Positions 1 through 64,000 of a stretch of 64,000 nt of DNA are shown here, piece by piece; positions within the stretch are counted from its first letter, which is position 1; each line of letters begins with the position of its first letter. The DNA is from Prosthecobacter sp. SYSU 5D2 (GTDB taxonomy: Bacteria; Verrucomicrobiota; Verrucomicrobiia; Verrucomicrobiales; Verrucomicrobiaceae): NCBI RefSeq assembly GCF_039655865.1, contig NZ_JBBYXL010000007.1, positions 186,001-250,000 on the forward strand, given 5' to 3'. The position numbers and the translations under genes were made by a program. The notes under the pieces are model-generated. The model was not told the DNA's origin, searched no databases, and saw nothing but the letters and a program-made list of their open reading frames with translations.

Positions 1-1
1 G

Positions 2-616
2 ACGCGGGATCACTTTGAAAAGGCGCCGCGGCGGGCGCGCTGGCTGTATCTTTTCATGCGGCATCCGCTGACGATCCTTTTGGGCTACCTGACCATTTTT
101 CTGCACGGCATGTGCATGCGGCCATTTGTCATGAAACCGCGCGAGCACTGGGACTGCCTCATCGCCGTGGTGGTGCATGCGGTCATTGCCGGCAGCCTGA
201 TCGGTTTTGTGGGCTGGCAGGGCTGGCTGCTCACGCAGATCCTGCCGCACTTCATCGCCAGTGCCATCGGCTCGTATCTGTTTTATGCGCAGCACAATTT
301 CCCAGGGGTGGCCTTTTACGACAAGTCCGGCTGGACCTATGACCGTGCGGCGCTGGATTCCTGCAGCTACCTGAAGATGGGACCGGTGATGGCGTGGTTC
401 ACGGCGAACATCGGCTACCACCATATTCATCATCTGAATGCGCGCATTCCCTTTTACCGGCTGCCGGAGGTGCTGCAGGCCATGCCCGAGCTGCGAAATC
501 CTAAAGTCACGACGCTGAACCCGATTGAGATTTATCGCTGCCTGTGCCTGAAGGTCTGGGACGTGAAGCAGCAGCAGATGGTGGCGGTGGGAGCGGCGGA
601 CGGGGAGCAGGTGTGA
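2..616 (+). CDS. Fatty acid desaturase, 5'-truncated by window edge
   Basis: The frame is open from the first bases of the window, so the true start lies outside; 204 residues are visible. It is a membrane di-iron desaturase acting on acyl chains. Visible motifs are QHNFPG after two hydrophobic segments and the last histidine box GYHHIHHLNARIPFYRLP, which matches the HxxHH box of the fatty acid desaturase (FADS) family. The first histidine box is missing because it lies upstream. The ATG at 56 is internal, since in-frame coding sequence precedes it. The gene ends with TGA at 614-616, facing the convergent acyltransferase gene; the gap between them holds a run of hairpins. Position of the double bond introduced cannot be deduced. 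Confidence 0.85.
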   Translation, partial: TRDHFEKAPRRARWLYLFMRHPLTILLGYLTIFLHGMCMRPFVMKPREHWDCLIAVVVHAVIAGSLIGFVGWQGWLLTQILPHFIASAIGSYLFYAQHNFPGVAFYDKSGWTYDRAALDSCSYLKMGPVMAWFTANIGYHHIHHLNARIPFYRLPEVLQAMPELRNPKVTTLNPIEIYRCLCLKVWDVKQQQMVAVGAADGEQV

Positions 617-672
617 TTACCCCCGGAGGATTGAGTGGTCTAACGTCAAGACCTGGGCGCTTCAGCCGTTGA

Positions 673-763
673 CCCAGGGTTCTTCGAACCCTGGGCTGGG
701 AGACGAAAGCCCTTTGGGCTTGGGGGACTGAAGTCCGTTGGGTTGAAGAGGGGTAGAGCCCCG
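673..763. repeat. Run of four small hairpins between convergent genes
   Basis: Four consecutive perfect inverted repeats are visible: CCCAGGGTTC/GAACCCTGGG (673-695, 3-nt loop), AAGCCC/GGGCTT (707-721), GGACT/AGTCC (725-736) and a GGGG/CCCC pair near 750-763. They separate the convergent desaturase and acyltransferase genes and could terminate transcription from either side, although there is no long T-tract. The compound structure looks like an interspersed repeat rather than a simple terminator. Confidence 0.6.
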
Positions 764-771
764 GCGGCCAC

Positions 772-1677
772 CTATTCCACCGCGCGCGGCGGTTTTTTAT
801 CCTTGGTTTTCCAGCGGTCGTGGACCCAGAACCAGTTGGCGGGGTCGCGGCGGACGCCGGCTTCCAGGGCGGTGTTGATGTCGCGCATGAGGTCTTCGAC
901 GCTCCGGCGCTTGCCGTTTTCTTCCATGCGGATGGGCTCGCCAATTTCCAGCACCCATTTCCCCAGTCCCACACGGTAGCAGATGGGCACAAAGATGACG
1001 CACTTGTAGCGCATGGCCAGGATGACCGGCGCGCGGGTGGTCCAGGCGTAGTGACCGAGAAAGGGCAGCTCAAGACCCCCGCTGCGGTCGGCCTGGTCGC
1101 TGGCCAGGATGAGCAGCTTGCCGCCCTCGGACATCGCCCGTTTGAGATCGTCCGCGCCGGTGCGGCGGTCCACCAGGATGTTGCCCGAGACGGTGCGCAT
1201 CCGGTAAACGAGCTGGTCCAGCTTTGGCGGGCGGATACCGCGATAGGTAGCCACGGCCTGATACCCGGGGATCAGCGCAGACATGCGGTTGGCCAGCTCA
1301 AAATTCCCGAAATGGCCGCCGGTGAAAACGCGGTTCACCAGTTTGCCTTCCGCGTCCACCGCCCGCACGGCTTCGCCACCTTTGACTGAGAAGATGGTGC
1401 GGAGCTGCGCATCGTTCATCGCCATGCCTTTCATGGCGCAGGCATACACCTCGCCGAGCCGGCGGAAGTTTTCCTTGGCGATGGCGCGGATCTCCGCCGG
1501 GGACTTTTCGTGACCGAAGCAGCGGGTCAGGTTCTTCAACGCCATTCGCCGATGCCGGGCATCCACCCAAAAAGCCAGCCCGCCCCCCCAGCGCCCTAAC
1601 CGCGCCACCCAGCCCACCGGCAACGCCTGAATGAACGCCAGAAAGGCGCGGGCAAGGAGATAAAGCAGATGTTCCAT
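772..1677 (-). CDS. LpxL/HtrB-like lysophospholipid (lipid A) acyltransferase
   Basis: A 301-residue protein of the LpxL/LpxM/HtrB acyltransferase family, which transfers an acyl chain to lipid A precursors at the inner membrane. The catalytic H(X4)E motif is visible as GGHFGNFE near residue 120. An N-terminal hydrophobic segment (LLYLLARAFLAFIQALPVG) anchors it, and the glycine-rich WGGGLAFWVDARHRRMALKN region is typical of the family. DNPWFWVHxR-like NWFWVHDRWK occurs near the C-terminus. Length is normal for the family. A simple phospholipid acyltransferase role cannot be excluded from sequence alone. The gene stands alone, with a repeat-rich spacer upstream. Confidence 0.85.
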   Translation of the reverse strand: MEHLLYLLARAFLAFIQALPVGWVARLGRWGGGLAFWVDARHRRMALKNLTRCFGHEKSPAEIRAIAKENFRRLGEVYACAMKGMAMNDAQLRTIFSVKGGEAVRAVDAEGKLVNRVFTGGHFGNFELANRMSALIPGYQAVATYRGIRPPKLDQLVYRMRTVSGNILVDRRTGADDLKRAMSEGGKLLILASDQADRSGGLELPFLGHYAWTTRAPVILAMRYKCVIFVPICYRVGLGKWVLEIGEPIRMEENGKRRSVEDLMRDINTALEAGVRRDPANWFWVHDRWKTKDKKPPRAVE

Positions 1678-1692
1678 GAAGAAGCGACGAAG

Positions 1693-1733
1693 GCAGAGGC
1701 TGTAGTCGTGGCCCCTGGGTGGGTCAATCGTGC
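1693..1733. repeat. 41-bp interspersed repeat, copy 1
   Basis: A 23-nt block starting GCAGAGGCTGT and ending GTGGCCCC, a 6-nt variable spacer and a 12-nt block GGTCAATCGTGC. The same arrangement, with one mismatch in the first block and an identical 6-nt spacing, occurs at 31845-31885. Both copies lie just outside a gene end. Confidence 0.65.
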
Positions 1734-1976
1734 TATACGGATACGCGGGCGGGGTGGGGGTAGGGCTAGGTATTATATTCCAAGGTATTATATGCCAGGC
1801 ATTCAGTAAGATGGTGCTTACAACTCGCTGAGGATCAGTGGTTAGCGCAGCAAACGCGTGAGTTTGATTGGAGCGTGATGGACGTGCTGTTCGGTGGCTC
1901 AGGGAAGAAGCTCGCGGCTGCCCCGCAGCAATGGTGAGGCGGACATGAGTGACTGTGCTCCGCTCGGGTCGGCTAT

Positions 1977-2100
1977 GCCGACGGATCGTCGGCGCTCCAT
2001 GGGGTGAGGCGGACGAGGGCGTCTGCGCTCCGCTCGGGGGCTTTGGCGGCGAATGTCTGCGCTCCTGGTGATGCGGACGGGGACGTCCGCGCTCCGGTTT
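1977..2100. repeat. Cluster of three hairpin repeats
   Basis: Three hairpins follow one another. GCCGACG/CGTCGGC with loop GAT is at 1977-1993 and is followed by GCTCCATGG; exact 26-bp copies recur at 32621 and 34049. GCGGACG/CGTCTGC with loop AGGG is at 2009-2026, and GCGGACG/CGTCCGC with loop GGGA at 2073-2090; each is followed by GCTCC. The shared 3' tail marks them as members of one repeat superfamily. Confidence 0.75.
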
Positions 2101-2140
2101 GAGGAGGCCCTGGTATGCCCTTTATCTGGAAGAGAAAGAA

Positions 2141-3073
2141 TTATTCCAGCATTGGCTCTCCCAGATGTTTCTTGAAGAAAGCCGCTGCAATGTCAACCGT
2201 TTCGGCGCACCAGGGATCGCTCATCCAGAAGGGGTGCGGGGCGTGTTTCAGGGTGTGGACGCCGGTCTCGATCCCGAGGGACTTCAGTTTTTCCATCATT
2301 TCTGCGCGACCGATTTTGAGCGTGTCTTTTTCACCTTCGATGAAGATCGTCGGTGGCACACCTGCACGCACATGGGTGATGGGTGAGGCGGCTTGATAGA
2401 CTTCCGGTTTTTCTTCGATGCTGCCGCCGAAGAAGAGGATGGCTCCCTCACTCTTTTTGCCCACATTGGCAGCCACCAGGTCCTGGGTCGCGGCCAGGAC
2501 AATGGCCGCCCGGACCGTGCTGGACTGCTCTTTAAACGGACCCTCTCCTTCAAATTCTGGGAGGCCGGTGGTCATCGCCGTCAGGCCGGACAGATGGCCT
2601 CCCGCCGAGCCGCCCATGCAGCCGATGCGTTCTGGATCAATCTTGAGCTCTTTGGCATGGGCACGCAGGCAGCGGAGCGCCGCTTTGCAATCATGCAGTG
2701 CCGCCGGAAACTTCGCTTCCGTGGAGAGCCGGTAGCTCACAAGAGCAGTGACAAACCCGCGCTGCGCCAGCCGCTCCATCATCGGCTTGTCAGCCTCCAC
2801 CTGCCGCTTCTGCCAGCCGCCGCCATGGATGTCCAGAATGCACGGCCAGGTGCCTGCCGCATCCGGCACATAGACATACAGTTCCACCGTATGCTCCGGA
2901 TACTTCGCCACCTCCAGCGTCTTCAGGGTAAAGCCGGCCGGTGTTTGCGGGGTCAGCTTCTGCCATTTTGGGCCGGACGGTGCAGGCTTTTTAGACGCGG
3001 GTTTTTGGGTTTCCGCAGCCGTCAGGAGCGGCAGAAAGCTCATGGCCAGGAGGGCGGTGACGAAGGATTTCAT
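2141..3073 (-). CDS. Secreted alpha/beta hydrolase (esterase/lipase-like)
   Basis: A 310-residue alpha/beta hydrolase of the BD-FAE/acetyl-esterase type. The oxyanion-hole motif HGGGW and the nucleophile elbow GGSAGGH are visible; an acidic residue in EGEKD and a late histidine in HAPHPFW would complete the triad. The chosen start is the ATG at 3073, which gives the signal peptide MKSFVTALLAMSFLPLLTAA. A longer frame up to 3442 overlaps the neighbouring acetyltransferase gene and has no family resemblance. The protein probably cleaves carbohydrate-linked or small carboxylic esters in the periplasm; the substrate is unknown. Confidence 0.85.
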   Translation of the reverse strand: MKSFVTALLAMSFLPLLTAAETQKPASKKPAPSGPKWQKLTPQTPAGFTLKTLEVAKYPEHTVELYVYVPDAAGTWPCILDIHGGGWQKRQVEADKPMMERLAQRGFVTALVSYRLSTEAKFPAALHDCKAALRCLRAHAKELKIDPERIGCMGGSAGGHLSGLTAMTTGLPEFEGEGPFKEQSSTVRAAIVLAATQDLVAANVGKKSEGAILFFGGSIEEKPEVYQAASPITHVRAGVPPTIFIEGEKDTLKIGRAEMMEKLKSLGIETGVHTLKHAPHPFWMSDPWCAETVDIAAAFFKKHLGEPMLE

Positions 3074-3128
3074 AGGATTAAATGCAGGCACGGACGAAAA
3101 AAGGAAGCGGCTGACGGAGAAGACGAGG

Positions 3129-3758
3129 TTATTCCTCCTCTTCGATGTCATCCTCTTCCGCGGGGTCATTGAGGAAGATCTTAATATCCCGTTCTTCCAG
3201 GGCGTAGCGGACGTCTTCGATGTCCTGGTCATCCACGCTGAGCCATACGCCAGCACGTTCGTCGCCTTTGCCTGGTCCTTTACGAACGGCGGAATGGTAG
3301 GTGAATCCAAAGCGGCCGTAAAAAGGCAGCGTGGCAGGCGTGGTGTGCACCCAGATTTCCTGGGGCCGCACCTCGCATTCCAACAGGGCGATACGAGCAG
3401 CAAGCAGGGTGGTGCCGAACCCCTGGCGGTGATATTCCCCATGCACCATGCCGTGCACCAGCGTGGCCGTGTCAGAATCCCCTATGAGCTCCAGGCCGCC
3501 GCAGGCGACGATTTCGCCGTCGTGCTCCACTACAAGGTAATAGGAGGTGCCGACGGCCAGAAACTCGATAAAGGCTTCCAGCCCGCTTTCAGGCAGATAA
3601 TCCGGCGTGTTGGAGCGATAAATCTCCACGCAGGCCTCCAGATCCGCCGGCTCAAATTCACGGATACGGCAGAGCATCAGCTTCGGCACGATGGCCTGCA
3701 TGAGCGGGGAAAGCTCCTTTTCGGAGTCAGATTCGGATTCGAAATCGCTGTAGGACAT
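3129..3758 (-). CDS. GNAT-family N-acetyltransferase
   Basis: A 209-residue protein with a GNAT fold. The acetyl-CoA binding loop is visible as EYHRQGFGTTLLAAR, followed by the aromatic FYGRFGF motif typical of the last strands. An acidic N-terminal tail (SESDSEKE) and a very acidic C-terminal end (DPAEEDDIEEEE) flank the domain. The ATG at 3758 is preferred over an upstream start at 3824, which would add 22 residues of no recognisable domain. The substrate is unknown. It lies upstream of the esterase gene on the same strand, 55 bp apart, and may share its transcript. Confidence 0.8.
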   Translation of the reverse strand: MSYSDFESESDSEKELSPLMQAIVPKLMLCRIREFEPADLEACVEIYRSNTPDYLPESGLEAFIEFLAVGTSYYLVVEHDGEIVACGGLELIGDSDTATLVHGMVHGEYHRQGFGTTLLAARIALLECEVRPQEIWVHTTPATLPFYGRFGFTYHSAVRKGPGKGDERAGVWLSVDDQDIEDVRYALEERDIKIFLNDPAEEDDIEEEE

Positions 3759-3822
3759 GGTCTGCCAGTCTGTGAGGGAGGCGGGGCCGCTCGTCAAGAG
3801 GTGTCCATCCGCGCCCCTGGAC

Positions 3823-3861
3823 AAAAAAAGAACCGCCTCCCGTTTGTGGAAAGGCGGTTCT
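3823..3861 (-). terminator. Rho-independent terminator of the small gene at 3882-4205
   Basis: On the minus strand a perfect 10-bp stem AGAACCGCCT/AGGCGGTTCT with a 13-nt loop is followed by seven T residues. It begins about 20 bases after the stop codon of the small hypothetical gene. Confidence 0.85.
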
Positions 3862-3881
3862 GAAGATAGAAAAGGAAAGGA

Positions 3882-4205
3882 TTAACGGGCGACCACAGCC
3901 GCAGTGCGGGCTGCAATGGTGGCCTGATGAGCGGCGCGGAGGCCTTCCAGACCACGATAGGTCTTGCTGACCTTGGCACAAAGGCCGCGGCTGACGAGGC
4001 CCTGAAGCTTCTCATAAGAGCGCAGACGGAGCATTTCTTCGCCTCCGCTCACGGCGTTCTTCAGCTTCAGATTGTCATAAACCAGTTTAAACAACGCGTT
4101 GAACTCAAGAGTGTCCCCGGCGGACAATACATTGACGAGCTCATCGGTTACATGGTCAGGGACGCGGCGGGAGAAACGTGTTTTGCGAGTCGGTGTCGTA
4201 GCCAT
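3882..4205 (-). CDS. Small conserved-looking basic protein, function unknown
   Basis: A 107-residue protein from the ATG at 4205; a GTG at 4214 would add three residues. It is not recognised. It is rich in Lys/Arg at both ends (ATTPTRKTRFSRRVPDHV), predicted largely helical, and ends AATIAARTAAVVAR-like with alanine and arginine. The gene is supported by its own terminator downstream and by a perfect inverted repeat upstream. A DNA- or RNA-binding role is possible from its charge but is not shown. Confidence 0.55.
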   Translation of the reverse strand: MATTPTRKTRFSRRVPDHVTDELVNVLSAGDTLEFNALFKLVYDNLKLKNAVSGGEEMLRLRSYEKLQGLVSRGLCAKVSKTYRGLEGLRAAHQATIAARTAAVVAR

Positions 4206-4255
4206 AGAGGACACTACAATAACAGGTTATTTGTGGAATGCGACGTATTTATGAT

Positions 4256-4272
4256 AAGAAATGTTATTTCTT
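4256..4272. promoter_or_regulatory. 17-bp perfect inverted repeat, possible operator
   Basis: AAGAAAT-GTT-ATTTCTT, with 7-bp arms, lies about 50 bp upstream of the small basic gene in AT-rich DNA. Its size and position suit a dimeric repressor site for that gene. No regulator is assigned. Confidence 0.35.
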
Positions 4273-4363
4273 CATGAGCCATTTTCCTTGATAGAATGCG
4301 GCTCGGGGCGCGTTTTGGCATCCTTCTTGCACGCCCTGTATTTACATTGAATACATCTCAGCC

Positions 4364-5671
4364 TCAAGGCTGCGCAAGTTTATACAACTGCTTTTTTGTG
4401 CGGATAAACAAGGCCCCATCCGCCACGGCAGGGGCGGCGGTCATGGCATCCGGCAGCACATTTTCGGCCAGCACTTTAAACACCGGTCCGGCATCCAGCA
4501 CGCGGGTGTCTCCGCGGTCATTGCTGAAATAAATGCGGTCGCCCGCCACAATGGGGCTGGGCAGATGCTGGCCTGCCAGCCGCTCCTCCCACACATCCTC
4601 CCCGGTCAGAGGATTCATGCAGGTGACGATGCCACCACGGGTGACCTGAAACAGCAGCCCGTTGGCCAGCACCGGGCAGGACTCGCTGGCATTGCGCTTC
4701 TCACGATCCCAGAGCATATGGCTTTCCGTGATGTCCCCCTGCATCTTGTCATCAATCTTCACGCCCAAGGTGTGGGCACGTTCCGAGCCCGTATTGAGGA
4801 TCAGGACATTTTGGTAAACCAGCGGGCGGATGGCTGCATTGAAGCCGCCATGGCGTACCGTCCACAGCTCCTTGCCAGTGTCCGCCGCATACCCAAAAGC
4901 GGCACGCGATCCCACGGAGACGAGAGTGTCCACGCCTCCCAAGTTGAAGACACTGGGGGTGTGGTAGGCCTTGCGCATGTCGCCATCACGGGTCGGTTTG
5001 CCCTCGGCATCCAGGTCTCCATAGTCCGTGGTGCGGCTGGTTTTCCAGACTGTTTCCCCGGTCACCTTGTTTAGGGCGGTGACGAACTGCTGGTCAATGC
5101 CATCAAAAGTCAGGATGAGCAGGTCTTTGTAGATCATAGGCGAAGAGCCTGGCCCCCGATAATGCCGGACATTGATGTCCCGCCGCTCCCAGACCTTCTT
5201 GCCGGTGGCCGGATCGATCCTGGCCGTGCCGTAGGTGCCAAAGTGGACATAGAGCGCATCCGCCTCCAGCACGGGTGACGGTGCCGCATAATTGTTCAGC
5301 GGATTCCCGAGACCTTCCGGTTCAGCATTCTCAAAGACAAGGTCATGATGCACCACCTTGCCGGTGTGGCGGTCAATGCCGTACACATACTGCTTTTTCC
5401 CGTCCACCGTGGCGGAGGTAAACCAGATGCGGTCCCCGCCGATGACGGGCGAGCTGTGGCCCTCATTTTCCAGGTCCACCTTCCAAGCGATGTTTTCGCC
5501 GGTTTCGGAGTTCCATTTCAGGGGCAGACGGGCTGCTTCTGCGGGCGGCACCACGCCATCATAGGTAGGCCCGTTTTTATCCGGCCAGAACACCGGTGTG
5601 GTGGCTGGCTGGGCCGCAAGAGCCGCCGCTAGGGCAAGCGAAGAAAGCTGGAGACGAAGGAAGACGGACAT
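4364..5671 (-). CDS. Secreted PQQ-type beta-propeller protein
   Basis: A 435-residue protein starting with a signal peptide (MSVFLRLQLSSLALAAALAA) and followed by an eight-bladed-type propeller of PQQ/BamB repeats. Repeated blade motifs are visible, such as YGIDRHTGKVVH, RIDPATGKKVWE, ALNKVTGETVWK, AADTGKELW and CMNPLTGEDVWEE. Proteins of this sort in Planctomycetes and Verrucomicrobia are often annotated as PQQ-binding-like or BamB-like, but no dehydrogenase catalytic residues are evident. It is probably periplasmic. A second protein of the same class is at 56178-57455. Confidence 0.85.
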   Translation of the reverse strand: MSVFLRLQLSSLALAAALAAQPATTPVFWPDKNGPTYDGVVPPAEAARLPLKWNSETGENIAWKVDLENEGHSSPVIGGDRIWFTSATVDGKKQYVYGIDRHTGKVVHHDLVFENAEPEGLGNPLNNYAAPSPVLEADALYVHFGTYGTARIDPATGKKVWERRDINVRHYRGPGSSPMIYKDLLILTFDGIDQQFVTALNKVTGETVWKTSRTTDYGDLDAEGKPTRDGDMRKAYHTPSVFNLGGVDTLVSVGSRAAFGYAADTGKELWTVRHGGFNAAIRPLVYQNVLILNTGSERAHTLGVKIDDKMQGDITESHMLWDREKRNASESCPVLANGLLFQVTRGGIVTCMNPLTGEDVWEERLAGQHLPSPIVAGDRIYFSNDRGDTRVLDAGPVFKVLAENVLPDAMTAAPAVADGALFIRTKKQLYKLAQP

Positions 5672-5777
5672 GCGCAGGTAGTCACGAGCAGTAAAGGCCG
5701 CTTCTTGCTAAAATCCCAGCCTTCTTTGGCGTGTGTTCCGAGTATTTCGCCTGTCCCGCGATTGCGGCGAAGGTTGT

Positions 5778-6365
5778 TCAATTCACCGCGCCCAAAGCCG
5801 GGATCACGCCTGTCTTCAATTCCACCGGGCAGCTTTGGAAATCCGGGACGAGCTGGCCCCACATCTTCTGCACCGCCTGCGCCAGCAGATGCACGTCACC
5901 CCGCGCATCGTGCCTCTTCACACCGACAGCTGAAAGCCCCAACCGATGCAGAATGGGATCCAGCCCATGGCCACCCCGGCCGCCCCAGATCTTCCGCGAA
6001 AACGCCCGCGAATCCATCATCGCCGTGTTCCTGACCGGGATGCCATGACGAGTGCAGTTTTCCGCAATGAAACGCATGTCAAAGCCGGGGCCGTTGTGCG
6101 CCACCAGCGTCGCCTCCTCCCCCACAAAACTGGAGAACGCCATCAGCGCCTCCACCGGGGATGGCGCCCGCTCCACCTGTGCCTGGGAGATGCCTGTCAG
6201 CCCCGTGATGAACCTCGGTATGCGCTGCTGCGGCCTGACAAAAGAATCAAAATGCCCCTGCGGCTGCCAGCACCCCGCCCGCACCTTCACCGCCGCGATC
6301 TGGATGATCTCATTGTGATAGGGAGACAGCCCCGTCGTTTCGAGGTCAAAGATGATGAGGTTCAT
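5778..6365 (-). CDS. DEDDh-family 3'-5' exonuclease (DnaQ-like)
   Basis: A 195-residue single-domain exonuclease. Exo I is IIFDLETTGL at the N-terminus, Exo II is HNGPGFDMRF and Exo III is RHDARGDVHLL, so all catalytic acidic residues and the histidine of the DEDDh class are present. The ATG at 6365 places Exo I at residues 3-10, as in family members; the longer frame to 6401 adds unrelated residues. It resembles the epsilon proofreading subunit and stand-alone exonucleases; with no polymerase nearby, a role in proofreading or nucleic-acid turnover cannot be decided. Confidence 0.85.
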   Translation of the reverse strand: MNLIIFDLETTGLSPYHNEIIQIAAVKVRAGCWQPQGHFDSFVRPQQRIPRFITGLTGISQAQVERAPSPVEALMAFSSFVGEEATLVAHNGPGFDMRFIAENCTRHGIPVRNTAMMDSRAFSRKIWGGRGGHGLDPILHRLGLSAVGVKRHDARGDVHLLAQAVQKMWGQLVPDFQSCPVELKTGVIPALGAVN

Positions 6366-6434
6366 GGCCGTCTTATAGCCGGAGAAGTGTGCTCCGACCA
6401 AGGGATTTCACGTTTAATAAGAAGCAACTTTATG

Positions 6435-7460
6435 TTAGACTGCGGCCGCTACTCCAAAGGCGGTCACCTCGTTTTTGTTCGCACAGAGGCGGGTGAGGCG
6501 GAAGTCTGCGCAGAGCGGCGGGGCCAGCTCTTTTAGAGAGTCCATGAGGGGATATTCGTCGGTTCCTTTAAACTTGAGGGTGACGATGAAGCGGCGCATG
6601 CGCTTTTCACGCAGCCATTCCACCAGGAGGTCCATGCTGCGCTGGGGGGCGGCGATGATGTCGCAGATGAGCCAGTCCACGGGTTGCTCCGGCTTATATT
6701 TAAAGGCATCGGCCTGGAGAAAGGAGAGGCGCGGATTGCGCATGAGGTCATCCCGCAAGGGGCTGCGGTCAATGGCGGTGACATGGGCTCCACGCTGGAT
6801 GGCCACATAGCTCCAGCTTCCGGGTGAGGCACCGAGGTCCACACAGGTCTGACCACGCTCAATCTGCTGACCCAGGCGCAGCTCGGCCTCGATAACTTTG
6901 GCAAAGGCCCGGCTGGGGGCGGCCTTGTCCTCAGCATGAGGGATGTCTCCTCCGATAAACGGGGAGATGATGGCCCGCAGGCTGACGGGCTGCGGGGCCT
7001 GGCTGACGGAGATGTATCCGGCATCCGGCCCTGTGAGCACGGCCTGCACCAGGGAGGTCCCAGGAAGGAACGGCATGTCGCTTTCCTCCAATGAGCGCAG
7101 CAGGGCGCGGCGGCGTTTCTTCAGGCGTTCATGCAAAGCGGTGCGGATGAGATCGCAGCGATGCAGGCCGGCGCGGCCTTCACCATAGGCAGGCCATAGG
7201 TGCAGGCGCCAGGGCTGGGCATCTGGCAACAGCCCGGCGATGCGGGTGATGATCTGATCTGCCCAGCCATTAATGGAGGCGTCCTTAACTACGGCAGCCT
7301 CCGGCAGGGTCTGGCGGGCAAAGGCGAGCCATGGCAGGGCCGGGAGGGCATCCGAGTGGACAAAACCAGTGGAAGAGTCCAGATGCGCGCCCGTGCCGGC
7401 ACGCTGCAGCTCATCCACCAGGAAGGCAGCGCAATCAGCAGCAGGCAGGAAGGCGTGCAT
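6435..7460 (-). CDS. rlmM: RlmM-like FtsJ-type rRNA 2'-O-methyltransferase
   Basis: A 341-residue protein whose C-terminal half is an FtsJ/RrmJ Rossmann methyltransferase. The SAM-binding motif CVDLGASPGSWSYVAIQRG is followed by the family pattern DWLICDIIAAPQR and FIVTLKFKG, then the ending CANKNEVTAFG. This order matches RlmM, which methylates the ribose of C2498 in 23S rRNA; the Lys/Asp/Lys catalytic residues are plausible. The N-terminal half would be the RNA-binding part. The start ATG overlaps the TGA of the upstream kinase-like gene (TGATG at 7458-7462), which suggests translational coupling. Confidence 0.75.
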   Translation of the reverse strand: MHAFLPAADCAAFLVDELQRAGTGAHLDSSTGFVHSDALPALPWLAFARQTLPEAAVVKDASINGWADQIITRIAGLLPDAQPWRLHLWPAYGEGRAGLHRCDLIRTALHERLKKRRRALLRSLEESDMPFLPGTSLVQAVLTGPDAGYISVSQAPQPVSLRAIISPFIGGDIPHAEDKAAPSRAFAKVIEAELRLGQQIERGQTCVDLGASPGSWSYVAIQRGAHVTAIDRSPLRDDLMRNPRLSFLQADAFKYKPEQPVDWLICDIIAAPQRSMDLLVEWLREKRMRRFIVTLKFKGTDEYPLMDSLKELAPPLCADFRLTRLCANKNEVTAFGVAAAV

Positions 7461-8443
7461 CAGAGGAAGAGGCTGCGCAGGGGAGCCAGTTCTTGCGCCT
7501 CTTCACAGACGGCGGAGAGGTTGCGTACGCCTGCGGGAATGTGCTGTTCAAAGGCGGTCTTGCCCTGATTGCGGCTCAGGTTGCCATAAGCCCCGAGGGC
7601 CTGCATGAGACGCTGGGCGGCGCATTGATAAACCACTTGGCGCAGATCCGGCAGGGCCAGGCCGCGCAGGTCGGCGTAATATTGCAGCAGTTCCCCGCGC
7701 TCACTGCGGCTGAGTGTGACGTAAGGGTCAAAGAGGAGGGAGGCGAGGTCGTATTCGGCCAGGCCGGGGCGCAGCCCCTGGTAGTCCACCAGCCAGGCCT
7801 GCCCGTCCTTCAGCAGGACATTCTGGCTTTGGAAATCCCGGTGAACCAGGCAGCGTGGCAGGCGGGCCAGGCGCTGGCGCAGCTCCATGAGCACGGTGCG
7901 GGCCGGTGCGTGGTCGGCATGGTCGGCATCCCGGCGCAGCACGTTGCGGACGAAGTGCTCCATGAAATAATTCTGCTCCCAGTCGTAGAGCCCCTCATTA
8001 AACTCCGGCTCCATGCTGCCCAGGTCGGCGGCGCTGAGGCTGGCGGCTTTCACGGCATGGATCTTGGCAGCCTCGCGCAGGGTGGCTTCGTAAAGACCCC
8101 GGCGGGTTTCCCAAGGATCGTCGCGATGAGCATGCAGATCATCCCGGCCCAGATCCTCCAGCCAGACACAAAGGCGCTGCTCATCAAAGGCAAAGATTTT
8201 CGGCACATTCACCCCCAGCGCGGCAAGGCGGCGGGTGGCGGGTACGAATTTAGGGTTATCCCGCCGGGCCATGGTGTACACCATGAGGATCATGGGCGGA
8301 TGGGATTCCCCTTCCCAGGTAAACCGGTAAAAATGCCGGTCAGAGCCACCTTTGACTATGGGTTCCACCACGCAGGGCAGGTCCGCCAGCGCGGGAAATT
8401 GCTGGCGGGTCAGGATAAGCAGGGCCTCGTGTTCAGGTGGCAT
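7460..8443 (-). CDS. Aminoglycoside-phosphotransferase-fold kinase, AmgK-like
   Basis: A 327-residue protein of the APH/choline kinase fold. The catalytic loop LVHRDFQSQNVLL and the metal-binding VDYQGLRPGLAEYDL are intact, and GGSDRHFYRF is the nucleotide-loop region. It most resembles cell-wall sugar kinases of the AmgK type, which phosphorylate N-acetylmuramate or N-acetylglucosamine at the anomeric position during peptidoglycan recycling; no MurU partner is adjacent, so this is tentative. The ATG at 8443 is chosen because upstream residues to 8578 run into the divergent AraC promoter. Its stop overlaps the start of the rRNA methyltransferase gene. Confidence 0.7.
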   Translation of the reverse strand: MPPEHEALLILTRQQFPALADLPCVVEPIVKGGSDRHFYRFTWEGESHPPMILMVYTMARRDNPKFVPATRRLAALGVNVPKIFAFDEQRLCVWLEDLGRDDLHAHRDDPWETRRGLYEATLREAAKIHAVKAASLSAADLGSMEPEFNEGLYDWEQNYFMEHFVRNVLRRDADHADHAPARTVLMELRQRLARLPRCLVHRDFQSQNVLLKDGQAWLVDYQGLRPGLAEYDLASLLFDPYVTLSRSERGELLQYYADLRGLALPDLRQVVYQCAAQRLMQALGAYGNLSRNQGKTAFEQHIPAGVRNLSAVCEEAQELAPLRSLFL

Positions 8444-8576
8444 GGAATATATAACTAAAGCCAAGACGCACCCGGCTGCAACCGCTGGATGCTGGCAGGC
8501 GTAGAGCACCAAAAGTCCAGTGTTGAGCACAAGCGCACGATTGTCATTTTCGTATTGATCGTTTAGTCTCGGGGAC

Positions 8577-9443
8577 ATGAAGCCTGTCTTTGAGAAAGTC
8601 CCGCGCCGTGATTGGGAGTCGTTCCATTGTGAGCTCGTGCATGGTCCCGACTATGGTACACGCTGGCATTTCCACCCGGAATTCCAGATCACCCTGGCCA
8701 TCCGCAGCCGCGGGCATCGCGTGGTGGGGGACAATATTGCACCCATTAGTGATGGGGATTTGGTCTTGGTGGGATCCAATCTCCCGCATGTGTGGCATCA
8801 AGAAGAAGGAGCCGGCATTGTGGATGCCATCATCATCCGCTTTGAGGAAAACTTTCTTGGCAAAGACCTGATGGCCCTGCCAGAGCTGGAATCTGTGCGC
8901 CGACTGCTGAGGCGAGCCAGCCGGGGCCTGGAGATCAAAGGCCCCATCCGCAAAGAAGTATCCCTGCGCCTGCGCCACCTGGCGGAGAGCGACGGGCTGA
9001 CCCGTGTGGTGGACCTGCTGGCCGTGCTGGACGTGATGTCCCGTGCCAAGGACCTGAAACCCCTGGCCAGCGCCGCCTACGAGCCCACCCTGCACGCCAC
9101 CGACCAGGGCCGCATGGAACGGGTATGCGACCACATCCACCAGCACCTGACCGAGGACATTGACCGTGCGCAGCTCGCCAAGCTGGCGCACCTGAGCGAG
9201 GGGGCCTTCAGCCGCTTCTTCCGCTCCCGCACGGGCAAGACGGTGCCGGAGTACATCAACGAGGTCCGCATTGGCCGCGCCTGCCGGATGATCGCCGAAG
9301 ACCAGAACAACATCACCGACATCGCCCTGGACTGCGGATACCGGAACCTGGCCAACTTCAACCGCCGCTTCCGCGAGGTGGTGGGCAGCACCCCTCGTGA
9401 ATACCGGGCACAGATGCGCACCCTGGGCGGCAAGCCGGGCTGA
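8577..9443 (+). CDS. AraC-family transcriptional regulator
   Basis: A 288-residue regulator with an N-terminal cupin-like sensor (WHFHPEFQITLAIRSRGHRV, residues about 30-95) and a C-terminal double helix-turn-helix. The AraC signature is visible in YINEVRIGRACRMIAED, ITDIALDCGYRNLANFNR and FREVVGSTPREYR. This architecture usually senses a sugar or related small molecule. It is divergent from the kinase-like gene, with about 130 bp between starts, so it may control that operon. The ligand is unknown. Confidence 0.9.
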   Translation: MKPVFEKVPRRDWESFHCELVHGPDYGTRWHFHPEFQITLAIRSRGHRVVGDNIAPISDGDLVLVGSNLPHVWHQEEGAGIVDAIIIRFEENFLGKDLMALPELESVRRLLRRASRGLEIKGPIRKEVSLRLRHLAESDGLTRVVDLLAVLDVMSRAKDLKPLASAAYEPTLHATDQGRMERVCDHIHQHLTEDIDRAQLAKLAHLSEGAFSRFFRSRTGKTVPEYINEVRIGRACRMIAEDQNNITDIALDCGYRNLANFNRRFREVVGSTPREYRAQMRTLGGKPG

Positions 9444-9500
9444 CGCCGGAGCTGATTCATTGCTGGACTCCGCCCTGCCTGCGGCTAAGTCAGTCGGACT

Positions 9501-9974
9501 ATGAACCGAGTCGGCATTGGCTATGATGTACATTCCTTTGAAGAAGGCCGCCCCCTGATCCTGGGCGGCGTGGAGATCCCGCATACACGAGGGTTAAAGG
9601 GGCATTCGGATGCGGATGTTCTCTGCCACGCGATCGCGGATGCCCTGCTCGGGGCCATGGGCCTGCCGGACATTGGCTTTTACTTTCCGCCCACGGATGC
9701 CAGCATCGAAGGCATCTGCAGCCTGCGCATCTTGGAGAAGTGTGCTGAACTGGCCAAGGAGAGAGGTTATACCATCACCAATGTGGACTCGTCCCTGGTG
9801 GCCGAAGCACCGAAGGTCATGAAACACGCGGCAGCGATGAAGGAAAAAATCGCCGCCGCCCTGGGCATCACGCCGGACCAAGTGGGTGTGAAGGCGACAA
9901 CGAACGAACGCATGGGCTTTGTCGGCCGGGAAGAAGGCATCGCCGCGATGGCGGTGGCCGGAGTGGAGAAGTGA
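9501..9974 (+). CDS. ispF: 2-C-methyl-D-erythritol 2,4-cyclodiphosphate synthase
   Basis: A 157-residue full-length IspF, which cyclises CDP-methylerythritol 2-phosphate with release of CMP in the non-mevalonate isoprenoid pathway. The metal-binding residues are visible in GYDVHSF (residues 7-13) and in LKGHSDADVLCHAIADALLG. DIGFYFPPTD and TTNERMGFVGREEGI are the conserved later motifs. The protein is a cytosolic trimer in known cases. It stands alone, followed immediately by a hairpin repeat and a convergent gene. Confidence 0.97.
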   Translation: MNRVGIGYDVHSFEEGRPLILGGVEIPHTRGLKGHSDADVLCHAIADALLGAMGLPDIGFYFPPTDASIEGICSLRILEKCAELAKERGYTITNVDSSLVAEAPKVMKHAAAMKEKIAAALGITPDQVGVKATTNERMGFVGREEGIAAMAVAGVEK

Positions 9975-9975
9975 T

Positions 9976-9998
9976 GCGGACGAGGGCGTCCGCTCTCC
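9976..9998. repeat. GCGGACG hairpin repeat between convergent genes
   Basis: GCGGACG/CGTCCGC with loop AGGG (9976-9993) begins two bases after the ispF stop and fills the gap to the convergent gene. It belongs to the same repeat set as 2009-2026, 2073-2090 and 11063-11080, and could serve as a bidirectional terminator. Confidence 0.7.
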
Positions 9999-10000
9999 GT

Positions 10001-13000
10001 TTAGAGGCGCTTGTTTTGGAACTGGCGGCTGTGGACGATGGCGAGGACGGCGGCGGAGAAGCGGCCTTCGTTCTTGGAAAGACCGGTCTTGATTTCCTGC
10101 ATGAGGAACTTGTCAGTGGGGAGAAGCTGGCGGCCGAGGGCGAAGCCGATGAGCTTGCGGGAGAAGTGACGGGTGAGCTGGTCATCCTGAGTTTTCAGGT
10201 AATCGCGCAGGCCTTCGAAGCCAACGAACTTGGCACCGCCTTTGACCTGGCCGGAGGTATCAAGAGGAAGGCCGGATTCATCCTTTTCACGGTAACGACC
10301 GATGGCATCAAAACCTTCCAGAGCGAAGCCGAGGGGGTCTATGCGGTCATGGCAGCCGGAGCAGGATTTGGAGGCGCGGTGCTGCTCCAGCATCTCACGG
10401 ACGGTGGTGGGCCTGGGGCCGTGTTCCTTGAGCTCGGGCACATCGGCGGGAGGCGGTGGGACGGGAGTACCCAAAACGGCTTGGAGCAGCCAGTTCCCCC
10501 GCAAGACGGGGCTGGTGCGGTGGCTGCGGGAGGTCTTGGTGAGGAGGCTGCCCTGGCCTAACAAACCGCCGCGATGCTGGGCGCTGACGCTGACTTTACG
10601 GAACTCCTCGCCTTTGACATTGGGGACGCCGTAGTGCTTGGCCAGGCGTTCGTTGAGATAGGTGTAATCGGCACCGATGATCTCCTGCACGGGGCGGTCT
10701 TCGCGGATGAGGCTGGTGAAGAAGAGGGTGGTTTCACGGTCGAGGTCGCGGCGGAGCTCGGGGGTGAATTCGGGGAACTTTTTGTCATCCACGGCGGCGT
10801 GTTTGTCGAAGCCTTTGAACTCCAGCCACTGGCCGGCGAATTCTTTGGCCAGGGCTTCGGCCTTCGGGTCCTTGAGCATGCGCTTCACCTGGGTGGTGAG
10901 GACTTCGGGCTGGAGGAGCGTGCCATCGGTGGCGGCTTTGCGGAGCTGCCAGTCGGGCTGGGAAGACCAGAGGAAGTAACTGAGGCGGGAGGCGAGCTCC
11001 CAGGCATTGAGGGAGACTTCGGTAGGGTTTTCGGAAAGGGAGATCGTTTGGCCTGCGGCTGAGCGGACAGGAGTGTCCGCGCTCCTCTGGGAGACTTCGG
11101 TGGGTTTTGTGGAGGAGGGGGTCTTTTGAACTTCGTTTTGGCGGGCAAGAGTGCCCGCCGTACTTGTGAAGCCTTCGGTTTTGTAGAGGAAGTTGGGGGA
11201 GACGAGGATGAGGGTGACCACTTCGCGGGCGGCGGATTCACGGTCCATACCTTTGGTTAGGCCGTCATGATAAAGCTTGGAAAGCTGGGTGCGCTCGGCC
11301 TGGGTGGTGGGGCGGCGCCAGGCCTGGCTGGCGAAGCGGTGCAGGTGCTGGCGCATGAATTCATCGTACTGCGCGGCCTGCTCTTTTTTGAGGGTGTCAC
11401 GGACGAGGAAGTTCCAGTCAGTCTTCATCTGATCGAGGCGTTTGGCCTCGGCAGCGGGGATGATGGACTTGAGCTGATCGTCGCTGAAATAATAAACGCC
11501 GGGGCCGGGTTTGTCGCTGTAGGCATTGCGGGCGACTTCTTCCAAGCGGCGCTCCAGCATGTCCGGGAAGGCAGCCTTCATGCGGCTGAAATCGGCCATG
11601 GTCTTGCGATGGGCATCGGTGTTGCGTTTCCATACGGTGAGGACACCGGGGATGATGTCCTTTGGGTTAGGCGGGGTTCCCACCCTGAGGGTCCACTGGA
11701 CAGTGGCGAGGTCCACCTCGGGGCTGCGCATGTCCAGGCGGCCAGCGCCGAAGACCTCGACGGTGTCTTCCGGGAGGGGCAGGGTGATGATGAGGGGGGC
11801 CTTGGCGGCGAGGACATTTTCGGCGATGCCGTTTTTGCCGAGGGGGTCTTTGCCAAACCAGGAAAGCGCCTTCTCTGCCTGGCCGATGCGTTTTTTCAGC
11901 AGATCGGCCGTGATGCCTTTGGGGGCGGGTTTCCCGGATTCAATGTCTTTGAGGAGCTTTTGATCGCCTGCCCGCTGCTGGCGCATGAAGGGGGCGTATT
12001 CGTAGTTTTTGCCGCCTTTTTTTCGGAAGGTGAGGCCGGTGAAGGTGACGTAATCACCACCGTTGCCATCACCGATGTCTCCCAAAACGACGTGGAATTC
12101 GCGAGCGCCCTGGGTCAGCACGCGGGAGCCGCCATAGGTGCGAATGCCATCGGCATCCTGCTGGCGCCGCTGGGTGCCACTGCCCGGTTTGTCGGGATGA
12201 TTCCAGGAGTGGCGCTGGACCTGGATGGCCTTGACGCCAGCGAGGACCTGCGGGGGCACTTCATGCGGTTTGGCGGCATCTGGCGGCGGCAGTTTGCGCC
12301 AGGGGACTTTGGTGAGGTCCAGGAAACGGGACTGGGTTTTGGTGTCGTTGAGGAGGTTCCACCAGTTGTGCAGGAAGGGGGCGGAGAGCTTGGCCTCTTT
12401 GGCGAGCTGGTCCAGCGAAGCGGCCCCGGTGAGGTCTTTGTGCTTCCATTTCCAGCAGGCCAGCAAGTATTCGTCCTCGCGAAGCTCGCGGTCATAGGTG
12501 GGCAGATGCGGGCCGGACATTTTTTGGTACCAGACGTAGAGGGCTTGCTGGGCCTGGCTTTTGACCTGGGCATTGCCCCGCATGCCGATGCGCTGGGGAT
12601 GGAAGGTGACGCCAGTACCGGGAAGGATGGTGGCGTGGTCGGCCAGCTTGCGGGCGGCGGCGAGGTATTTGTCGAGCTGGGAGGGATTGACGAAGAGAGT
12701 GTCGCCGGTGTTGGCGAAGCCTTCGCCCCCGCCGCCGTCGGGCTGGAATTCTTTGGCCAGGCCGTAGTCCACGCCGGTCAGGTCGCGGATGGTGTAATCA
12801 TACTCGGCATTGGTGAGGCGGCGGAGGGTGACAGCCCCGGGATCGCCGGCATTGGCGGTGGCGACGGCATCCATGGAGGCATCGGCCCAGGCGATGAGGC
12901 TCTTTTTTTCTTCGGCCAGAAGCTGGGTTTCATCCTCTGGCGGCATCTCGCCCGAGGCGATGACGTGGCGCACCTTTTCCCAAAGGGCGTATTCGTTTTC

Positions 13001-13192
13001 GACGGAGGGATCTTTATCCAGTCGCTCCAGATCCACGCCGCCTTTGGTTTTCTTGCCGTTGTGGCAGTCGTAGCAAGTTTCCGCCAAAGCCGGCTGCACG
13101 GTTTTCCAGTCCGGGGCCGCGCCGGCGTGAAATGACGCAGCGAAGGAAGCGAGGACGATGAGGCGAACGGAAAGGGTCATCCGGTGAAGCAT
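10001..13192 (-). CDS. DUF1587/DUF1595/DUF1592/DUF1588/DUF1585 Planctomycete-cytochrome protein
   Basis: A 1063-residue exported protein with a signal peptide (MTLSVRLIVLASFAASFHAGA within the first 25 residues). A Planctomycete-type cytochrome c motif follows (CYDCHNGKK, near residue 40), then DUF1587 (RRLTNAEYDYTIRDLTGVD), DUF1595 (FASQAWRRPTTQAERTQL), DUF1592 (LNAWELASRLSYFLWSS), DUF1588 (GGLLGQGSLLTKTSRSHRTS) and DUF1585 (HFSRKLIGFALGRQLLPTD). Such proteins are thought to be surface or periplasmic and linked to polymer breakdown; their activity is unknown. Residues about 671-735 are unusual: a low-complexity insert encoded by two hairpin repeats and duplicated flanks. No DUF1552 partner is adjacent. 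Confidence 0.85.
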   Translation of the reverse strand: MLHRMTLSVRLIVLASFAASFHAGAAPDWKTVQPALAETCYDCHNGKKTKGGVDLERLDKDPSVENEYALWEKVRHVIASGEMPPEDETQLLAEEKKSLIAWADASMDAVATANAGDPGAVTLRRLTNAEYDYTIRDLTGVDYGLAKEFQPDGGGGEGFANTGDTLFVNPSQLDKYLAAARKLADHATILPGTGVTFHPQRIGMRGNAQVKSQAQQALYVWYQKMSGPHLPTYDRELREDEYLLACWKWKHKDLTGAASLDQLAKEAKLSAPFLHNWWNLLNDTKTQSRFLDLTKVPWRKLPPPDAAKPHEVPPQVLAGVKAIQVQRHSWNHPDKPGSGTQRRQQDADGIRTYGGSRVLTQGAREFHVVLGDIGDGNGGDYVTFTGLTFRKKGGKNYEYAPFMRQQRAGDQKLLKDIESGKPAPKGITADLLKKRIGQAEKALSWFGKDPLGKNGIAENVLAAKAPLIITLPLPEDTVEVFGAGRLDMRSPEVDLATVQWTLRVGTPPNPKDIIPGVLTVWKRNTDAHRKTMADFSRMKAAFPDMLERRLEEVARNAYSDKPGPGVYYFSDDQLKSIIPAAEAKRLDQMKTDWNFLVRDTLKKEQAAQYDEFMRQHLHRFASQAWRRPTTQAERTQLSKLYHDGLTKGMDRESAAREVVTLILVSPNFLYKTEGFTSTAGTLARQNEVQKTPSSTKPTEVSQRSADTPVRSAAGQTISLSENPTEVSLNAWELASRLSYFLWSSQPDWQLRKAATDGTLLQPEVLTTQVKRMLKDPKAEALAKEFAGQWLEFKGFDKHAAVDDKKFPEFTPELRRDLDRETTLFFTSLIREDRPVQEIIGADYTYLNERLAKHYGVPNVKGEEFRKVSVSAQHRGGLLGQGSLLTKTSRSHRTSPVLRGNWLLQAVLGTPVPPPPADVPELKEHGPRPTTVREMLEQHRASKSCSGCHDRIDPLGFALEGFDAIGRYREKDESGLPLDTSGQVKGGAKFVGFEGLRDYLKTQDDQLTRHFSRKLIGFALGRQLLPTDKFLMQEIKTGLSKNEGRFSAAVLAIVHSRQFQNKRL
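11011..11112. repeat. Hairpin repeat between 20-bp direct repeats, inside a reading frame
   Basis: GGGAGACTTCGGTAGGGTTTT (first 20 bases from 11011) and GGGAGACTTCGGTGGGTTTT (from 11089) are near-identical direct repeats 78 bp apart. Between them lies GCGGACA/TGTCCGC with loop GGAG (11063-11080), followed by GCTCC. The whole block is translated in the DUF1592-type protein as PTEVS, RSADTPVRSAAGQ and PTEVS again. Confidence 0.8.
11123..11182. repeat. Second in-frame hairpin repeat with flanking duplication
   Basis: An 8-bp perfect stem GGCGGGCA/TGCCCGCC with loop AGAG (11140-11159) lies between CTTTTGAACTTCGTTTT (11123-11139) and CTTGTGAAGCCTTCGGTTTT (11163-11182), which are imperfect copies of each other. 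Translated on the minus strand the block reads EGFTSTAGTLARQNEVQ. Confidence 0.7.
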
Positions 13193-13241
13193 GGGCAGGG
13201 CCAGAGTTTGGGGGAAAGAGGATACGTTGCGGAAGGGCGGG

Positions 13242-13273
13242 ATTTATGACTTATGGCTTATGATTTACGATTT
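13242..13273. repeat. Degenerate TTATGA-type short repeat
   Basis: Near-tandem 7-8-nt units (TTTATGAC, TTATGGC, TTATGATT, TACGATT) form an AT-rich patch in the 267-bp spacer upstream of the DUF1592-type gene. Apart from this, no gene or clear promoter is seen in 13193-13459. Confidence 0.5.
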
Positions 13274-13459
13274 GAAAGGAGCGAGCGGGCTGGGGAGGAC
13301 CCAAAATGCGAGCCCCCCTCCTGATAGGTCTGCCGCCCCCTGGCCGGTGGAGAGGTCATCGATGTGATCACGCGCACGTGATGACGACGGAAGAGAATGC
13401 GAGCATGGTGTCCTGCAAGACGAAAAACGGAATCCACGCCGTGACTCCATGCCAAGCGG

Positions 13460-14449
13460 TCAGGGTTTGAATTCGGGCAGAAGCTCGGCCGAGGGCAGGC
13501 GGTCAAACTGGGAGCTGATCTGGCTGGCGGGCAGGCCGACTCCGATGATGACCCCGGTGGGCACGATGCCCACGGCACCAAGCATGGGCAGAAACCAGGT
13601 CTCCGCCCGGGGCCGCACATGCTGAAAGGACATGGGGACGGTGGGCAGTTCCGCGAGACGGCAGAGGCCCTTAACCCGCACGACCTCCTCCGGCAGGTCG
13701 CGCAGGGCCTGCTCCAGGTCTCCACGCCTGACGACGAAGGGAAGGTCCACACGCATGGAGGTGAACGCCCGTTCATCCTCATGATGGTGATGATGCGGCT
13801 GCTCCGCCGGGTGGGACAGGCACAGCGGCAGCGGGGTGGTGTTTTCCTGGCTGCCGAAACGGCTGCTGGCACACAGGAAGCGGAGATATTCGGCCATTCT
13901 GTCGGCGCTGGTCTCGGTGGCGCGGGGGCTGGCGGCCTGCACGGCCAGGTGCAGCCGCTTCAGGCCCGCCTTGTCCGCCCCGTCGGAATGAGTGATCATG
14001 TAATGGGTGGACGTCTGCACCTGCTCATGCTCCAGTTCATTGTGCTGGCCCCGGCGCTGCCAGCGCTGCGCGTCAATCATCGTGATCTGTAAAGGCGAAG
14101 TAAAACGGTGGCACTCATACCGGACGGTAATGGCCGCGATGAGGGAGATGAGATCTGATGCCCCGTTGACCTCCACCAGCAGCACACCGCCTTGAGGCAC
14201 CTCAATGTCTCCCAGCGTCTGCATGAATTCATTCAGCGAGGAGCAGCAGACGCAGGAGCCGTTGATGGACTGGACCTCGGCATCAAATGAGCGCAGCCGT
14301 ATGGCATCCACCTCGGCGTTTTCAAAGTCATTGACGACGACGCTGAAGCCTATGTTGCGTTCCTCCAGGCTGCCCATGAGAGCCCGGAGGAAGGTGGTCT
14401 TGCCTGCGCCCAGGAAGCCGGCGATCAGCACCAGAGGGATGCGGCTCAT
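13460..14449 (-). CDS. COG0523 GTPase (CobW-like metallochaperone), second copy
   Basis: A 329-residue G3E-family P-loop GTPase. The Walker [15 protein letters not shown] is at residues 12-25 and the family's metal-binding CxCC motif appears as [10 protein letters not shown] histidine-rich loop (PHHHHHEDE) suits metal binding, as in COG0523 zinc chaperones. The C-terminal CobW domain ends in a hydrophobic stretch. The usual NKxD motif is weak (THSDGADK), so nucleotide specificity may differ. Its start overlaps the hisI stop by 4 bp, so it is the last gene of a three-gene operon with hisI and a ZigA-like GTPase. Confidence 0.85.
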
Positions 14450-14925
14450 AGCTGGGTGGGATTGGGTGCGCTGCCATAGACAGCCTTTGGATCAAAAACC
14501 TTGTCCTCCTCTTTCCAGACCAGGCTGGATTCAGGCCCCGGAAAGTCCTGCCGCAGAGGAACTGCCCGGTAAAAGCAGGAACGGTAGCCTACATGACAGT
14601 TGGCACTGCCCGCAGTCTCCACACGCAGCCAGATGCAGTCCTGGTCATCATCCACACGCATCTCACGCACCTGCTGGACAAAGCCGCTGGTGCCGCCTTT
14701 GTGCCAGAGCACCTGGCGGCTGCGGCTGAAATAATGGGCTTCTCCAGTCTTGATGGTTTTCTGCAGCGCCTCGGCATTCATGTAGCCGAGCATGAGCAGC
14801 TCCCCCGTCAGATAGTCCGTGGTGACGGCAGGAAGAAGTCCGCTGGCGTCAAACTTGGGAGCCAGATCACGGCCTTCTTCGACCTGCTGGACGCTCACAC
14901 GGCTGGCAAAGGGATGATTCATCAT
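14446..14925 (-). CDS. hisI: Phosphoribosyl-AMP cyclohydrolase (HisI), operon-linked paralogue type
   Basis: A 159-residue HisI, which opens the purine ring of phosphoribosyl-AMP in histidine biosynthesis and needs zinc. The core [15 protein letters not shown], the acidic metal motif VDDDQDCIW and the cysteine-containing ending [12 protein letters not shown] are visible. In the acidic motif the usual Asp-Cys-Asp order is altered to Asp-Asp-Asp with a Cys three residues later. The start is one of two adjacent ATGs (14925 or 14922). No other histidine gene is nearby; instead it sits between two COG0523 GTPases, which suggests a low-zinc backup copy rather than part of a his operon. Confidence 0.85.
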
Positions 14926-14951
14926 CGAAGTCGTTATCCAAAGGGTTAGTC

Positions 14952-16169
14952 TCAGCCTTCCTCCTGCGCAGGCATCCACTGGGGGAAGGGATCGGGAAGG
15001 TTTTTCCAGGCGTCCGGGCCTGCCGCATACTCCTCCTCCGTCAGCAGGCAGGCCTCGAACTGGGCATGGAGGACCTCCTTGTCCATGTGGCGGCCGATGA
15101 TGACGATCTCCTGGCGGCGGTCGCCATAGGGTTCGCGGCTGTTCGCCTGGATTTCAGCCAGGCTTTGCGCATCCTGCGGCCATTCGGCACGGTCCACGGC
15201 GGACCAAAAGAAGCCGAGGGCACGGGTATCGCGCAGGACTCCGGCCTGGGAAACGTAACCGGCCAGTTCCATCCGGGTGGCCAGCCAGAAGAGCCCTTTA
15301 GCACGGACCACGCCTTCCCACGAGGCTCTTAGATGATCGCTAAAACGCTGCGGATGAAAGGGCCGGTGGGAGCGGTAGATGAAGCTGCTGATACCGTATT
15401 CCTCCGTCTCAGGCGTGTGGGCGTTGAGGGAATCCAGCCAGCCCTGGCTTTCTTCGGCCTCGCTCATCTGGAACAGGCCGGTCTTCATCACCCGGTCCAG
15501 CGGCACCTCGGAATTTTGCGTGAGATGGACTGTAGCCTTGGGATTCAGGGCGCGGATGATGCCCTGGATTTCCTCCACCTCCTCCTTGTCCACGCAGTCC
15601 GTTTTGTTGATCAGGATGACGTTGGCGAACTCGATCTGGTCCGTCAGCAAGTGGGCGATGGTGCGGCCGTCTTCTTCGCTGACGCCCTGCTTGCGATCCT
15701 GGAGGTCCTCCGTGCTGTGGTAGTCCTCTATAAAGTTGCGGGCATCCACCACGGTGACCATGGTGTCGAGCTGCGCGATGTCCGACAGGGACTGGCCGTT
15801 TTCATCGGTGAAAGTAAAAGTCTCCGCGACTGGCATAGGCTCTGAGACGCCTGTGGATTCGATCACGAGGGCATCAAAACGGCCTTCGCGGGCCAGCTTG
15901 CCCACCTCCAGCATGAGGTCCTCCCGCAGCGTGCAGCAGATGCAGCCGTTGCTCATCTCCACCATCTTTTCCTCTGTCCGGCTGAGGCTGGCGTCGCCAG
16001 ATTTGACGAGCATGGCGTCCACATTGACCTCGCTCATGTCATTGACGATGACGGCCACTTTACGGTTCTCACGGTTGCGCAAGATGTGGTTGAGGAGGGT
16101 GGTCTTGCCCGCGCCCAAAAATCCTGAGAGGACGGTGACGGGAAGGCGGGAAGAAGATGTAACAGTCAT
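14952..16169 (-). CDS. ZigA-like COG0523 zinc metallochaperone GTPase
   Basis: A 405-residue G3E GTPase. Walker A is [18 protein letters not shown], the metal-binding CxCC motif is [12 protein letters not shown], switch-type EST is [17 protein letters not shown], and the guanine-specificity motif is LINKTD. The CobW C-terminal domain follows ([17 protein letters not shown]). It closely follows the pattern of ZigA, a chaperone proposed to pass zinc to client enzymes during starvation. The ATG at 16169 is chosen; the alternative TTG at 16178 lies inside a palindrome. It is the first gene of the operon with hisI and the second GTPase, 26 bp upstream of hisI. Confidence 0.88.
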
Positions 16170-16173
16170 CAAG

Positions 16174-16213
16174 TGCAATATAATTGCATTATTGTAAATG
16201 CAAACATTTTGCG
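16174..16213 (-). promoter_or_regulatory. Two palindromic sites, candidate Zur/Fur-family operator
   Basis: TGCAAT-ATA-ATTGCA (16174-16188) is a perfect inverted repeat ending five bases upstream of the ATG of the ZigA-like gene. A second, imperfect site TGCAAA-CAT-TTTGCG (16199-16213) lies 25 bp further upstream, in AT-rich DNA. The 15-bp size resembles the 7-1-7 units bound by Fur-family repressors. Given the downstream genes, a zinc-sensing Zur repressor is the likeliest binder, but this is inference. Confidence 0.5.
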
Positions 16214-16221
16214 TATTAAAT

Positions 16222-16959
16222 TTACCCGAAACTCGCCATCAGGCAGCGTACTTCGTCCTGGACTTCTTCCTGGCAGACAAGGGTTTGCTGAACCTCATAA
16301 CGGAAGATTTCGGCATAATGACGGCGCAGCCGCCAAAAGGCGGTCTTGACGGCGGTTTCGCTCATTTGCAGTCGTTGGGCGACAGCAGCCAGATTCCCTT
16401 CTTCCATCCCCTCGCCCATCATGCGCGGAAACAGTTCAGCAAACAAAGTTGCTTTTCCAATGCTGGTAAAGTGCTCTTGAAGACGAAGACGCGAGCGGTC
16501 AATGAGAATGGTCGCCCAGGCGCGGTCAAACGCCTGCTCGGGTGATATTCCATAAGTCAGCTCTGATTGAAGATGGTCTTTGAAGGCTGGATTATCCAGG
16601 GAGACAAACTCCGTATCACCGCCCCTTTTTTGAGCGTTTTCCATGCGGTGAAAATCATGGTCCAGATTTTTGAGGGCGGTGAGGATCAGCGTCCTGAAAC
16701 GCCCTCTTTCCGGGCAGGCAAGAGTGAGAAGCCGTCCGTCCATGAGACGGAGAAAAAACTCCTGAAGGCTGTCCTCAGCGGCTTCGTGACTGCGTCCGAT
16801 ACTGCGGAGAAAGACATAGAGTGGCTGCCGGTAAGTACGGCACAAGGTATCCAGAGCCGCTATTTTCTCCTCTTCACTCCCATGAGCCGCCAGGGAAATG
16901 ATGCTCCACTGTGTCGCAGGAAAGGCCTTATCGGCAGGTGAGGACAGGGAGCGATCCAT
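16222..16959 (-). CDS. ECF-type RNA polymerase sigma factor
   Basis: A 245-residue sigma-70-family protein of the extracytoplasmic-function type common in Planctomycetes and Verrucomicrobia. Region 2 is visible as [20 protein letters not shown] and [14 protein letters not shown], followed by the aromatic-rich [20 protein letters not shown]. Region 4 is [25 protein letters not shown], a helix-turn-helix for -35 recognition. No anti-sigma factor gene is adjacent. It is divergent from the VWA-protein gene, which is a possible target. A close relative of its class is at 61058-61855, beside a Ser/Thr kinase. Confidence 0.85.
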
Positions 16960-17266
16960 GCATTAAGGCGTCAAAGGTGAGAAAACAAACAAAGAACAGG
17001 GCTAACAAAATGGAGCAGCAGAGAGAGTGACTACATGATGCACTTTGCTTGCTGATAAAGATATGCCGTATTTGTCGAAAGGTATCCCTTTTTGAAATAC
17101 AGCGGATCAAAAACGACCTGTCGCAAGTTCCTAATTCCTCAGAGCGCCTGCTGAAAGAATGTGCCGCCCCCTTTTCCAATGAGACCTAAAACGCTGATGC
17201 GAGCCGTTGCCGGATGAGCGGAGTAACCACAGAGGGGAAAAAGATAATATTCATTAGACTGACTTT
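16960..17266. other. Divergent intergenic region, no gene seen
   Basis: The 307-bp gap between the divergent sigma-factor and VWA genes should hold promoters for both. It is AT-richer than its surroundings, and AAAGATAATATTCATTAG lies just upstream of the VWA start, but no clear -35/-10 pair or operator could be assigned. No RNA gene was recognised. Confidence 0.4.
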
Positions 17267-19240
17267 ATGCGCCTATCCCTCCTCCCCCTTCTTTGCTTCA
17301 CGTCACTGGTCCTGCACGCGGAACCAACCTCAGTGGAACTCATACTGGACTGCTCCGGCTCCATGTGGAACAAGCTGAGCGACGGGCGTTACCGCATTGA
17401 TGCGGCGAAGCAGGTCTTGAGCGAGTTCATCACCACGGCCCCGGAGAAGGAAGATTTGCATATAGGGTTACGCCTTTATGGATCCAAGGTTTCACATCGG
17501 GAACCCGGGGCTTGTGAAGACACTGTGCTGGTGCTGCCGATGGAAGGGTTTGAGCGCACCCGCATGCTGCAACTGGTGAAGGAGGCGCGGGCGATCGGGG
17601 CGACGCCGCTGGCCATCTCGCTCAATGCGGCGGCGGATGACTTCACCAAACCGGGGAAGAAGCAGGTCATCGTGTTTACGGATGGGGAGGAATCCTGCGG
17701 CGGTGATGTGGCCGCAGCACTGACTAAGCTGAAGGCGAGTGGCATTGACGCAGATGTGCGGATCATCGGCATCGGCCTGCCCAAGGCGGTGGCGGAGCGT
17801 TTTGCCGTGCTGGCCCCGGTTGAAAATGCTGACAGCGTGGCCAAACTGGCGGAGGCCCTGAGAAATGCCACCGCCACCACCGTGACCGCCCCGGCTGCGC
17901 CCATGGTGGAGAAAGAAAAGGTGACGATCCGTGTGACGAAAAACGGGGAGCCCTTCAGCGATGGCGATGTGTCCCTGGCAGGCACAGACAAGACGGCGGT
18001 GAAATTCACCAAAGGCGAGGAACCGGGGACCTGGACGGCTGAACTGGAGCCTGGATTATATACCGCCACAGTGGCAACTGCGGCCCGCCAATTTCCTGAC
18101 CTGGGCGTGGCCCGGGGGGCGGACAACACCTTCATTTTGGACGTGACGGAACTGCCCACAGTCAGCATCGAAATCCCGAACGAGGAGATCAGCGTGCTGC
18201 AAGAATTTACTCTGCTGTTCAAAGGGGCCAACGGCGTGGGAGACCAGTACATCATCCTGGCTCCGGTGGGCTCGCCAGATTCCGCCCTGCCGAACATCCG
18301 CGACGCCATCGGCAAAGAAGCCACGATGACCATGCAGGCCCCGGACCTGCCAGGCATGTATGAAGCACGCTTCACGCAAAGGGGTGCGGATTATCAAAAC
18401 GTGGTGTGCGGACGCTCCGCCCCCTTTGAAGTGAAGATGCCAAAGGTGACGCTGGACCTGCCAGCCGTCGTGAAAGCAAGCACGCCGATGACAGTTAAAT
18501 TCAAAGCGGCAGTGCAAAACGGCGACTGGATCGGCTGGGTGAAAGCGGGCGCGGCAGACGGCGACTACGCCATCTATGCCCGGCCTAACGAACAAAGCGA
18601 CCAGGTGGAGATGAATGCGCCTGCGGAGGCCGGAGATTATGAGATGAGGTATTCCAATGACGGTGCCGTCACCCCCTTCGCGCGGAAGGCATTCAAGGTG
18701 GAAGGCTCAACCATGGCGCTGGAAGCCCCGGAATCCGCCATGGCCGGCTCCTACCTGGACGTTGGCTGGAAAGGCGCACCCGCACTGGATCACCTCTACA
18801 TCACCATTGTGGAGAAAGGCTCGGATGCAGGAGCCTACAACGATTATCAAAGGCTGGGCAGCGGGCAGAGTCCGCTGAAGATCCAGGCTCCGCGCAAGAC
18901 CGGGGACATGGAGATCCGCATCAATGATGAGCAGCAGGTGAAAGTGCTGTTTTCACGACCCATCCAGATTACCGAGATGAAGGCCAGCGTGAAGGGGCCC
19001 GCAGAAGCGGCCGTGAGCAGCACACTGAGCATCGAATGGACCGGCCCTACAGGTGGCGGGGACTATGTGACTATTGTCAAAACAGGAGCCGGTGATGGGG
19101 AGTATCTGAACTATTTCTCCACCAAGGATGCCGAACCCAAAATGGAGCTCACGGCACCCGAAGAAGCGGGTGAGTATGAACTGCGCTACGTCACCGGGGA
19201 AAGCCAGGTGCTGGCCCGGCAGCCGGTGAAGGTGAAATGA
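17267..19240 (+). CDS. Secreted VWA-domain protein with repeated Ig-like C-terminal domains
   Basis: A 657-residue exported protein. A signal peptide (first 18 residues) precedes a von Willebrand factor A domain with a complete metal-ion-dependent adhesion site: DCSGS at residues 28-32, the threonine in GATPLA and the aspartate in FTDGEE. From about residue 210 the protein consists of similar beta-rich modules with recurring phrases such as YIILAPVGSPDS, WIGWVKAGAADGDY, LYITIVEKGSDAGAY and YVTIVKTGAGDGEY, each followed by a motif like MxAPxxxGxYEMRY. At least four modules are seen. It is probably a periplasmic or surface adhesion or scaffold protein; partners are unknown. Confidence 0.85.
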   Translation: MRLSLLPLLCFTSLVLHAEPTSVELILDCSGSMWNKLSDGRYRIDAAKQVLSEFITTAPEKEDLHIGLRLYGSKVSHREPGACEDTVLVLPMEGFERTRMLQLVKEARAIGATPLAISLNAAADDFTKPGKKQVIVFTDGEESCGGDVAAALTKLKASGIDADVRIIGIGLPKAVAERFAVLAPVENADSVAKLAEALRNATATTVTAPAAPMVEKEKVTIRVTKNGEPFSDGDVSLAGTDKTAVKFTKGEEPGTWTAELEPGLYTATVATAARQFPDLGVARGADNTFILDVTELPTVSIEIPNEEISVLQEFTLLFKGANGVGDQYIILAPVGSPDSALPNIRDAIGKEATMTMQAPDLPGMYEARFTQRGADYQNVVCGRSAPFEVKMPKVTLDLPAVVKASTPMTVKFKAAVQNGDWIGWVKAGAADGDYAIYARPNEQSDQVEMNAPAEAGDYEMRYSNDGAVTPFARKAFKVEGSTMALEAPESAMAGSYLDVGWKGAPALDHLYITIVEKGSDAGAYNDYQRLGSGQSPLKIQAPRKTGDMEIRINDEQQVKVLFSRPIQITEMKASVKGPAEAAVSSTLSIEWTGPTGGGDYVTIVKTGAGDGEYLNYFSTKDAEPKMELTAPEEAGEYELRYVTGESQVLARQPVKVK

Positions 19241-19269
19241 TCAGCGTAAGATGCGTGCGACCTTGAAGA

Positions 19270-19288
19270 CGGGACTTGGCAAGTCCCG
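19270..19288. repeat. Hairpin repeat after the VWA gene
   Basis: CGGGACTT-GGC-AAGTCCCG is a perfect 8-bp stem followed by CTCC, between convergent gene ends. It fits the window's hairpin family and may act as a bidirectional terminator. Confidence 0.6.
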
Positions 19289-19297
19289 CTCCTTGAT

Positions 19298-20749
19298 TCA
19301 AGCCAGCAGCTCTTTCACCACGTGCCCGTGCACGTCGGTGAGCCGGTAGTTGCGGCCTTGGAAACGGTAAGTGAAGCGCTCGTGATCAAAGCCCAGGAGG
19401 TGCATGACGGTGGCCTGGAAATCATGCACGTGGACTTTGTTCTCGGCGATGCTGAAACCCAGGTCGTCCGTGCTGCCGTAATCGAACCCGGACTTCACGC
19501 CGCCCCCGGCCATGAAGAGGGTGAAGCAATCCGGGTAATGATCGCGCCCCAGCACTTTGCTCGCCGCGGTGCGGCCTTCACGAAAGGGGGTACGGCCAAA
19601 TTCACCACCCCAAATGATGAGGGTGTCCTCCAGCAGGCCGCGTTGCTTGAGGTCCTTGATCAAAGCGGCGACTGGCCTGTCCGTCTCGGACATCTTTTTG
19701 GTGAGTCCATCGGTGATGCCGGTGGCTTCGGAGGTGCCATGGAAGTCCCAGCCCCAGTCGAAAAGCTGCACAAAGCGCACTCCTTTTTCCACCAGGCGGC
19801 GGGCGAGAAGGCAGTTGTTGGCAAAGCTGGCCTCCCCTGGTTTGGCACCATAGTCCTCGATGACGCTGGCGGGTTCTTTGGAGATGTCCATGACCTCGGG
19901 CACGCTCATCTGCATCCGGTAAGCCAGTTCGTATTGGGCAATGCGGGTGATGGTTTCCGGGTGGCCGAGCTCGGCGGCCTGCTGCTCATTGAGCGTGCGC
20001 AAAGCATCCAGGGTACGGCGGCGCATGTTGCGGTCCATGCCGGCAGGGTCGGAGGCATAGAGGACTGGATCGCCCTTGCTGCGGCACTGCACACCCTGAT
20101 AGACAGAAGGGATAAACCCGCTGCCCCACAGCCCTTGACCTCCGCTGGGCTGGGTGCCGCTGGAAATGAGGGTGACAAACCCGGGCAGGTCTTGGTTTTC
20201 CGTGCCTAGGCCATAGGTGGCCCAGGAGCCAAGCGAGGGCCGCCCCTGGCGGGTATGGCCGGTGAAAAGCAACAGCTCGGCAGGGGCATGGTTAAACTGG
20301 TCCGTGTGCATGGAACGCACCATGGTGATCTCGTCCGCAATCGTGTGGAAGTTGGGGCAGGCATCGCTCATCCACATGCCCGCCTTGCCATATTGCTTGA
20401 AGCTGCGCGGCGTGCCCATCAGCTTCGGCACCCCCGTGGTGAAGGCAAAGGTGCGGCCTTTCAAAATCGAATCCGGGCAGTCCTGACCGTCATGCTTCAC
20501 CAGCTCCGGCTTGTAATCAAACAGGTCCAGATGCGGCGGTGCGCCGGACATGTGCAGATAAATGACCCGCTTTGCCTTCGCCGCCTGCGGTGTCACACGC
20601 GGAGCCATCGGATTGTCCGCCGGCGGCATCGCGCTCCCCTTCCCCTGCAATGCCTGCAAGGCAATGGCACCCAGGCTGAACTGCCCCGCACCGTTCAGAA
20701 AAGTGCGGCGCGTGGTGAGCTGGAGGCTGTCGTGGCGGACGGGGTTCAT
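19298..20749 (-). CDS. DUF1501 protein with Tat signal
   Basis: A 483-residue DUF1501 protein, a sulfatase-fold-like family abundant in Planctomycetes and Verrucomicrobia. The N-terminus carries a twin-arginine export motif (TTRRTFLNGAG), consistent with export of a folded, possibly metal-containing protein. Family motifs include YLHMSGAPPHLDLFDYKPEL, GWDFHGTSEA and IIWGGEFGRTPFREGR. It is encoded 23 bp downstream of a DUF1549/DUF1553 gene on the same strand, the usual pairing for these families, which suggests the two products act together at the cell envelope. Activity is unknown. Confidence 0.9.
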   Translation of the reverse strand: MNPVRHDSLQLTTRRTFLNGAGQFSLGAIALQALQGKGSAMPPADNPMAPRVTPQAAKAKRVIYLHMSGAPPHLDLFDYKPELVKHDGQDCPDSILKGRTFAFTTGVPKLMGTPRSFKQYGKAGMWMSDACPNFHTIADEITMVRSMHTDQFNHAPAELLLFTGHTRQGRPSLGSWATYGLGTENQDLPGFVTLISSGTQPSGGQGLWGSGFIPSVYQGVQCRSKGDPVLYASDPAGMDRNMRRRTLDALRTLNEQQAAELGHPETITRIAQYELAYRMQMSVPEVMDISKEPASVIEDYGAKPGEASFANNCLLARRLVEKGVRFVQLFDWGWDFHGTSEATGITDGLTKKMSETDRPVAALIKDLKQRGLLEDTLIIWGGEFGRTPFREGRTAASKVLGRDHYPDCFTLFMAGGGVKSGFDYGSTDDLGFSIAENKVHVHDFQATVMHLLGFDHERFTYRFQGRNYRLTDVHGHVVKELLA

Positions 20750-20772
20750 AGTTATTCAGTCGAGTGTTAGGC

Positions 20773-23274
20773 TCACCTCCGCATCACAAACTCATCCAGG
20801 TTCATGACCACATTGGCGACGGTGGTCCAGGCGGCGAGGCTGGGGAGATCCGCCTCCTTGGGCGCGGGGCCGAGGGGATCGGTGGCCATTTTGGCAGCTT
20901 CGTCAGGATGAGAGCGATAGTCGGCCAGGGCTTCGTCGAAGAGCTTTTGCAAGGTGGCCCTTTCTTTGGCGGAGGGTGCGCGGGAGACGCAGAGCTGGAA
21001 CATGAGGCCGATGGGGTCCGGGGTGTCTGCCACACGGCGGGCAAGGGCCTGGTTGGCCTCGATGAAGACGGGATCGTTGAGTGTGACGAAGGCCTGTAGT
21101 GGAGTGTTGGTCCGGCCGCGTGTAATCGTACACACTTCTCGGTTAGGCGCATCAAAGGTGCTGAAGCTGGGGTAGGGGCTGTTGCGGCGCATTTCGGTAT
21201 AGACGCTGCGACGGTGACGGTCCTCGCCCGCGCTGACGGTCCAGTCATTGCTGCGGCCAAAGGCGGTGGTGAGTCCCATGTTCGGGGCCATGGGCCGGAC
21301 GGAGGGTCCACCCATTTTGGCACTGAGCAGACCGCTGACGGCCAGGGCCTGATCGCGAAGAAGTTCTCCCGTGGGGCGGAAACGCGGCCCACGCGCCAGC
21401 AGGCGGTTGTCGGGATCGCGCTCGTTGAGTTCCGGTGTGCTGGGGGAATCCTGGCGGTAGGCCTGGGTGGTGACCATGAGCCGGATCATGTGTTTGATGT
21501 CCCAGCCGCTGTCCATCAGCTCCGCCGCCAGCCAGTCCAGCAACTCCGGATGAACTGGCAGCTCGCCCTGGCTGCCGAATTCCTCACTGGTGCGGACAAT
21601 GCCGATGCCGAACAAACTTTCCCACAGTCGGTTGACGGTGACACGCGCTGTGAGCGGGTTTTCACGGCTGACAAGCCATTTGGCGAGCGTGAGGCGGTTA
21701 CGCGGAGCCTGCGCCGGAAGTGGTGGGAAGACCGCCGGGGTGCCTTCACTGACTTCCTCTCCGAGCGCCTGCCAGTTGCCCCGGAGCTGGATGTTGGTCT
21801 TGCGCCGCTCAGCCACGGGCAGGTCCAGCATGACAGGTACCGTCACCGGCTTGGTGCGGGCCAGTTCTTTGTTGATGGCGAGCATGCGCTTCTGCTCAGC
21901 CAGGCTTTCTTTGGCGACAAAACGCGCGTAGTGATATTGCAGGGTCTTTTGCTGCTCGGCGGTGCGTTTGTCTGCCGCCACGGCCAGGACGGCGCTTACC
22001 TTCTTGTCTTTGACCGTGGGTTTGCTGGCGAGCCAGGTCTCATAACCAGCCATCCATTCAGCGGGTGGATTATTAAACTGCGCTTCCAGGGCGGCTTGCT
22101 CCCGTTTCCATTCATCCCTCTGCTTGCGCACCTCCGGGCTGACGAGTTCATGCAGAGGAGACTCGTCTTTTTTGTCCGCATCGGCGCTTTGGTTCAGGAA
22201 GGCATAGGCCTGGAAGTATTCGGCATGGGTCAGCGGGTCATACTTGTGCGTGTGGCACTGGGCGCAGGCCATGGTGGTGCCCATCCAGACGGCGAAGGTG
22301 GTATTGACCCGGTCCACCACGGCGGCAATGCGGAACTCTTCATCATTCGTGCCGCCCTCATTCTGCGTCATCGTATTGCGATGAAACGCGGTGGCAACAA
22401 GCTGGTCATCTGTGGGCTTGGGCAAAAGATCGCCAGCGAGCTGCTCGATGGTGAACTGGTCAAAGGGCATGTTCCGGTTTAGCGCCTGGATGACCCAGTC
22501 ACGATAGGCCCAGATCTCACGCGGCTGGTCACTGGGATAGCCGGAGCTGTCCGCATACCGGGCGAGGTCCAGCCACATGCGTGCCCAATGTTCGCCAAAG
22601 GCAGGTTTGGCCAGAAAATGGTCCACCAGGGCATAAAATGACGAATTCCGAATGACGAATGACGAATTTTGATTCCACTCTTGGACGAAGGACTCGACTT
22701 CTTCGGGGGTGGGCGGCAGGCCGGTGAGATCCAGCGCCACTCGGCGGATCAAAGTGGCTGGCTCGGCCTCTGGAGTGAAGGCCAGCTTCTCAAGCTGTAA
22801 CCGCTGCAACAAAAACGCATCCACCGGACTGATCTGTTTTTTCTGGACACTGGAAACTGCAGACTGAACACCGGGCACCTCCGGCCTAACAATGAGTTCA
22901 TAACTCCAATGCCCGCCCCATTTAGCCCCTTCCTGGATCCATTGCTTCAACAGGGCGATCTGCGCGGGCGTGATGACTTTATGCTGCTTGGGCGGCGGCA
23001 TCACTTCATCCGCATCGGTGGTGAGGATGCGCTGGAGGAGGGCGCTCCGGGCCGGATCCCCCGGCACCACGGCGATGACACCCTCATTACTGGCCTTGGC
23101 AGCCGATTCTTCGTCCAGGCGCAAACCTGCCTCGCGTTTGGCTTCATCGGGGCCATGGCAAAAAAAGCAGTTCTCCGAAAGAATGGGGCGGATCTGTTTG
23201 GAAAAATCCACAGGGGCCGCCACTCCGCCGGCCAAGGGCGCGAAGAGGGCGAGGATAAGAGAGAACCGATGCAT
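20773..23274 (-). CDS. DUF1549/DUF1553 (PSD1) protein with Planctomycete cytochrome c motif
   Basis: An 833-residue exported protein. The signal peptide is followed by CFFCHGPDEAKREAGLRLD (cytochrome C, Planctomycete-type, near residue 37). DUF1549 includes RRVALDLTGLPPTPEEV, FGEHWARMWLDLARYADSSG and DQFTIEQLAGDLLP, with a further CAQCHTHKYDP motif. The C-terminal DUF1553 includes NRLTLAKWLVSRENPLTARV, VNRLWESLFGIGIV and GRTNTPLQAFVTLNDPVF. Two stretches look like translated repeats: VQSAVSSVQKK near residue 135 and NSSFVIRNSSF near residue 205. It heads a two-gene operon with the DUF1501 gene and is divergent from a second PSD1 gene. Confidence 0.9.
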   Translation of the reverse strand: MHRFSLILALFAPLAGGVAAPVDFSKQIRPILSENCFFCHGPDEAKREAGLRLDEESAAKASNEGVIAVVPGDPARSALLQRILTTDADEVMPPPKQHKVITPAQIALLKQWIQEGAKWGGHWSYELIVRPEVPGVQSAVSSVQKKQISPVDAFLLQRLQLEKLAFTPEAEPATLIRRVALDLTGLPPTPEEVESFVQEWNQNSSFVIRNSSFYALVDHFLAKPAFGEHWARMWLDLARYADSSGYPSDQPREIWAYRDWVIQALNRNMPFDQFTIEQLAGDLLPKPTDDQLVATAFHRNTMTQNEGGTNDEEFRIAAVVDRVNTTFAVWMGTTMACAQCHTHKYDPLTHAEYFQAYAFLNQSADADKKDESPLHELVSPEVRKQRDEWKREQAALEAQFNNPPAEWMAGYETWLASKPTVKDKKVSAVLAVAADKRTAEQQKTLQYHYARFVAKESLAEQKRMLAINKELARTKPVTVPVMLDLPVAERRKTNIQLRGNWQALGEEVSEGTPAVFPPLPAQAPRNRLTLAKWLVSRENPLTARVTVNRLWESLFGIGIVRTSEEFGSQGELPVHPELLDWLAAELMDSGWDIKHMIRLMVTTQAYRQDSPSTPELNERDPDNRLLARGPRFRPTGELLRDQALAVSGLLSAKMGGPSVRPMAPNMGLTTAFGRSNDWTVSAGEDRHRRSVYTEMRRNSPYPSFSTFDAPNREVCTITRGRTNTPLQAFVTLNDPVFIEANQALARRVADTPDPIGLMFQLCVSRAPSAKERATLQKLFDEALADYRSHPDEAAKMATDPLGPAPKEADLPSLAAWTTVANVVMNLDEFVMRR
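22637..22668. repeat. AATGACGAATT short repeat inside PSD1 gene
   Basis: AATGACGAATT, CCG, AATGACGAAT and GACGAATT follow in near-tandem. The block is in frame in the DUF1549 gene, encoding NSSFVIRNSSF where related proteins in this window have only a short linker before the LVDHLL motif. Confidence 0.65.
22841..22879. repeat. CAGTCTGCAGTTTCCAGTGT-type repeat inside PSD1 gene
   Basis: On the minus strand the repeat words CAGTCTGCAGTTTCCAGTGT are translated as VQSAVSSVQ. A homologous block, CAGTCTTCAGTTTTCAGTGT, is at about 23808-23827 in the divergent paralogue, and TGCGGTTTTCAGT units are at about 33920-33950 in a spacer. Confidence 0.55.
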
Positions 23275-23400
23275 GAGGGCAAATGAACTAACGCCTGCTG
23301 AAGGCTGATCTTCCTGGACGTGCGAGGATACTCCATGAGCAGAGCAGAGTCTTCCGGCATGAGAGGAAAGCTGAGGACACCACTCATCGTTAGCAGGGGT

Positions 23401-26307
23401 GTGAAACGTTCGTTGATTTTCTTATCTTTTTTGGGCAGTCCGGCCCTGGCCGTGGATTTTTCTAAGGAAGTGCTGCCCGTGTTGCAACGCGCCTGTTTTG
23501 AATGCCATGGCAGCGAGGTGGCCAAGGCGGGACTGCGTCTGCATGAGAAAACCGGTGCGCTGAAAGGCAGCGACCATCAGGCCGTGATCGTGCCCGGCAA
23601 ACCGGAGGAAAGTGAGCTGCTGCGCCGGGTGTCCCTGCCACGCACTGACAAGGAGGCCATGCCGCGCCGGGGCAACCGGCTGACGAAACCAGAAATCGCA
23701 GCGTTGCGCGGCTGGATCGCCGCCGGGGCGGTGTGGCCGGAGGAGGTGACGGCGGCGAGGCATTGGGCGTATGAGGTGCCGGTGAGACCGGAGGTGCCCG
23801 GTGTGCAGTCTTCAGTTTTCAGTGTGCAGAAGGGTGAACTCCATCCGGTGGATGCTTTTGTGGGGGCCCGGTTGAAGGAAGCGGGATTGAAGCCGTCGCC
23901 AGAGGCACCGGAAGCGACCTTGATGCGCCGGGTGTTTTTTGACCTGACGGGACTGCCACCGACGCTGGAGGATCTGGAGACCTTTTCGCTGAAGACCGAG
24001 GGCGGATATGAAAAGCTGGTGGACCATCTTTTGGAATCGCCGGAATTTGGTGTCAAATGGGCGCGGCACTGGCTGGACCTGGCGCGATATGCGGACTCTC
24101 ACGGCTTTCAGCGGGATGACCTGCGGGAGGTCTGGGGTTATCGGGACTGGGTGGTGGATGCGCTGAACAAGGACATGCCGTTTGACCAGTTCACCATCGA
24201 GCAGGTGGCGGGGGATCTTTTACCCAACCCGGCTCCATCGCAAATCATCGCCACAGGCTTCCACCGCTCCACACCGACGAATGTGGAGGCAGGCACCGAG
24301 CCTGAGGAAAGCCGTATCAACCAGGTCATTGACCGGGTGAACACGACCGGTGCGGTGTGGCTGGGCAGCACGATGGAATGCGCCCAGTGCCATAACCACA
24401 AGTATGACCCCTTCAGCCAGAAGGATTACTACCGCCTGCTGGCTTACTTTAACAACACCGAAAAGGAAGCTGAGCGGACCAATCCAAAAACCCCCGGCTC
24501 CATTCAGTTTGGCGGCGTGCCCTTTACCATGCCTGATCCGGAAAAAGAGAAGGCGCAGGCCGGGCTGGCCCAAAAGCTCAAGCAGGTGAAAGCCAGAATG
24601 GCCAAGCTGGAAAGTCAGGAAGCCCCGCGCTCCAAACAGCCGGTCAAGTCCCACGCTCCCGTTGTCCTGAAGCCTGCTGACATCGAAACGGCCTCCGGTG
24701 CGGAGTGGGATGTGCAAAAGGACCAGAGCATCCTGTTTATCGGCGATGTGCCGGATGAGGACATCTACACCGTTACGTATGAAGCGCCCGCAGGACCGCT
24801 GACCGGCCTCATGCTGGAAGCCTTGACGGACCCTTCCCTGCCTGACAATGGCCCGGGCCGGGGAGCGGGCGGGCGGCCTAACTTTGTGCTGCAGCACATG
24901 GAGATTTCCCTGGTCGCTGCAGATGGCAGCAGCACTCCGCTAAAGTTCAGCGATGCCTTTGCCAGTTTTTCTCAGAAACGCTTTGAAGTGGATGGCTTGA
25001 TTGACGAGAACCGTGAGACCGGCTGGGCGATCAACCCGGCCTTTTCAAAGCCACACTGGGCCGCCTTTGCCCTGGCGAAACCCGTCACCCTCACTGCCGG
25101 GATGAAAGTGAAGCTGCGCCTGGTGCAGGAATTCGGCGGTGGCCGGATCATCGGCAAACTGCGCTTCTCCGCCATCAGCGGCGAGGTGGCAGCCAGTCTG
25201 CCGGAGGTGGAAACTGTGGCAGCGGCGAAGAAGACCCCTGCCATGCTGGCGATGGAAAAGGAAATGAAGACGATCCAGAAGGAGATGGAGGCGATGAAGC
25301 CTGCCACCACGGAGGTGATGCGCGAGCTGCCTGAGCCACGCATGACCGCCGTCTTCAAGCGCGGCGTTTATACAGACCCAGGAGACCCTGTCACGGCGGG
25401 CATCCCGGAGATTTTCGGCCAGCAGACTGAAGGTCCGGCCAACCGGCTGACGCTGGCCAAATGGCTCGTCTCCAAGGACAATCCGCTGACGGCGCGCGTG
25501 ACGGTGAACCGGTTGTGGGCGGAAATTTTCGGCCAGGGCATCGTGACCACCGTGGAAGATTTTGGCATCAAAGGCGCACCGCCTTCCCACCCGGAACTGC
25601 TGGACTGGCTGGCGTTGGAATTCATGGACCAGGGCTGGAGCCTGAAGAAAATCATCAAGCAGATGGTGATGTCCCAGACCTACCGGCAGAGCTCCGTCAT
25701 TCCTCCAGGCTCCGCCGGGCTGGAAGCAGATCCCACCAATTCCCTGCTCTGGCGCGGACCGCGCTTCCGCCTGGATGCTGAGGCCATCCGCGACAATGCG
25801 CTTGCCGTTTCCGGACTCATCAGCCTGGGCAAAGGCGGTGCCCCCATCCGGCCTCCGCAGCCCGACGGCCTCTGGGCCAAGGTGGGCGGTCAAAAGTATG
25901 ACTATCAGGTCAGCCCTGGCGAGATGCAGTACCGGCGCGGACTCTATGTGGTGCTGAAGCGCGGTGCCCCGTATCCGAGCTTCATGAACTTTGATGCCAG
26001 CGCACGCATGGCCTGCGTGGTGAAGCGCGGCCGCAGCAACACGCCGCTGCAGGCACTGACCCTGCTGAATGACCCTGTGTATGTCGAAGCCGCCCGCGCC
26101 CTGGCTCAAACCCTGATGACAGAACCCGATGCTGAATCACGCATCCGCCTGGGCTTCAAACGGGTGCTGGCCCGCGAACCGGCGGAGTCCGAACTGAAAG
26201 TGATGTTGCATCTCTATGATTCCCAGATCAGTCAGGGAGAGGCTAAAGCACTGGAGTCCGTGGCCGGCGCACTGATGAACCTGGATGAAACCATCACCAA
26301 AGGGTGA
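23401..26307 (+). CDS. DUF1549/DUF1553 (PSD1) protein with Planctomycete cytochrome c motif, second copy
   Basis: A 968-residue exported protein from the GTG at 23401, which gives a clean signal peptide (MKRSLIFLSFLGSPALA); the frame is open back to an ATG at 23320. The cytochrome motif CFECHGSEVAKAGLRLHEK is followed by DUF1549 (RRVFFDLTGLPPTLEDL, HWLDLARYADSHG, DQFTIEQVAGDLLP, CAQCHNHKYDPF) and DUF1553 (NRLTLAKWLVSKDNPLTARV, RGRSNTPLQALTLLNDPVY). Between them lies an extra module of about 200 residues that the paralogue lacks, including a beta-rich part and a Lys/Glu-rich coiled-coil-like segment near MEKEMKTIQKEMEAMKP. It is divergent from the other PSD1 gene. Function unknown. Confidence 0.88.
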   Translation: MKRSLIFLSFLGSPALAVDFSKEVLPVLQRACFECHGSEVAKAGLRLHEKTGALKGSDHQAVIVPGKPEESELLRRVSLPRTDKEAMPRRGNRLTKPEIAALRGWIAAGAVWPEEVTAARHWAYEVPVRPEVPGVQSSVFSVQKGELHPVDAFVGARLKEAGLKPSPEAPEATLMRRVFFDLTGLPPTLEDLETFSLKTEGGYEKLVDHLLESPEFGVKWARHWLDLARYADSHGFQRDDLREVWGYRDWVVDALNKDMPFDQFTIEQVAGDLLPNPAPSQIIATGFHRSTPTNVEAGTEPEESRINQVIDRVNTTGAVWLGSTMECAQCHNHKYDPFSQKDYYRLLAYFNNTEKEAERTNPKTPGSIQFGGVPFTMPDPEKEKAQAGLAQKLKQVKARMAKLESQEAPRSKQPVKSHAPVVLKPADIETASGAEWDVQKDQSILFIGDVPDEDIYTVTYEAPAGPLTGLMLEALTDPSLPDNGPGRGAGGRPNFVLQHMEISLVAADGSSTPLKFSDAFASFSQKRFEVDGLIDENRETGWAINPAFSKPHWAAFALAKPVTLTAGMKVKLRLVQEFGGGRIIGKLRFSAISGEVAASLPEVETVAAAKKTPAMLAMEKEMKTIQKEMEAMKPATTEVMRELPEPRMTAVFKRGVYTDPGDPVTAGIPEIFGQQTEGPANRLTLAKWLVSKDNPLTARVTVNRLWAEIFGQGIVTTVEDFGIKGAPPSHPELLDWLALEFMDQGWSLKKIIKQMVMSQTYRQSSVIPPGSAGLEADPTNSLLWRGPRFRLDAEAIRDNALAVSGLISLGKGGAPIRPPQPDGLWAKVGGQKYDYQVSPGEMQYRRGLYVVLKRGAPYPSFMNFDASARMACVVKRGRSNTPLQALTLLNDPVYVEAARALAQTLMTEPDAESRIRLGFKRVLAREPAESELKVMLHLYDSQISQGEAKALESVAGALMNLDETITKG

Positions 26308-26316
26308 GGGTTTGAT

Positions 26317-27189
26317 TTATTCCAGACCCGGTGGTTTGTCAGAGACATTGCGTCCAGTATTGCCAGCGGGCATCGGCGGCGGGGCGCTCGGATCAAAAAA
26401 TTGTCCGCCGGTGATCATTGCATCGCCCTCAGCGCTGACAGTCAGGTGCGGGCGGTCGCCGTTCTCCTCGCGGTAGTAGGATCGTTTTTTTAATGAGCCG
26501 TCAGGCGCGACGATGCAGTGAGTGTAGATATGGGGCTGGGCCAGAAAGAGAATCTGCAGGTGGTTTCCACGGTCCAGGGTTATCTGTGGATCATGAGCCA
26601 TGATGACCGGGCCAATGCGGAAAGTTTGCAGGCGCAATTTGCTCTTCTCATCAATCAGACGGACATACAGAGAGGTGCCTTTGCCATCATCAAAAAGGAT
26701 GACGGCGTAACGGCGGGCGGTTCCCGCCCCGCGATAGCCTTCCGGGACCCCGTAGGTCTGCTCCCACATGGCCTTGCTGTCAGTGATGTTAAAGCGCGCC
26801 CGGGAACTGGTATAATACTGCCCGGAAGGTACATCCGCGACACGCGCTATCAGCCCATAATTGCCAATTTCCGTTGGCGCATAAGCATCCGAAACAATGA
26901 TTTTACGCTGGATGGTCCCGCCAGGAGGTATCTGGGCAAGATCAGCGCCAGAGACATCTATGGGCGAGAGCGGAACGCCCGTCCGGTCAGTCATCTCGAA
27001 GGAGAGCCAGCTCGTACGCCCTGGGCCGCCGAGCACAACTTCTGCACCGGAGCGGTTGGTGATGGTGACAGTCGCCGGGATCGCCTCCAGGGCCAGGAAA
27101 TCCGACCTCGGCAAGGTAAGGCTGACCTGAAACTGGGCCTGTGCCGTCAGCGCCAGGGCGAAGAAAAGGAGAGGGGTAAGGAAGCGCAT
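26317..27189 (-). CDS. Secreted protein of unknown function
   Basis: A 290-residue protein from the ATG at 27189, which gives a signal peptide (MRFLTPLLFFALALTAQA). It is not recognised. The first half looks like an Ig-like beta domain (VSLTLPRSDFLALEAIPATVTITNRSG appears as a typical strand pattern), and the second half contains YAVILFDDGKG and a proline-rich tail (DPSAPPPMPAGN). It is encoded just upstream, on the same strand, of nothing obvious; the upstream neighbour is the pseudokinase fusion, 78 bp away, so a shared envelope-signalling role is possible but unproven. Confidence 0.6.
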   Translation of the reverse strand: MRFLTPLLFFALALTAQAQFQVSLTLPRSDFLALEAIPATVTITNRSGAEVVLGGPGRTSWLSFEMTDRTGVPLSPIDVSGADLAQIPPGGTIQRKIIVSDAYAPTEIGNYGLIARVADVPSGQYYTSSRARFNITDSKAMWEQTYGVPEGYRGAGTARRYAVILFDDGKGTSLYVRLIDEKSKLRLQTFRIGPVIMAHDPQITLDRGNHLQILFLAQPHIYTHCIVAPDGSLKKRSYYREENGDRPHLTVSAEGDAMITGGQFFDPSAPPPMPAGNTGRNVSDKPPGLE

Positions 27190-27267
27190 GGTGACATTCA
27201 AAGCTGAAACAGGGGTGTAGAAAACATTAAAATGCACCGCCCTCCTGCCGGGGCGGGTAAAAGTGGA

Positions 27268-29217
27268 TCACGGAGCCGTGTCGCTGACGGTGCGAAAGCC
27301 GCGGGCAAGGGTGGTTTCAGAAGCAGATTCGGCAAAGAAGCGGCTGGTCAGCAGGTCATTGGTGACCTTCAAGGCGAAGTGTCCGCCCCGCACCACCGGC
27401 ACGCGGAGATCCGGATAGTCAGGATGTGAAGGCCAGATGCCGTCCTTGCTCTCACTGGCGGTCCATTCGGAGACATTGCCCGCCATGTCACAGACGCCAT
27501 AGGGGCTTACATCCAGGGTCTTGCGGTCCACCGGTGCCCAGAGGTTGAAACCGTCTTTGATGCCGCCTTTGCCATTGGTGTCGTAGTCCTCGCCCAGGTT
27601 GGCGGCAGCCTTGTTCTGTTTTTCACCCCAGGGAAAAAGAAAACCGGTGCTGCCGCGAGCGGCTTTCTCCCATTCCTCTTCTGTAGGCAGCCGCTGCCCT
27701 TTCCATTTGGCAAAGGCATAGGCATCCCACCAGTCCACCTGGGTGACGGGGGTGTTCAGGCTCATCGGCTGGCCATTATAAGTGGCCCCCGCCTTGGCTG
27801 CTGCGTAGGTTTCCGCCCACTTGGGGGGGGTATGCCCGGTCTTGGTTTTGGGCTGGTCCGGATGGTCCAGGCTAGCGGCAGGATTCTGGTCCAGGAAGTT
27901 TAGAAACTCTCCATACTGGCCGATGGTGGTCTCATGTTTGCTGATCCAGTAGGCGGGCAGATTGCGTCTTTCCTTTTTCTGATAAATGAAGGGTCCTGCC
28001 GGGATGGCCACCATTTGCTGCTTGAGAGCAGACATGGCCGATGGAGTGGCCGTACCCACCAGATTTCCCAGCGCAAAGACGGCTGCCAGGGCGGCTGCGG
28101 CTGCGGCCCAGACCCACCATGGGGTGGGACGCTTGCTGGCGGAGGAGCCTTCCTCCGCCTCGATCCGCCGCATGATGCTGCGCTCCCGCATGGCATCCCG
28201 GACATCATCCAGAGCTTCCAGCAGGCCTGACCAGTCGTGCCCGGCCTCCGCCAATGTGGCCAGCAGGCCGCGGGCCTTCCCCTCACTGGCCAGCGGCTGC
28301 ACCAGATCCAGCAGAGCCGCCACTTCTTCCTGGGCGACACGCGGGCGGCTGCCTGCGGGACGGAAGATATTGACGATGCTGGCCTGATTTTCCGCATCCA
28401 GATAAACATCACGTGGATAAAGACGGCGATGATGGTGCCCGCGCTCCACCGCGTACTGCATGGCCTCAGCGACCCCAAAGAGCATCTCAGCAATCTTTCG
28501 CTCTGACAGGTGCTCATTGGCGGCCTGCATCTCTTCCAGATTGCGGCCTCGCGGCAGCTCCCGGGTGTAAAAAATAAGCCCGTTTACGGAACCTGCCTCA
28601 TACAAAGGGGCTATGCGCGGGTGGGAAATGGAGGCTTTCAGGCGCTCACGGTCCTTGAAACCTTTGACGGCCTCCGGCTGGCTAAGGAGATCGGGGCGCA
28701 GCAATACCATGGCCACCGGACGCTGCACGGTCACCTGGATGGCCCGGTAGGTTTCAGATTCGGCCTCCTGAGTCAGCCGGTCCTGTACCTGGTAATTCCC
28801 CAGCATGGTTCCGGGGGCAAGGAATGGGGGCAGCTCCACACAGCGCGGTGGCGCCGGGGCGAGAAGGGCGGCCTGGGTCTTGGCGACGAGTTTTTCTTCG
28901 CTGTAAGGGGCGTCCAGAAGAACCGGCCAGCCGGCGATCTGAGTTTCAAACCCCGTCAGATCATACCGGGTCGTGAAAAGCACCTTGGCCTGCGGATAAC
29001 GGGACAGCACGGCATCCCGAAGATTGAACCCTGTATCGCCGCTGGCCGCAGGAATGGCCTCGGTAATGAGCAGGTCCAACCGGTCCGCGCGGCTGATCCA
29101 GGCGCGGGCTTCTGTCACACTCGCCACACTATGGACAGTCCATTCGGGCTGTTTTTGGAGGGCTTCGGTTCGGGGGCCGCGAGTGTCGGCGTTGGCGTCG
29201 AGAAAAAGGATCGTCAT
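27268..29217 (-). CDS. Degenerate receiver + pseudokinase + TM + FGE-like fusion protein
   Basis: A 649-residue protein. Residues 1-115 look like a response-regulator receiver (MTILFLDANADT, LLITEAIPA) in which the phosphoryl-acceptor aspartate appears replaced. Residues about 135-350 follow the Ser/Thr kinase order, but the catalytic residues are lost: VAMVLLRPD lacks the ATP lysine, HRRLYPRDVYLD replaces HRDLKPxN, and VNIFRPAG replaces DFG. A transmembrane segment (WWVWAAAAAALAAVFALG) follows. The C-terminal 230 residues are a formylglycine-generating-enzyme (FGE-sulfatase) fold (LPTEEEWEKAARG, DMAGNVSEWTAS, VVRGGHFALK) without the catalytic cysteines. It is probably a membrane scaffold or sensor. 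A proline-rich membrane protein gene lies 15 bp upstream. Confidence 0.8.
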   Translation of the reverse strand: MTILFLDANADTRGPRTEALQKQPEWTVHSVASVTEARAWISRADRLDLLITEAIPAASGDTGFNLRDAVLSRYPQAKVLFTTRYDLTGFETQIAGWPVLLDAPYSEEKLVAKTQAALLAPAPPRCVELPPFLAPGTMLGNYQVQDRLTQEAESETYRAIQVTVQRPVAMVLLRPDLLSQPEAVKGFKDRERLKASISHPRIAPLYEAGSVNGLIFYTRELPRGRNLEEMQAANEHLSERKIAEMLFGVAEAMQYAVERGHHHRRLYPRDVYLDAENQASIVNIFRPAGSRPRVAQEEVAALLDLVQPLASEGKARGLLATLAEAGHDWSGLLEALDDVRDAMRERSIMRRIEAEEGSSASKRPTPWWVWAAAAAALAAVFALGNLVGTATPSAMSALKQQMVAIPAGPFIYQKKERRNLPAYWISKHETTIGQYGEFLNFLDQNPAASLDHPDQPKTKTGHTPPKWAETYAAAKAGATYNGQPMSLNTPVTQVDWWDAYAFAKWKGQRLPTEEEWEKAARGSTGFLFPWGEKQNKAAANLGEDYDTNGKGGIKDGFNLWAPVDRKTLDVSPYGVCDMAGNVSEWTASESKDGIWPSHPDYPDLRVPVVRGGHFALKVTNDLLTSRFFAESASETTLARGFRTVSDTAP

Positions 29218-29232
29218 CGTGGGGGGCAGCCG

Positions 29233-30507
29233 TCAGTTGGTCAACGGCGGGAGCAGCGGGTTCACGCCGCCCGGCACAGTCTGGGGCGTTCGTGAGCCAA
29301 AGTCCAGGAGGTCTCGGGGCTCTGCGGCCACATCCTGGAGCTTGTGCTGGTAATACAGCCGCACCACATAGCCGTGATAGGAACGGCGGCCATGGGCGGC
29401 GATTTCTCCCGGAGTGAGTGCCGGCAGGAAATAGGTGACATCAAGGGGTTCTTCGCCAATGCCGCTCCAGTCCACCGGCAGGGACGCCCAGGTGGATACG
29501 GGTTCATCAGCAATGGTTTGGGCGATTTTTTCGCCATTCACCCGGTCAAAAAAATACACGTCAATGTCCACCTGGCTCGGATCCAGCGTGGTGTTTCCCT
29601 GGCGCAGAATGGGGATGCGCAGGACCACCTTTTCCCCGTTGACAACAGAAGGGTCACGCACGGCCACGCAGGCGCCCAGTGAGAGCATTTTCGCTCCCTC
29701 TCCACCCATCAGAGCGGAAAAACCCGGAGCCAGGGACGGACTGGCAGGCGCCGGGGCACTCAACCGCCTCTGGGCCAGATCACGAAAGCCGGCCGCCTGG
29801 GAAGGATCCATGCTTTCGAGCTGCCGCCAGACGGCAGCCGCCTTGTCCGCCAAGCCCATGGTTTCATAACACTGCGCCGTCTCCGCCAGGACCTCAGGGC
29901 GGCCGGGATACTGCAGGTCAGCGCGTTTCAGGACTTCAAGGGCTCCTTGCATGTCACCCAACCCCCGCACTTGTTTGGCCAACTCGATCATTTCTTCAAG
30001 GGTCATGCTGGCCACCGAATCCGAAGGGGCCGCCGGAACGGCCGGGACCGGGTCTGGAACCGGTGCAGGTTCGGGAGTCGAAACGGGAGCCGTGAGGGGG
30101 GGCAGCGGGGCCGTCAGCGGGATGGCAGGCGGTGAAAAAGCCGGACCAGGAACGGAAGCAGGCGGCTGCAAACCTCCGGGCGGTGGGGCAAAAGAGCCTA
30201 TCGCAGGTGGAGCAAACCCCCGGTCTGCCAGCATTGGAGACACCGCAGCCGGAGCCGCAGGAGCCAGCTGACCCACCGACGGCGGGCTGAAGCTGACGGT
30301 GGGCAATACTGGAGATACCGGCGCAGCTAAAGGATTCGCCTGCTGGCTGATGGCCGGTTTTCCAGCCTCTGTCCCTCCCTCCGCGCCTTTCCAAAAGGCC
30401 TGAATCACCAAAAAAATCTGCACTGCTGCAAGCAGGCAGAGGACACCGAGGGCCGTTGCACTGGCACGGCCCCGGTCAGCGTTGAGAATGGAAGGGGCTT
30501 TAGCCAT
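29233..30507 (-). CDS. Proline-rich single-pass membrane protein with TPR-like segment
   Basis: A 424-residue protein. One transmembrane helix (ATALGVLCLLAAVQIFLVI, residues about 17-36) is followed by a 130-residue Pro/Ala-rich linker (PAPVPDPVPAVPAAP and similar), a TPR-like helical repeat (GDMQGALEVLKRADLQYPGRPE) and a beta-rich C-terminal domain (residues about 270-424) that is not recognised. The gene is 15 bp upstream of the pseudokinase fusion on the same strand, so they are very likely co-transcribed. The long flexible linker suggests that the C-terminal domain reaches across the periplasm. Function unknown. Confidence 0.7.
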   Translation of the reverse strand: MAKAPSILNADRGRASATALGVLCLLAAVQIFLVIQAFWKGAEGGTEAGKPAISQQANPLAAPVSPVLPTVSFSPPSVGQLAPAAPAAVSPMLADRGFAPPAIGSFAPPPGGLQPPASVPGPAFSPPAIPLTAPLPPLTAPVSTPEPAPVPDPVPAVPAAPSDSVASMTLEEMIELAKQVRGLGDMQGALEVLKRADLQYPGRPEVLAETAQCYETMGLADKAAAVWRQLESMDPSQAAGFRDLAQRRLSAPAPASPSLAPGFSALMGGEGAKMLSLGACVAVRDPSVVNGEKVVLRIPILRQGNTTLDPSQVDIDVYFFDRVNGEKIAQTIADEPVSTWASLPVDWSGIGEEPLDVTYFLPALTPGEIAAHGRRSYHGYVVRLYYQHKLQDVAAEPRDLLDFGSRTPQTVPGGVNPLLPPLTN

Positions 30508-30558
30508 GCCGATTGCCGCAGGAAATTCGTATGGTACGGTCCACGCTCCGCAGTGTCA

Positions 30559-31821
30559 ATGCTCCACCCCTTTTCCACCCCTTCTCTCCCCGAAAAAGGA
30601 GGGCCATGGGCACGAATTGCCTCCGAAGGACGCTCTCCTGCTGAAATCGCCACGCTTTTGGCTCAGGAACCTGGATTTGTCTGGCTGGACAGCGCCGTTG
30701 CTGCGCCGGATGCCGTCTCCATCCTGACCGCCCGGCCGGAAACCGTTTTCCAGGGGCGGATGGACCAGGATTGGGCGCTGGTGGAACACGCTCTCCTCCA
30801 AGGAACTGCCACCCAAAGGCCAGGGGGCCTGTTCGGATGGGTGGGGTATGATGGGCAGTTTGTGCTCGGCGTTTATTCTCATGCGCTCCTGTATGACCAT
30901 GGCCGGGAAGAATGGTTCGAATGCGGTGATTTTTCAGATAAATTAAAGTTAGCCGCCCGGCACCTCGTCCAAGGGCAGCCCCAACAGGATCTTCCCAAGC
31001 TCCCCTTCCTGCCCCTCGTCTCACGCCAGGAATTCATGGCCCAAGTGGTCCGGGCCCAGGAATACATTCGCGCCGGGGACATTTATCAGGTGAACCTTTC
31101 TCACCCCTGGCAGGCAGCCTGGCCTGCGGGCACCCCCTTTCTGCCCTTGTACGAGCGCCTGCGGCGCATCTCCCCTGCCCCGCATGCCGCCTGCCTCCAT
31201 CTTGCAGGCACCATCATCCTCTCCACCTCACCGGAGCTGTTTCTCAAACTCTCCGGCCGCACCATCGCCACACACCCCATCAAAGGCACCCGCCCGCGTT
31301 TCCCCCACGACGCGGACCAGGATGCCCTCTCCGCCCGTGAACTCCTGGCCAGTGAAAAGGAACGCGCCGAGCTGCTCATGATCACTGACCTGGAACGCAA
31401 TGACCTGGGCCAGGTGTGTGAATATGGCAGCATCCAGGTACCGGATCTCTGGCGGGTGGAAAGCTTCGCCCAGGTCTATCACCTCGTCTCCACCGTCACC
31501 GGCACTTTGCGGCCGGAAATCAGCCATGCCGATGCCTTTCGCGCTTGCTTCCCCGGCGGCAGCATCACCGGTGCGCCCAAAAGACGTGCCAGGGAAATCA
31601 TCACCGAACTGGAGCTCCATCCTCGCGGACTCTACACCGGAGCCATCGGGTACTTTGGTTTTGATGGCGAAAGCCAGTGGAACATCGCCATCCGCACCGC
31701 TGTGCAACAAGGGGATGCGATCACCTTCCATGCAGGTTCCGGCATCGTCGCAGACAGCATCCCGGAAAGGGAATGGGAGGAGACTCTGCACAAGGCCTCC
31801 GGCATTCTGGCGGCTTTATGA
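30559..31821 (+). CDS. pabB: Aminodeoxychorismate synthase component I (PabB-type)
   Basis: A 420-residue chorismate-binding enzyme. Conserved motifs include YIRAGDIYQVNLSHPW, STSPELFLKL, PIKGTRPRFP, LLMITDLERNDLGQVCEYGS and the active-site FPGGSITGAPKRRA, followed by YTGAIGYFGFDG. The PIKGT motif, with Lys, marks aminodeoxychorismate synthases rather than anthranilate synthases, so it should aminate chorismate for folate biosynthesis with a PabA glutaminase encoded elsewhere. Start may be this ATG or a GTG six bases upstream. It is divergent from the proline-rich membrane protein gene, about 50 bp apart. Confidence 0.92.
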   Translation: MLHPFSTPSLPEKGGPWARIASEGRSPAEIATLLAQEPGFVWLDSAVAAPDAVSILTARPETVFQGRMDQDWALVEHALLQGTATQRPGGLFGWVGYDGQFVLGVYSHALLYDHGREEWFECGDFSDKLKLAARHLVQGQPQQDLPKLPFLPLVSRQEFMAQVVRAQEYIRAGDIYQVNLSHPWQAAWPAGTPFLPLYERLRRISPAPHAACLHLAGTIILSTSPELFLKLSGRTIATHPIKGTRPRFPHDADQDALSARELLASEKERAELLMITDLERNDLGQVCEYGSIQVPDLWRVESFAQVYHLVSTVTGTLRPEISHADAFRACFPGGSITGAPKRRAREIITELELHPRGLYTGAIGYFGFDGESQWNIAIRTAVQQGDAITFHAGSGIVADSIPEREWEETLHKASGILAAL

Positions 31822-31844
31822 CCTGCAGTCGGCGGCCTGAGGCC

Positions 31845-31885
31845 GCAGAGGCTGTCGTCGTGGCCCCGTTGCAGGTCAATCGTGC
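31845..31885. repeat. 41-bp interspersed repeat, copy 2
   Basis: The partner of 1693-1733: GCAGAGGCTGT block, 6-nt spacer, GGTCAATCGTGC. It begins 23 bp after the pabB stop. Confidence 0.65.
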
Positions 31886-31943
31886 CCTTTGTTTGGGGGC
31901 GTGTCCTGCAGGGAATACGCATTAAAAATAGGGCACCCAATTC

Positions 31944-32012
31944 TACAGGATTAACAAGATAAACATGATTGACAGGATCTGAAAAAATCCTGTTAATCAT
32001 GTAAATCCTGTA
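31944..32012. repeat. Long imperfect inverted repeat built of ACAGGAT words
   Basis: TACAGGATTAACAAGATAAA on the left reads, after an ACATGATTGACAGGAT centre, back as AATCCTGTTAATCATG and TAAATCCTGTA. The element is about 69 bp, AT-rich, and consists of alternating ACAGGAT/ATCCTGT words. Between convergent ends of pabB and a sialidase remnant it could also act as a terminator. Confidence 0.65.
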
Positions 32013-32040
32013 ACTTAAGGCACGACTTAAAACTGTGATC

Positions 32041-32337
32041 TCATTTCATGTGTAAGCCCTGCAAGTCCTGGCCTTGGGTGAGCCAGGCCAGGGGAAAACG
32101 GGCGAAGGTGATGTGCTGGTAGCGCTCTTTTTTCACATCGCCACCGGACTCGAACAGGCAGCCGATGCTGCCATCCTGAAGGACGACGAGGGAGGAGTAG
32201 GCGGAAAAGCCGGGATGCAGGACGCGGGCGACCGGCCAGGTCTGGCCCTCGTCATAGCTCATCCGGAGGGTGAGCGTGGTGCGGCCCCAACGGCCGGGGA
32301 TCTGGGTGGCGGGGTTGGCAAAGAGGATGCGGTTAAC
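32041..32337 (-). pseudogene. C-terminal remnant of a sialidase-like (BNR/Asp-box) protein
   Basis: About 98 residues from NRILFANPA to the stop resemble the end of bacterial exo-sialidases: an Asp-box (LRMSYDEGQTWP), then FSAYSSLVVLQDGSIGCLFE and ITFARFPLAWLTQG. The N-terminal 80% of such a protein, including the catalytic residues, is missing. The upstream frame is open but is simply the antisense of an unrelated remnant at 32345-32596, so the break is near 32337. It cannot encode an active sialidase. Confidence 0.75.
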
Positions 32338-32344
32338 ACACAGT

Positions 32345-32596
32345 CTTGAAGAAGCTCGGAAAATTTTTATCAAGCTCGCTGACTCAGAAACTAATGTACG
32401 CAAAATTGATGCTTGCCACCCATTAAAAGACGTTATCTGAGATGCATTGACGGTCTTCAAAATTGCTGCTGTTGAAAAAATCGCCTCAAGCGCAAAATTT
32501 AAGTTTGGGATGGAGGGTCCTGATCAATTGAATAAGCTATTAGCATTCTTTGGAGAACCCCCGATTGGTGGGGAGAACTCACTTGTCACTGCTTGA
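32345..32596 (+). pseudogene. Foreign-looking AT-rich gene remnant with an internal stop
   Basis: Reading from 32345 gives LEEARKIFIKLADSETNVRK..., then PLKDVI, a TGA, DALTVFKIAAVEK..., and finally GEPPIGGENSLVTA and a TGA at 32594-32596. Apart from the single stop the frame behaves as coding for about 83 codons. The segment is visibly AT-richer than its surroundings, with a different codon choice. It abuts the broken sialidase. The family was not recognised; it is probably the C-terminal end of an acquired gene. Confidence 0.5.
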
Positions 32597-32620
32597 GCTA
32601 TCTTTTGGACGGCTAACTAT

Positions 32621-32646
32621 GCCGACGGATCGTCGGCGCTCCATGG
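32621..32646. repeat. 26-bp hairpin repeat, copy 2 (3' side of eboE)
   Basis: GCCGACG-GAT-CGTCGGC followed by GCTCCATGG, identical to 1977-2002 and 34049-34074. It lies 15 bp beyond the eboE stop codon. Confidence 0.85.
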
Positions 32647-32660
32647 TCCGCGAGGCGGGT

Positions 32661-33836
32661 TTAGCTGGCGAGATTCCGCCCGCGCATCTCCCCGAGCGTC
32701 CAGTCGTACTCCTTGACCAACTGGTCCACGACGTCGCCGGTGCGCATTTCGTTGGGGAGGACTTCCCAGGTATAGGTTTCCATTTCGATGTGCTGGCACT
32801 TGGTGGGGTTTTGGCTGAGCCAGTCCATGGTGCCTTCGATATGGTCGCGGGTGCTTTGGAAGCCGTCGGTCGGTTCGGCATGGAGGGGGATGTGGAAGTG
32901 GACGCGCCATTCTTCTCCCAATTCGGTGGGGTTGGTCTGGGCGAAGTGGAGGGCATCGGGCAGGTCCTTGAACCGGCGGAGGGGGGTGGTGGGGCCGTAA
33001 TCGGCGATGACCTGGTGAAAATAGACGGGCTCGTCAAAGGCGCGGAGTTTTTCCACCATGTCGGGGGTGGGCTTCAATTTGAGGGCGGAGCTGAAGTGGA
33101 GCTTGCTGAGGCGGATGCCCGCGCCGGTGATGCGGGAGAGGGCGCGCTTGGGCGTCTCGTACTCGATGGCGAGGTGGCAGGTGTCGTAGTTGAGGCCGAT
33201 GAATTTGAAGAAGTCTTTGTCCTGGGGGTGGCGGTCGTAATAGAGGCCGAAGAATTTGAGGACCTCGCCGCTGGTCTCGAAGAGGCCGAGAGGCTCGGGC
33301 TCGAAGCCGAGGTGGAGGTCGTGGCCGGTGGCGGTGGAGACTTCCTCAATGTGCTGGCGGCAGAGGCGGACGTTTTCGAAGATGGCGTTGATTTCGTCGC
33401 TGCCGATGGGGAAGGTTTTATGGGAGCCGGGGAGAGTGCTGACGCTGCCGCTGGCCCCGGGGGGGAGGAGCTGGGCGAGGATGTCGAAGAGGCGGTTGGT
33501 GTAGTCGAGCCGGTCTTTGGAGGTCCAGTCGGGGAGGAAGACCTGCTCTTTGACGCGGGTGCCGTGGAAGGAGCCGTAGGGGAAGCCGTTGATGGTGAAG
33601 ACGTAGCAGTTGTTGGCGGCGAGCCAGTCTTTGAACTCGCCGATCTTGCCAGGGACGAGGAGCTCGCGGGAGGCCTGATCACCCAGGCGGAGGCCGATGC
33701 CGTAGGGCTGGTGGGGGCTGACGCGGTCTTTGACGCGGAGGGTATAATCCCGCAAGGTGGCCCAGGTCTGGTCCCAGGTCTCCCCGCGGTGGATGTTGGT
33801 GCAATAGCCGAGGTGGATGCCGTGGTTGAGAAGCAT
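32661..33836 (-). CDS. eboE: EboE-like xylose-isomerase-fold protein
   Basis: A 391-residue TIM-barrel protein of the sugar isomerase/epimerase type. The opening HLGYCTNIHRGETWDQTW and the motifs YGIGLRLGDQASRELL, FTINGFPYGSFHG, HLGFEPEPLGLFE and LNYDTCHLAIEYE match EboE, a component of the ebo gene set implicated in export or trafficking of secondary metabolites and found in cyanobacteria, Bacteroidetes and others. Metal-binding Glu/Asp/His residues of the fold are retained. No other ebo gene is visible nearby, so it is an orphan here. It is bracketed by two exact hairpin repeats. Confidence 0.75.
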   Translation of the reverse strand: MLLNHGIHLGYCTNIHRGETWDQTWATLRDYTLRVKDRVSPHQPYGIGLRLGDQASRELLVPGKIGEFKDWLAANNCYVFTINGFPYGSFHGTRVKEQVFLPDWTSKDRLDYTNRLFDILAQLLPPGASGSVSTLPGSHKTFPIGSDEINAIFENVRLCRQHIEEVSTATGHDLHLGFEPEPLGLFETSGEVLKFFGLYYDRHPQDKDFFKFIGLNYDTCHLAIEYETPKRALSRITGAGIRLSKLHFSSALKLKPTPDMVEKLRAFDEPVYFHQVIADYGPTTPLRRFKDLPDALHFAQTNPTELGEEWRVHFHIPLHAEPTDGFQSTRDHIEGTMDWLSQNPTKCQHIEMETYTWEVLPNEMRTGDVVDQLVKEYDWTLGEMRGRNLAS

Positions 33837-34166
33837 GGGTGGGAACGGGGGGACGGAAGGTGAAGGGGGAGTTTGCGGTGGTTGGCGGTGGTTTGCAATG
33901 GTTTAGGGGGAGGTGGGCAGTGTGCGGTTTTCAGTATGCGGTTTTCAGTGGTGGGGGAGACGGAGACGGGGGCGGGGGCAGGAGTGCGCGGTGCTCGGTG
34001 CGCAGTGAGGGGAATTGGTGGCTTGCCCAAGGGGGAGCAGTTTTTTTTGCCGACGGATCGTCGGCGCTCCATGGATGGCGCTGTGATTTGGGCGGGAATA
34101 AACGGGCGGGAGATGCGTTTGAACCAGTTCACGTTTTTATCCTGAGCCTTAACCTGCCGCCGATCC
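33837..34166. other. Spacer made almost wholly of short repeats
   Basis: No gene is seen. The 330-bp spacer upstream of the divergent eboE and 1328-residue-protein genes contains near-tandem GCGGTGGTT/GGCGGTGGTTTGC units (about 33878-33905), two adjacent 14-nt TGCGGTTTTCAGT units (about 33921-33950), GGAGACGGAGACGGGGGC runs, a T8 tract, and a 26-bp hairpin repeat at 34049. Promoters for both genes must lie in it, but none is clear. Confidence 0.5.
34049..34074. repeat. 26-bp hairpin repeat, copy 3 (5' side of eboE)
   Basis: GCCGACG-GAT-CGTCGGC followed by GCTCCATGG, in the same orientation as the copy at 32621, so the two bracket eboE as direct repeats 1428 bp apart. It directly follows a run of eight T residues. 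Confidence 0.85.
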
Positions 34167-37100
34167 ATGATGTCTCTTCGTTACGTTTTTACTTTCCTCT
34201 GTGTTTTGGCTGCCTGGACGGCCTTGCCTGCGGCGGAGGTGTTTGACCGGGGAAATCTGGCGGCGTGGTGCATTGTGCCGTTTGATGCGAAAAAACGTGG
34301 GCCGGAGGAGCGGGCGGCGATGCTGGAGAAGATGGGGGTGCGGAAGTTTGTGTATGACTACCGGGCGGAGCACATCCCGCAGTGGGATGAGGAGCTGACT
34401 GCGCTGAAAAAGCATGGCATCGAGCTGTTTGGCTGGTGGTTTCCGACGACTTACAATGACGTGGCGAAACAGACGCTGGAGCTGTTTAAGCGCCACGGGG
34501 TGAAGCCGCAGCTGTGGGTGAACGGCAACGGCGGGCCGGTGGAGGTGAAGTCACCGGAGGACCAGAAGCAGCGCATCGCGGCGGAGGTGGAGCGACTGCG
34601 GCCTATCTGCGAGGCGGCGGCACCGCTGGGCTGCCAGGTGGGGCTGTATAACCATGGGAACTGGTATGGGGAGCCGGAGAATGCGCTGGCGATTGTGCGG
34701 GCGCTGAAGAAGCAGGGCATCACGAATGTGGGCCTGGTGTATAATTTGCACCATGGCCACGGGCATCTGGACCGGCTGGAAAAACTGCTGCCGAAGATGC
34801 TGCCGCACCTGCTGTGCCTGAACCTGAATGGCATGGACGTGGCGGGGGATACAAAGGATCGCAAAATCCTGCCGCTGGGCGTGGGCACAGAGGATGTGCG
34901 GGTGCTGAGGATCATCGCCGCCAGCGGCTATAAGGGGGTCATTGGCATCCTGAACCATACGAACGAAGACGCAGAGGGACGGCTGCTGGACAATCTGGAC
35001 GGGCTGGCCTGGCTGCTGCCGCAGGTGGCGGGTGAGGCGGCGGGGAAAAAGCCTGAGTATAGGACCTGGAAGGAGACGGCGGCGAAGGTGCCAACGGCGG
35101 CACCGAAGGGGGTGCAGGCACCGAAATCGGTGGCTTCGATGAACGCGGAATTCGGCCAGGCGCTGCAGGGCGGGCTGGTGCTGGAGGGGGGCGAGGAATA
35201 CCGCAGGCTGCCGCTGAGCGTGGAGTGCCGGGTGAAGCTGAACAGCGCGGCCGGTTTTAACATCCTGGTGGCGAATGAACCGAAGGACTCCGCAACGCAT
35301 TGGGAGATCTATACTTATAAAAACAGCGGTGTTTTCAGCCTATATTTGCCGGGACGGGGCGGGGAGTATAAGACGAACGTCAATATTTGCGACGGCCAGT
35401 GGCATGATGTGATCGCGAGCATGGAGGAGGAATTGGTGAAGCTGTTTGTGGACGGCAAGCTGGTGCTGGAAAAAGCGCTGCCGCCTTTGCATGGGGAACC
35501 GAAGCCGGGCGGGCTGGCCTTTGGCCGGCTGGTGGAAGGCGGCGTGGGCTGTGACGGGGTCATTGATGATGTGCGCATCTCCCGAGGGCCCATGAAACCG
35601 CGCAAGGGGGATCTGCCGCGCCAGCGTATGGACAACACGCTGGGCATCTGGAATTTTGATGATCTGGAGGCGCTTCTCTCAGGCACGAACCAGGCACCCG
35701 CACCAGCGGAATTTAAGCCGGAGCGCAAGCCATTGCGTGAAGAGGAATATGCCCACTGGCAGGCGGATGTGAACCGCGAGCGCGTGTTTGATTATTATGG
35801 CAAGCAGGCGGTGCAGTTCATGGGCAAACCACTGCCGGAATTGCTTCCGGGTTTTCCGGGGCTGGATGGCGGTCAGCAGGGGCACTGGGGGAATCAAAAT
35901 GATGCGGTGAGCTGGCGTGACGGGCGCTTTGCGGCTTCGGATCTGGGGAGTGTGTTCAGTGTGGTTTTCAAAGGAGGTGGATTGACGATTTCCAAGGGGG
36001 TGGCTGTGCGCTCTGGAAAACTTTCAGCATGCTTCGATCCTGAGAAGTTTTTCTTCCCGATCCTCTGGCGTTTTGGATTTGTGAAGCTCACGGATTCCCG
36101 TCACGGCTTCATGGGCGGTGCGGCCATGGAAGGAAAGATGGTGGCGAAAGGCGGACTTATAAGTGAGGAAGACAGACCCCGATACAAAGGATTTTACCGG
36201 CACGGAGAGAAGGTGGTGTTCTTCGCTGAAAGCCATGATGGCAAGTCCCCTGTTTATTTGACTTTGGGACAGGACGGAGTGGAGACGCCTAACGAAGAGC
36301 TCGTCAAAAAATGTGCCAAGGGCGGACCTGCCCAATGGCCGGAGTGGATCGAGACGAAGGGTGTCATTGGCAAGGGGGAACCCTTTGCCACGGACACGCT
36401 GACGCTGCCTTTTGACAATCCTTATGGAACCCTGTTTTTTGTCAGTGGACACGATTTCTTCAGCGATGGCAGTGCGGCGATCAGCACAATGACGGGGGAG
36501 GTGTGGCTGGTGCGCGGTATTGATGACAAGCTCGAGAAGCTGAGATGGAAACGCTTTGCCACGGGGCTGCACCAGCCGCTTGGGCTGAAGATCGTGAAGG
36601 ACCAGATTCATGTGCTGGGGCGTGACCAGATCACGCGGCTGCATGATCTGAACGGCGATGATGAGGCGGACTTTTATGAGTGCGTGACGAATGTGCAGGA
36701 GACGTCACCTGGCGGGCATGATTTCATCACGGGGCTGGAGATGGATGCGAAGGGGCGGTTTTATACGGCGTCGGGAAATCAGGGGATCATCCGCGTGGCG
36801 GGTGATCAGGTGGAGGTGCTGGCGACGGGCTTTCGCAATCCGAACGGGCTGGGGCTTTCACCGGATGGGAAGTTTGTCACCACCAGTGTGCAGGAGGGGG
36901 ACTGGACTCCGTCATCCTCCATCTGCCAGGTGGAGATGGGCAGGAATGAGGGGGCGCATTTTGGCGCGGGTGGCCCGAAGGATGGCAAGCCGCCCGAGCC
37001 TCCGCTGATGTATCTGCCGCGTGGGGAAGACAACTCATCGGGCGGACAATGTTTTGTGATGGGGCAAGCGTGGGATGCCCTGAAAGGCGATGGCAACTTA

Positions 37101-38153
37101 ACACATTTTTCACCGGGCACGGGCACCGGCTGGCTGGTGATGCGGCAGCAGGTGGAGGGGCGCTGGCAGGGCGCGGCGGTGCGCATTGCGGGCAGTTTTG
37201 ATTCGGGGTCGCAGACCGGGAGGTTTCATCCCAAGGACGGGCAGCTTTACGTCACCGGCATGCAGGGCTGGGGCTGCTATGCGCCTCTGGACGGCTGTTT
37301 CCAAAGAGTGCGTTATACCGGCGGCCAGGTGGCGGTTCCGGTGGGCTTTGAAGCACGGGACAATGGCGTGATGCTGCGCTTTGACCGTGCTGTGGACAAA
37401 GCGGCGGTTGCAAAAGCGGCCAGCCATTTTGCGCAGTGCTGGAACTACAATTACAGCGCGGCTTATGGGTCGCCCGAGATGTCGGCGAAGTATGCGGATA
37501 CGGTGGGGCATGATCCGCTGGAGATCCGCAGTGCGCAGGTTCTGGAGGGCGGCAAGGCGCTGTTTTTGGAGATCCCGCAACTGGTGCCTGCCAGCATGAT
37601 CCACCTGCGGGTGGCGGTGACGGAAGGGCGGGCGCATGATGTCTTTCTGACGGCTCATGCGCTGGCTCCGGCGTTCACGGAATTTGATGGGTATGAAAAA
37701 ATCGCCAAAACATTTGTGCCGGCGACCAAGGCCAGCGCTGCTGTTAGTAGCAAGCCAAATCCCTGGGCCAAAGGCGAGCCGGGACGTGAGATCGTGGTGG
37801 ATGCGGCGCTGGGCTTGCAATATGTGCAGAAGCAGCTCACGACGAAGGCGGGGGAGAAGCTGACGCTGACCTTCAAAAATCCGGATGTAGTGCCGCACAA
37901 CTGGCTGCTGGCCAAACCTGGCTCCTTGCAGAAATTGGGCGATCAGGTGAACCTCATGATTACCGATCCAAAAGGCCTGGCCAAACATTACGTGCCGGAT
38001 TCCCAGGATGTTCTGGTCTATACGGACATGGTCAATCCGAAGGAAGAGTTCAGCATCCATTTTGAAGCGCCCAAGGAAAAGGGAGAGTATCCTTATCTGT
38101 GCACTTTTCCGGGTCATTGGATGGTGATGAACGGGGTGATGAAGGTGGAGTGA
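34167..38153 (+). CDS. Giant secreted fusion: TIM barrel, LamG-like, propeller, blue-copper domain
   Basis: A 1328-residue exported protein (signal peptide in the first 23 residues). Residues about 25-290 form a sugar-isomerase-type TIM barrel (FVYDYRAEHIPQWDEEL, QVGLYNHGNWYGEPENAL). Residues about 340-500 look like a LamG/concanavalin sheet domain (NSGVFSLYLPGRGGEY, DGQWHDVIASM). Residues about 560-1130 form a beta-propeller of the type seen in PVC membrane-bound dehydrogenase-like proteins (GLHQPLGLKIV, DLNGDDEADFYE, GFRNPNGLGLSPDG). The last 125 residues are an azurin/plastocyanin-like cupredoxin with His in PHNWLL and Cys-His-Met in YLCTFPGHWMVM. It probably couples carbohydrate binding to electron transfer outside the cell. 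Confidence 0.8.
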   Translation: MMSLRYVFTFLCVLAAWTALPAAEVFDRGNLAAWCIVPFDAKKRGPEERAAMLEKMGVRKFVYDYRAEHIPQWDEELTALKKHGIELFGWWFPTTYNDVAKQTLELFKRHGVKPQLWVNGNGGPVEVKSPEDQKQRIAAEVERLRPICEAAAPLGCQVGLYNHGNWYGEPENALAIVRALKKQGITNVGLVYNLHHGHGHLDRLEKLLPKMLPHLLCLNLNGMDVAGDTKDRKILPLGVGTEDVRVLRIIAASGYKGVIGILNHTNEDAEGRLLDNLDGLAWLLPQVAGEAAGKKPEYRTWKETAAKVPTAAPKGVQAPKSVASMNAEFGQALQGGLVLEGGEEYRRLPLSVECRVKLNSAAGFNILVANEPKDSATHWEIYTYKNSGVFSLYLPGRGGEYKTNVNICDGQWHDVIASMEEELVKLFVDGKLVLEKALPPLHGEPKPGGLAFGRLVEGGVGCDGVIDDVRISRGPMKPRKGDLPRQRMDNTLGIWNFDDLEALLSGTNQAPAPAEFKPERKPLREEEYAHWQADVNRERVFDYYGKQAVQFMGKPLPELLPGFPGLDGGQQGHWGNQNDAVSWRDGRFAASDLGSVFSVVFKGGGLTISKGVAVRSGKLSACFDPEKFFFPILWRFGFVKLTDSRHGFMGGAAMEGKMVAKGGLISEEDRPRYKGFYRHGEKVVFFAESHDGKSPVYLTLGQDGVETPNEELVKKCAKGGPAQWPEWIETKGVIGKGEPFATDTLTLPFDNPYGTLFFVSGHDFFSDGSAAISTMTGEVWLVRGIDDKLEKLRWKRFATGLHQPLGLKIVKDQIHVLGRDQITRLHDLNGDDEADFYECVTNVQETSPGGHDFITGLEMDAKGRFYTASGNQGIIRVAGDQVEVLATGFRNPNGLGLSPDGKFVTTSVQEGDWTPSSSICQVEMGRNEGAHFGAGGPKDGKPPEPPLMYLPRGEDNSSGGQCFVMGQAWDALKGDGNLTHFSPGTGTGWLVMRQQVEGRWQGAAVRIAGSFDSGSQTGRFHPKDGQLYVTGMQGWGCYAPLDGCFQRVRYTGGQVAVPVGFEARDNGVMLRFDRAVDKAAVAKAASHFAQCWNYNYSAAYGSPEMSAKYADTVGHDPLEIRSAQVLEGGKALFLEIPQLVPASMIHLRVAVTEGRAHDVFLTAHALAPAFTEFDGYEKIAKTFVPATKASAAVSSKPNPWAKGEPGREIVVDAALGLQYVQKQLTTKAGEKLTLTFKNPDVVPHNWLLAKPGSLQKLGDQVNLMITDPKGLAKHYVPDSQDVLVYTDMVNPKEEFSIHFEAPKEKGEYPYLCTFPGHWMVMNGVMKVE

Positions 38154-38173
38154 AGTCTTGCTAGCTTTAGATC

Positions 38174-38833
38174 ATGGACTCGTTGGAGAATTCCATTATG
38201 CTTCTATACGAGGCCTTTGCTGACATACCTCGCCCAAGCGAGATTGATGCTTGTCCGTGCTGTGTGGATAGCAAGAACCTCTGCGTCCTCACGTCCCTGC
38301 CATTGCGGGACATCTCCGCAGACGACCTCGGCCCCTATGCCGCCTCCGCTTTCCTCACAGTTGGGGATGTTCCGGATTACCTGTATTTTCTACCCAGGAT
38401 CATGGAGTGTTCTGCGCTCAATGAATTCTGGTGGCCCGTGCCTGAAGTGACGGGACGGGCCATTGCCAACACGCATCCCACCGAATGGCCAGCCCCGAGA
38501 CGCGTTGCCTGGCATAATTTTCTCAGCGCTCTGATTGCTCATCTGCTGAATCAGGCCGACTCAGGTTCTGAGATTGATTCCTGGCTATGTGCAATGGCGC
38601 GAATGGAATTGGACCTTCATCCCTTTCTCACTCAGATCGAACAGTCACCTCCTCACGTTCTTTCTTTCTATGAGGCCAATGCCAACCACCTCACTCAATT
38701 AAAGCTGGCAAACCAATTTTGGGACCTTCCCAATGCAGGTCATGACCAGATCCTGGCCTGGTTCGGCAGCGAAAATGTTGGGGACATTGTTTTCCAGGCA
38801 TACGGCGTCATTCTTTATCACGACTGTAAATAG
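38174..38833 (+). CDS. Hypothetical protein with CPCC motif
   Basis: A 219-residue soluble protein, 20 bp downstream of the giant fusion gene. Visible features are DACPCCVD near residue 26, LRDISADDLGPYAASAFLTVGD and YLYFLPRIMECSALNEFW. This pattern occurs in an uncharacterised bacterial family; the function is not known to me. The CPCC could bind metal or be redox-active, but it lies in a cytosolic-looking protein with no export signal. No link to the upstream gene can be shown beyond the short gap. Confidence 0.6.
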   Translation: MDSLENSIMLLYEAFADIPRPSEIDACPCCVDSKNLCVLTSLPLRDISADDLGPYAASAFLTVGDVPDYLYFLPRIMECSALNEFWWPVPEVTGRAIANTHPTEWPAPRRVAWHNFLSALIAHLLNQADSGSEIDSWLCAMARMELDLHPFLTQIEQSPPHVLSFYEANANHLTQLKLANQFWDLPNAGHDQILAWFGSENVGDIVFQAYGVILYHDCK

Positions 38834-38850
38834 CGATAGGGAGCCATCAT

Positions 38851-38881
38851 AAAAAAGCCCGGCTGCAAAAGCAGCCGGGCT
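38851..38881 (-). terminator. Rho-independent terminator of the DUF1080 gene
   Basis: On the minus strand an 11-bp perfect stem AGCCCGGCTGC/GCAGCCGGGCT with a TTTT loop is followed by six T residues, 30 bp beyond the DUF1080 stop. It could also stop transcripts of the convergent upstream gene. Confidence 0.9.
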
Positions 38882-38910
38882 CGGGATCGTTTGGAAGGGG
38901 TGAAGGCGGG

Positions 38911-39549
38911 TTACTTTAGCTCTTTGATGCGCAGGTTGCGGAACTTGTAGGTGGCACCTTTTTCACCGTGGTGCTGGATGGCGATGGGGCCGCTGGCGTC
39001 CATGCCGTCTTCGACATCGGTGGTGGTGACGCCGTTGATTTCGATCTTCAGCTTGTTGCCTTTGCAGGTGATGCGGTAAGTGTTCCAGTCATTGCGTTTG
39101 AAGGCATCGCCGGCGCGGGCACGGAACGCGTCCTCGCTGGCTTTGTCGCCCTTGATGGGGCTGATGAACCATTTGCGGCGGCCTTCATCGTAGAGGCCGC
39201 CGGACCATTTGCGGTTGGCGTCGCCATCCACTTCGGCCTGGTAGCCGAACACTTTGTTAGGCTCCACATGGGCGCGGAACATGAAGCCGCTGTTGGCCTT
39301 GCCTTCCGGCAGGAGGATGTCGCCTTCGAAGATGAAGTCGGTGTAGCTTTTGTCGGTGACGACGAAGAATTTCTTTTCACCGGTGAGGTGGATTTCACCG
39401 TTCACGACCTCGATGTTGCCCCACTCGTAGGGGTTGGTCCAACCGGTCATGGTCTTGCCATCGAAGAGGGGGACAAATCCGTCTTCGGCGAAGGCGGAAA
39501 AGGAAACGGAGCCGAGCAGGGCGGCGAGAATGAGGAGGCGTCTTTTCAT
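38911..39549 (-). CDS. Secreted DUF1080 (3-keto-disaccharide hydrolase-like) protein
   Basis: A 212-residue exported protein from the ATG at 39549, giving the signal peptide MKRRLLILAALLGSVSFSAFA. The DUF1080 concanavalin-like fold is visible in FVPLFDGKTMTGWTN, the family opening, then ANSGFMFRAHV, GYQAEVDGD, WNTYRITCKGNKLKIEINGV and GPIAIQHHGEKG. Members have been shown to act on 3-keto-glucosides in some bacteria, but many are only predicted carbohydrate-binding domains. It is monocistronic with its own terminator. Confidence 0.88.
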   Translation of the reverse strand: MKRRLLILAALLGSVSFSAFAEDGFVPLFDGKTMTGWTNPYEWGNIEVVNGEIHLTGEKKFFVVTDKSYTDFIFEGDILLPEGKANSGFMFRAHVEPNKVFGYQAEVDGDANRKWSGGLYDEGRRKWFISPIKGDKASEDAFRARAGDAFKRNDWNTYRITCKGNKLKIEINGVTTTDVEDGMDASGPIAIQHHGEKGATYKFRNLRIKELK

Positions 39550-39579
39550 GGTAGGACCGGGATTATGAACCGTCCTGGC

Positions 39580-39686
39580 GCTGATGCAAAGAACGGATGC
39601 AGGCATTGTCAGTGGGCAAAGGCCACGCTCTTGCGAGCGCAGCTACTGGGGCCGCTGATGCAAAGAGCGGATGTAGGCATTGTCAG
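39580..39686. repeat. 33-bp direct repeats enclosing a short palindrome at a gene's 3' end
   Basis: GCTGATGCAAAGA(A/G)CGGATG begins both copies; 39580-39612 and 39654-39686 match over 33 bp with two mismatches. The 41-bp spacer (39613-39653) contains CGCTC-TTGC-GAGCG. The inner copy encodes the last residues of the DUF4130 protein (DNAYIRSLHQ), the outer copy is non-coding. Confidence 0.8.
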
Positions 39687-40491
39687 GGACCGGCTTCACG
39701 GGGCGTTCGGGCGTCTCCAGCATTTCTTGCACGCGCTCCTGGCTGCCGGAGATGAGGTCGCGGATGATCTGGGCCTCAGGGAGATTTTTCCAGTATTTCT
39801 GCGGCATCTCGGACTGCATGGCCTGCACCTTTAGCCGGGCCGGGTTAAAGATGCTGCGATAATAGGTGCGCCAGAGATCATCATGGGCATCGGCGGAAGG
39901 AGCCTGACTGCGGTCCAGGCCGGGGGTGAAGGTGAGCTTTTTTCCATCCCAGTGGGCGCATTCATCCGGCGTCAGGATGGACCAGTCCATGCCGGCAAAA
40001 CGCTTCTCAAAAAACGGTGTGGCCAGCCGGACGATGCGATGTTCCGGTTCAAACCAGGCGACAAACTGCTCTCGCCCGGTGGTGTCATCCTGACCGATGA
40101 GGCGGAAGCGGACGAAGGCATGCATCTTGTGGATGTCGCGACCAATGGCCTTGGCCCAGGCCTGGCACTGGCGGGTGTCGGGATCGCTGGGTATCCGAAG
40201 CAGGTGCCGCTCGCCGCCCAGGGTCAGGCGGTATAACAAACGATAAAGAATGGCGTGGCGGCGGTCATCCGTGTGGGCGCAGACACTGGCGGCCAGGGAC
40301 AGGAAATTGGGGGGCACTTTGATCTCTACAGGAACGGAGATGGTGTAAGAGGCGGGTTCTTCCCGAAGCAATCCATGACCCTCGCTGGCGTCGCCCCAAT
40401 GCACCTGGTCGGGTGGGATGCCCTGCTTTAACAGCTCCCGCGCCTTGCTGCGCCAGGCGGCAAAGGTGGGCTCGATGAAAGCGGACGTCAT
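39643..40491 (-). CDS. DUF4130 (TIGR03915-type) putative DNA-repair protein
   Basis: A 282-residue protein. The family pattern is visible in the N-terminal TFAAWRSKARELLKQG, then LLYRLTLGGERHLL, DIHKMHAFVRFR, EQFVAWFEPEHRIVRLATPFF and MDWSILTPDECAHWDG, with the C-terminal YYRSIFNPARLKVQAMQSEMPQKYWKNLPEA. Such proteins are usually encoded beside a radical-SAM protein (TIGR03916) and share folds with uracil-DNA glycosylases, hence the proposed DNA-repair role. The radical-SAM partner is not visible here. Its last codons overlap a duplicated segment that continues past the stop. Confidence 0.75.
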   Translation of the reverse strand: MTSAFIEPTFAAWRSKARELLKQGIPPDQVHWGDASEGHGLLREEPASYTISVPVEIKVPPNFLSLAASVCAHTDDRRHAILYRLLYRLTLGGERHLLRIPSDPDTRQCQAWAKAIGRDIHKMHAFVRFRLIGQDDTTGREQFVAWFEPEHRIVRLATPFFEKRFAGMDWSILTPDECAHWDGKKLTFTPGLDRSQAPSADAHDDLWRTYYRSIFNPARLKVQAMQSEMPQKYWKNLPEAQIIRDLISGSQERVQEMLETPERPVKPVPDNAYIRSLHQRPQ

Positions 40492-40569
40492 GGGGTGTGG
40501 GGAACAGTGCGAGTATCATACGTCAGGCATGCAGAAAGAAGCCAGGTTGATTCAGAAACTGGGAAACAA

Positions 40570-40602
40570 CCACGGAAGATACGGAACACACGGAAAAGGG
40601 AA
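40570..40602. repeat. CACGGAA short near-tandem repeat
   Basis: CACGGAAGAT, ACGGAACACA and CGGAAAAGGGAA are near-tandem units of about ten bases just beyond the end of the truncated PIN-toxin reading frame. It may mark where the toxin gene was lost. Confidence 0.55.
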
Positions 40603-40612
40603 TGAGCCTGAT

Positions 40613-40669
40613 TTACCTTTTTGGGTATGATCCCGTGTGGCCTTGTTTGGTATCCAGCACCACGATCAT
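40613..40669 (-). pseudogene. PIN-domain toxin remnant
   Basis: The ATG at 40669 overlaps the antitoxin-frame TGA (ATGA, 40666-40669). The frame reads MIVVLDT, the hallmark opening of PIN-domain nuclease toxins (MxxVLDTN), and then departs at KQGHTGSYPKR before a stop, only 18 codons in all. The remaining 100 or more codons with the catalytic acidic residues are absent. It is a truncated, inactive toxin gene. Confidence 0.65.
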
Positions 40670-40901
40670 GCGGCGCGCTGTTTTAGGTCGGCTCGCACTT
40701 CCTGAATTATATCATCCAGGCCTGCATATTTGCCTTCATTCCAGTCTTGCGTAAACCTTCCTGCGTTTCTTTCCAGAGGCGGTCCATTTCCAAACGGGCG
40801 AGCACGCGCTCGACCAATTCCAGTTCTTCGGCAGGGAGCTCATCAATCAGCTTGTGCAACGCCGGGCGTTTTTGCTCGGGGATGGAGGTCATTTCGCTCA
40901 T
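40666..40901 (-). pseudogene. Frameshifted antitoxin gene of a PIN toxin-antitoxin pair
   Basis: The frame from the ATG at 40901 starts MSEMTSIPEQKRPALHKLID and runs to a premature stop at 40707. If one base is restored in the run of three A at 40753-40755, the product instead continues GFTQDWNEGKYAGLDDIIQE and ends VRADLKQRAA, overlapping the toxin start by four bases. That ending and overlap are what intact modules show. The antitoxin therefore carries a single-base deletion and the module has decayed. Confidence 0.65.
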
Positions 40902-41029
40902 GGGTGAAGAATACCATCATCCCTTCAGGCTTCCAAATCCATTTTGAACCCATGCTGATGGGAGTGCCGCTTTGTGCAGAAACCTCCCAATCCCCGCATA
41001 AATGCGGTTCTCCGAACTCCAAACCCCGA

Positions 41030-41719
41030 TCAATACACCGGTTTTTCGGGCAGGGGCCACTCGTGCTGATAGACGGTGGGGTCGGGGATGCTGGCGAGGA
41101 TGAAGGCCTCGCGGCGTTCCACGCAGGTGCCGCAGATGCCACACTGGAGGTCTTCGCCTTTGTAGCAGCTCCAGGTCTTGCCCATGTCCACACCGAGCTC
41201 GTGGCCAAGCTTGGTGATGGCGGTTTTGTCCATGTCAATGAAGGGGCGCAGCAGCTCGGTGCGGGCATAGGTGCCTTCGCGCATGGCATCGCCGATGGCT
41301 TTCATGAAGGGTTCTCGACAGTCGGGATAGATGGCGTGGTCGCCCGAATGGGCGGCGATGACGAGGGCGTCCACTTCACGGGATTCGGCGATGCCGCAGG
41401 CGATGGCCAACATAATGCCGTTGCGGAATGGGACGACGGTACGCTTCATGTTTTTGTCCGTGTAATGGCCCTCAGGGATGGGGCCGCCGCTTTTCAACAG
41501 GTCGGAATTGAACAAGTCATTCACAAACGGCAGTGACACGGTGTCATGCGGGATGTCAAACTGGGCGCAATGCCAGGCGGCAAGGGTGATCTCCTTGTCG
41601 TTATGCTTGGAGCCATAGTCAAAGCTCACCGCGCCCACCACGTCATGATGCTGGCGTGCCCAATAAAAGGCGACGGTGGAATCAAGGCCGCCGCTGAGAA
41701 GGATGATGGCTTTGGACAT
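41030..41719 (-). CDS. queC: 7-cyano-7-deazaguanine synthase
   Basis: A 229-residue QueC, which converts 7-carboxy-7-deazaguanine to preQ0 using ATP and ammonia in queuosine biosynthesis. The PP-loop SGGLDSTVAFYWAR lies near residue 9, and the zinc-binding cysteines are seen in SCYKGEDLQCGICGTCVERR. VPFRNGIMLAIA and AHSGDHAIYPDCR are further signature motifs. The ATG at 41719 is chosen over an upstream start at 41770, which would overlap queF. It is 17 bp downstream of queF and probably co-transcribed with it and lhr. Confidence 0.95.
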   Translation of the reverse strand: MSKAIILLSGGLDSTVAFYWARQHHDVVGAVSFDYGSKHNDKEITLAAWHCAQFDIPHDTVSLPFVNDLFNSDLLKSGGPIPEGHYTDKNMKRTVVPFRNGIMLAIACGIAESREVDALVIAAHSGDHAIYPDCREPFMKAIGDAMREGTYARTELLRPFIDMDKTAITKLGHELGVDMGKTWSCYKGEDLQCGICGTCVERREAFILASIPDPTVYQHEWPLPEKPVY

Positions 41720-41736
41720 AACGGGAGAGTTCAAAA

Positions 41737-42195
41737 TCAATGCGCGGTGCTCAAGGAGGCGGCAGGCCATTCCAGCGGGACATCGCGGCTGGGATGACGG
41801 GCTTCACAGGTAAGCTGGATACCGCCACGGGGGACGAAACGGCCACGCACGATGGCCTGCTTGGGCGCGCAGGCGGTGACCAGGTCATCCAGGATGCGGT
41901 TGACGATGGCCTCGTTGAAGGAGGCATGGTTGCGATAGCTGGCCAGGTAAAATTTCAGGGACTTGGTCTCCACGCAGCGCTCATCGGGGATGTAAAGAAT
42001 CTCCACATGGGCGGCGTCTGGCTGGCCGGTGACGGGGCAAAGGGAGCCGAAATCCGGGGCGCTGAGGTGGATGGTGTAGTTACGGCCCGGGGTGCGGTTG
42101 GGGAAAGTCTCCAGCGCGGCCTCGTCGGGGGAGGCAGGCAGGCGGTGCTCGGAGCGGCCCAGCAGGGTGATATCAGCAGTGAGGGAATCGGACAT
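41737..42195 (-). CDS. queF: NADPH-dependent 7-cyano-7-deazaguanine reductase
   Basis: A 152-residue QueF of the short YkvM type, which reduces the nitrile preQ0 to preQ1. The catalytic cysteine lies in SLCPVTGQPD and the NADPH-binding motif is ETKSLKFYL, with the usual first serine of ESKSLK replaced by threonine. NHASFNEAIVNRI is also conserved. It sits 27 bp downstream of the lhr-like helicase gene and 17 bp upstream of queC. QueD and QueE are not in the window. Confidence 0.95.
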   Translation of the reverse strand: MSDSLTADITLLGRSEHRLPASPDEAALETFPNRTPGRNYTIHLSAPDFGSLCPVTGQPDAAHVEILYIPDERCVETKSLKFYLASYRNHASFNEAIVNRILDDLVTACAPKQAIVRGRFVPRGGIQLTCEARHPSRDVPLEWPAASLSTAH

Positions 42196-42222
42196 GATGG
42201 CCCAATGTGCCGGAGGCGCGCC

Positions 42223-44820
42223 TTATCGCAAGCCTCCATCCGCAACTCCGCCCACCTTCTTTTCATATTCCCGCCACAGCCGCTCGATGGCCTCCTCGGG
42301 GTCCTCCAGCATCATGCCTTCTTTGATCTTGCTTGCGAAGAGGCCGAAGGAAAAGGGGCTGACCACGGGCACCTCCACCAGATGCCAGTCCAGGACCGCC
42401 GTTGTCTCCAGGAACGCCTCGGCGCGAGGCAGGTCCAGAAAAGTGTGGGTGGCTTCCTGATAAGACTGCACGAGCATGGGGTGGTCCGGCTCATGCTCCG
42501 TGAGAACGCGAAAGAGGATCTCCGTGCTCCAGCGGAGCTGCTTGATTTTGCGGTCCTGGCCAGGGCGGTTGCGTGGTACCATCAGACCCGTTTGGGCAAC
42601 GCCACGGAAGTTCCATTTCACCAGCTCGCTATCTTGCAGGGCCGAGCGCATGTCGGCCTCGGGATGGCCTTTTTCAAAGATGACCTTCCACTCTTCCAGT
42701 CCCATGTCCTGAAAGGTTTTCAGCGTCAGGAGAAAACCGTAATCATCAATGGTGACCATGGCATTGCCGCCGACGGCGGTTTTCACGCGATGGGCGATGA
42801 TGCGGCTGAGGGCATCATTGGCACTGCGGCCGATGAGAGTGTGGAAAAAGAACTGTACGAGGTCGGGATCGCTGCCCTCACGGTCATCCACGAATCGCTC
42901 GATGAGCAAGGTGTGCTCGGTGGGGATGCGGGATACGCGGAGCTGGTTGCGGCAATGATTGAGGATGGCCAGGGCGTTGCTGTTGGAGATTTCGTAGCGC
43001 TCGATCAGCCAGTCGCAGACAGCCTCATCCGCATCCGTGCCTACCCTGGCGGCCAGCTCGGTCCGGAGTTTGGCGACCTCGCGGGCCAGGCCGGAGGTGA
43101 GGGGCATTTTGTTGGCATTCCAGGAGGGCACAGTGGGCAGGCGGCCAGTGGCGTCTTCGACCTTGGCCTCGCCAATGCCGGTCTCGATGAGCTTCACCAT
43201 GCGACCGGCGAAGACAAAGATGTCACCGGTTTTCAGCCGCTTCATGAAGGACTCCTCCACCTGCCCGAGGCGGCGCTTGCCGAGAAAAACACTCACGGCA
43301 CCCTCTGTGTGGATGACGCCGACATTGGCCAGGTATTCGCGTTCCACCTTTTTGTTAGGCACTGCCAGGCAGTCATCAAGCCAGATGAGCTTGCCGAAGT
43401 TTTCACTGTACTGCTTTTGCAGAGTACGGCCGCCGCCTTCCAGGTAATTCAGCACGCGGTCCAGCTCCTGGCCGGTGAGGTGTTTGAAGGGAGACGCCGC
43501 GCGGATGGTGGCCAGGGCCAGGTCCCGTGTATAACCGCCCTCCATGGCCATACCGACCAGGTGCTGGGCCAGCACGTCCAGGGGCTTTTCCAAAACGCGG
43601 ACCTCATCCAGTTGCACGGCGCGGGTCATCTCCGCACAGACGATGCACTCCATGAGGTCATTGACGTTGGTGGCCACCAGGATGCCGTGGCTCTCGGCAT
43701 GGATGCTATGGCCGCTGCGACCGATGCGCTGGAGGGCGCGGCTGATGCCTTTGGGCGTGGAGATCATGACCACGCAGTCCACACTGCCGATATCAATGCC
43801 CATTTCCAAACTGGTGCTGCACACCACGGCGCGGAGGCTGCCATTTTTGAGCCGGTCTTCCACATCCAGACGCACATCGCGATCCAATGAGGCGTGATGG
43901 GCCTCAATCTTGTCCGCCAGCTTGGGCAGGGCGTTCTTCAGCCGGTAGGTCACGCTTTCCGTGCTGCTGCGCATGTTGCAGAAGATGATGACGCTGCGGT
44001 TGCGCTCGACGGTGGCGGCGATGTCCTGCATCACCCGTTGAGCGGTAAAACCGGTGGGCGGATAAGGATTGCGGCGCAGTGGAGAAAGCACCTCCACCCG
44101 GCGGCGGCGCTCCATGCGGGCTTCGACGATTTCACAGGCGCGCCCGGTGCCCACTAACAGCTCCGCCAGGACCGGCAGCGGGGCGGCAGTAGCGGACAGG
44201 CCGATGCGCACCAGGGGCTGGGGAAGACGATGGGCCAGGCGCTCCAGGCTGAGGGTGAGATGCGCGCCGCGTTTATTTTCAGCCAGGGAATGCAGCTCAT
44301 CCACGATGATGAACCGGACATCCTGCAAGGCCTGCGCCCAGCCCACCTGAGGAAGGATGATCGCCAGGCTTTCCGGGGTGGTCAGCAGGATGTGCGGAGG
44401 TTTGCGCTTGAGCTGGGCGCGCTCACTGGCGGTCGTATCGCCCGAGCGTAACCCGATACGGATGATGTCTGCCAGGCCCATGCCCTCCAGAGGGGCCATG
44501 AGGTTTTTTTGAATGTCGTAGGTCAGCGCGCGCAGCGGGGAGATGTAGATGGCGCGGATGCAATTGCCCAGCGTGCCCGCATCATGCTCGCGCAGCAGAT
44601 GATCCAGGATGCCCAGGAAACCCGCCAGTGTCTTGCCGCTGCCGGTAGGAGAGGACAGCAACACGGAGCGGCCTGCGAGGATGTGCGGCAAGGTGAGCTC
44701 CTGGGCCTGTGTGAGGTGGCCAAACGAAGAGGCGATCCAGGCTTGCAAGCTCGGGTGCAGGCTGCCTGCCACCCTGGAAGTGGGAGGCGGCTTTTTGGCA
44801 CTGGATTTCAGGCGCGGCAT
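42223..44820 (-). CDS. lhr: Lhr-type ATP-dependent DNA helicase (Lhr-Core)
   Basis: An 865-residue superfamily 2 helicase. Motif I is SSPTGSGKTLAGFL, motif II DELH (IIVDELHSLAENKRG), motif III GLSATAAP, motif V CSTSLEMGIDIGSVD and motif VI QRIGRSGHS. The C-terminal winged-helix and Lhr-specific region (TGDIFVFAGRMVKLI, MVTIDDYGFLLTLK) identify the Lhr-Core form, which unwinds DNA 3'-5' and is linked to repair. Length matches Lhr-Core; the extended C-terminal domain of long Lhr is absent. It heads a transcript with queF and queC. No ligase or phosphoesterase partner is adjacent. Confidence 0.9.
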   Translation of the reverse strand: MPRLKSSAKKPPPTSRVAGSLHPSLQAWIASSFGHLTQAQELTLPHILAGRSVLLSSPTGSGKTLAGFLGILDHLLREHDAGTLGNCIRAIYISPLRALTYDIQKNLMAPLEGMGLADIIRIGLRSGDTTASERAQLKRKPPHILLTTPESLAIILPQVGWAQALQDVRFIIVDELHSLAENKRGAHLTLSLERLAHRLPQPLVRIGLSATAAPLPVLAELLVGTGRACEIVEARMERRRRVEVLSPLRRNPYPPTGFTAQRVMQDIAATVERNRSVIIFCNMRSSTESVTYRLKNALPKLADKIEAHHASLDRDVRLDVEDRLKNGSLRAVVCSTSLEMGIDIGSVDCVVMISTPKGISRALQRIGRSGHSIHAESHGILVATNVNDLMECIVCAEMTRAVQLDEVRVLEKPLDVLAQHLVGMAMEGGYTRDLALATIRAASPFKHLTGQELDRVLNYLEGGGRTLQKQYSENFGKLIWLDDCLAVPNKKVEREYLANVGVIHTEGAVSVFLGKRRLGQVEESFMKRLKTGDIFVFAGRMVKLIETGIGEAKVEDATGRLPTVPSWNANKMPLTSGLAREVAKLRTELAARVGTDADEAVCDWLIERYEISNSNALAILNHCRNQLRVSRIPTEHTLLIERFVDDREGSDPDLVQFFFHTLIGRSANDALSRIIAHRVKTAVGGNAMVTIDDYGFLLTLKTFQDMGLEEWKVIFEKGHPEADMRSALQDSELVKWNFRGVAQTGLMVPRNRPGQDRKIKQLRWSTEILFRVLTEHEPDHPMLVQSYQEATHTFLDLPRAEAFLETTAVLDWHLVEVPVVSPFSFGLFASKIKEGMMLEDPEEAIERLWREYEKKVGGVADGGLR

Positions 44821-45009
44821 GGTGTGCGTATGATACGCAGGACGGAGCCAAATCAGCCGGTTGTTCAGAAATTGCTTTGCCTACGCGCGGAAGCGGGCCT
44901 GGGAACGTATTCGGAGGGCAAATCACCCCTAAAGTGAATTGGTCTCTTCTTCTTATTTATGGTATGCCTAAGGTTGTCACCTTTGCTGCCTGTGAATTTC
45001 CTTTTTCGA

Positions 45010-45819
45010 ATGTTTCGTCTGCTCCTGCTTCTCATGCTGGTGCCTGTTTTGCTTTTGCTCGGGTGCCAGACCAAACTGATCTATTACCCCAGTGCCTACA
45101 ATGCGGAGCACCGGCATGTCCTGGTGAAGCACCAGGGGCTGCCGCTGGAATATGTGACCGGGCAGGGCAAGCAGGTGGCGCATTACATCCCGCCAAAGAA
45201 CGGACAGGCGGTGCCGAAGACGGTGTGGCTGTGCTTTGCGGGGAATGCCTCGCTGGGGCTGAACTGGCTGCACCGGGTGGGGCAGTGGGATCCGGGCTTT
45301 GCCTATCTGCTGGTGGACTATCCAGGCTATGGGGACTGTGAGGGGTCGCCCTCACCGGCGAAGATCCGGGAAAGTTCCAATGCGGCGGTGGCGGCTCTGG
45401 CGGCGCATTTGAAGGAACCGGTGGAGAGACTGCAACCCCGGCTGGGGGTGCTGGCGCATTCCATTGGGTGCGCTGCGGGCCTGATGGCGGCGGCGGATTT
45501 GCACATTGAAAACATCGTGCTCATTGCGCCCTTCACCACGCTGACGGACATGGGCAAGCGCATCCTGGGCTGGCCGCTGTGCTATGTGAACATGCACCGT
45601 TTTGACAACCGCAAGACGCTGGCGCAGGTGGTGGAGCAGGGGGCGCGGGTGGTTATTTTTCATGGCACAAAGGATGAGGTCATCCCTGTGAGCATGAGCC
45701 GGGAGCTGGCGGCAGCGCATCCTGGGAAGGTCATCCTTCATGAAAAGGAAGGCTGGGATCACAACCACATCCTGGCTGGGATCGCCGAGGAACTTGGGGT
45801 GACCATGGCGGGAATGTGA
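45010..45819 (+). CDS. Alpha/beta hydrolase lipoprotein
   Basis: A 269-residue protein from the ATG at 45010. The hydrophobic start MFRLLLLLMLVPVLLLLGC ends in a lipobox, so it is likely lipid-anchored. The hydrolase fold is visible in WLCFAGNASLGLNWL, LVDYPGYGDCEGSPS, the nucleophile elbow LAHSIGCAAG, the acid in FHGTKDEVIP and the histidine in GWDHNHI. It resembles the YfhR/BAAT-like thioesterase-type hydrolases of outer-surface esterases. Substrate unknown. It is monocistronic. Confidence 0.8.
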   Translation: MFRLLLLLMLVPVLLLLGCQTKLIYYPSAYNAEHRHVLVKHQGLPLEYVTGQGKQVAHYIPPKNGQAVPKTVWLCFAGNASLGLNWLHRVGQWDPGFAYLLVDYPGYGDCEGSPSPAKIRESSNAAVAALAAHLKEPVERLQPRLGVLAHSIGCAAGLMAAADLHIENIVLIAPFTTLTDMGKRILGWPLCYVNMHRFDNRKTLAQVVEQGARVVIFHGTKDEVIPVSMSRELAAAHPGKVILHEKEGWDHNHILAGIAEELGVTMAGM

Positions 45820-45900
45820 AGCGGGCTGACTGGACGAGAATAGTCTGCGGTTTGCCAGCGAATGGCTTTCCCCCGGGCAGCGTTCATGCTTGATTGATTT

Positions 45901-48375
45901 ATGCCCGATCCCGTGCCAGCCAACCCGTCTTTCCCCCGTCTGATGACGGGGGGTAAGTGGCTGCGTGCTGGGGAGGAGAAGTGGCTCATGCGGGGGGTAA
46001 CCTACGGGCCTTTCAAGCCAAATGCCCGTGGGGAGCCTTACCCGGAAGATGCCAGGCTGGAGGAGGATCTGAGACACATCCGGGAGCTGGGTTTTAACAC
46101 GGTGCGGCTCTACGAACTGCCGGCGGCGGCGGTACTGCATGCAGCGACGAAACTGGGATTGCGGCTGCTGGTGGGCATTCCCTGGACGGATCATGTGGAT
46201 TTCATGCGGGATAGCCGGTTAAAAAAGGAGATCTTGGAGAAGATAAGACAGACAGTGACACGGCTGAAGGATGAGCCGTGTGTGGCAGGCTTTCTGATCG
46301 GCAACGAGATCGAAAAAACCCTGGTGCGCTGGATGGGGCCGGCGCGGGTGCAGCATTTTTTGGAGGACCTGATTGAGGCCGTGCATGATATCGCCCCGCA
46401 GGCGCTGGTCAGCTATGCGACGTATCCGAGCACAGAGTACCTGATCCCGCGCAATGCGGATTTCCTGGCGGTGAATCTTTATCTGGAAGATCCGGCAGCC
46501 TTGGCGGCCTACCTGCAAAGGTTGCAAAATCTGGCGGGCAACAAACCGCTGGTGATCACTGAATTTGGCCTGGATACGGCGGCGCATGGGGAAAGGGCGC
46601 AGGCGGAAACGCAGGCCTGGTTTGCCAACGTATGCACGGAGAAGGCCGTGGCCGGGACGGTGTGGTTTAGCTACACGGACGAATGGTTTCGTGGTGAAGA
46701 GGATGTCAACCAATGGCGGTTTGGGCTGGTGGATGTGAACAGGCAGGAGCGGGAGATCTGCCAGCGTCTGAAGCAGGGCGGAAATGCCCTGGAGCCGATG
46801 GGGCGGACGTGGTCAATTTCGGTCATCGTGTGCACCTACAATGGCACAGCGACGTTGCGGGCCTGTCTGGAATCTCTGGGCCGTCTGCGCTATACTAACT
46901 TTGAGGTGCTGCTGATTGACGATGGCTCCACAGAAGACATTGCAGGCATGGCCAGGGATTTTTCACAGGTGCGTTATGTGCGGCAGGAGCATGCGGGGCT
47001 GAGCATAGCGCGCAATTTGGGGGCTTCTCTGGCGACGGGGGAGATCCTGGCTTACACAGATGATGACTGCCTGGTGGACGAGGACTGGTTGAAATACTTG
47101 TCGTTAGGTTTTGGGGATCCGCAATGGGTGGCCGCAGGCGGGCCGAACATCCCGCCAGAGCCGCGCAACCGCACGGAGGCGGTGGTGGGAGCGGCGCCAG
47201 GAGCACCGGCTCATGTGTTGTTAACGGACAGCGAGGCCGAGCACCTGCCGGGGTGCAACCTGGCCATCCGCAAAACAGCGCTGGAGGCCATTGGTGGCTT
47301 CCGCCCGCAGTATCAGGTGGCCGGAGATGATGTGGACGTGTGCTGGCGGCTGCGGGAGGCAAGCGGAAAGCTGCACTTCGTCCCTGGGGCGATGGTGTGG
47401 CATCACCGGCGCTACACGGTGGGTGCGTATTTCCGCCAGCAGCGCGGTTATGGCCGGGCCGAAGCGCTGTTGATGAAGGATCACCCGGAGCGCTTTGGTC
47501 CGCTGGGCGGGGCGCGCTGGTTTGGCGGGATCTATGGGGACCGCGCTGCCACGTTGCATCTGCGGGAAGGCAGTATTTTCCATGGGCCAATGGGCCAGGG
47601 ACTGTTCCAGGGCATCTACCGTCAGGGCAGCCGCTGCTGGCTGGACTGGATGGGCGGGGTGCTGTGGGTGGCCATGTTGCTGATCGCCCTGCTGGTGCAG
47701 GTGCCGCTTGTGGCTGCGATGATCTTGAGCCTTTCACTGATGCTGGCCGCCTGCCGTCTGCGCAGTCTGACCCATGCGCCGTTTTTATTGAGCCTGGCAG
47801 AGTCATTCTTATTGTTAGGCCTGTGCTGGTGGCAGCCAGTTTTACGAGAATGGGAAAGGCTGCTGGGAATGGTAAAGCTGGGGGCCAGGCCGGGGGGAGA
47901 GAGAAACTGGAGTCAGATCCAAGAGTTGAGGCGGCCTAAAAAAATCTCCTTTAGCCTGGGAGAAGTGGCGTTCTGGAACGAGGCTGGAGTTGACAGAACG
48001 CGGCTGCTGAATTGCCTCCAGGAAGAACTCGCCAGACAGAATCTGGTGATTCGATCGGATGACGGCTGGAGGTTGTTCGACATTGAAGCCGCGCCGCAGT
48101 GGTTTATGTCACCTGCCTATCTGACTGTCACGGAATATCATGGCAGGGAGCGACGGCTGACCCGAGTACGGGTGATGGTGCGGGTGCACATCCGGCCGTT
48201 GGTGCCGCATGCCTTGCTCATCAGCGTGCTCACACTTCTGTCGCCATGGATGTGGCAATCCATTGGAGCCCTGGTGATTGCAGTAGCCGCTACCCGTCTA
48301 AGGATGAATGTATGGAAAAGAATTGTTTTGAAAGCAGCCAGTGAAGCCGGTCTAAACCAGAAGCCAAAGGCCTGA
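45901..48375 (+). CDS. Glycoside hydrolase (clan A) fused to membrane glycosyltransferase 2
   Basis: An 824-residue fusion. Residues 1-300 form a clan GH-A TIM barrel with both catalytic glutamates in place: IGNEIEKTLV (acid/base) and VITEFGLD (nucleophile). Residues about 304-545 are a GT2 domain (ISVIVCTYNGTATLRACLES, LLIDDGSTED, YTDDDCLVDEDW, GDDVDVCWRLREA). Two or three transmembrane helices follow (about 575-655), then a C-terminal soluble part and another hydrophobic pair near 765-800. The combination suggests that it builds and trims, or synthesises and remodels, one beta-glycan at the inner membrane. The gene stands alone. Confidence 0.8.
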   Translation: MPDPVPANPSFPRLMTGGKWLRAGEEKWLMRGVTYGPFKPNARGEPYPEDARLEEDLRHIRELGFNTVRLYELPAAAVLHAATKLGLRLLVGIPWTDHVDFMRDSRLKKEILEKIRQTVTRLKDEPCVAGFLIGNEIEKTLVRWMGPARVQHFLEDLIEAVHDIAPQALVSYATYPSTEYLIPRNADFLAVNLYLEDPAALAAYLQRLQNLAGNKPLVITEFGLDTAAHGERAQAETQAWFANVCTEKAVAGTVWFSYTDEWFRGEEDVNQWRFGLVDVNRQEREICQRLKQGGNALEPMGRTWSISVIVCTYNGTATLRACLESLGRLRYTNFEVLLIDDGSTEDIAGMARDFSQVRYVRQEHAGLSIARNLGASLATGEILAYTDDDCLVDEDWLKYLSLGFGDPQWVAAGGPNIPPEPRNRTEAVVGAAPGAPAHVLLTDSEAEHLPGCNLAIRKTALEAIGGFRPQYQVAGDDVDVCWRLREASGKLHFVPGAMVWHHRRYTVGAYFRQQRGYGRAEALLMKDHPERFGPLGGARWFGGIYGDRAATLHLREGSIFHGPMGQGLFQGIYRQGSRCWLDWMGGVLWVAMLLIALLVQVPLVAAMILSLSLMLAACRLRSLTHAPFLLSLAESFLLLGLCWWQPVLREWERLLGMVKLGARPGGERNWSQIQELRRPKKISFSLGEVAFWNEAGVDRTRLLNCLQEELARQNLVIRSDDGWRLFDIEAAPQWFMSPAYLTVTEYHGRERRLTRVRVMVRVHIRPLVPHALLISVLTLLSPWMWQSIGALVIAVAATRLRMNVWKRIVLKAASEAGLNQKPKA

Positions 48376-48438
48376 ATTCAGCATCCAGCGATGAATTCTT
48401 CTCGGCAGCCGGTGTGGCATTCGTTAACCTGAATAATC

Positions 48439-49998
48439 ATGAAGCGCCTCGCCTCCCTTGCTGAGCTGTCCTCCAGGACGGAACCTTTTGACATTGTCAT
48501 CATTGGCGGCGGCGCTTCTGGCCTGGGGGCAGCGGTGGATGGAGCGTTGCGGGGGCACTCCGTGCTGCTGGTGGAGCAGGCGGACTTTGCCAAGGGCACA
48601 TCCAGCCGTAGCACCAAGCTGGTGCATGGGGGGGTGCGTTATTTGAAGCAAGGGAATGTCTCCCTGGTCTTGGAGGCGCTGCGCGAGCGCGGCCTGATGT
48701 GCCGGAATGCGCCGCACCTGGTGCACAGCCTGCCGTTTGTGATTCCCAATTACCACTGGTGGGAAGGGCCGTTTTATGGCATCGGGCTGAAGGTGTATGA
48801 CGGGCTGGCTGGTAAACTCGGGCTGGAGCCGTCGCGTTATTTGAATCGCGAGGATGTGATCGGCCTGCTGCCTAACATTGAGCAGCAGGATCTAACGGGA
48901 GGCATCATTTATCATGACGGCCAGTTTGATGACTCGCGCCTGGCCATTAACCTGGCGCAGACAGCGGTGGAAAAGGGAGCGGTGCTGCTCAATTACGTGC
49001 GCTGCGCTGGCATTGTCAAAAATGGGGACCATGTGGCCGGAGTGAAACTGCGCGATGAAGAAACGGGTGAGGAAGCGGAGGTTGCTGCCAAGGTGGTCAT
49101 CAATGCCACGGGTGTCTTTGCTGATGAAGTGCGCCTGATGGATGATCCGCAGGCCAAGACGATGCTCAGCCCCAGCCAGGGCATCCACTTTGTGCTGCCG
49201 CGTGAATTTTTGCCGGGCGATACGGCCATCATGATTCCGAAAACGGATGACGGGCGCGTGCTCTTCGCCGTGCCCTGGCATGGGCGAGTCGTGGTGGGAA
49301 CCACGGATACACCTGTGGAAAATGCGTCGCTGGAACCGCGTGCGCTGGCTGAGGAAATCGAGTTCATTTTTACCCAGGTCAGCCGTTACCTCTCCCGTGA
49401 TCCCACGCGTGCGGATGTGCTAAGCGTGTATGCCGGATTGCGCCCGCTCATCAAGTCGGATGCCAGCTCCACGGCGGCGCTGTCACGAGATCATCTCATC
49501 TCCATTTCGGATTCCGGACTCATCACTTTGGCCGGTGGAAAATGGACGACCTATCGCAAAATGGCGGAGGATGTGATTGACCATGCAGAGATGATCGGAG
49601 CTCTGGACCACCGCTATTGTTCCACTCATGAACTGCCCGTTCATGGGGCCGTGGCGGTGCCGCTGGAGGAAAGTCACCTGCATTATTACGGCAGTGATGT
49701 CACGGGCATTCGGACGCTGGTTCAGGAAGATGCCATATTGGGCGAAACCCTGCATCCGAAGCTGGAATTCATCCGCGCGGAAGTCATCTGGCATGTCCGT
49801 CATGAGATGGCCCGCACCGTGGAGGACGTCCTCTCCCGCCGCACCCGCGCCCTGCTGCTGGATGCGCGTGCCAGCATCGAGGCCGCCCCCGTCGTGGCCA
49901 GCCTGATGGCCCGTGAAATGGGCAAAGATGCCGCGTGGGAAACGGCGCAGGTCAGCGCTTATGCAACGCTGGCCAGGGGTTATCTGCTGGATCCTTGA
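48439..49998 (+). CDS. glpD: Glycerol-3-phosphate dehydrogenase (FAD, GlpD-type)
   Basis: A 519-residue FAD-dependent enzyme oxidising glycerol 3-phosphate to dihydroxyacetone phosphate at the membrane, feeding electrons to quinone. The FAD-binding motif is VIIGGGASGLGAAVDGALRG; family motifs are GTSSRSTKLVHGGVRYL, VVINATGVFADEVR, PWHGRVVVGTTDTP and LITLAGGKWTTYRKMAEDV. Length is normal. No glpK or glpF is adjacent. Confidence 0.93.
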   Translation: MKRLASLAELSSRTEPFDIVIIGGGASGLGAAVDGALRGHSVLLVEQADFAKGTSSRSTKLVHGGVRYLKQGNVSLVLEALRERGLMCRNAPHLVHSLPFVIPNYHWWEGPFYGIGLKVYDGLAGKLGLEPSRYLNREDVIGLLPNIEQQDLTGGIIYHDGQFDDSRLAINLAQTAVEKGAVLLNYVRCAGIVKNGDHVAGVKLRDEETGEEAEVAAKVVINATGVFADEVRLMDDPQAKTMLSPSQGIHFVLPREFLPGDTAIMIPKTDDGRVLFAVPWHGRVVVGTTDTPVENASLEPRALAEEIEFIFTQVSRYLSRDPTRADVLSVYAGLRPLIKSDASSTAALSRDHLISISDSGLITLAGGKWTTYRKMAEDVIDHAEMIGALDHRYCSTHELPVHGAVAVPLEESHLHYYGSDVTGIRTLVQEDAILGETLHPKLEFIRAEVIWHVRHEMARTVEDVLSRRTRALLLDARASIEAAPVVASLMAREMGKDAAWETAQVSAYATLARGYLLDP

Positions 49999-50036
49999 GG
50001 GTGGACATTTGGCGTACTGCGTGACACATTGACCGC

Positions 50037-50282
50037 ATGACTGACACCTCTGCGAAGGCAGCCCAGATGCAGATTGAAGCTTTGCGGCGAATGACGCCAG
50101 GCAAGCGTCTGTCGGTTGCCTTGGGCTGGAGCCAGACGTTAAGGACTCTCATTTTGCAACAAGTCCGGCAAGAAAAACCGGAAGCCAGCGAGCAGGAAGT
50201 CCGTGCGCTTTTTGCCATCCGCTGGCTGGGACCCGAGCTTGCCGCCAAAGTCGCTGCCCATGCCATCAAAGTTCATGGATGA
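50037..50282 (+). CDS. Small protein paired with nucleotidyltransferase
   Basis: An 81-residue soluble protein (MTDTSAKAAQMQIEALRRMT opening, then PGKRLSVALGWSQTLRTL and EQEVRALFAIRWLGPELAAK). It overlaps the next gene by 8 bp. The same pairing of a small helical protein with a downstream nucleotidyltransferase is widespread in environmental bacteria, but is uncharacterised. The pair has the size and overlap typical of toxin-antitoxin modules; which partner would be toxic is not known. Confidence 0.6.
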   Translation: MTDTSAKAAQMQIEALRRMTPGKRLSVALGWSQTLRTLILQQVRQEKPEASEQEVRALFAIRWLGPELAAKVAAHAIKVHG

Positions 50283-50853
50283 AAATCTGAAAGCCGCCTT
50301 GGAAGTGGCCCAAATTTTGGACGAACTCAAAGTGCCTTGGTTTTTGGGAGGCTCGCTGGCAAGTTCGATTTACGGTGTACCCAGAGCGACGCTGGATGCG
50401 GATATAGTAGCCAATCTGCGCCCTTCCCATGCACTTCCGCTTGTGAAAAATCTTGGTGAAGACTGGTATGCTGATGAAGCTGCCATTCGTGAAGCTATTA
50501 CCTCGCGAACTTCATTTAATTTGATCAATATGAACACGGCTCTCAAGGTTGATGTTTTTGCGGCCAAATTTCGAGCTTTCGAGCAAGGGCAGTTTACGCG
50601 AATTCAACTCATTCATCTGGCAGGAGAAGATGGACCGCAGATCAAAGTCACCTGTCGTGAGGATATGATCGCAGCGAAGCTGGAATGGTTCAGACTTGGT
50701 GATGAAATATCAGACCGTCAGTGGCAGGACATACTCGGCATGATACGGCTCCAAGGAGCTTCTCTAGACATGGACTTGCTTGTGGAAAATGCGAGGGAGC
50801 TCAAAGTGCAGGACCTTTTGGACAGGGCTATTACTGAGGCTGAAATGCGGTAA
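50275..50853 (+). CDS. Nucleotidyltransferase-fold protein of a two-gene module
   Basis: A 192-residue protein from the ATG at 50275. The nucleotidyltransferase signature is GGSLASSIYGVPRATLDADIVA, in which GGS and the DAD acidic pair are the nucleotide- and metal-binding elements; a third acidic residue is in LKVDVFAAKF. CREDMIAAKLEWFRLG and SDRQWQDILGMI follow. It resembles AbiEii/AbiGii-like and DUF-type nucleotidyltransferases. The gene overlaps its small partner by 8 bp, so the two are translationally coupled. Confidence 0.65.
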   Translation: MDENLKAALEVAQILDELKVPWFLGGSLASSIYGVPRATLDADIVANLRPSHALPLVKNLGEDWYADEAAIREAITSRTSFNLINMNTALKVDVFAAKFRAFEQGQFTRIQLIHLAGEDGPQIKVTCREDMIAAKLEWFRLGDEISDRQWQDILGMIRLQGASLDMDLLVENARELKVQDLLDRAITEAEMR

Positions 50854-50861
50854 AGCGCAGA

Positions 50862-52046
50862 TTAAGCAGAGTGTCCCATAAACACCTTCCTCACTTCCAG
50901 CCGGCGGTTGAGGAGGAGGATGTCGGCGCGTTTGCCTTTTTCCAGGCTGCCGGTTTCGTGGGCGATGCCGGTGCGTTCGGCGGGGGTGAGGCTGGCCATG
51001 CGGATGATGTCCGGCAGCGGTGCGCGGGTGGCTTTTTTCATGTGCCGCACCATGTGGTCCATGCCCATGATGGAACTGGCCAGACTGCCGTTGGGCGCCC
51101 AGCCGACCTGGCCATCGCTCTCAAACCAGGAGCCGTCCTGTTCTGAACCGAAGCGGTATTTGCCCGGTGGCAGATCCAGGGCGCGGTTGGCATCGGTGAC
51201 CAGGCAGAGGCGGCGGGCGGTCTTCATGCGCCAGGCGAATTCCAGGAGCTCCGGGGCCAGGTGGCAGCCGTCGGCGATGACCTCGGTGCTCATCTCCGGA
51301 TTCCCCAGGACATACTCCAGCATGCTGCCCTGCATGGGCACGCCCAGCCGGGCGCGGACGGAGGAGACGGAACTCATGGCACACCAAAAGTGATCCACAT
51401 GCCGCATGCCTGCACGAAAGGCGCGGTCCATCTCCTGCCAGCTTGCATTGGAATGACCACAGGTGATGAGACAGCGCCGCTTGCGGGCCGCACGGTAAAA
51501 GGCTTCCGCCCCCGGCAGCTCCGCCGCGCAGGTGGCCACCCGGATGAGGCCGGTCTGAAAATAGCGCGCGTATTCCTTCTCCGAGGGGCAGCGCCGGCCT
51601 TCCAGGCTGTGGCAGCCGACCTTGTCCTCGGCAAAGAAAGGTCCGTAAAAATGCACGCCTGCGATGCGGGCTCCATCCTCTGCGCGGCGATTCTTTTGCA
51701 CCTCCGCACAGGCGGAAAGCATGGCCTCGATTTGGGCAGGTGCGCCTGTGGTCGTGGTGGGAAAGATTGTCGTGGTGCCGTGGCGGGCATGGGCTGCACA
51801 GGCCGTGCGCACAGCCTCGGCGGTGCCATCCATGAAGTCCGCACCGGCTCCGCCATGAACGTGGATGTCCACAAAACCAGGTGAGATGTAACCTCCCTTT
51901 GCATCCACGATTTCCACGTCTGCGGGCAGTGTGGCTTTGACAAGGCCCACAGATTCAATGCGGCCCTGGCGGCAGAACACAGCAGCGTTTTCCACCAGAC
52001 CATCAGGGAGGATGACGGTGCCGTTGATGAAGAGTCTTGGATGCAT
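50862..52046 (-). CDS. NagA-like amidohydrolase lacking the usual metal-binding glutamate
   Basis: A 394-residue amidohydrolase of the N-acetylglucosamine-6-phosphate deacetylase family. The HxH motif (FVDIHVHGGAGADFMDG), the first histidine ligand (CGHSNASW), the second (VDHFWCAMS) and the catalytic aspartate (LVTDANRAL) are present. The loop that normally reads HLEGPF, whose glutamate binds metal, instead reads HFYGPFFAEDK. The position is therefore changed to tyrosine. Activity or substrate may differ from true NagA. It ends 9 bp from the nucleotidyltransferase gene's end, convergently. No nagB is adjacent. Confidence 0.75.
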   Translation of the reverse strand: MHPRLFINGTVILPDGLVENAAVFCRQGRIESVGLVKATLPADVEIVDAKGGYISPGFVDIHVHGGAGADFMDGTAEAVRTACAAHARHGTTTIFPTTTTGAPAQIEAMLSACAEVQKNRRAEDGARIAGVHFYGPFFAEDKVGCHSLEGRRCPSEKEYARYFQTGLIRVATCAAELPGAEAFYRAARKRRCLITCGHSNASWQEMDRAFRAGMRHVDHFWCAMSSVSSVRARLGVPMQGSMLEYVLGNPEMSTEVIADGCHLAPELLEFAWRMKTARRLCLVTDANRALDLPPGKYRFGSEQDGSWFESDGQVGWAPNGSLASSIMGMDHMVRHMKKATRAPLPDIIRMASLTPAERTGIAHETGSLEKGKRADILLLNRRLEVRKVFMGHSA

Positions 52047-52098
52047 GCAGGTAGCCTCAAACGGCCCGCGCGAAGACTAACAAAAAGTGCAATAAGGA

Positions 52099-53490
52099 TT
52101 AAAAATCGCGGAAAGGGCCGCGGTCTTCGGTTTCATCCATCGTCTTTCTCCAGGCGGCAAACTGGTCTTGCATCATCTTCAGCACCTCAGGCTTTTCTTT
52201 GGAGAGATCCTTCTTCTCGCCGATGTCCGTACTCAGGTCGAAGAGGCCCTTGCCCTTGGCGGAATCCACCCACTTCCAGTTGCCCACACGTGCTGCTTTG
52301 TCCGTGCGACGCTGCCAGAACATGTCTTTTCGAGGGGACTTCGCCTCGCCACGCAGGATGGGCAGCATGTCGAAGCCGTCCATCGGGATGCCCTCAGGTG
52401 CGGGTGTGCCGGTGGCGGAGAGGAGGGTGGGGACCAGTTCCAGGGCGGTGATGAATTCATCCGTCACCTTGCCGGCGGGCAGCTTGCCGGGCCAGCGCAT
52501 GATGAAGGGCACGCGCAGGCCGCCCTCCCACATGGTGCTCTTGCTGCCGGTCAGCGGAGCATTGCCGCCATTGCCGCTGCCGCCGTTATCAGACATGAAA
52601 ATGAAGATCGTGTTATCCGTCTGCCCGGCCTTGTCCACGGCCTCCATCACCGCGCCGATAGCTTCGTCCATGCAGGTGACAGCGCCATAGTAACGGGCCA
52701 GCTTGTCTTCCTTCACTTCATCACGATACATGGCCGCATATTCTTCTGGCACTTGCACCCCGGGGCCACCCTTGCGCCTCACCCCGGACTCCGTTCCCTC
52801 GCCAAATGAGGAGGCTCCGTGTGGCGCATTGAAGGCTAGGTAAAGGAAGAACGGCTTCTGCCCGAGCTGCTCATTGACGAAGTAGAGCGACTCCCGGCGG
52901 AAGACATCGGTGATGTACTTGCCCTTGTCCTCCTCCGTGCGCTGATTGCCCCGGAAGATGGAGGGGACGCCGTAGCGCTCATGGGTGTAATAATCGATGC
53001 CGTTGTTGCCGTGACCGTAGAAGAAATCAAAGCCGCGCTGGAGGGGGAGGTAGCGTTTGGCCTGGCCCATATCCCACTTGCCCACGCAACCGGTGGCGTA
53101 GCCGGCTTTTTTCAGCATGTCACCGATAGTCACCTCCTTCGGGTCCAGGCCAAGTGTCATTTCAGGGGACACGGCATATTCTTCTGCGCCAAAAACATAC
53201 CCATAATTGGTCAGATCATTGCGCACCATGTCATAGAGGCCGTTGCGCTGTGGATAGCGCCCCGTCAATACGCTGCCGCGTGAGGGGGTGCAGGCCGGCC
53301 AGGTCACGTAAAAACTCGTCCCGCGCACACCTTCGGCCGCCAGTTTGTCCAGGTTCGGCGTCTTCACCGGTTTCGTGCCGATGCAGCCCAAGTCCGGGTA
53401 ACCCTGGTCATCACTGATGATGAAAACCACGTTGGGCTGGGCCGCGAAAGCGGAGCAACAGAGAGTCAGGAGGAGCAGGAAACAGCGCAT
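52099..53490 (-). CDS. Secreted sulfatase (type I, formylglycine-dependent)
   Basis: A 463-residue exported sulfatase. A signal peptide (first 17 residues) precedes IISDDQGYPDLGC, which supplies two calcium-binding aspartates. The formylglycine signature is CTPSR at residues 67-71, the cysteine being converted by a formylglycine-generating enzyme. GKWDMG and the third metal pair in FMSDNGG are intact. It probably removes sulfate from polysaccharides or glycosaminoglycans. The start of the nagA-like gene lies 52 bp downstream on the same strand, so they may be co-transcribed, hinting at sulfated amino-sugar use. Confidence 0.92.
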   Translation of the reverse strand: MRCFLLLLTLCCSAFAAQPNVVFIISDDQGYPDLGCIGTKPVKTPNLDKLAAEGVRGTSFYVTWPACTPSRGSVLTGRYPQRNGLYDMVRNDLTNYGYVFGAEEYAVSPEMTLGLDPKEVTIGDMLKKAGYATGCVGKWDMGQAKRYLPLQRGFDFFYGHGNNGIDYYTHERYGVPSIFRGNQRTEEDKGKYITDVFRRESLYFVNEQLGQKPFFLYLAFNAPHGASSFGEGTESGVRRKGGPGVQVPEEYAAMYRDEVKEDKLARYYGAVTCMDEAIGAVMEAVDKAGQTDNTIFIFMSDNGGSGNGGNAPLTGSKSTMWEGGLRVPFIMRWPGKLPAGKVTDEFITALELVPTLLSATGTPAPEGIPMDGFDMLPILRGEAKSPRKDMFWQRRTDKAARVGNWKWVDSAKGKGLFDLSTDIGEKKDLSKEKPEVLKMMQDQFAAWRKTMDETEDRGPFRDF

Positions 53491-53611
53491 GAAGGAGTAA
53501 CGGGGCCGGAGACAGGCATTTCTCCATCATTTTGCCTTGGAGACAATGGGAAAGGGGCTCGCTAAAGTGTTCCCATCCTTTTGCCTAGCATCCTCTTTAG
53601 AATGAGGTTAG

Positions 53612-53809
53612 ATGCCAGCCATGACTGATTCCGAATTCAATGCCCGCGTCGCACGCGTCTGCCAGGTGCTGGGTTGCAGCAAGGATCTCGCGGCGGATTA
53701 TGTGGAAGGCATGGGCGAAACGCCCGTGGTGGAGCATGGCAAAATCATCGTCCGCGATCCCCAGGGCCACATCATCGCCCGCGTTTCGGCTTCGATCTTG
53801 GAGGAGTGA
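53612..53809 (+). CDS. Small hypothetical protein
   Basis: A 65-residue protein with no signal peptide, ending in a beta-hairpin-like VVEHGKIIVRDPQGHIIARV. A second ATG nine bases downstream is an alternative start. It is not recognised. A purine-rich GAGG lies about ten bases upstream of the ATG. It precedes the glycosyltransferase gene by 48 bp on the same strand. It may be a real small gene, but evidence is only frame quality. Confidence 0.45.
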   Translation: MPAMTDSEFNARVARVCQVLGCSKDLAADYVEGMGETPVVEHGKIIVRDPQGHIIARVSASILEE

Positions 53810-53857
53810 GTCGTCTCAGCGCTTGCGAAACAGCGAGATCCGGCAAGGCTCAGTTCA

Positions 53858-55042
53858 ATGTCCATATTGCGAGTTCTGATCATTGTTGAAAACCTGCCGG
53901 TGCCGCTGGACCGGCGGGTGTGGCAGGAGGCGTGTGCGCTGCGGGACATGGGGCATGAGGTGACAGTCATCTGTCCGCAGATGCGGGGGTATACGGAGGC
54001 GGAGGAGGTGTTGGAGGGCATCCAGATTTATCGGCACTGGATCAGTGATGAGGCGCGGGGGATCCGGGGGTTCATCTTGGAATATGCGACGGCTCTTTGG
54101 GGGGAGTATTGCTGTGCCTTGAAGGCATGGAGGCGGGGCGGGTTTGATGTGATTCATCTGTGCAATCCGCCGGACCTGCTGTTCCTGGTGGCGCTGCCGT
54201 TTAAGCTGCTGGCGGGGGTGCGGGTGATCTATGATGTTCATGACCTGTGGCCGGAGATGTTTGAGGCCAAGTTTGGCAAACGCGGGCTGCTTTACCGGGC
54301 GGTGTGCTGGGCGGAGCGCTGCACGCTGGCCCTCGCGGATGCGGTGATGGCCACGAACCAGAGCGTACTGGCGGCAGTGAAAAAGCGGGGGCAGAAAAGT
54401 GATGATGAAGTTTTCATCGTCCGCACGGCTCCGAACACGCTGCGCACCGGCATTCCTGCGGATGCGGATTTTAAAAACGGCCGCCGTTTCCTGGTTGGGT
54501 ACATCGGAGTGATGGGCAGTGCGGACGGGGTGGAGTATCTGCTCCAGGCGGCCCGGCACATCGTCTTGGTGCGCGGGCGGCAGGATGTGCAGTTTTTGCT
54601 GATGGGCAGCGGCCCGGAGCATGCCACGCTGCTGCGCCTGCGGGATGAGCTTGGCCTGCGGGAGCATGTGGCCATGCCAGGGCGGGTCTCCAATGAGTTT
54701 TTGTTCACCGGCCTCAAGACCATGGACGTGGGAGTGGCCTGCGATCCGATCAATGAATACAACGACCACTGCACGATGAACAAGACGCTGGAATACATGG
54801 CCTTTAGCAAAGCGCAGGTCATGTTTGGCACACGAGAAGGGCGTTTTTCAGCCGGGGATGCGGCGCTGTATGTCATGGAAAACTCCGCTGAAAAACTAGG
54901 CGATGCCATCCTGGAACTGCTGGACGATGAACCGCGCCGGGCGGAGATGGGCCGCATCGGCCATGAGCGGCTCACCACCGAGCTGAGCTGGGAGCGCAGT
55001 GTGGCGGAACTGCGACGGGCTTATGCCTATGCCATGAAATAA
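53858..55042 (+). CDS. Glycosyltransferase family 4 (GT-B)
   Basis: A 394-residue GT-B enzyme. The N-terminal domain has the opening LRVLIIVENLPVPLDRRVWQ and VIYDVHDLWPEMF, typical of GT4-type proteins. The C-terminal nucleotide-sugar half contains GYIGVMGSADGVEYLLQA and LLMGSGPEHATL, and the usual EX7E region reads NEYNDHCTMNKTLEYMAFSK. It would transfer a sugar in polysaccharide or glycan synthesis. Neighbours do not form a clear capsule cluster. The next gene, gspF-like, starts 54 bp downstream. Confidence 0.88.
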   Translation: MSILRVLIIVENLPVPLDRRVWQEACALRDMGHEVTVICPQMRGYTEAEEVLEGIQIYRHWISDEARGIRGFILEYATALWGEYCCALKAWRRGGFDVIHLCNPPDLLFLVALPFKLLAGVRVIYDVHDLWPEMFEAKFGKRGLLYRAVCWAERCTLALADAVMATNQSVLAAVKKRGQKSDDEVFIVRTAPNTLRTGIPADADFKNGRRFLVGYIGVMGSADGVEYLLQAARHIVLVRGRQDVQFLLMGSGPEHATLLRLRDELGLREHVAMPGRVSNEFLFTGLKTMDVGVACDPINEYNDHCTMNKTLEYMAFSKAQVMFGTREGRFSAGDAALYVMENSAEKLGDAILELLDDEPRRAEMGRIGHERLTTELSWERSVAELRRAYAYAMK

Positions 55043-55095
55043 GCCGGTTCACTTTTACCCTCGCCACCTGACCCGCCGCTGACCAAGATGTCTAT

Positions 55096-56085
55096 ATGAA
55101 ACCAGCGGAAAAAACTGTCCTCTATCGCGAACTGGCGAAGCTGACCCAAGCGGATTTTCATCTGGACCGTTCGGTGGACCTGCTGCTGTCGCAAAAAACC
55201 GCGCCCGCCCCGCGTGCTTTTCTGGAGGGGCTGAAGCGCGGCTTGGAGGAGGGTAAAAGTCTCACGGAGGCCATCCGCTCGCATAACCAGGAGTCTGTCA
55301 GCGGACTGGACCTGGCCCTGATGGAGGCGGGTGAACGCAGCGGCAAGCTGAGTGCGGCTTTCAATCACCTGGCGCGATATTACGCCTCCGCCGACGGAGC
55401 GGCGAAGCAGATGCGGGGGGCGATGATTTATCCGCTGATTTTGCTGCACCTGGCGATCATCCTGCCTGAGCTGCCGTCGGCCATTGTGGCATCAGACGAC
55501 GGGCCGGGCTTTCTCCCCAAGGTCCTGCTGTCGTTTGCTTTGCTGTGGGCGGTCGTGGCCGGGGTGTATTTTTTGTGGAGGTGGCTTTCCAAAAAGGCGC
55601 TTACTTCCGCAGGGGTGGACACGTGGTTAAACCGTGCGCCGTGGATTGGCCCGGCGCGGCGGCACTGGGCGCTTGCGCGCTTCTGCCAGGTCTTCCATGC
55701 CGGTCTGCTGGCCGGGCTGCGCATGTCTGAAATCTGCCGTCTGGCCGGGGAGGCGGCGCAGTCCGGCAGCCTCCGTGCCGGAGCGGAGGTGGCGGCAAGG
55801 CGCATTGAGGCCGGGGAGACGCTTTCGATGGGGATGGCAGATGCGGGGACTTTTGACGCTCTGTTTGTGAATTCCGTGGCGACTGCCGAGGAGGTCGGGA
55901 AGCTGGATGAAGAGATGGCCCGCTGGACGACGGCGGAGACGATCAGCGCCGCCCAGGCCATGGAAAAGGCCTCCCTGTGGCTGCCGAAGATGGGTTACTT
56001 CCTGGTGGTGCTGTTTGTGGGCTACCGCATCATTTCCATGGTCACAGGTTATTACAGCGGCATTTTCCAATTGATTGAGCAATGA
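55096..56085 (+). CDS. Type II secretion system F-like membrane protein
   Basis: A 329-residue GspF/PilC-type inner-membrane protein. Two GspF domains are seen, with LAKLTQADFHLDRSVDLL and LMEAGERSGKLSAAFNHLARYY in the first and ALARFCQVFHAGLLAGLRMSE and VATAEEVGKLDEEMARW in the second. Three transmembrane segments are visible (about residues 115-140, 145-165 and the C-terminal YFLVVLFVGYRIISMVTGY). No gspE or pseudopilin gene is nearby, so it is an orphan. It overlaps or abuts the start region of the PQQ gene. Confidence 0.8.
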   Translation: MKPAEKTVLYRELAKLTQADFHLDRSVDLLLSQKTAPAPRAFLEGLKRGLEEGKSLTEAIRSHNQESVSGLDLALMEAGERSGKLSAAFNHLARYYASADGAAKQMRGAMIYPLILLHLAIILPELPSAIVASDDGPGFLPKVLLSFALLWAVVAGVYFLWRWLSKKALTSAGVDTWLNRAPWIGPARRHWALARFCQVFHAGLLAGLRMSEICRLAGEAAQSGSLRAGAEVAARRIEAGETLSMGMADAGTFDALFVNSVATAEEVGKLDEEMARWTTAETISAAQAMEKASLWLPKMGYFLVVLFVGYRIISMVTGYYSGIFQLIEQ

Positions 56086-56177
56086 TGAAATTCACAGGTC
56101 TTTGCTTGCCGTGGGCACCGGCATTCGCAAGACTCTGCGGCCGGTATCCGTTACCCATGGCCCTGCAATTTCATCTT

Positions 56178-57455
56178 ATGAACCGCTCCACCCTCACCCT
56201 CATCAGTGGCTCGCTCCTCACCGCGGCCAGCCTTTGCGCCCAAACCCCTGCCGAGTGGGGCAAGTTCCGCGGGCCCAATAATGACGGCACCATCCCGGCG
56301 ACCAAGATCGCCAACTGGAAAAACGCCAAAATCAAAACCCTGTGGAAAACGGAGACGCCAACGGGCTTCAGCTCCTTTGCCGTGGCTGGCGGCAAGGCCC
56401 TCACCATCGTGACTGGTGAAACAGACGGCAATACGGGCGAGGTGCTGGTGGCGCTGGACGTGCGCACCGGCAAAGAAGTGTGGAACCAGCCGCTGACGGT
56501 CATCGGCAAATATGACGGTGGCGGTGATGCGGGTGTGGCCGGCAACAAAGGCGGCGACGGCCCTCGTTCCACCCCGGTGGTGAGCGGTGACAAAGTGTAT
56601 GCCATTGACGCCAACCTGGGCGTGTTTTGCTTTGACCTGGCCACGGGTAAGAAGGTCTGGAACCACGATGTGATGAAAGAGAACGCAGGAGTGAACATCC
56701 GCTGGCAGAATGCCGCCTCGCCGGTGATTGACGGGGACATCCTGCTCATGTGCGGCGGCGGTGAAGGCCAGGCCCTGCTGGGCCTGAACAAGGACACGGG
56801 CAAGGTCGTATGGAAGGGTGAAGATGACAAAATGACCCATGCCACCCCTGTGCTCGCAGACATTCATGGCGTGCACCAGTGCATTTTCTTCACGCAGACC
56901 GGGCTGGTGGCCGTGACGCCGGCGGATGGCAAGGTGCTGTGGCGCCAGGAATATCGCTTCAATGTCTCCACCGCAGCCTCGCCGGTGGTGTGGGAGGACA
57001 TCGTCTATTGCTCCGCAGGGTATGATGTGGGTGCCGGTGCCTTCAAGATCAGCAAATCCGGCGACAAGTTCAGCTCGGAGCCGTTGTGGCGCAAAGAAGG
57101 CAACGACCTGGCCAATCACTGGAGCACCCCGGTGGTGAAGGACGGTTACCTTTACGGCATGTTCAGCTTTAAAAATTACGGCAGCGGCCCGGTGGCTTGT
57201 GTGGACATCAAGACGGGCAAGGAAATGTGGAAAGAAGAGGGCTTTGGCCCGGGCCAGGTCATCCTGGCAGGGGACAAGCTCATCGCCCTCAGTGACAAGG
57301 GCGAGGTCGTCGTCATCGAGGCGAAAACCGACAAATACACCGAGTTGAAGCGCGATGACGTGCTGGATGGCAAGGTCTGGAGCTATCCGGTTCTGGCCTA
57401 TGACCGCCTCTTCGCCCGCAGCACTGAAGAAGGCGTTTGCCTGGAGATCCAGTAA
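56178..57455 (+). CDS. Secreted PQQ-type beta-propeller protein
   Basis: A 425-residue exported propeller from the ATG at 56178, which gives the signal peptide MNRSTLTLISGSLLTAASLC. An ATG at 56082 would overlap the gspF-like gene end and lacks a signal peptide. Blade motifs include VALDVRTGKEVWN, AIDANLGVFCFDLATGKKVW, GLNKDTGKVVWKG and CVDIKTGKEMWKEE. It resembles the protein at 4364-5671 in fold, not in close sequence. Function unknown; periplasmic. A stem-loop with T-run follows the stop. Confidence 0.85.
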   Translation: MNRSTLTLISGSLLTAASLCAQTPAEWGKFRGPNNDGTIPATKIANWKNAKIKTLWKTETPTGFSSFAVAGGKALTIVTGETDGNTGEVLVALDVRTGKEVWNQPLTVIGKYDGGGDAGVAGNKGGDGPRSTPVVSGDKVYAIDANLGVFCFDLATGKKVWNHDVMKENAGVNIRWQNAASPVIDGDILLMCGGGEGQALLGLNKDTGKVVWKGEDDKMTHATPVLADIHGVHQCIFFTQTGLVAVTPADGKVLWRQEYRFNVSTAASPVVWEDIVYCSAGYDVGAGAFKISKSGDKFSSEPLWRKEGNDLANHWSTPVVKDGYLYGMFSFKNYGSGPVACVDIKTGKEMWKEEGFGPGQVILAGDKLIALSDKGEVVVIEAKTDKYTELKRDDVLDGKVWSYPVLAYDRLFARSTEEGVCLEIQ

Positions 57456-57472
57456 GCCGGATTCAAATCAAG

Positions 57473-60400
57473 TCAGGGAGAAACCCGCGTCGTGTTTGGC
57501 GCGGGTTTTTCTTTCTCCAGCGGCTGCGTGAGGAATTCAGCGGCCGCTTTGGACTGGCCAAGTATTTCGTAACGGCGGTTCAGCAGGGCGGTAAGCGGCT
57601 GCCGTAGAGCTGGTTTCATGGCACCGGCCATGATGTCCCAGGTGGCCTGGTTTTTCACCCCGTTCCAGAGGCTGAAAAGCTGCATCAGCATGACCTCGGT
57701 GATCTCCCGGTTGCAAAAGGAAGAGACCATCTGGGCGGCGCTGTTCTGGATATCCGGGTGGTCCACCGGCCAGCCAGTGCCTTCGCTGAACAGGGTGGTC
57801 CAGACAAGTTCCATTCCTTCATAGGCTAGTTCCCGCGCCGGGCGGGTACGCAGGACGTAGTCGCGGGCAAAAGTCTGGCCGCGCTCACTCTGCAGCGTCT
57901 GGTTCAGGGTCTTGGCCAGGGAGGTGCCCACCAGGGCCTGAATGAGAGGTCCCACCCATTTGTCCTCGGTGACCAATGGCCGGGCTTTGCCAAACAGCGT
58001 GGCCATCCATTCAGTCGCCTGCTGGGCCGTCCAGCTCTGGTCGAGGCTCCGGGCGACAAATTCGGAATGAAGTTTCTGCTGGGTGTGATCGGGGCTTGTA
58101 GTCTTGTCGGCAATGGTCAGGACCGCCTGTCTCCAGGCGTTCTTCTTTGCTTTGGGAGTGGTCTCCGCAAGTCCGTTGAGGAGCCACCCTTCCATGCGGT
58201 GCCGGAGCATGACGTCCGGGTCGGTAAGAAGGTCCAAAAGGGTCTCGCGGTGGCCTTTTTTAAAGGACAGGCCCTTGCGCAGTTCATGTCGCAGGTCTTC
58301 AAGGGCCGGGATGGCCCTGGCAGGCAGGCGGCCGCCTTTCAGCGCATGCTGCCAGGAGGTGATGGTGGCCTGCAGGACAGCATCACCGTCGGCATCTCCC
58401 AGGGCGGCCCATTGGTCCAGGCAGAGCAGGGTCACGTGAGCTTCATTCCCGGGAAGGGAGGGGGAGGGCCGCACTTTGGTGACCGCCTGGGTGAGCAGGG
58501 CCCTGGCGCGGTGGTCCTGGCCGGCGAAGTGGAAGGCCATGGCGGTGCGTACGGCAAGCTGGCGGTCATCCGCCCCCAGGAACTGCTGCACCCGCACCGC
58601 ACGGTCCAGGTCCGGGAGGTCATCAGGACGTACCTTTAGACAGTTCACGCTGCGGGTGACGGGGAGATAGTGCTGGTTGAGGAGCAGCCGGTCCCCGGTG
58701 GGAATGCCGTTGCGCACGATGTCCGAAGGATTGGTGGCCATCAGCAGATCGAACCAGGCATTGGCCTTTTCCATCTGCCCCTGGCCCAGATGGCTGCGCC
58801 AGAGCTGGTACATGGCCAGGCCTTTCCAGGGTTCTTCGGGAGAGCGGGCTACCTGTTCCCAAATTTCTGCTGCCTCATCCGCTTTTTGCAGGGCCTCCAG
58901 GCAGGCGGCGTATTTGTACTGGCATTCGGTTTTGACATCCTCCCGGTTGAGGAACTTTTCATAGATGGCCAGGGCTTCGTGGGCTTTGCCAACGGTGACC
59001 AGATCATCTGCCTTGGCCAGCGGCGAGGCGGGAGAGCTCACCTGCCGTTGCCGTAGCTCCAGCCTCACGAGGCTGGTCTCCACCGGCAGCAGCAAGGTGA
59101 AGGGAGTGTTGGCAAGGGGACGTGCAAGCTCGAAGATACGGGTATAATGCATGGGCTGCATCCCATTGACTGCCATGGAAAGGTCGCCATTTTCATACCG
59201 GCAGCGGAGGTTGAGGTGGGGGCTCCGGCGGGTATCACGGTCCAGAGTGGCATAAACGAGCGGGGTCATCTCGGAGAGGATGGCCATGACGGGCCATCCT
59301 TCCGGGTTTTCAAACCCGGGCTGAAGCGGGGCAAAGCGGTCCGCCTGGAAAATTTGAAAACGGATGTCTTGCAGCAGCGGGATTCGCAGGACGAGGCCGG
59401 TGGCTTTGGCATGCAGCCAGTTCTCCCCCAGTTCGATTTCCAGTTCCATGGATCCGTCCAATTTGATGTTGCTCGGGATGGAATTCCAGGTCTGGTCTGG
59501 GTGGGCAGGCAGTGCGTGGAGCCTGCCGTCCCGGATTTCCCAGCCTTTGGGCTTGAGGAGTGCCTTGGCGGAATCTTCGGCTATGGGATGGTTGAGGCTG
59601 GCGGCCGTCTGCCAGGCTTCTTCCAGGGAATGCCATCGCTGGAACAAGGCGGAAGTGCCAGGGTGGCTCAATTTTTGGAGCGCCTGGAGGAGTTTGCTTA
59701 CCTGGGCGGATTCCTCTTCGGACAGCCGCGGGGCTTCCAGGTGGTCCTCCACTGTCGCGTAGGTTCGTTTACTCACATCCTCCTTCAGGTAGCGCGCCAG
59801 CACCGTATCCAGAAGATGGATCTGAGCGAGCAGTTCCAGGCTGGTCTCCAGGCGTTCAGGATTCCAGTCAGGTTCTGAAAGCTGCCGGTTGATCTGGGAA
59901 AGCAGACGGGCTTTTTGCTGGCTAATATGCAGCTGGCTGGAAGACCAGGCAAACATAAGGATGGCCAGCACAGCGACCGCTGCGGCGGCAACAGGCCAGG
60001 GATGGCGCCGTATGTAGAGGTAGGTCAGGTCCAGGATATCCGGATTGCGCGCCCGCACGGGCCGTCCGTCCAGATACCGCTCCAGATCTTCGGCCAGGGA
60101 AATGCCGTTGGCATAGCGGTCCTCCGGTTTCCTTTGCATGGCGCGCCAGCAGATGGCGTCCAGTTCAGGCCTGACGCCCTTCATTGCATTTCGCAGCCGG
60201 GGCGGCAGGTCATCCTCGTGAAGACGGTTGATGATCTGGGCGGCCTGGCCTTTGCGCGGAAGGCTGCCCGCCAGCATCTCAAAAAGCATCACGCCGCAGG
60301 CATGCACATCCGTGGCAGGGGCGGGTTCTCCCAGCTCCGGTTTTACCTGTTCCGGTGCCAGGTAGGCCACGGTTCCGGCCAGTTCCCCATGCTGGGTCAG

Positions 60401-61012
60401 CCGGATGTCCCGCTGCCAGGCCACGTTCTGTGCCAGGCCAAAATCCAGCAGCACGGGCTCATCCCCCATCACCAGGATGTTCCCCGGCTTCAGGTCCCGG
60501 TGGGTGATGCCGGACGCGTGAGCCACCCCCACGGCCCGGGCGATCTTGGCCATCATCCGGGCGATCTCGTTGGGCCTTCTGGGTTTCTCCCTGGCCCAAA
60601 GCTGCAGCGGGATGCCGTCCAGAAAGTCCATCACCAGCCAGGCGATGTCCCCCTGGCAGCCAAAGTCGTGGACGGGAACAATGTTGGGATGCCGGAGCTG
60701 GGCGAGAACCGTGGCTTCGTTTTGAAAACGGGCCAATGCCCGGGGATCGCAACCTTGGTCCGGAGCCAGAAATTTGACGGCGGCCCAACGCAGCAGCTCG
60801 CGGTGCCAGGCTTTGTAAACCACCCCCATGCCACCTGCTCCGAGAAACTCCCAGCGTTCATATTGAGGCAGCAGTTGCACCAGCGCCTCTTCAGGAAGGC
60901 GCGCTCCCTGCCACTGGACGGCAGCCCGGGGAGCATCCCCCAGGTCTTCCTCCACAATGGCATGAAATGACGGGATGCCGTCATCATCAGGAATCATGGG
61001 TGCCGGGTGCAT
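57473..61012 (-). CDS. Giant Ser/Thr kinase with transmembrane helix and TPR-rich sensor
   Basis: A 1179-residue protein. The kinase domain (about residues 52-320) is intact: glycine loop FLGAGGMGVVYKAW, ATP lysine in AVKFLAPD, catalytic loop THRDLKPGNILV and DFGLAQN, with GTVAYLAPEQ. A transmembrane helix near 335-355 (WPVAAAAVAVLAILMFAW) is followed by about 820 residues outside the cytoplasm, including a beta-domain (about 490-650) and TPR-like repeats (VGKAHEALAIYEKFLNRED). The gene diverges from an ECF sigma gene, the usual partner of such kinases in PVC bacteria, which it may phosphorylate. The last codons overlap a terminator for the convergent gene. Confidence 0.88.
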   Translation of the reverse strand: MHPAPMIPDDDGIPSFHAIVEEDLGDAPRAAVQWQGARLPEEALVQLLPQYERWEFLGAGGMGVVYKAWHRELLRWAAVKFLAPDQGCDPRALARFQNEATVLAQLRHPNIVPVHDFGCQGDIAWLVMDFLDGIPLQLWAREKPRRPNEIARMMAKIARAVGVAHASGITHRDLKPGNILVMGDEPVLLDFGLAQNVAWQRDIRLTQHGELAGTVAYLAPEQVKPELGEPAPATDVHACGVMLFEMLAGSLPRKGQAAQIINRLHEDDLPPRLRNAMKGVRPELDAICWRAMQRKPEDRYANGISLAEDLERYLDGRPVRARNPDILDLTYLYIRRHPWPVAAAAVAVLAILMFAWSSSQLHISQQKARLLSQINRQLSEPDWNPERLETSLELLAQIHLLDTVLARYLKEDVSKRTYATVEDHLEAPRLSEEESAQVSKLLQALQKLSHPGTSALFQRWHSLEEAWQTAASLNHPIAEDSAKALLKPKGWEIRDGRLHALPAHPDQTWNSIPSNIKLDGSMELEIELGENWLHAKATGLVLRIPLLQDIRFQIFQADRFAPLQPGFENPEGWPVMAILSEMTPLVYATLDRDTRRSPHLNLRCRYENGDLSMAVNGMQPMHYTRIFELARPLANTPFTLLLPVETSLVRLELRQRQVSSPASPLAKADDLVTVGKAHEALAIYEKFLNREDVKTECQYKYAACLEALQKADEAAEIWEQVARSPEEPWKGLAMYQLWRSHLGQGQMEKANAWFDLLMATNPSDIVRNGIPTGDRLLLNQHYLPVTRSVNCLKVRPDDLPDLDRAVRVQQFLGADDRQLAVRTAMAFHFAGQDHRARALLTQAVTKVRPSPSLPGNEAHVTLLCLDQWAALGDADGDAVLQATITSWQHALKGGRLPARAIPALEDLRHELRKGLSFKKGHRETLLDLLTDPDVMLRHRMEGWLLNGLAETTPKAKKNAWRQAVLTIADKTTSPDHTQQKLHSEFVARSLDQSWTAQQATEWMATLFGKARPLVTEDKWVGPLIQALVGTSLAKTLNQTLQSERGQTFARDYVLRTRPARELAYEGMELVWTTLFSEGTGWPVDHPDIQNSAAQMVSSFCNREITEVMLMQLFSLWNGVKNQATWDIMAGAMKPALRQPLTALLNRRYEILGQSKAAAEFLTQPLEKEKPAPNTTRVSP
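57481..57513 (+). terminator. Rho-independent terminator of the PQQ gene
   Basis: A perfect 9-bp stem AAACCCGCG/CGCGGGTTT with a 10-nt loop is followed by TTCTTTCT on the plus strand, 25 bp beyond the PQQ-protein stop. It lies within the last codons of the opposing kinase gene, so its sequence is used for both coding and termination. Confidence 0.75.
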
Positions 61013-61057
61013 TCAGTCAGAGGGGACGCTGTGAATCTGCAATCCTTAGCAGAAATA

Positions 61058-61855
61058 ATGTACCTATCACCTGCCAAAACGGTATTCCCCATTGTAAATC
61101 ACGCATTCAACTTTTTGACCTCCAGCCTTCCATCCAGTGACGGGTTTCCTGAAACCAGCCTGACCCTTGTGGGCAAGCTGCGCAGTACGGACGACTCTCT
61201 CCGCACGGAGGCCATCCGTCTGGTGGCCCGGCGCTATTGGGTGCCCCTGTATGATTTCTCCCGCCGGACCGGAATGAACGAGCATTCGGCGGCGGATGCC
61301 GTGCAGAATTTTTTCCAGCACATCCTCACCCATACCGAAGGCTTCTCCTCCTACAACGGGGAGCACGGCCGGCTGCGGACCTGGATCATCACCATTTTCC
61401 GTCGCAGGCTGTCCAGCACTCTGACGAGGGAGCAGACCCAAAGCCGGGGTGGCGGGGTGGAGCATGTCTCCCTGGATTTCACCCTTGCTGAAAATGAATA
61501 CCAGCAGCACGCCGGGGAGGATACAGACAGCCCGGAGCGTGCTTTTGACCGAGGCTTTGCGCGTCAGCTCTGGCATCAGGTGCTGGACAGCCTGCGCAGT
61601 TCCTACAGCCACCGCAACCGTCTGGCCGTCTATGAGACTTTGTCCACCCTTATCCTCGGGGAGATCAAGGACCAGCCACTTACCACGGAAGAGCTGGCTC
61701 AGAAAGCCGGACTGACCGGCACAACGGACCTGAAAGTCACCCTGCACCGGCTGCGCAAGGAGGCAGCCCACGAGTTTCAGCGCCTCGTCCAGCAGACGGT
61801 GGAAGGGGATGCGTGGAAGGAGGAGGTGCGCTATCTGCTCCGCCTGGTGGGGTAG
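61058..61855 (+). CDS. ECF-type sigma factor divergent from the Ser/Thr kinase
   Basis: A 265-residue sigma-70-family protein from the ATG at 61058; the frame extends back to an ATG at 61007, which would overlap the kinase start by 6 bp. Region 2 is visible as RLVARRYWVPLYDFSRRTG and ADAVQNFFQHILTH, then GEHGRLRTWIITIFRRRL. Region 4 is TTEELAQKAGLTGTTDLKVT and LHRLRKEAAHEFQRLV. Divergence from a Ser/Thr kinase gene is typical of phosphorylation-controlled ECF groups with no anti-sigma factor. Confidence 0.82.
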   Translation: MYLSPAKTVFPIVNHAFNFLTSSLPSSDGFPETSLTLVGKLRSTDDSLRTEAIRLVARRYWVPLYDFSRRTGMNEHSAADAVQNFFQHILTHTEGFSSYNGEHGRLRTWIITIFRRRLSSTLTREQTQSRGGGVEHVSLDFTLAENEYQQHAGEDTDSPERAFDRGFARQLWHQVLDSLRSSYSHRNRLAVYETLSTLILGEIKDQPLTTEELAQKAGLTGTTDLKVTLHRLRKEAAHEFQRLVQQTVEGDAWKEEVRYLLRLVG

Positions 61856-61873
61856 GGGACGCGCTGCCCTCCG

Positions 61874-62845
61874 TCATTGGCTGAGAACAAATTTTTGCAC
61901 CCGTGCACCGGTGGCCTCCGCCACATAAACGGCCCCGTCTGGCCCGACGGCGATGTCGTGACCGAGCTGAAATTTTCCGCCGGAGGTCCCCTGGCTTCCG
62001 AAGGTCTCCCGCACTTTTCCGGTGGCATTCAGCACCACTGCCTTGCCACGCATCCCTGGTTTTAAAGACGGCAGGCCTCCATCAATGATGAAAATCTGAC
62101 CTTCGGGGCCGGTGGCGATGCCATAGGGCTTGCCGATCTCCGGACCTGCCCAGACGTGCCGCACTTTACCCTCAGCATCAAAGACCTGAACACGGTGGTT
62201 CTCACGGTCACACACATAGACGTTGCCCTGGCCATCCAGTGCCAGGCCGTGCGGCAGATTGAACTCGCCTTTTTTCGTTCCTTTGCTTCCCCATTGATAC
62301 TGGAACTGACCGGCGGCGCTGAACTTCATCACCCGTGTGTTTTTATACCCGTCACTGATGTAAAAGGAGCCGTCAGGCAGCACGGCGACATCGGTCGGCA
62401 GGTTGAAGTGATTTTCATCCGCACCGGGAATGCCAGCCTCACCAAGCGTGCGCAGGACTTTGCCTTCAGGCGTGCATTGGAAGACCTGATGCAGGCCCAC
62501 ATCGGTGAGCCAGAGGTTGCCATCAGGGCCTACCGTCAGCCCATGCGGAATGATGAACTGTCCAGCTCCCCAGGTGGAAAGAAGCTCGCCTGTCGCGCCA
62601 TCAATGACGCTGATCGTGGGTTCTGCGATGGGTTCCTTTGGGAAGGGGTTGGACCACTTCCGGCTGCCGCGATGGAAAACAAAAACCCGGTTCTGCGCAT
62701 CCACGCCAATGCCCGCGCACACGCCCAAGACATGGTTTTGGGGAAGCTTCGGCCAGTCCGTGACCACCTGATGCCGGCGTTCATCGGCAGAAAGACTGAC
62801 GCTAAGGGTGGACAGCAGCATCAGGCAGAGCAGGCGGAAATTCAT
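61874..62845 (-). CDS. Secreted NHL-repeat beta-propeller
   Basis: A 323-residue exported protein from the ATG at 62845, giving signal peptide MNFRLLCLMLLSTLSVSLSA. NHL repeats run through it: GLTVGPDGNLWLTDVGLHQV, DVAVLPDGSFYISDGYKNTR, GLALDGQGNVYVCDRENHRV, GIATGPEGQIFIID and DIAVGPDGAVYVAEATGARV, a six-bladed arrangement. It resembles the lyase half of peptidylglycine amidating enzymes, though such similarity is common in NHL proteins. Substrate unknown. The gene is convergent with the sigma-factor gene. Confidence 0.85.
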   Translation of the reverse strand: MNFRLLCLMLLSTLSVSLSADERRHQVVTDWPKLPQNHVLGVCAGIGVDAQNRVFVFHRGSRKWSNPFPKEPIAEPTISVIDGATGELLSTWGAGQFIIPHGLTVGPDGNLWLTDVGLHQVFQCTPEGKVLRTLGEAGIPGADENHFNLPTDVAVLPDGSFYISDGYKNTRVMKFSAAGQFQYQWGSKGTKKGEFNLPHGLALDGQGNVYVCDRENHRVQVFDAEGKVRHVWAGPEIGKPYGIATGPEGQIFIIDGGLPSLKPGMRGKAVVLNATGKVRETFGSQGTSGGKFQLGHDIAVGPDGAVYVAEATGARVQKFVLSQ

Positions 62846-63021
62846 AGGAAAGTCAAAAGTCACAAACGCGGCCAGAGAATTGCTTCGCTCAAAAGACTGG
62901 TAACAGCCTCTTGAATGGCAGCGGCTTTCCCCTGGTCCCAAGGATAACCGCCATGTGACCTCTTTGCATGCAATCATGACCTGATGAAAAAGACCTGCCT
63001 AAAATCGGCGTAACCTCCAGC

Positions 63022-64000
63022 ATGACAAAAAACCGCCTGCCCTCCGAAAACGGTAATGGTGCCGTACGGCAGCCGGTGCTGCGAGCAGGGTGGGTGGCCG
63101 CCGGACTGGGGCTGTCATCCCTGGTGTCCGCCACGGCAGCTGTTGATGAGGTCAGTTTCAACCGGGATGTGCTGCCGATCCTGGCGGAACATTGTTATGC
63201 CTGCCATGGACCTGACAAGGCAGGGCGCAAGGGCGGGCTGCAGATCAATGTACGTGAGGAGGCCGTGGCCAAACGCAAGTCCGGCGAGCATGTGATCCTG
63301 CCAGGCAGGGCGGCGGAAAGCCTGCTGGTGGCGCGGGTGGTGACTGACGATGCGGATGAGATCATGCCGCCGCCGGAAAGCGGCGAGCGGCTGACGGAGC
63401 GGCAGGTGGAAATTTTGCGGAAGTGGATAGATGCGGGGGCCAGGTATGAGCCGCACTGGGCCTTTATGCCGCCGCAGCGGATGGCCCCGCCAGCCGTGGC
63501 GGACGCAGCGCATCCGGTGGACCGGTTCATCCGCGAGCGTCTCCGGCAGGAAGGCATTGCGCCTGCGCCGGAGGCGGACCGCAGCACGCTGATCCGGCGG
63601 GTATCGCTGGACCTGACGGGGCTGCCGCCTTCGCGGGAAGAGGTGGAGGCGTTTGTCAATGATCCCCGCCCGGATGCCTACGGGCACTTGGTGGACCGGC
63701 TGCTGACCTCCGTTCATTATGGAGAAAAGTGGGCGCGCTGGTGGCTGGACCTGGCGCATTATGGGGACAGCGACGGCATCCGCCTGGACAGCCTGCGGCC
63801 GCATGCCTGGCGCTACCGGCAGTGGGTGGTGGATTCGCTGAATGATGACCTGCCCTTCGACCAGTTCACCATCCAGCAACTGGCCGGCGACCAGATGGCC
63901 AATGCCACAGAATCGCAGCGCATGGGCACGGGTTTTTTACGCAATACCATCAGTGACCGGCAGACGGGCAATGCGGACCCCGCGCTGGGCCGCGTGCGCA
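63022..64000 (+). CDS. DUF1549-type Planctomycete-cytochrome protein, truncated at window end
   Basis: The frame opens at the ATG at 63022 and is still open at the window edge, 326 codons later. After an N-terminal signal-like stretch (GWVAAGLGLSSLVSATAA), the Planctomycete cytochrome motif is CYACHGPDKAGRKGGL. DUF1549 follows, with RRVSLDLTGLPPSREEVEAF, WARWWLDLAHYGDSDG and DQFTIQQLAGDQM. It is the fourth large cytochrome-linked protein in the window and the third of the PSD1 type. DUF1553 presumably lies beyond the edge. Confidence 0.88.
   Translation, partial: MTKNRLPSENGNGAVRQPVLRAGWVAAGLGLSSLVSATAAVDEVSFNRDVLPILAEHCYACHGPDKAGRKGGLQINVREEAVAKRKSGEHVILPGRAAESLLVARVVTDDADEIMPPPESGERLTERQVEILRKWIDAGARYEPHWAFMPPQRMAPPAVADAAHPVDRFIRERLRQEGIAPAPEADRSTLIRRVSLDLTGLPPSREEVEAFVNDPRPDAYGHLVDRLLTSVHYGEKWARWWLDLAHYGDSDGIRLDSLRPHAWRYRQWVVDSLNDDLPFDQFTIQQLAGDQMANATESQRMGTGFLRNTISDRQTGNADPALGRVR

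Follow-up and report, generated by a model that had tools for sequence, protein, structure and literature searches.

Two hairpins in an interdomain linker of a Prosthecobacter DUF1592-type gene: probable REP sequences beside flank repeats of apparently local origin

Two short perfect hairpins, hp1 and hp2, lie in frame within the interdomain linker of a DUF1592-type gene in the 64-kb stretch of Prosthecobacter sp. SYSU 5D2 DNA analysed here (the window), and are most probably REP sequences (probability about 0.85), the second copies of host sequence found beside them being most likely of local origin rather than a duplication made by insertion. REPs serve RAYT (TnpA-REP, HUH) transposases as substrates, in the form of single-strand hairpins. 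The first-pass annotation of this DNA had regarded the hairpins as mobile-looking palindromes bounded by direct repeats, and had proposed that such palindromes generally enter genes with a target duplication, outside the RAYT/IS200-type biology of REPs. Hairpins related to hp1 and hp2 bear REP-like tags, occur in many copies, flank RAYT genes in relatives and occupy the same sites in several species, and no general target duplication accompanies them.

The hairpins and their host gene

Both hairpins are found exactly where they had been annotated (Table 1), hp1 being formed by GCGGACA/TGTCCGC with a 7 bp stem and hp2 by GGCGGGCA/TGCCCGCC with an 8 bp stem, each around a loop of 4. In gene sense they follow one another as GTAC-GGCGGGCACTCTTGCCCGCC (hp2), 54 bases, and GGAG-C-GCGGACACTCCTGTCCGC (hp1), in identical orientation, and thus do not form a REPIN, in which two inverted REPs make up one unit; inverted REP pairs do occur elsewhere in the genome, for example at C3:323927 and C12:23813 (contig:position). 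The ORF translation bears out that the block is in frame with the host gene, whose protein contains DUF1587/1595/1592/1588/1585 and an N-terminal planctomycete cytochrome c domain according to Pfam. Both hairpins lie within the codons of the DUF1595-DUF1592 linker, where they would be translated in the cell into predicted read-through peptides of the SADTPVR and AGTLAR type. A predicted structure, used for the linker only (mean pLDDT of 51, nine sequences, long low-confidence stretches elsewhere too), displays a low-confidence stretch at residues 671-723 between better-predicted domains, and the linker is presumably flexible.

Table 1. Positions, in the window, of the host gene, the two hairpins, their flank copies and a neighbouring REP.
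Feature	Position	Strand	Basis or remark
Host gene, 1063 aa	10001..13192	(-)	ORF + Pfam PSCyt1, PSD3, PSD5, PSD4, PSCyt3, PSD2
Linker codons, residues 674-727	11012..11173	(-)	between PSD5/DUF1595 (614-673) and PSD4/DUF1592 (728-856), Pfam
hp1 as REP: tag GGAG 11082-11085, then C, hairpin 11063-11080	11060..11085	(-)	model match 40.0 bits
hp2 as REP: tag GTAC 11160-11163, hairpin 11140-11159	11138..11163	(-)	model match 33.0 bits
Host flank copy, ACCGAAGTCTCCC in gene sense, TEV codons before LNAWELAS	11011..11023	(-)	sequence match
Second copy of ACCGAAGTCTCCC flank	11089..11101	(-)	among four orthologues compared, <=2 mismatches only here
Host flank 5' of hp2, TCCTCTACAAAACC, LYKT codons	11177..11190	(-)	sequence match
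Near-copy TCCTCCACAAAACC	11103..11116	(-)	among four orthologues compared, only here
Another REP of the family, GGAGA-GCGGACGCCCTCGTCCGC	9973..9998	(-)	between 3' ends of host gene and ORF 9501-9974

Comparison with orthologues indicates that the linker is a variable spacer, present without hairpins too. Its length is 57 aa here, 53 aa in the orthologue from a Prosthecobacter sp. MAG (L075, 81-82% identical) and 78 aa in that of the relative G018 (79% identical), the latter two having no hairpin, so that the annotated gain of about 55 residues is not sustained; in 19 further aligned orthologues (~50-55% identity) only a short linker is found. Among the matches listed in a search of genome contigs L075 was the close orthologue, the other 79 kept loci being at most 42% identical. 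The protein of G019, 83% identical, carries both hairpins at the corresponding positions; their stems, GTGGGCACTCCTGCCCGC and TGCGGGCACTCCTGCCCGCA, differ from those here, and the counterpart of hp2 is tagged GTGA instead of GTAC. Degenerate, relict hairpins in L075 were also considered and set aside as unproven, the alignment of its linker to this genome being equalled by 60/200 shuffles; when aligned with G019, 0/200 shuffles were as good.

The hairpin family and its RAYT neighbours

Searched with a covariance model of the hairpin, the genome gave 97 matches at E<=10 and 50 at E<0.01, a many-copy short hairpin as REPs are, with weak matches undercounted because 150 of 6879 first-look candidates were scored. 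From these 97 matches 86 were entered in the table and 84 recovered, the 11 weakest being left out. The 84 recovered places display recurring 5' tags, GGAG, GTAC and GTGA, corresponding to the conserved tetranucleotide at the foot of REPs but differing from the canonical GTAG. GCGGACA-N4-TGTCCGC is found 12 times in the genome, versus 0 for the reversed pattern, and with up to two mismatches it has 5 matches in the window versus 0.44 expected. The earlier view of the palindromes as repeats of a mobile type, sitting in frame inside a gene, is supported.

Copies of two classes flank RAYT genes in relatives. A RAYT of G018 (L328, 216 aa, MPNHVHVLF) has on one side GGAG-C-GCGGACACTCTTGTCCGC (40.8 bits) paired with an inverted partner, and on the other another copy (31.9 bits). 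At a RAYT of G019 (L338, 215 aa) inverted GTGA pairs lie to either side, and the arm AAAACGAAGGCC belongs to one of them. These were found among 30 loci fetched for the 34 Y1_Tnp matches of G018, G019 and G016, a model match at E<=0.1 being present in 4 of the 30. The own genome has 10 Y1_Tnp loci, and none of these yielded a RAYT with this hairpin class on both sides; only L035 had a model match at E<0.1, lying ~950 bases away from its domain match. For the GTAC class no RAYT was found among these 10 loci and the 30 of the relatives. Considering that the tags and the RAYT flanking in relatives are REP/RAYT anatomy, the placement of the elements outside RAYT/IS200-type REP biology is not supported.

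Around the IS200-like transposase gene of L035 (G000:C8:99967-103311) there are four copies of CTACTCCTGCGGAGTAG (at 930, 1269, 2172 and 2585), and this locus is possibly another REPtron. The own-genome RAYTs L036 and L038 are flanked by copies or close variants of two other GGAG-tagged families, both also present in the window: GGAGC-GCCGACGATCCGTCGGC (1977-1993, 32621-32637 and 34049-34065) and CAAGGAG-CGGGACTTGCCAAGTCCCG (19270-19288).

Direct repeats around the hairpins

The direct repeat annotated around hp1, 20/21 bp with copies 78 apart, is real and clearly above chance. Its core is GGGAGACTTCGGT, found on both sides of the hairpin, and in gene sense it reads AAAACCC-ACCGAAGTCTCCC / AAAACCCTACCGAAGTCTCCC, within a weaker 47-nt match whose local score of 23 was equalled by 0/300 controls from the same locus and by 63/22400 controls pooled across all loci. 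It belongs to a longer similarity of 78-bp period that takes in the hairpins. The repeat reported for hp2, 17-20 bp with copies 40 bp apart, is weaker than described, being a marginal match of 13/14 bases, 74 apart (p 0.03-0.04). Part of this hp2 "flank" may be element, since REP-arm-like sequence follows GTGA hairpins elsewhere: after hp2 the gene reads AAAACGAAG, AAAACGAAGGCC stands behind a GTGA hairpin next to the RAYT of G019, and at C4:430670 a GTGA hairpin is followed by AACGAAGGCC. Taken as a whole, the two-hairpin block has outer flanks without significant likeness (score 11, p 0.16).

Within the linker region, ACCGAAGTCTCCC with at most two mismatches has two occurrences in this genome, a single one in both G019 and L075 and none in G018, and TCCTCTACAAAACC with at most three mismatches occurs twice here, once each in G019 and G018, and not in L075. 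According to the annotation an insertion-free orthologue should carry one copy of each flank, and this is not contradicted by the hairpin-free L075, with one ACCGAAGTCTCCC, or G018, with none; G019, however, bears both hairpins and ACCGAAGTCTCCC once, the place of the second copy reading CCGAATAAGACTCCC. Having the hairpins with one clear copy per flank, G019 suggests that the second copies are specific to the genome studied here or have decayed in G019, and, unless the latter applies, that hairpins and flank copies are separable.

Flank similarity and empty sites across the genome

Flank similarity was evaluated for 55 hairpins, comprising 53 isolated ones and the two of the host gene, with 60-base flanks and a null taken from the same loci. 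The mean score was 8.02 versus 8.06 at random places of those loci, with 2 hairpins at p<=0.01 (0.6 expected), 4 at 0.05 (2.8 expected) and 4 at 0.1 (5.5 expected). Scores of at least 18, found in 123/22400 pooled control draws, were reached by 2 of the 55 versus ~0.3 expected, which is a weak excess. A cross-locus null with 80-base flanks had given a mild enrichment (12/53 at a score of at least 11, reached by 8% of the null), but it was replaced because it ignored local composition, and the enrichment vanished with the same-locus null and the shorter flanks.

Out of 56 hairpin clusters of at least 22 bits, 29 were inspected in alignments with relatives (26 surveyed, plus C3:342893, C5:391447 and the host gene, with 47/49 flanking-gene fragments in the queries). 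Seven sites, picked by eye, could be aligned on both flanks with one or more relatives empty at that place, and the others were shared, decayed, replaced or unclear. Six of the seven lack a duplication: C10:246903 (flank score 7, aligned with G019 alone), C13:119801 (7), C3:323927 (7) and C3:460461 (8), these last three being empty in G019 and unclear in G018, together with the coding sites C12:146940 (9) and C4:94322 (9, covering the second of its two hairpins only), where the linker sequence of relatives differs as well. The seventh, C2:440743 (score 18; L048, upstream of the ORF at L048:1613), has a REP between two similar ~34-bp copies, and in G018 and G019, which lack the REP there, a single copy is present; no other of the seven is like this. 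The first 330 residues of the gene downstream of it, probably a citrate synthase gene, served as query. Comparing 100-kb stretches of G018 and G019 with the window region gave results too patchy for finding empty sites.

In view of the flank test within loci and the survey of empty sites, a general mechanism of target duplication is rejected: the genome-wide excess of flanking duplications that the annotation had anticipated does not appear with the same-locus null, and one copy in the empty state with two in the filled state, the mark of a target site duplication, is not regularly seen. The duplicated host sequence around hp1 and hp2 seems to be a peculiarity of this genome at this place and not a general insertion signature. 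C2:440743 does fit insertion with duplication, so the idea may survive for rare cases.

Alternative explanations

The 78-bp periodicity could also mean that one REP was inserted and that a 78-bp tandem duplication of this hairpin and its downstream sequence followed, the copies then diverging. Such a history, which we consider unlikely, is consistent with the two units aligning over ~70 nt, hairpins included, with a score of 32 versus a gene-null maximum of 19 (56 draws), with the units of this genome being 77% alike without the hairpins, and with cross-species unit comparisons being equalled by 0 to 3 of 300 codon shuffles. On the contrary, the hairpin tags differ (GGAG versus GTAC, with GTGA in G019), each fitting a separate class, and the G019 units without their hairpins show no significant likeness (78/300 shuffles as good). 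Less probable again is the model of the first-pass annotation, a non-autonomous element that enters at staggered breaks tens of bases apart and leaves a long target duplication. The local outlier hp1, between two similar 47-nt stretches, the 34-nt copies around C2:440743 and the two hairpins at score 18 speak for it, but it has to face the absent general flank excess, the six empty sites without duplication, and G019, whose hairpins lack clear second flank copies, along with the outer flanks of the whole block, which are not significantly alike. As a general rule, staggered-break duplication is already disfavoured. We give similarly little credence to a restricted form of it, by which some REPs enter via opposite-strand nicks tens of bases apart, filled in so that 30-50 bp are duplicated, with fast decay leaving C2:440743 and hp1 as visible survivors.

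Selection on the transcript, by which the hairpins would be RNA structures and not mobile repeats, appears highly improbable. Four hairpins intact both here and in G019 comprise 27 stem pairs with 11 substitutions and no broken pair, the changes being five two-sided and one one-sided, and hp2 has a fold z of -4.8. Nonetheless, these four were chosen for being intact in both species, so the figure is biased and does not bear on how frequent decay is; the hairpin is absent or decayed in other relatives, C9:79298 being apparently decayed in G019; the fold z of hp1 is only -1.2; no T run follows the stem at hp1 or hp2; and the same hairpin sequence is scattered across unrelated genes. Judging from the stems compared, they can change by compensation or by re-copying.

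For the preferred reading as REP sequences, hp1 belongs to the GGAG-tagged class and hp2 to a GTAC-tagged class near the GTGA one, both in sense orientation, and a RAYT would mobilise such hairpins as single-stranded DNA. The REPs probably reached the linker in an ancestor shared by this species and G019, their stems having afterwards been altered by compensatory substitution or re-copied, and the 13-bp and 14-bp second flank copies would most likely derive from local tandem duplication or patchy conversion.

Relation to known systems

The elements share with REP/RAYT (TnpA-REP) systems, REPtrons and REPINs a short hairpin, a 5' tetranucleotide, many copies, inverted pairs and copies flanking Y1 HUH transposase genes. 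They differ from REP/RAYT systems in that a RAYT flanked by this class was found in relatives and not in the own genome, and in their tags, GGAG, GTAC and GTGA here versus GTAG/GTGG in the portions of PMC6006769 and PMC8266576 drawn upon; no word beginning 'ggag' occurs in the main text, as far as available, of these two papers and PMC3733652. The available parts of the latter (2013) describe REPs inside ORFs of several species, GTAG ones being most numerous in O. terrae, itself a verrucomicrobium. Some ORFs have two insertions, and dimers or groups encode 20 to 30 residues. The hairpins studied here are alike in lying within an ORF, encoding residues, being two in one ORF and occurring in a verrucomicrobium, and unlike those REPs in that the latter are GTAG- or CGTC-tagged and that DNA synthesis and repair genes are stressed there. 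Intragenic, translated and even double REP insertion being already known from those parts of PMC3733652, the finding in the window is largely an ordinary case. Our literature search on palindromic or REP sequences in Verrucomicrobia returned that paper only, and none was found on Prosthecobacter transposases with palindromic repeats.

As palindromes in frame within an ORF, hp1 and hp2 also resemble Rickettsia palindromic elements, for which the consulted part of PMC10969869 gives ~150 bp versus ~26 nt each here. With MITEs having target site duplications they share being short, non-autonomous and scattered, and differ in showing no consistent target duplication. What is still of interest is the cross-species occupancy of the same sites with compensatory stem changes, the non-GTAG tags and the one duplicated site, and the filled and empty sites of the survey allow a direct reading of the footprint that REP insertion leaves.

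REPs in other genes

Eight hairpin-bearing proteins were scanned. Pfam matches were obtained for seven, each with its hairpin outside the best domain stretch, at most 15 residues after it in three cases. In a HEAT-repeat protein (L062; orthologues L230, L222 and L225) the same linker holds REPs here (three hairpins) and in G018 and G016 (inverted pairs), a possible remnant in G008, and none in G019, G001 and G023. The linker of a DUF7133 protein has REPs here, in G018 and in G019, and none in G001, G023, G008 and G016, while a GDSL-DUF7133 protein has them only here and in none of the five relatives aligned. REPs in the same linkers of several species, with stems that change yet stay paired, would offer material on how they persist, be it by selection, re-copying or repeated insertion.

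At three coding sites, C6:192938 (L182), C7:23417 (L069) and C7:96886 (L184), the sequence that a relative carries in place of the REP is unrelated to it and of the same or almost the same length, which looks like replacement of host sequence by the REP rather than addition; the first two cases were recognised by eye.
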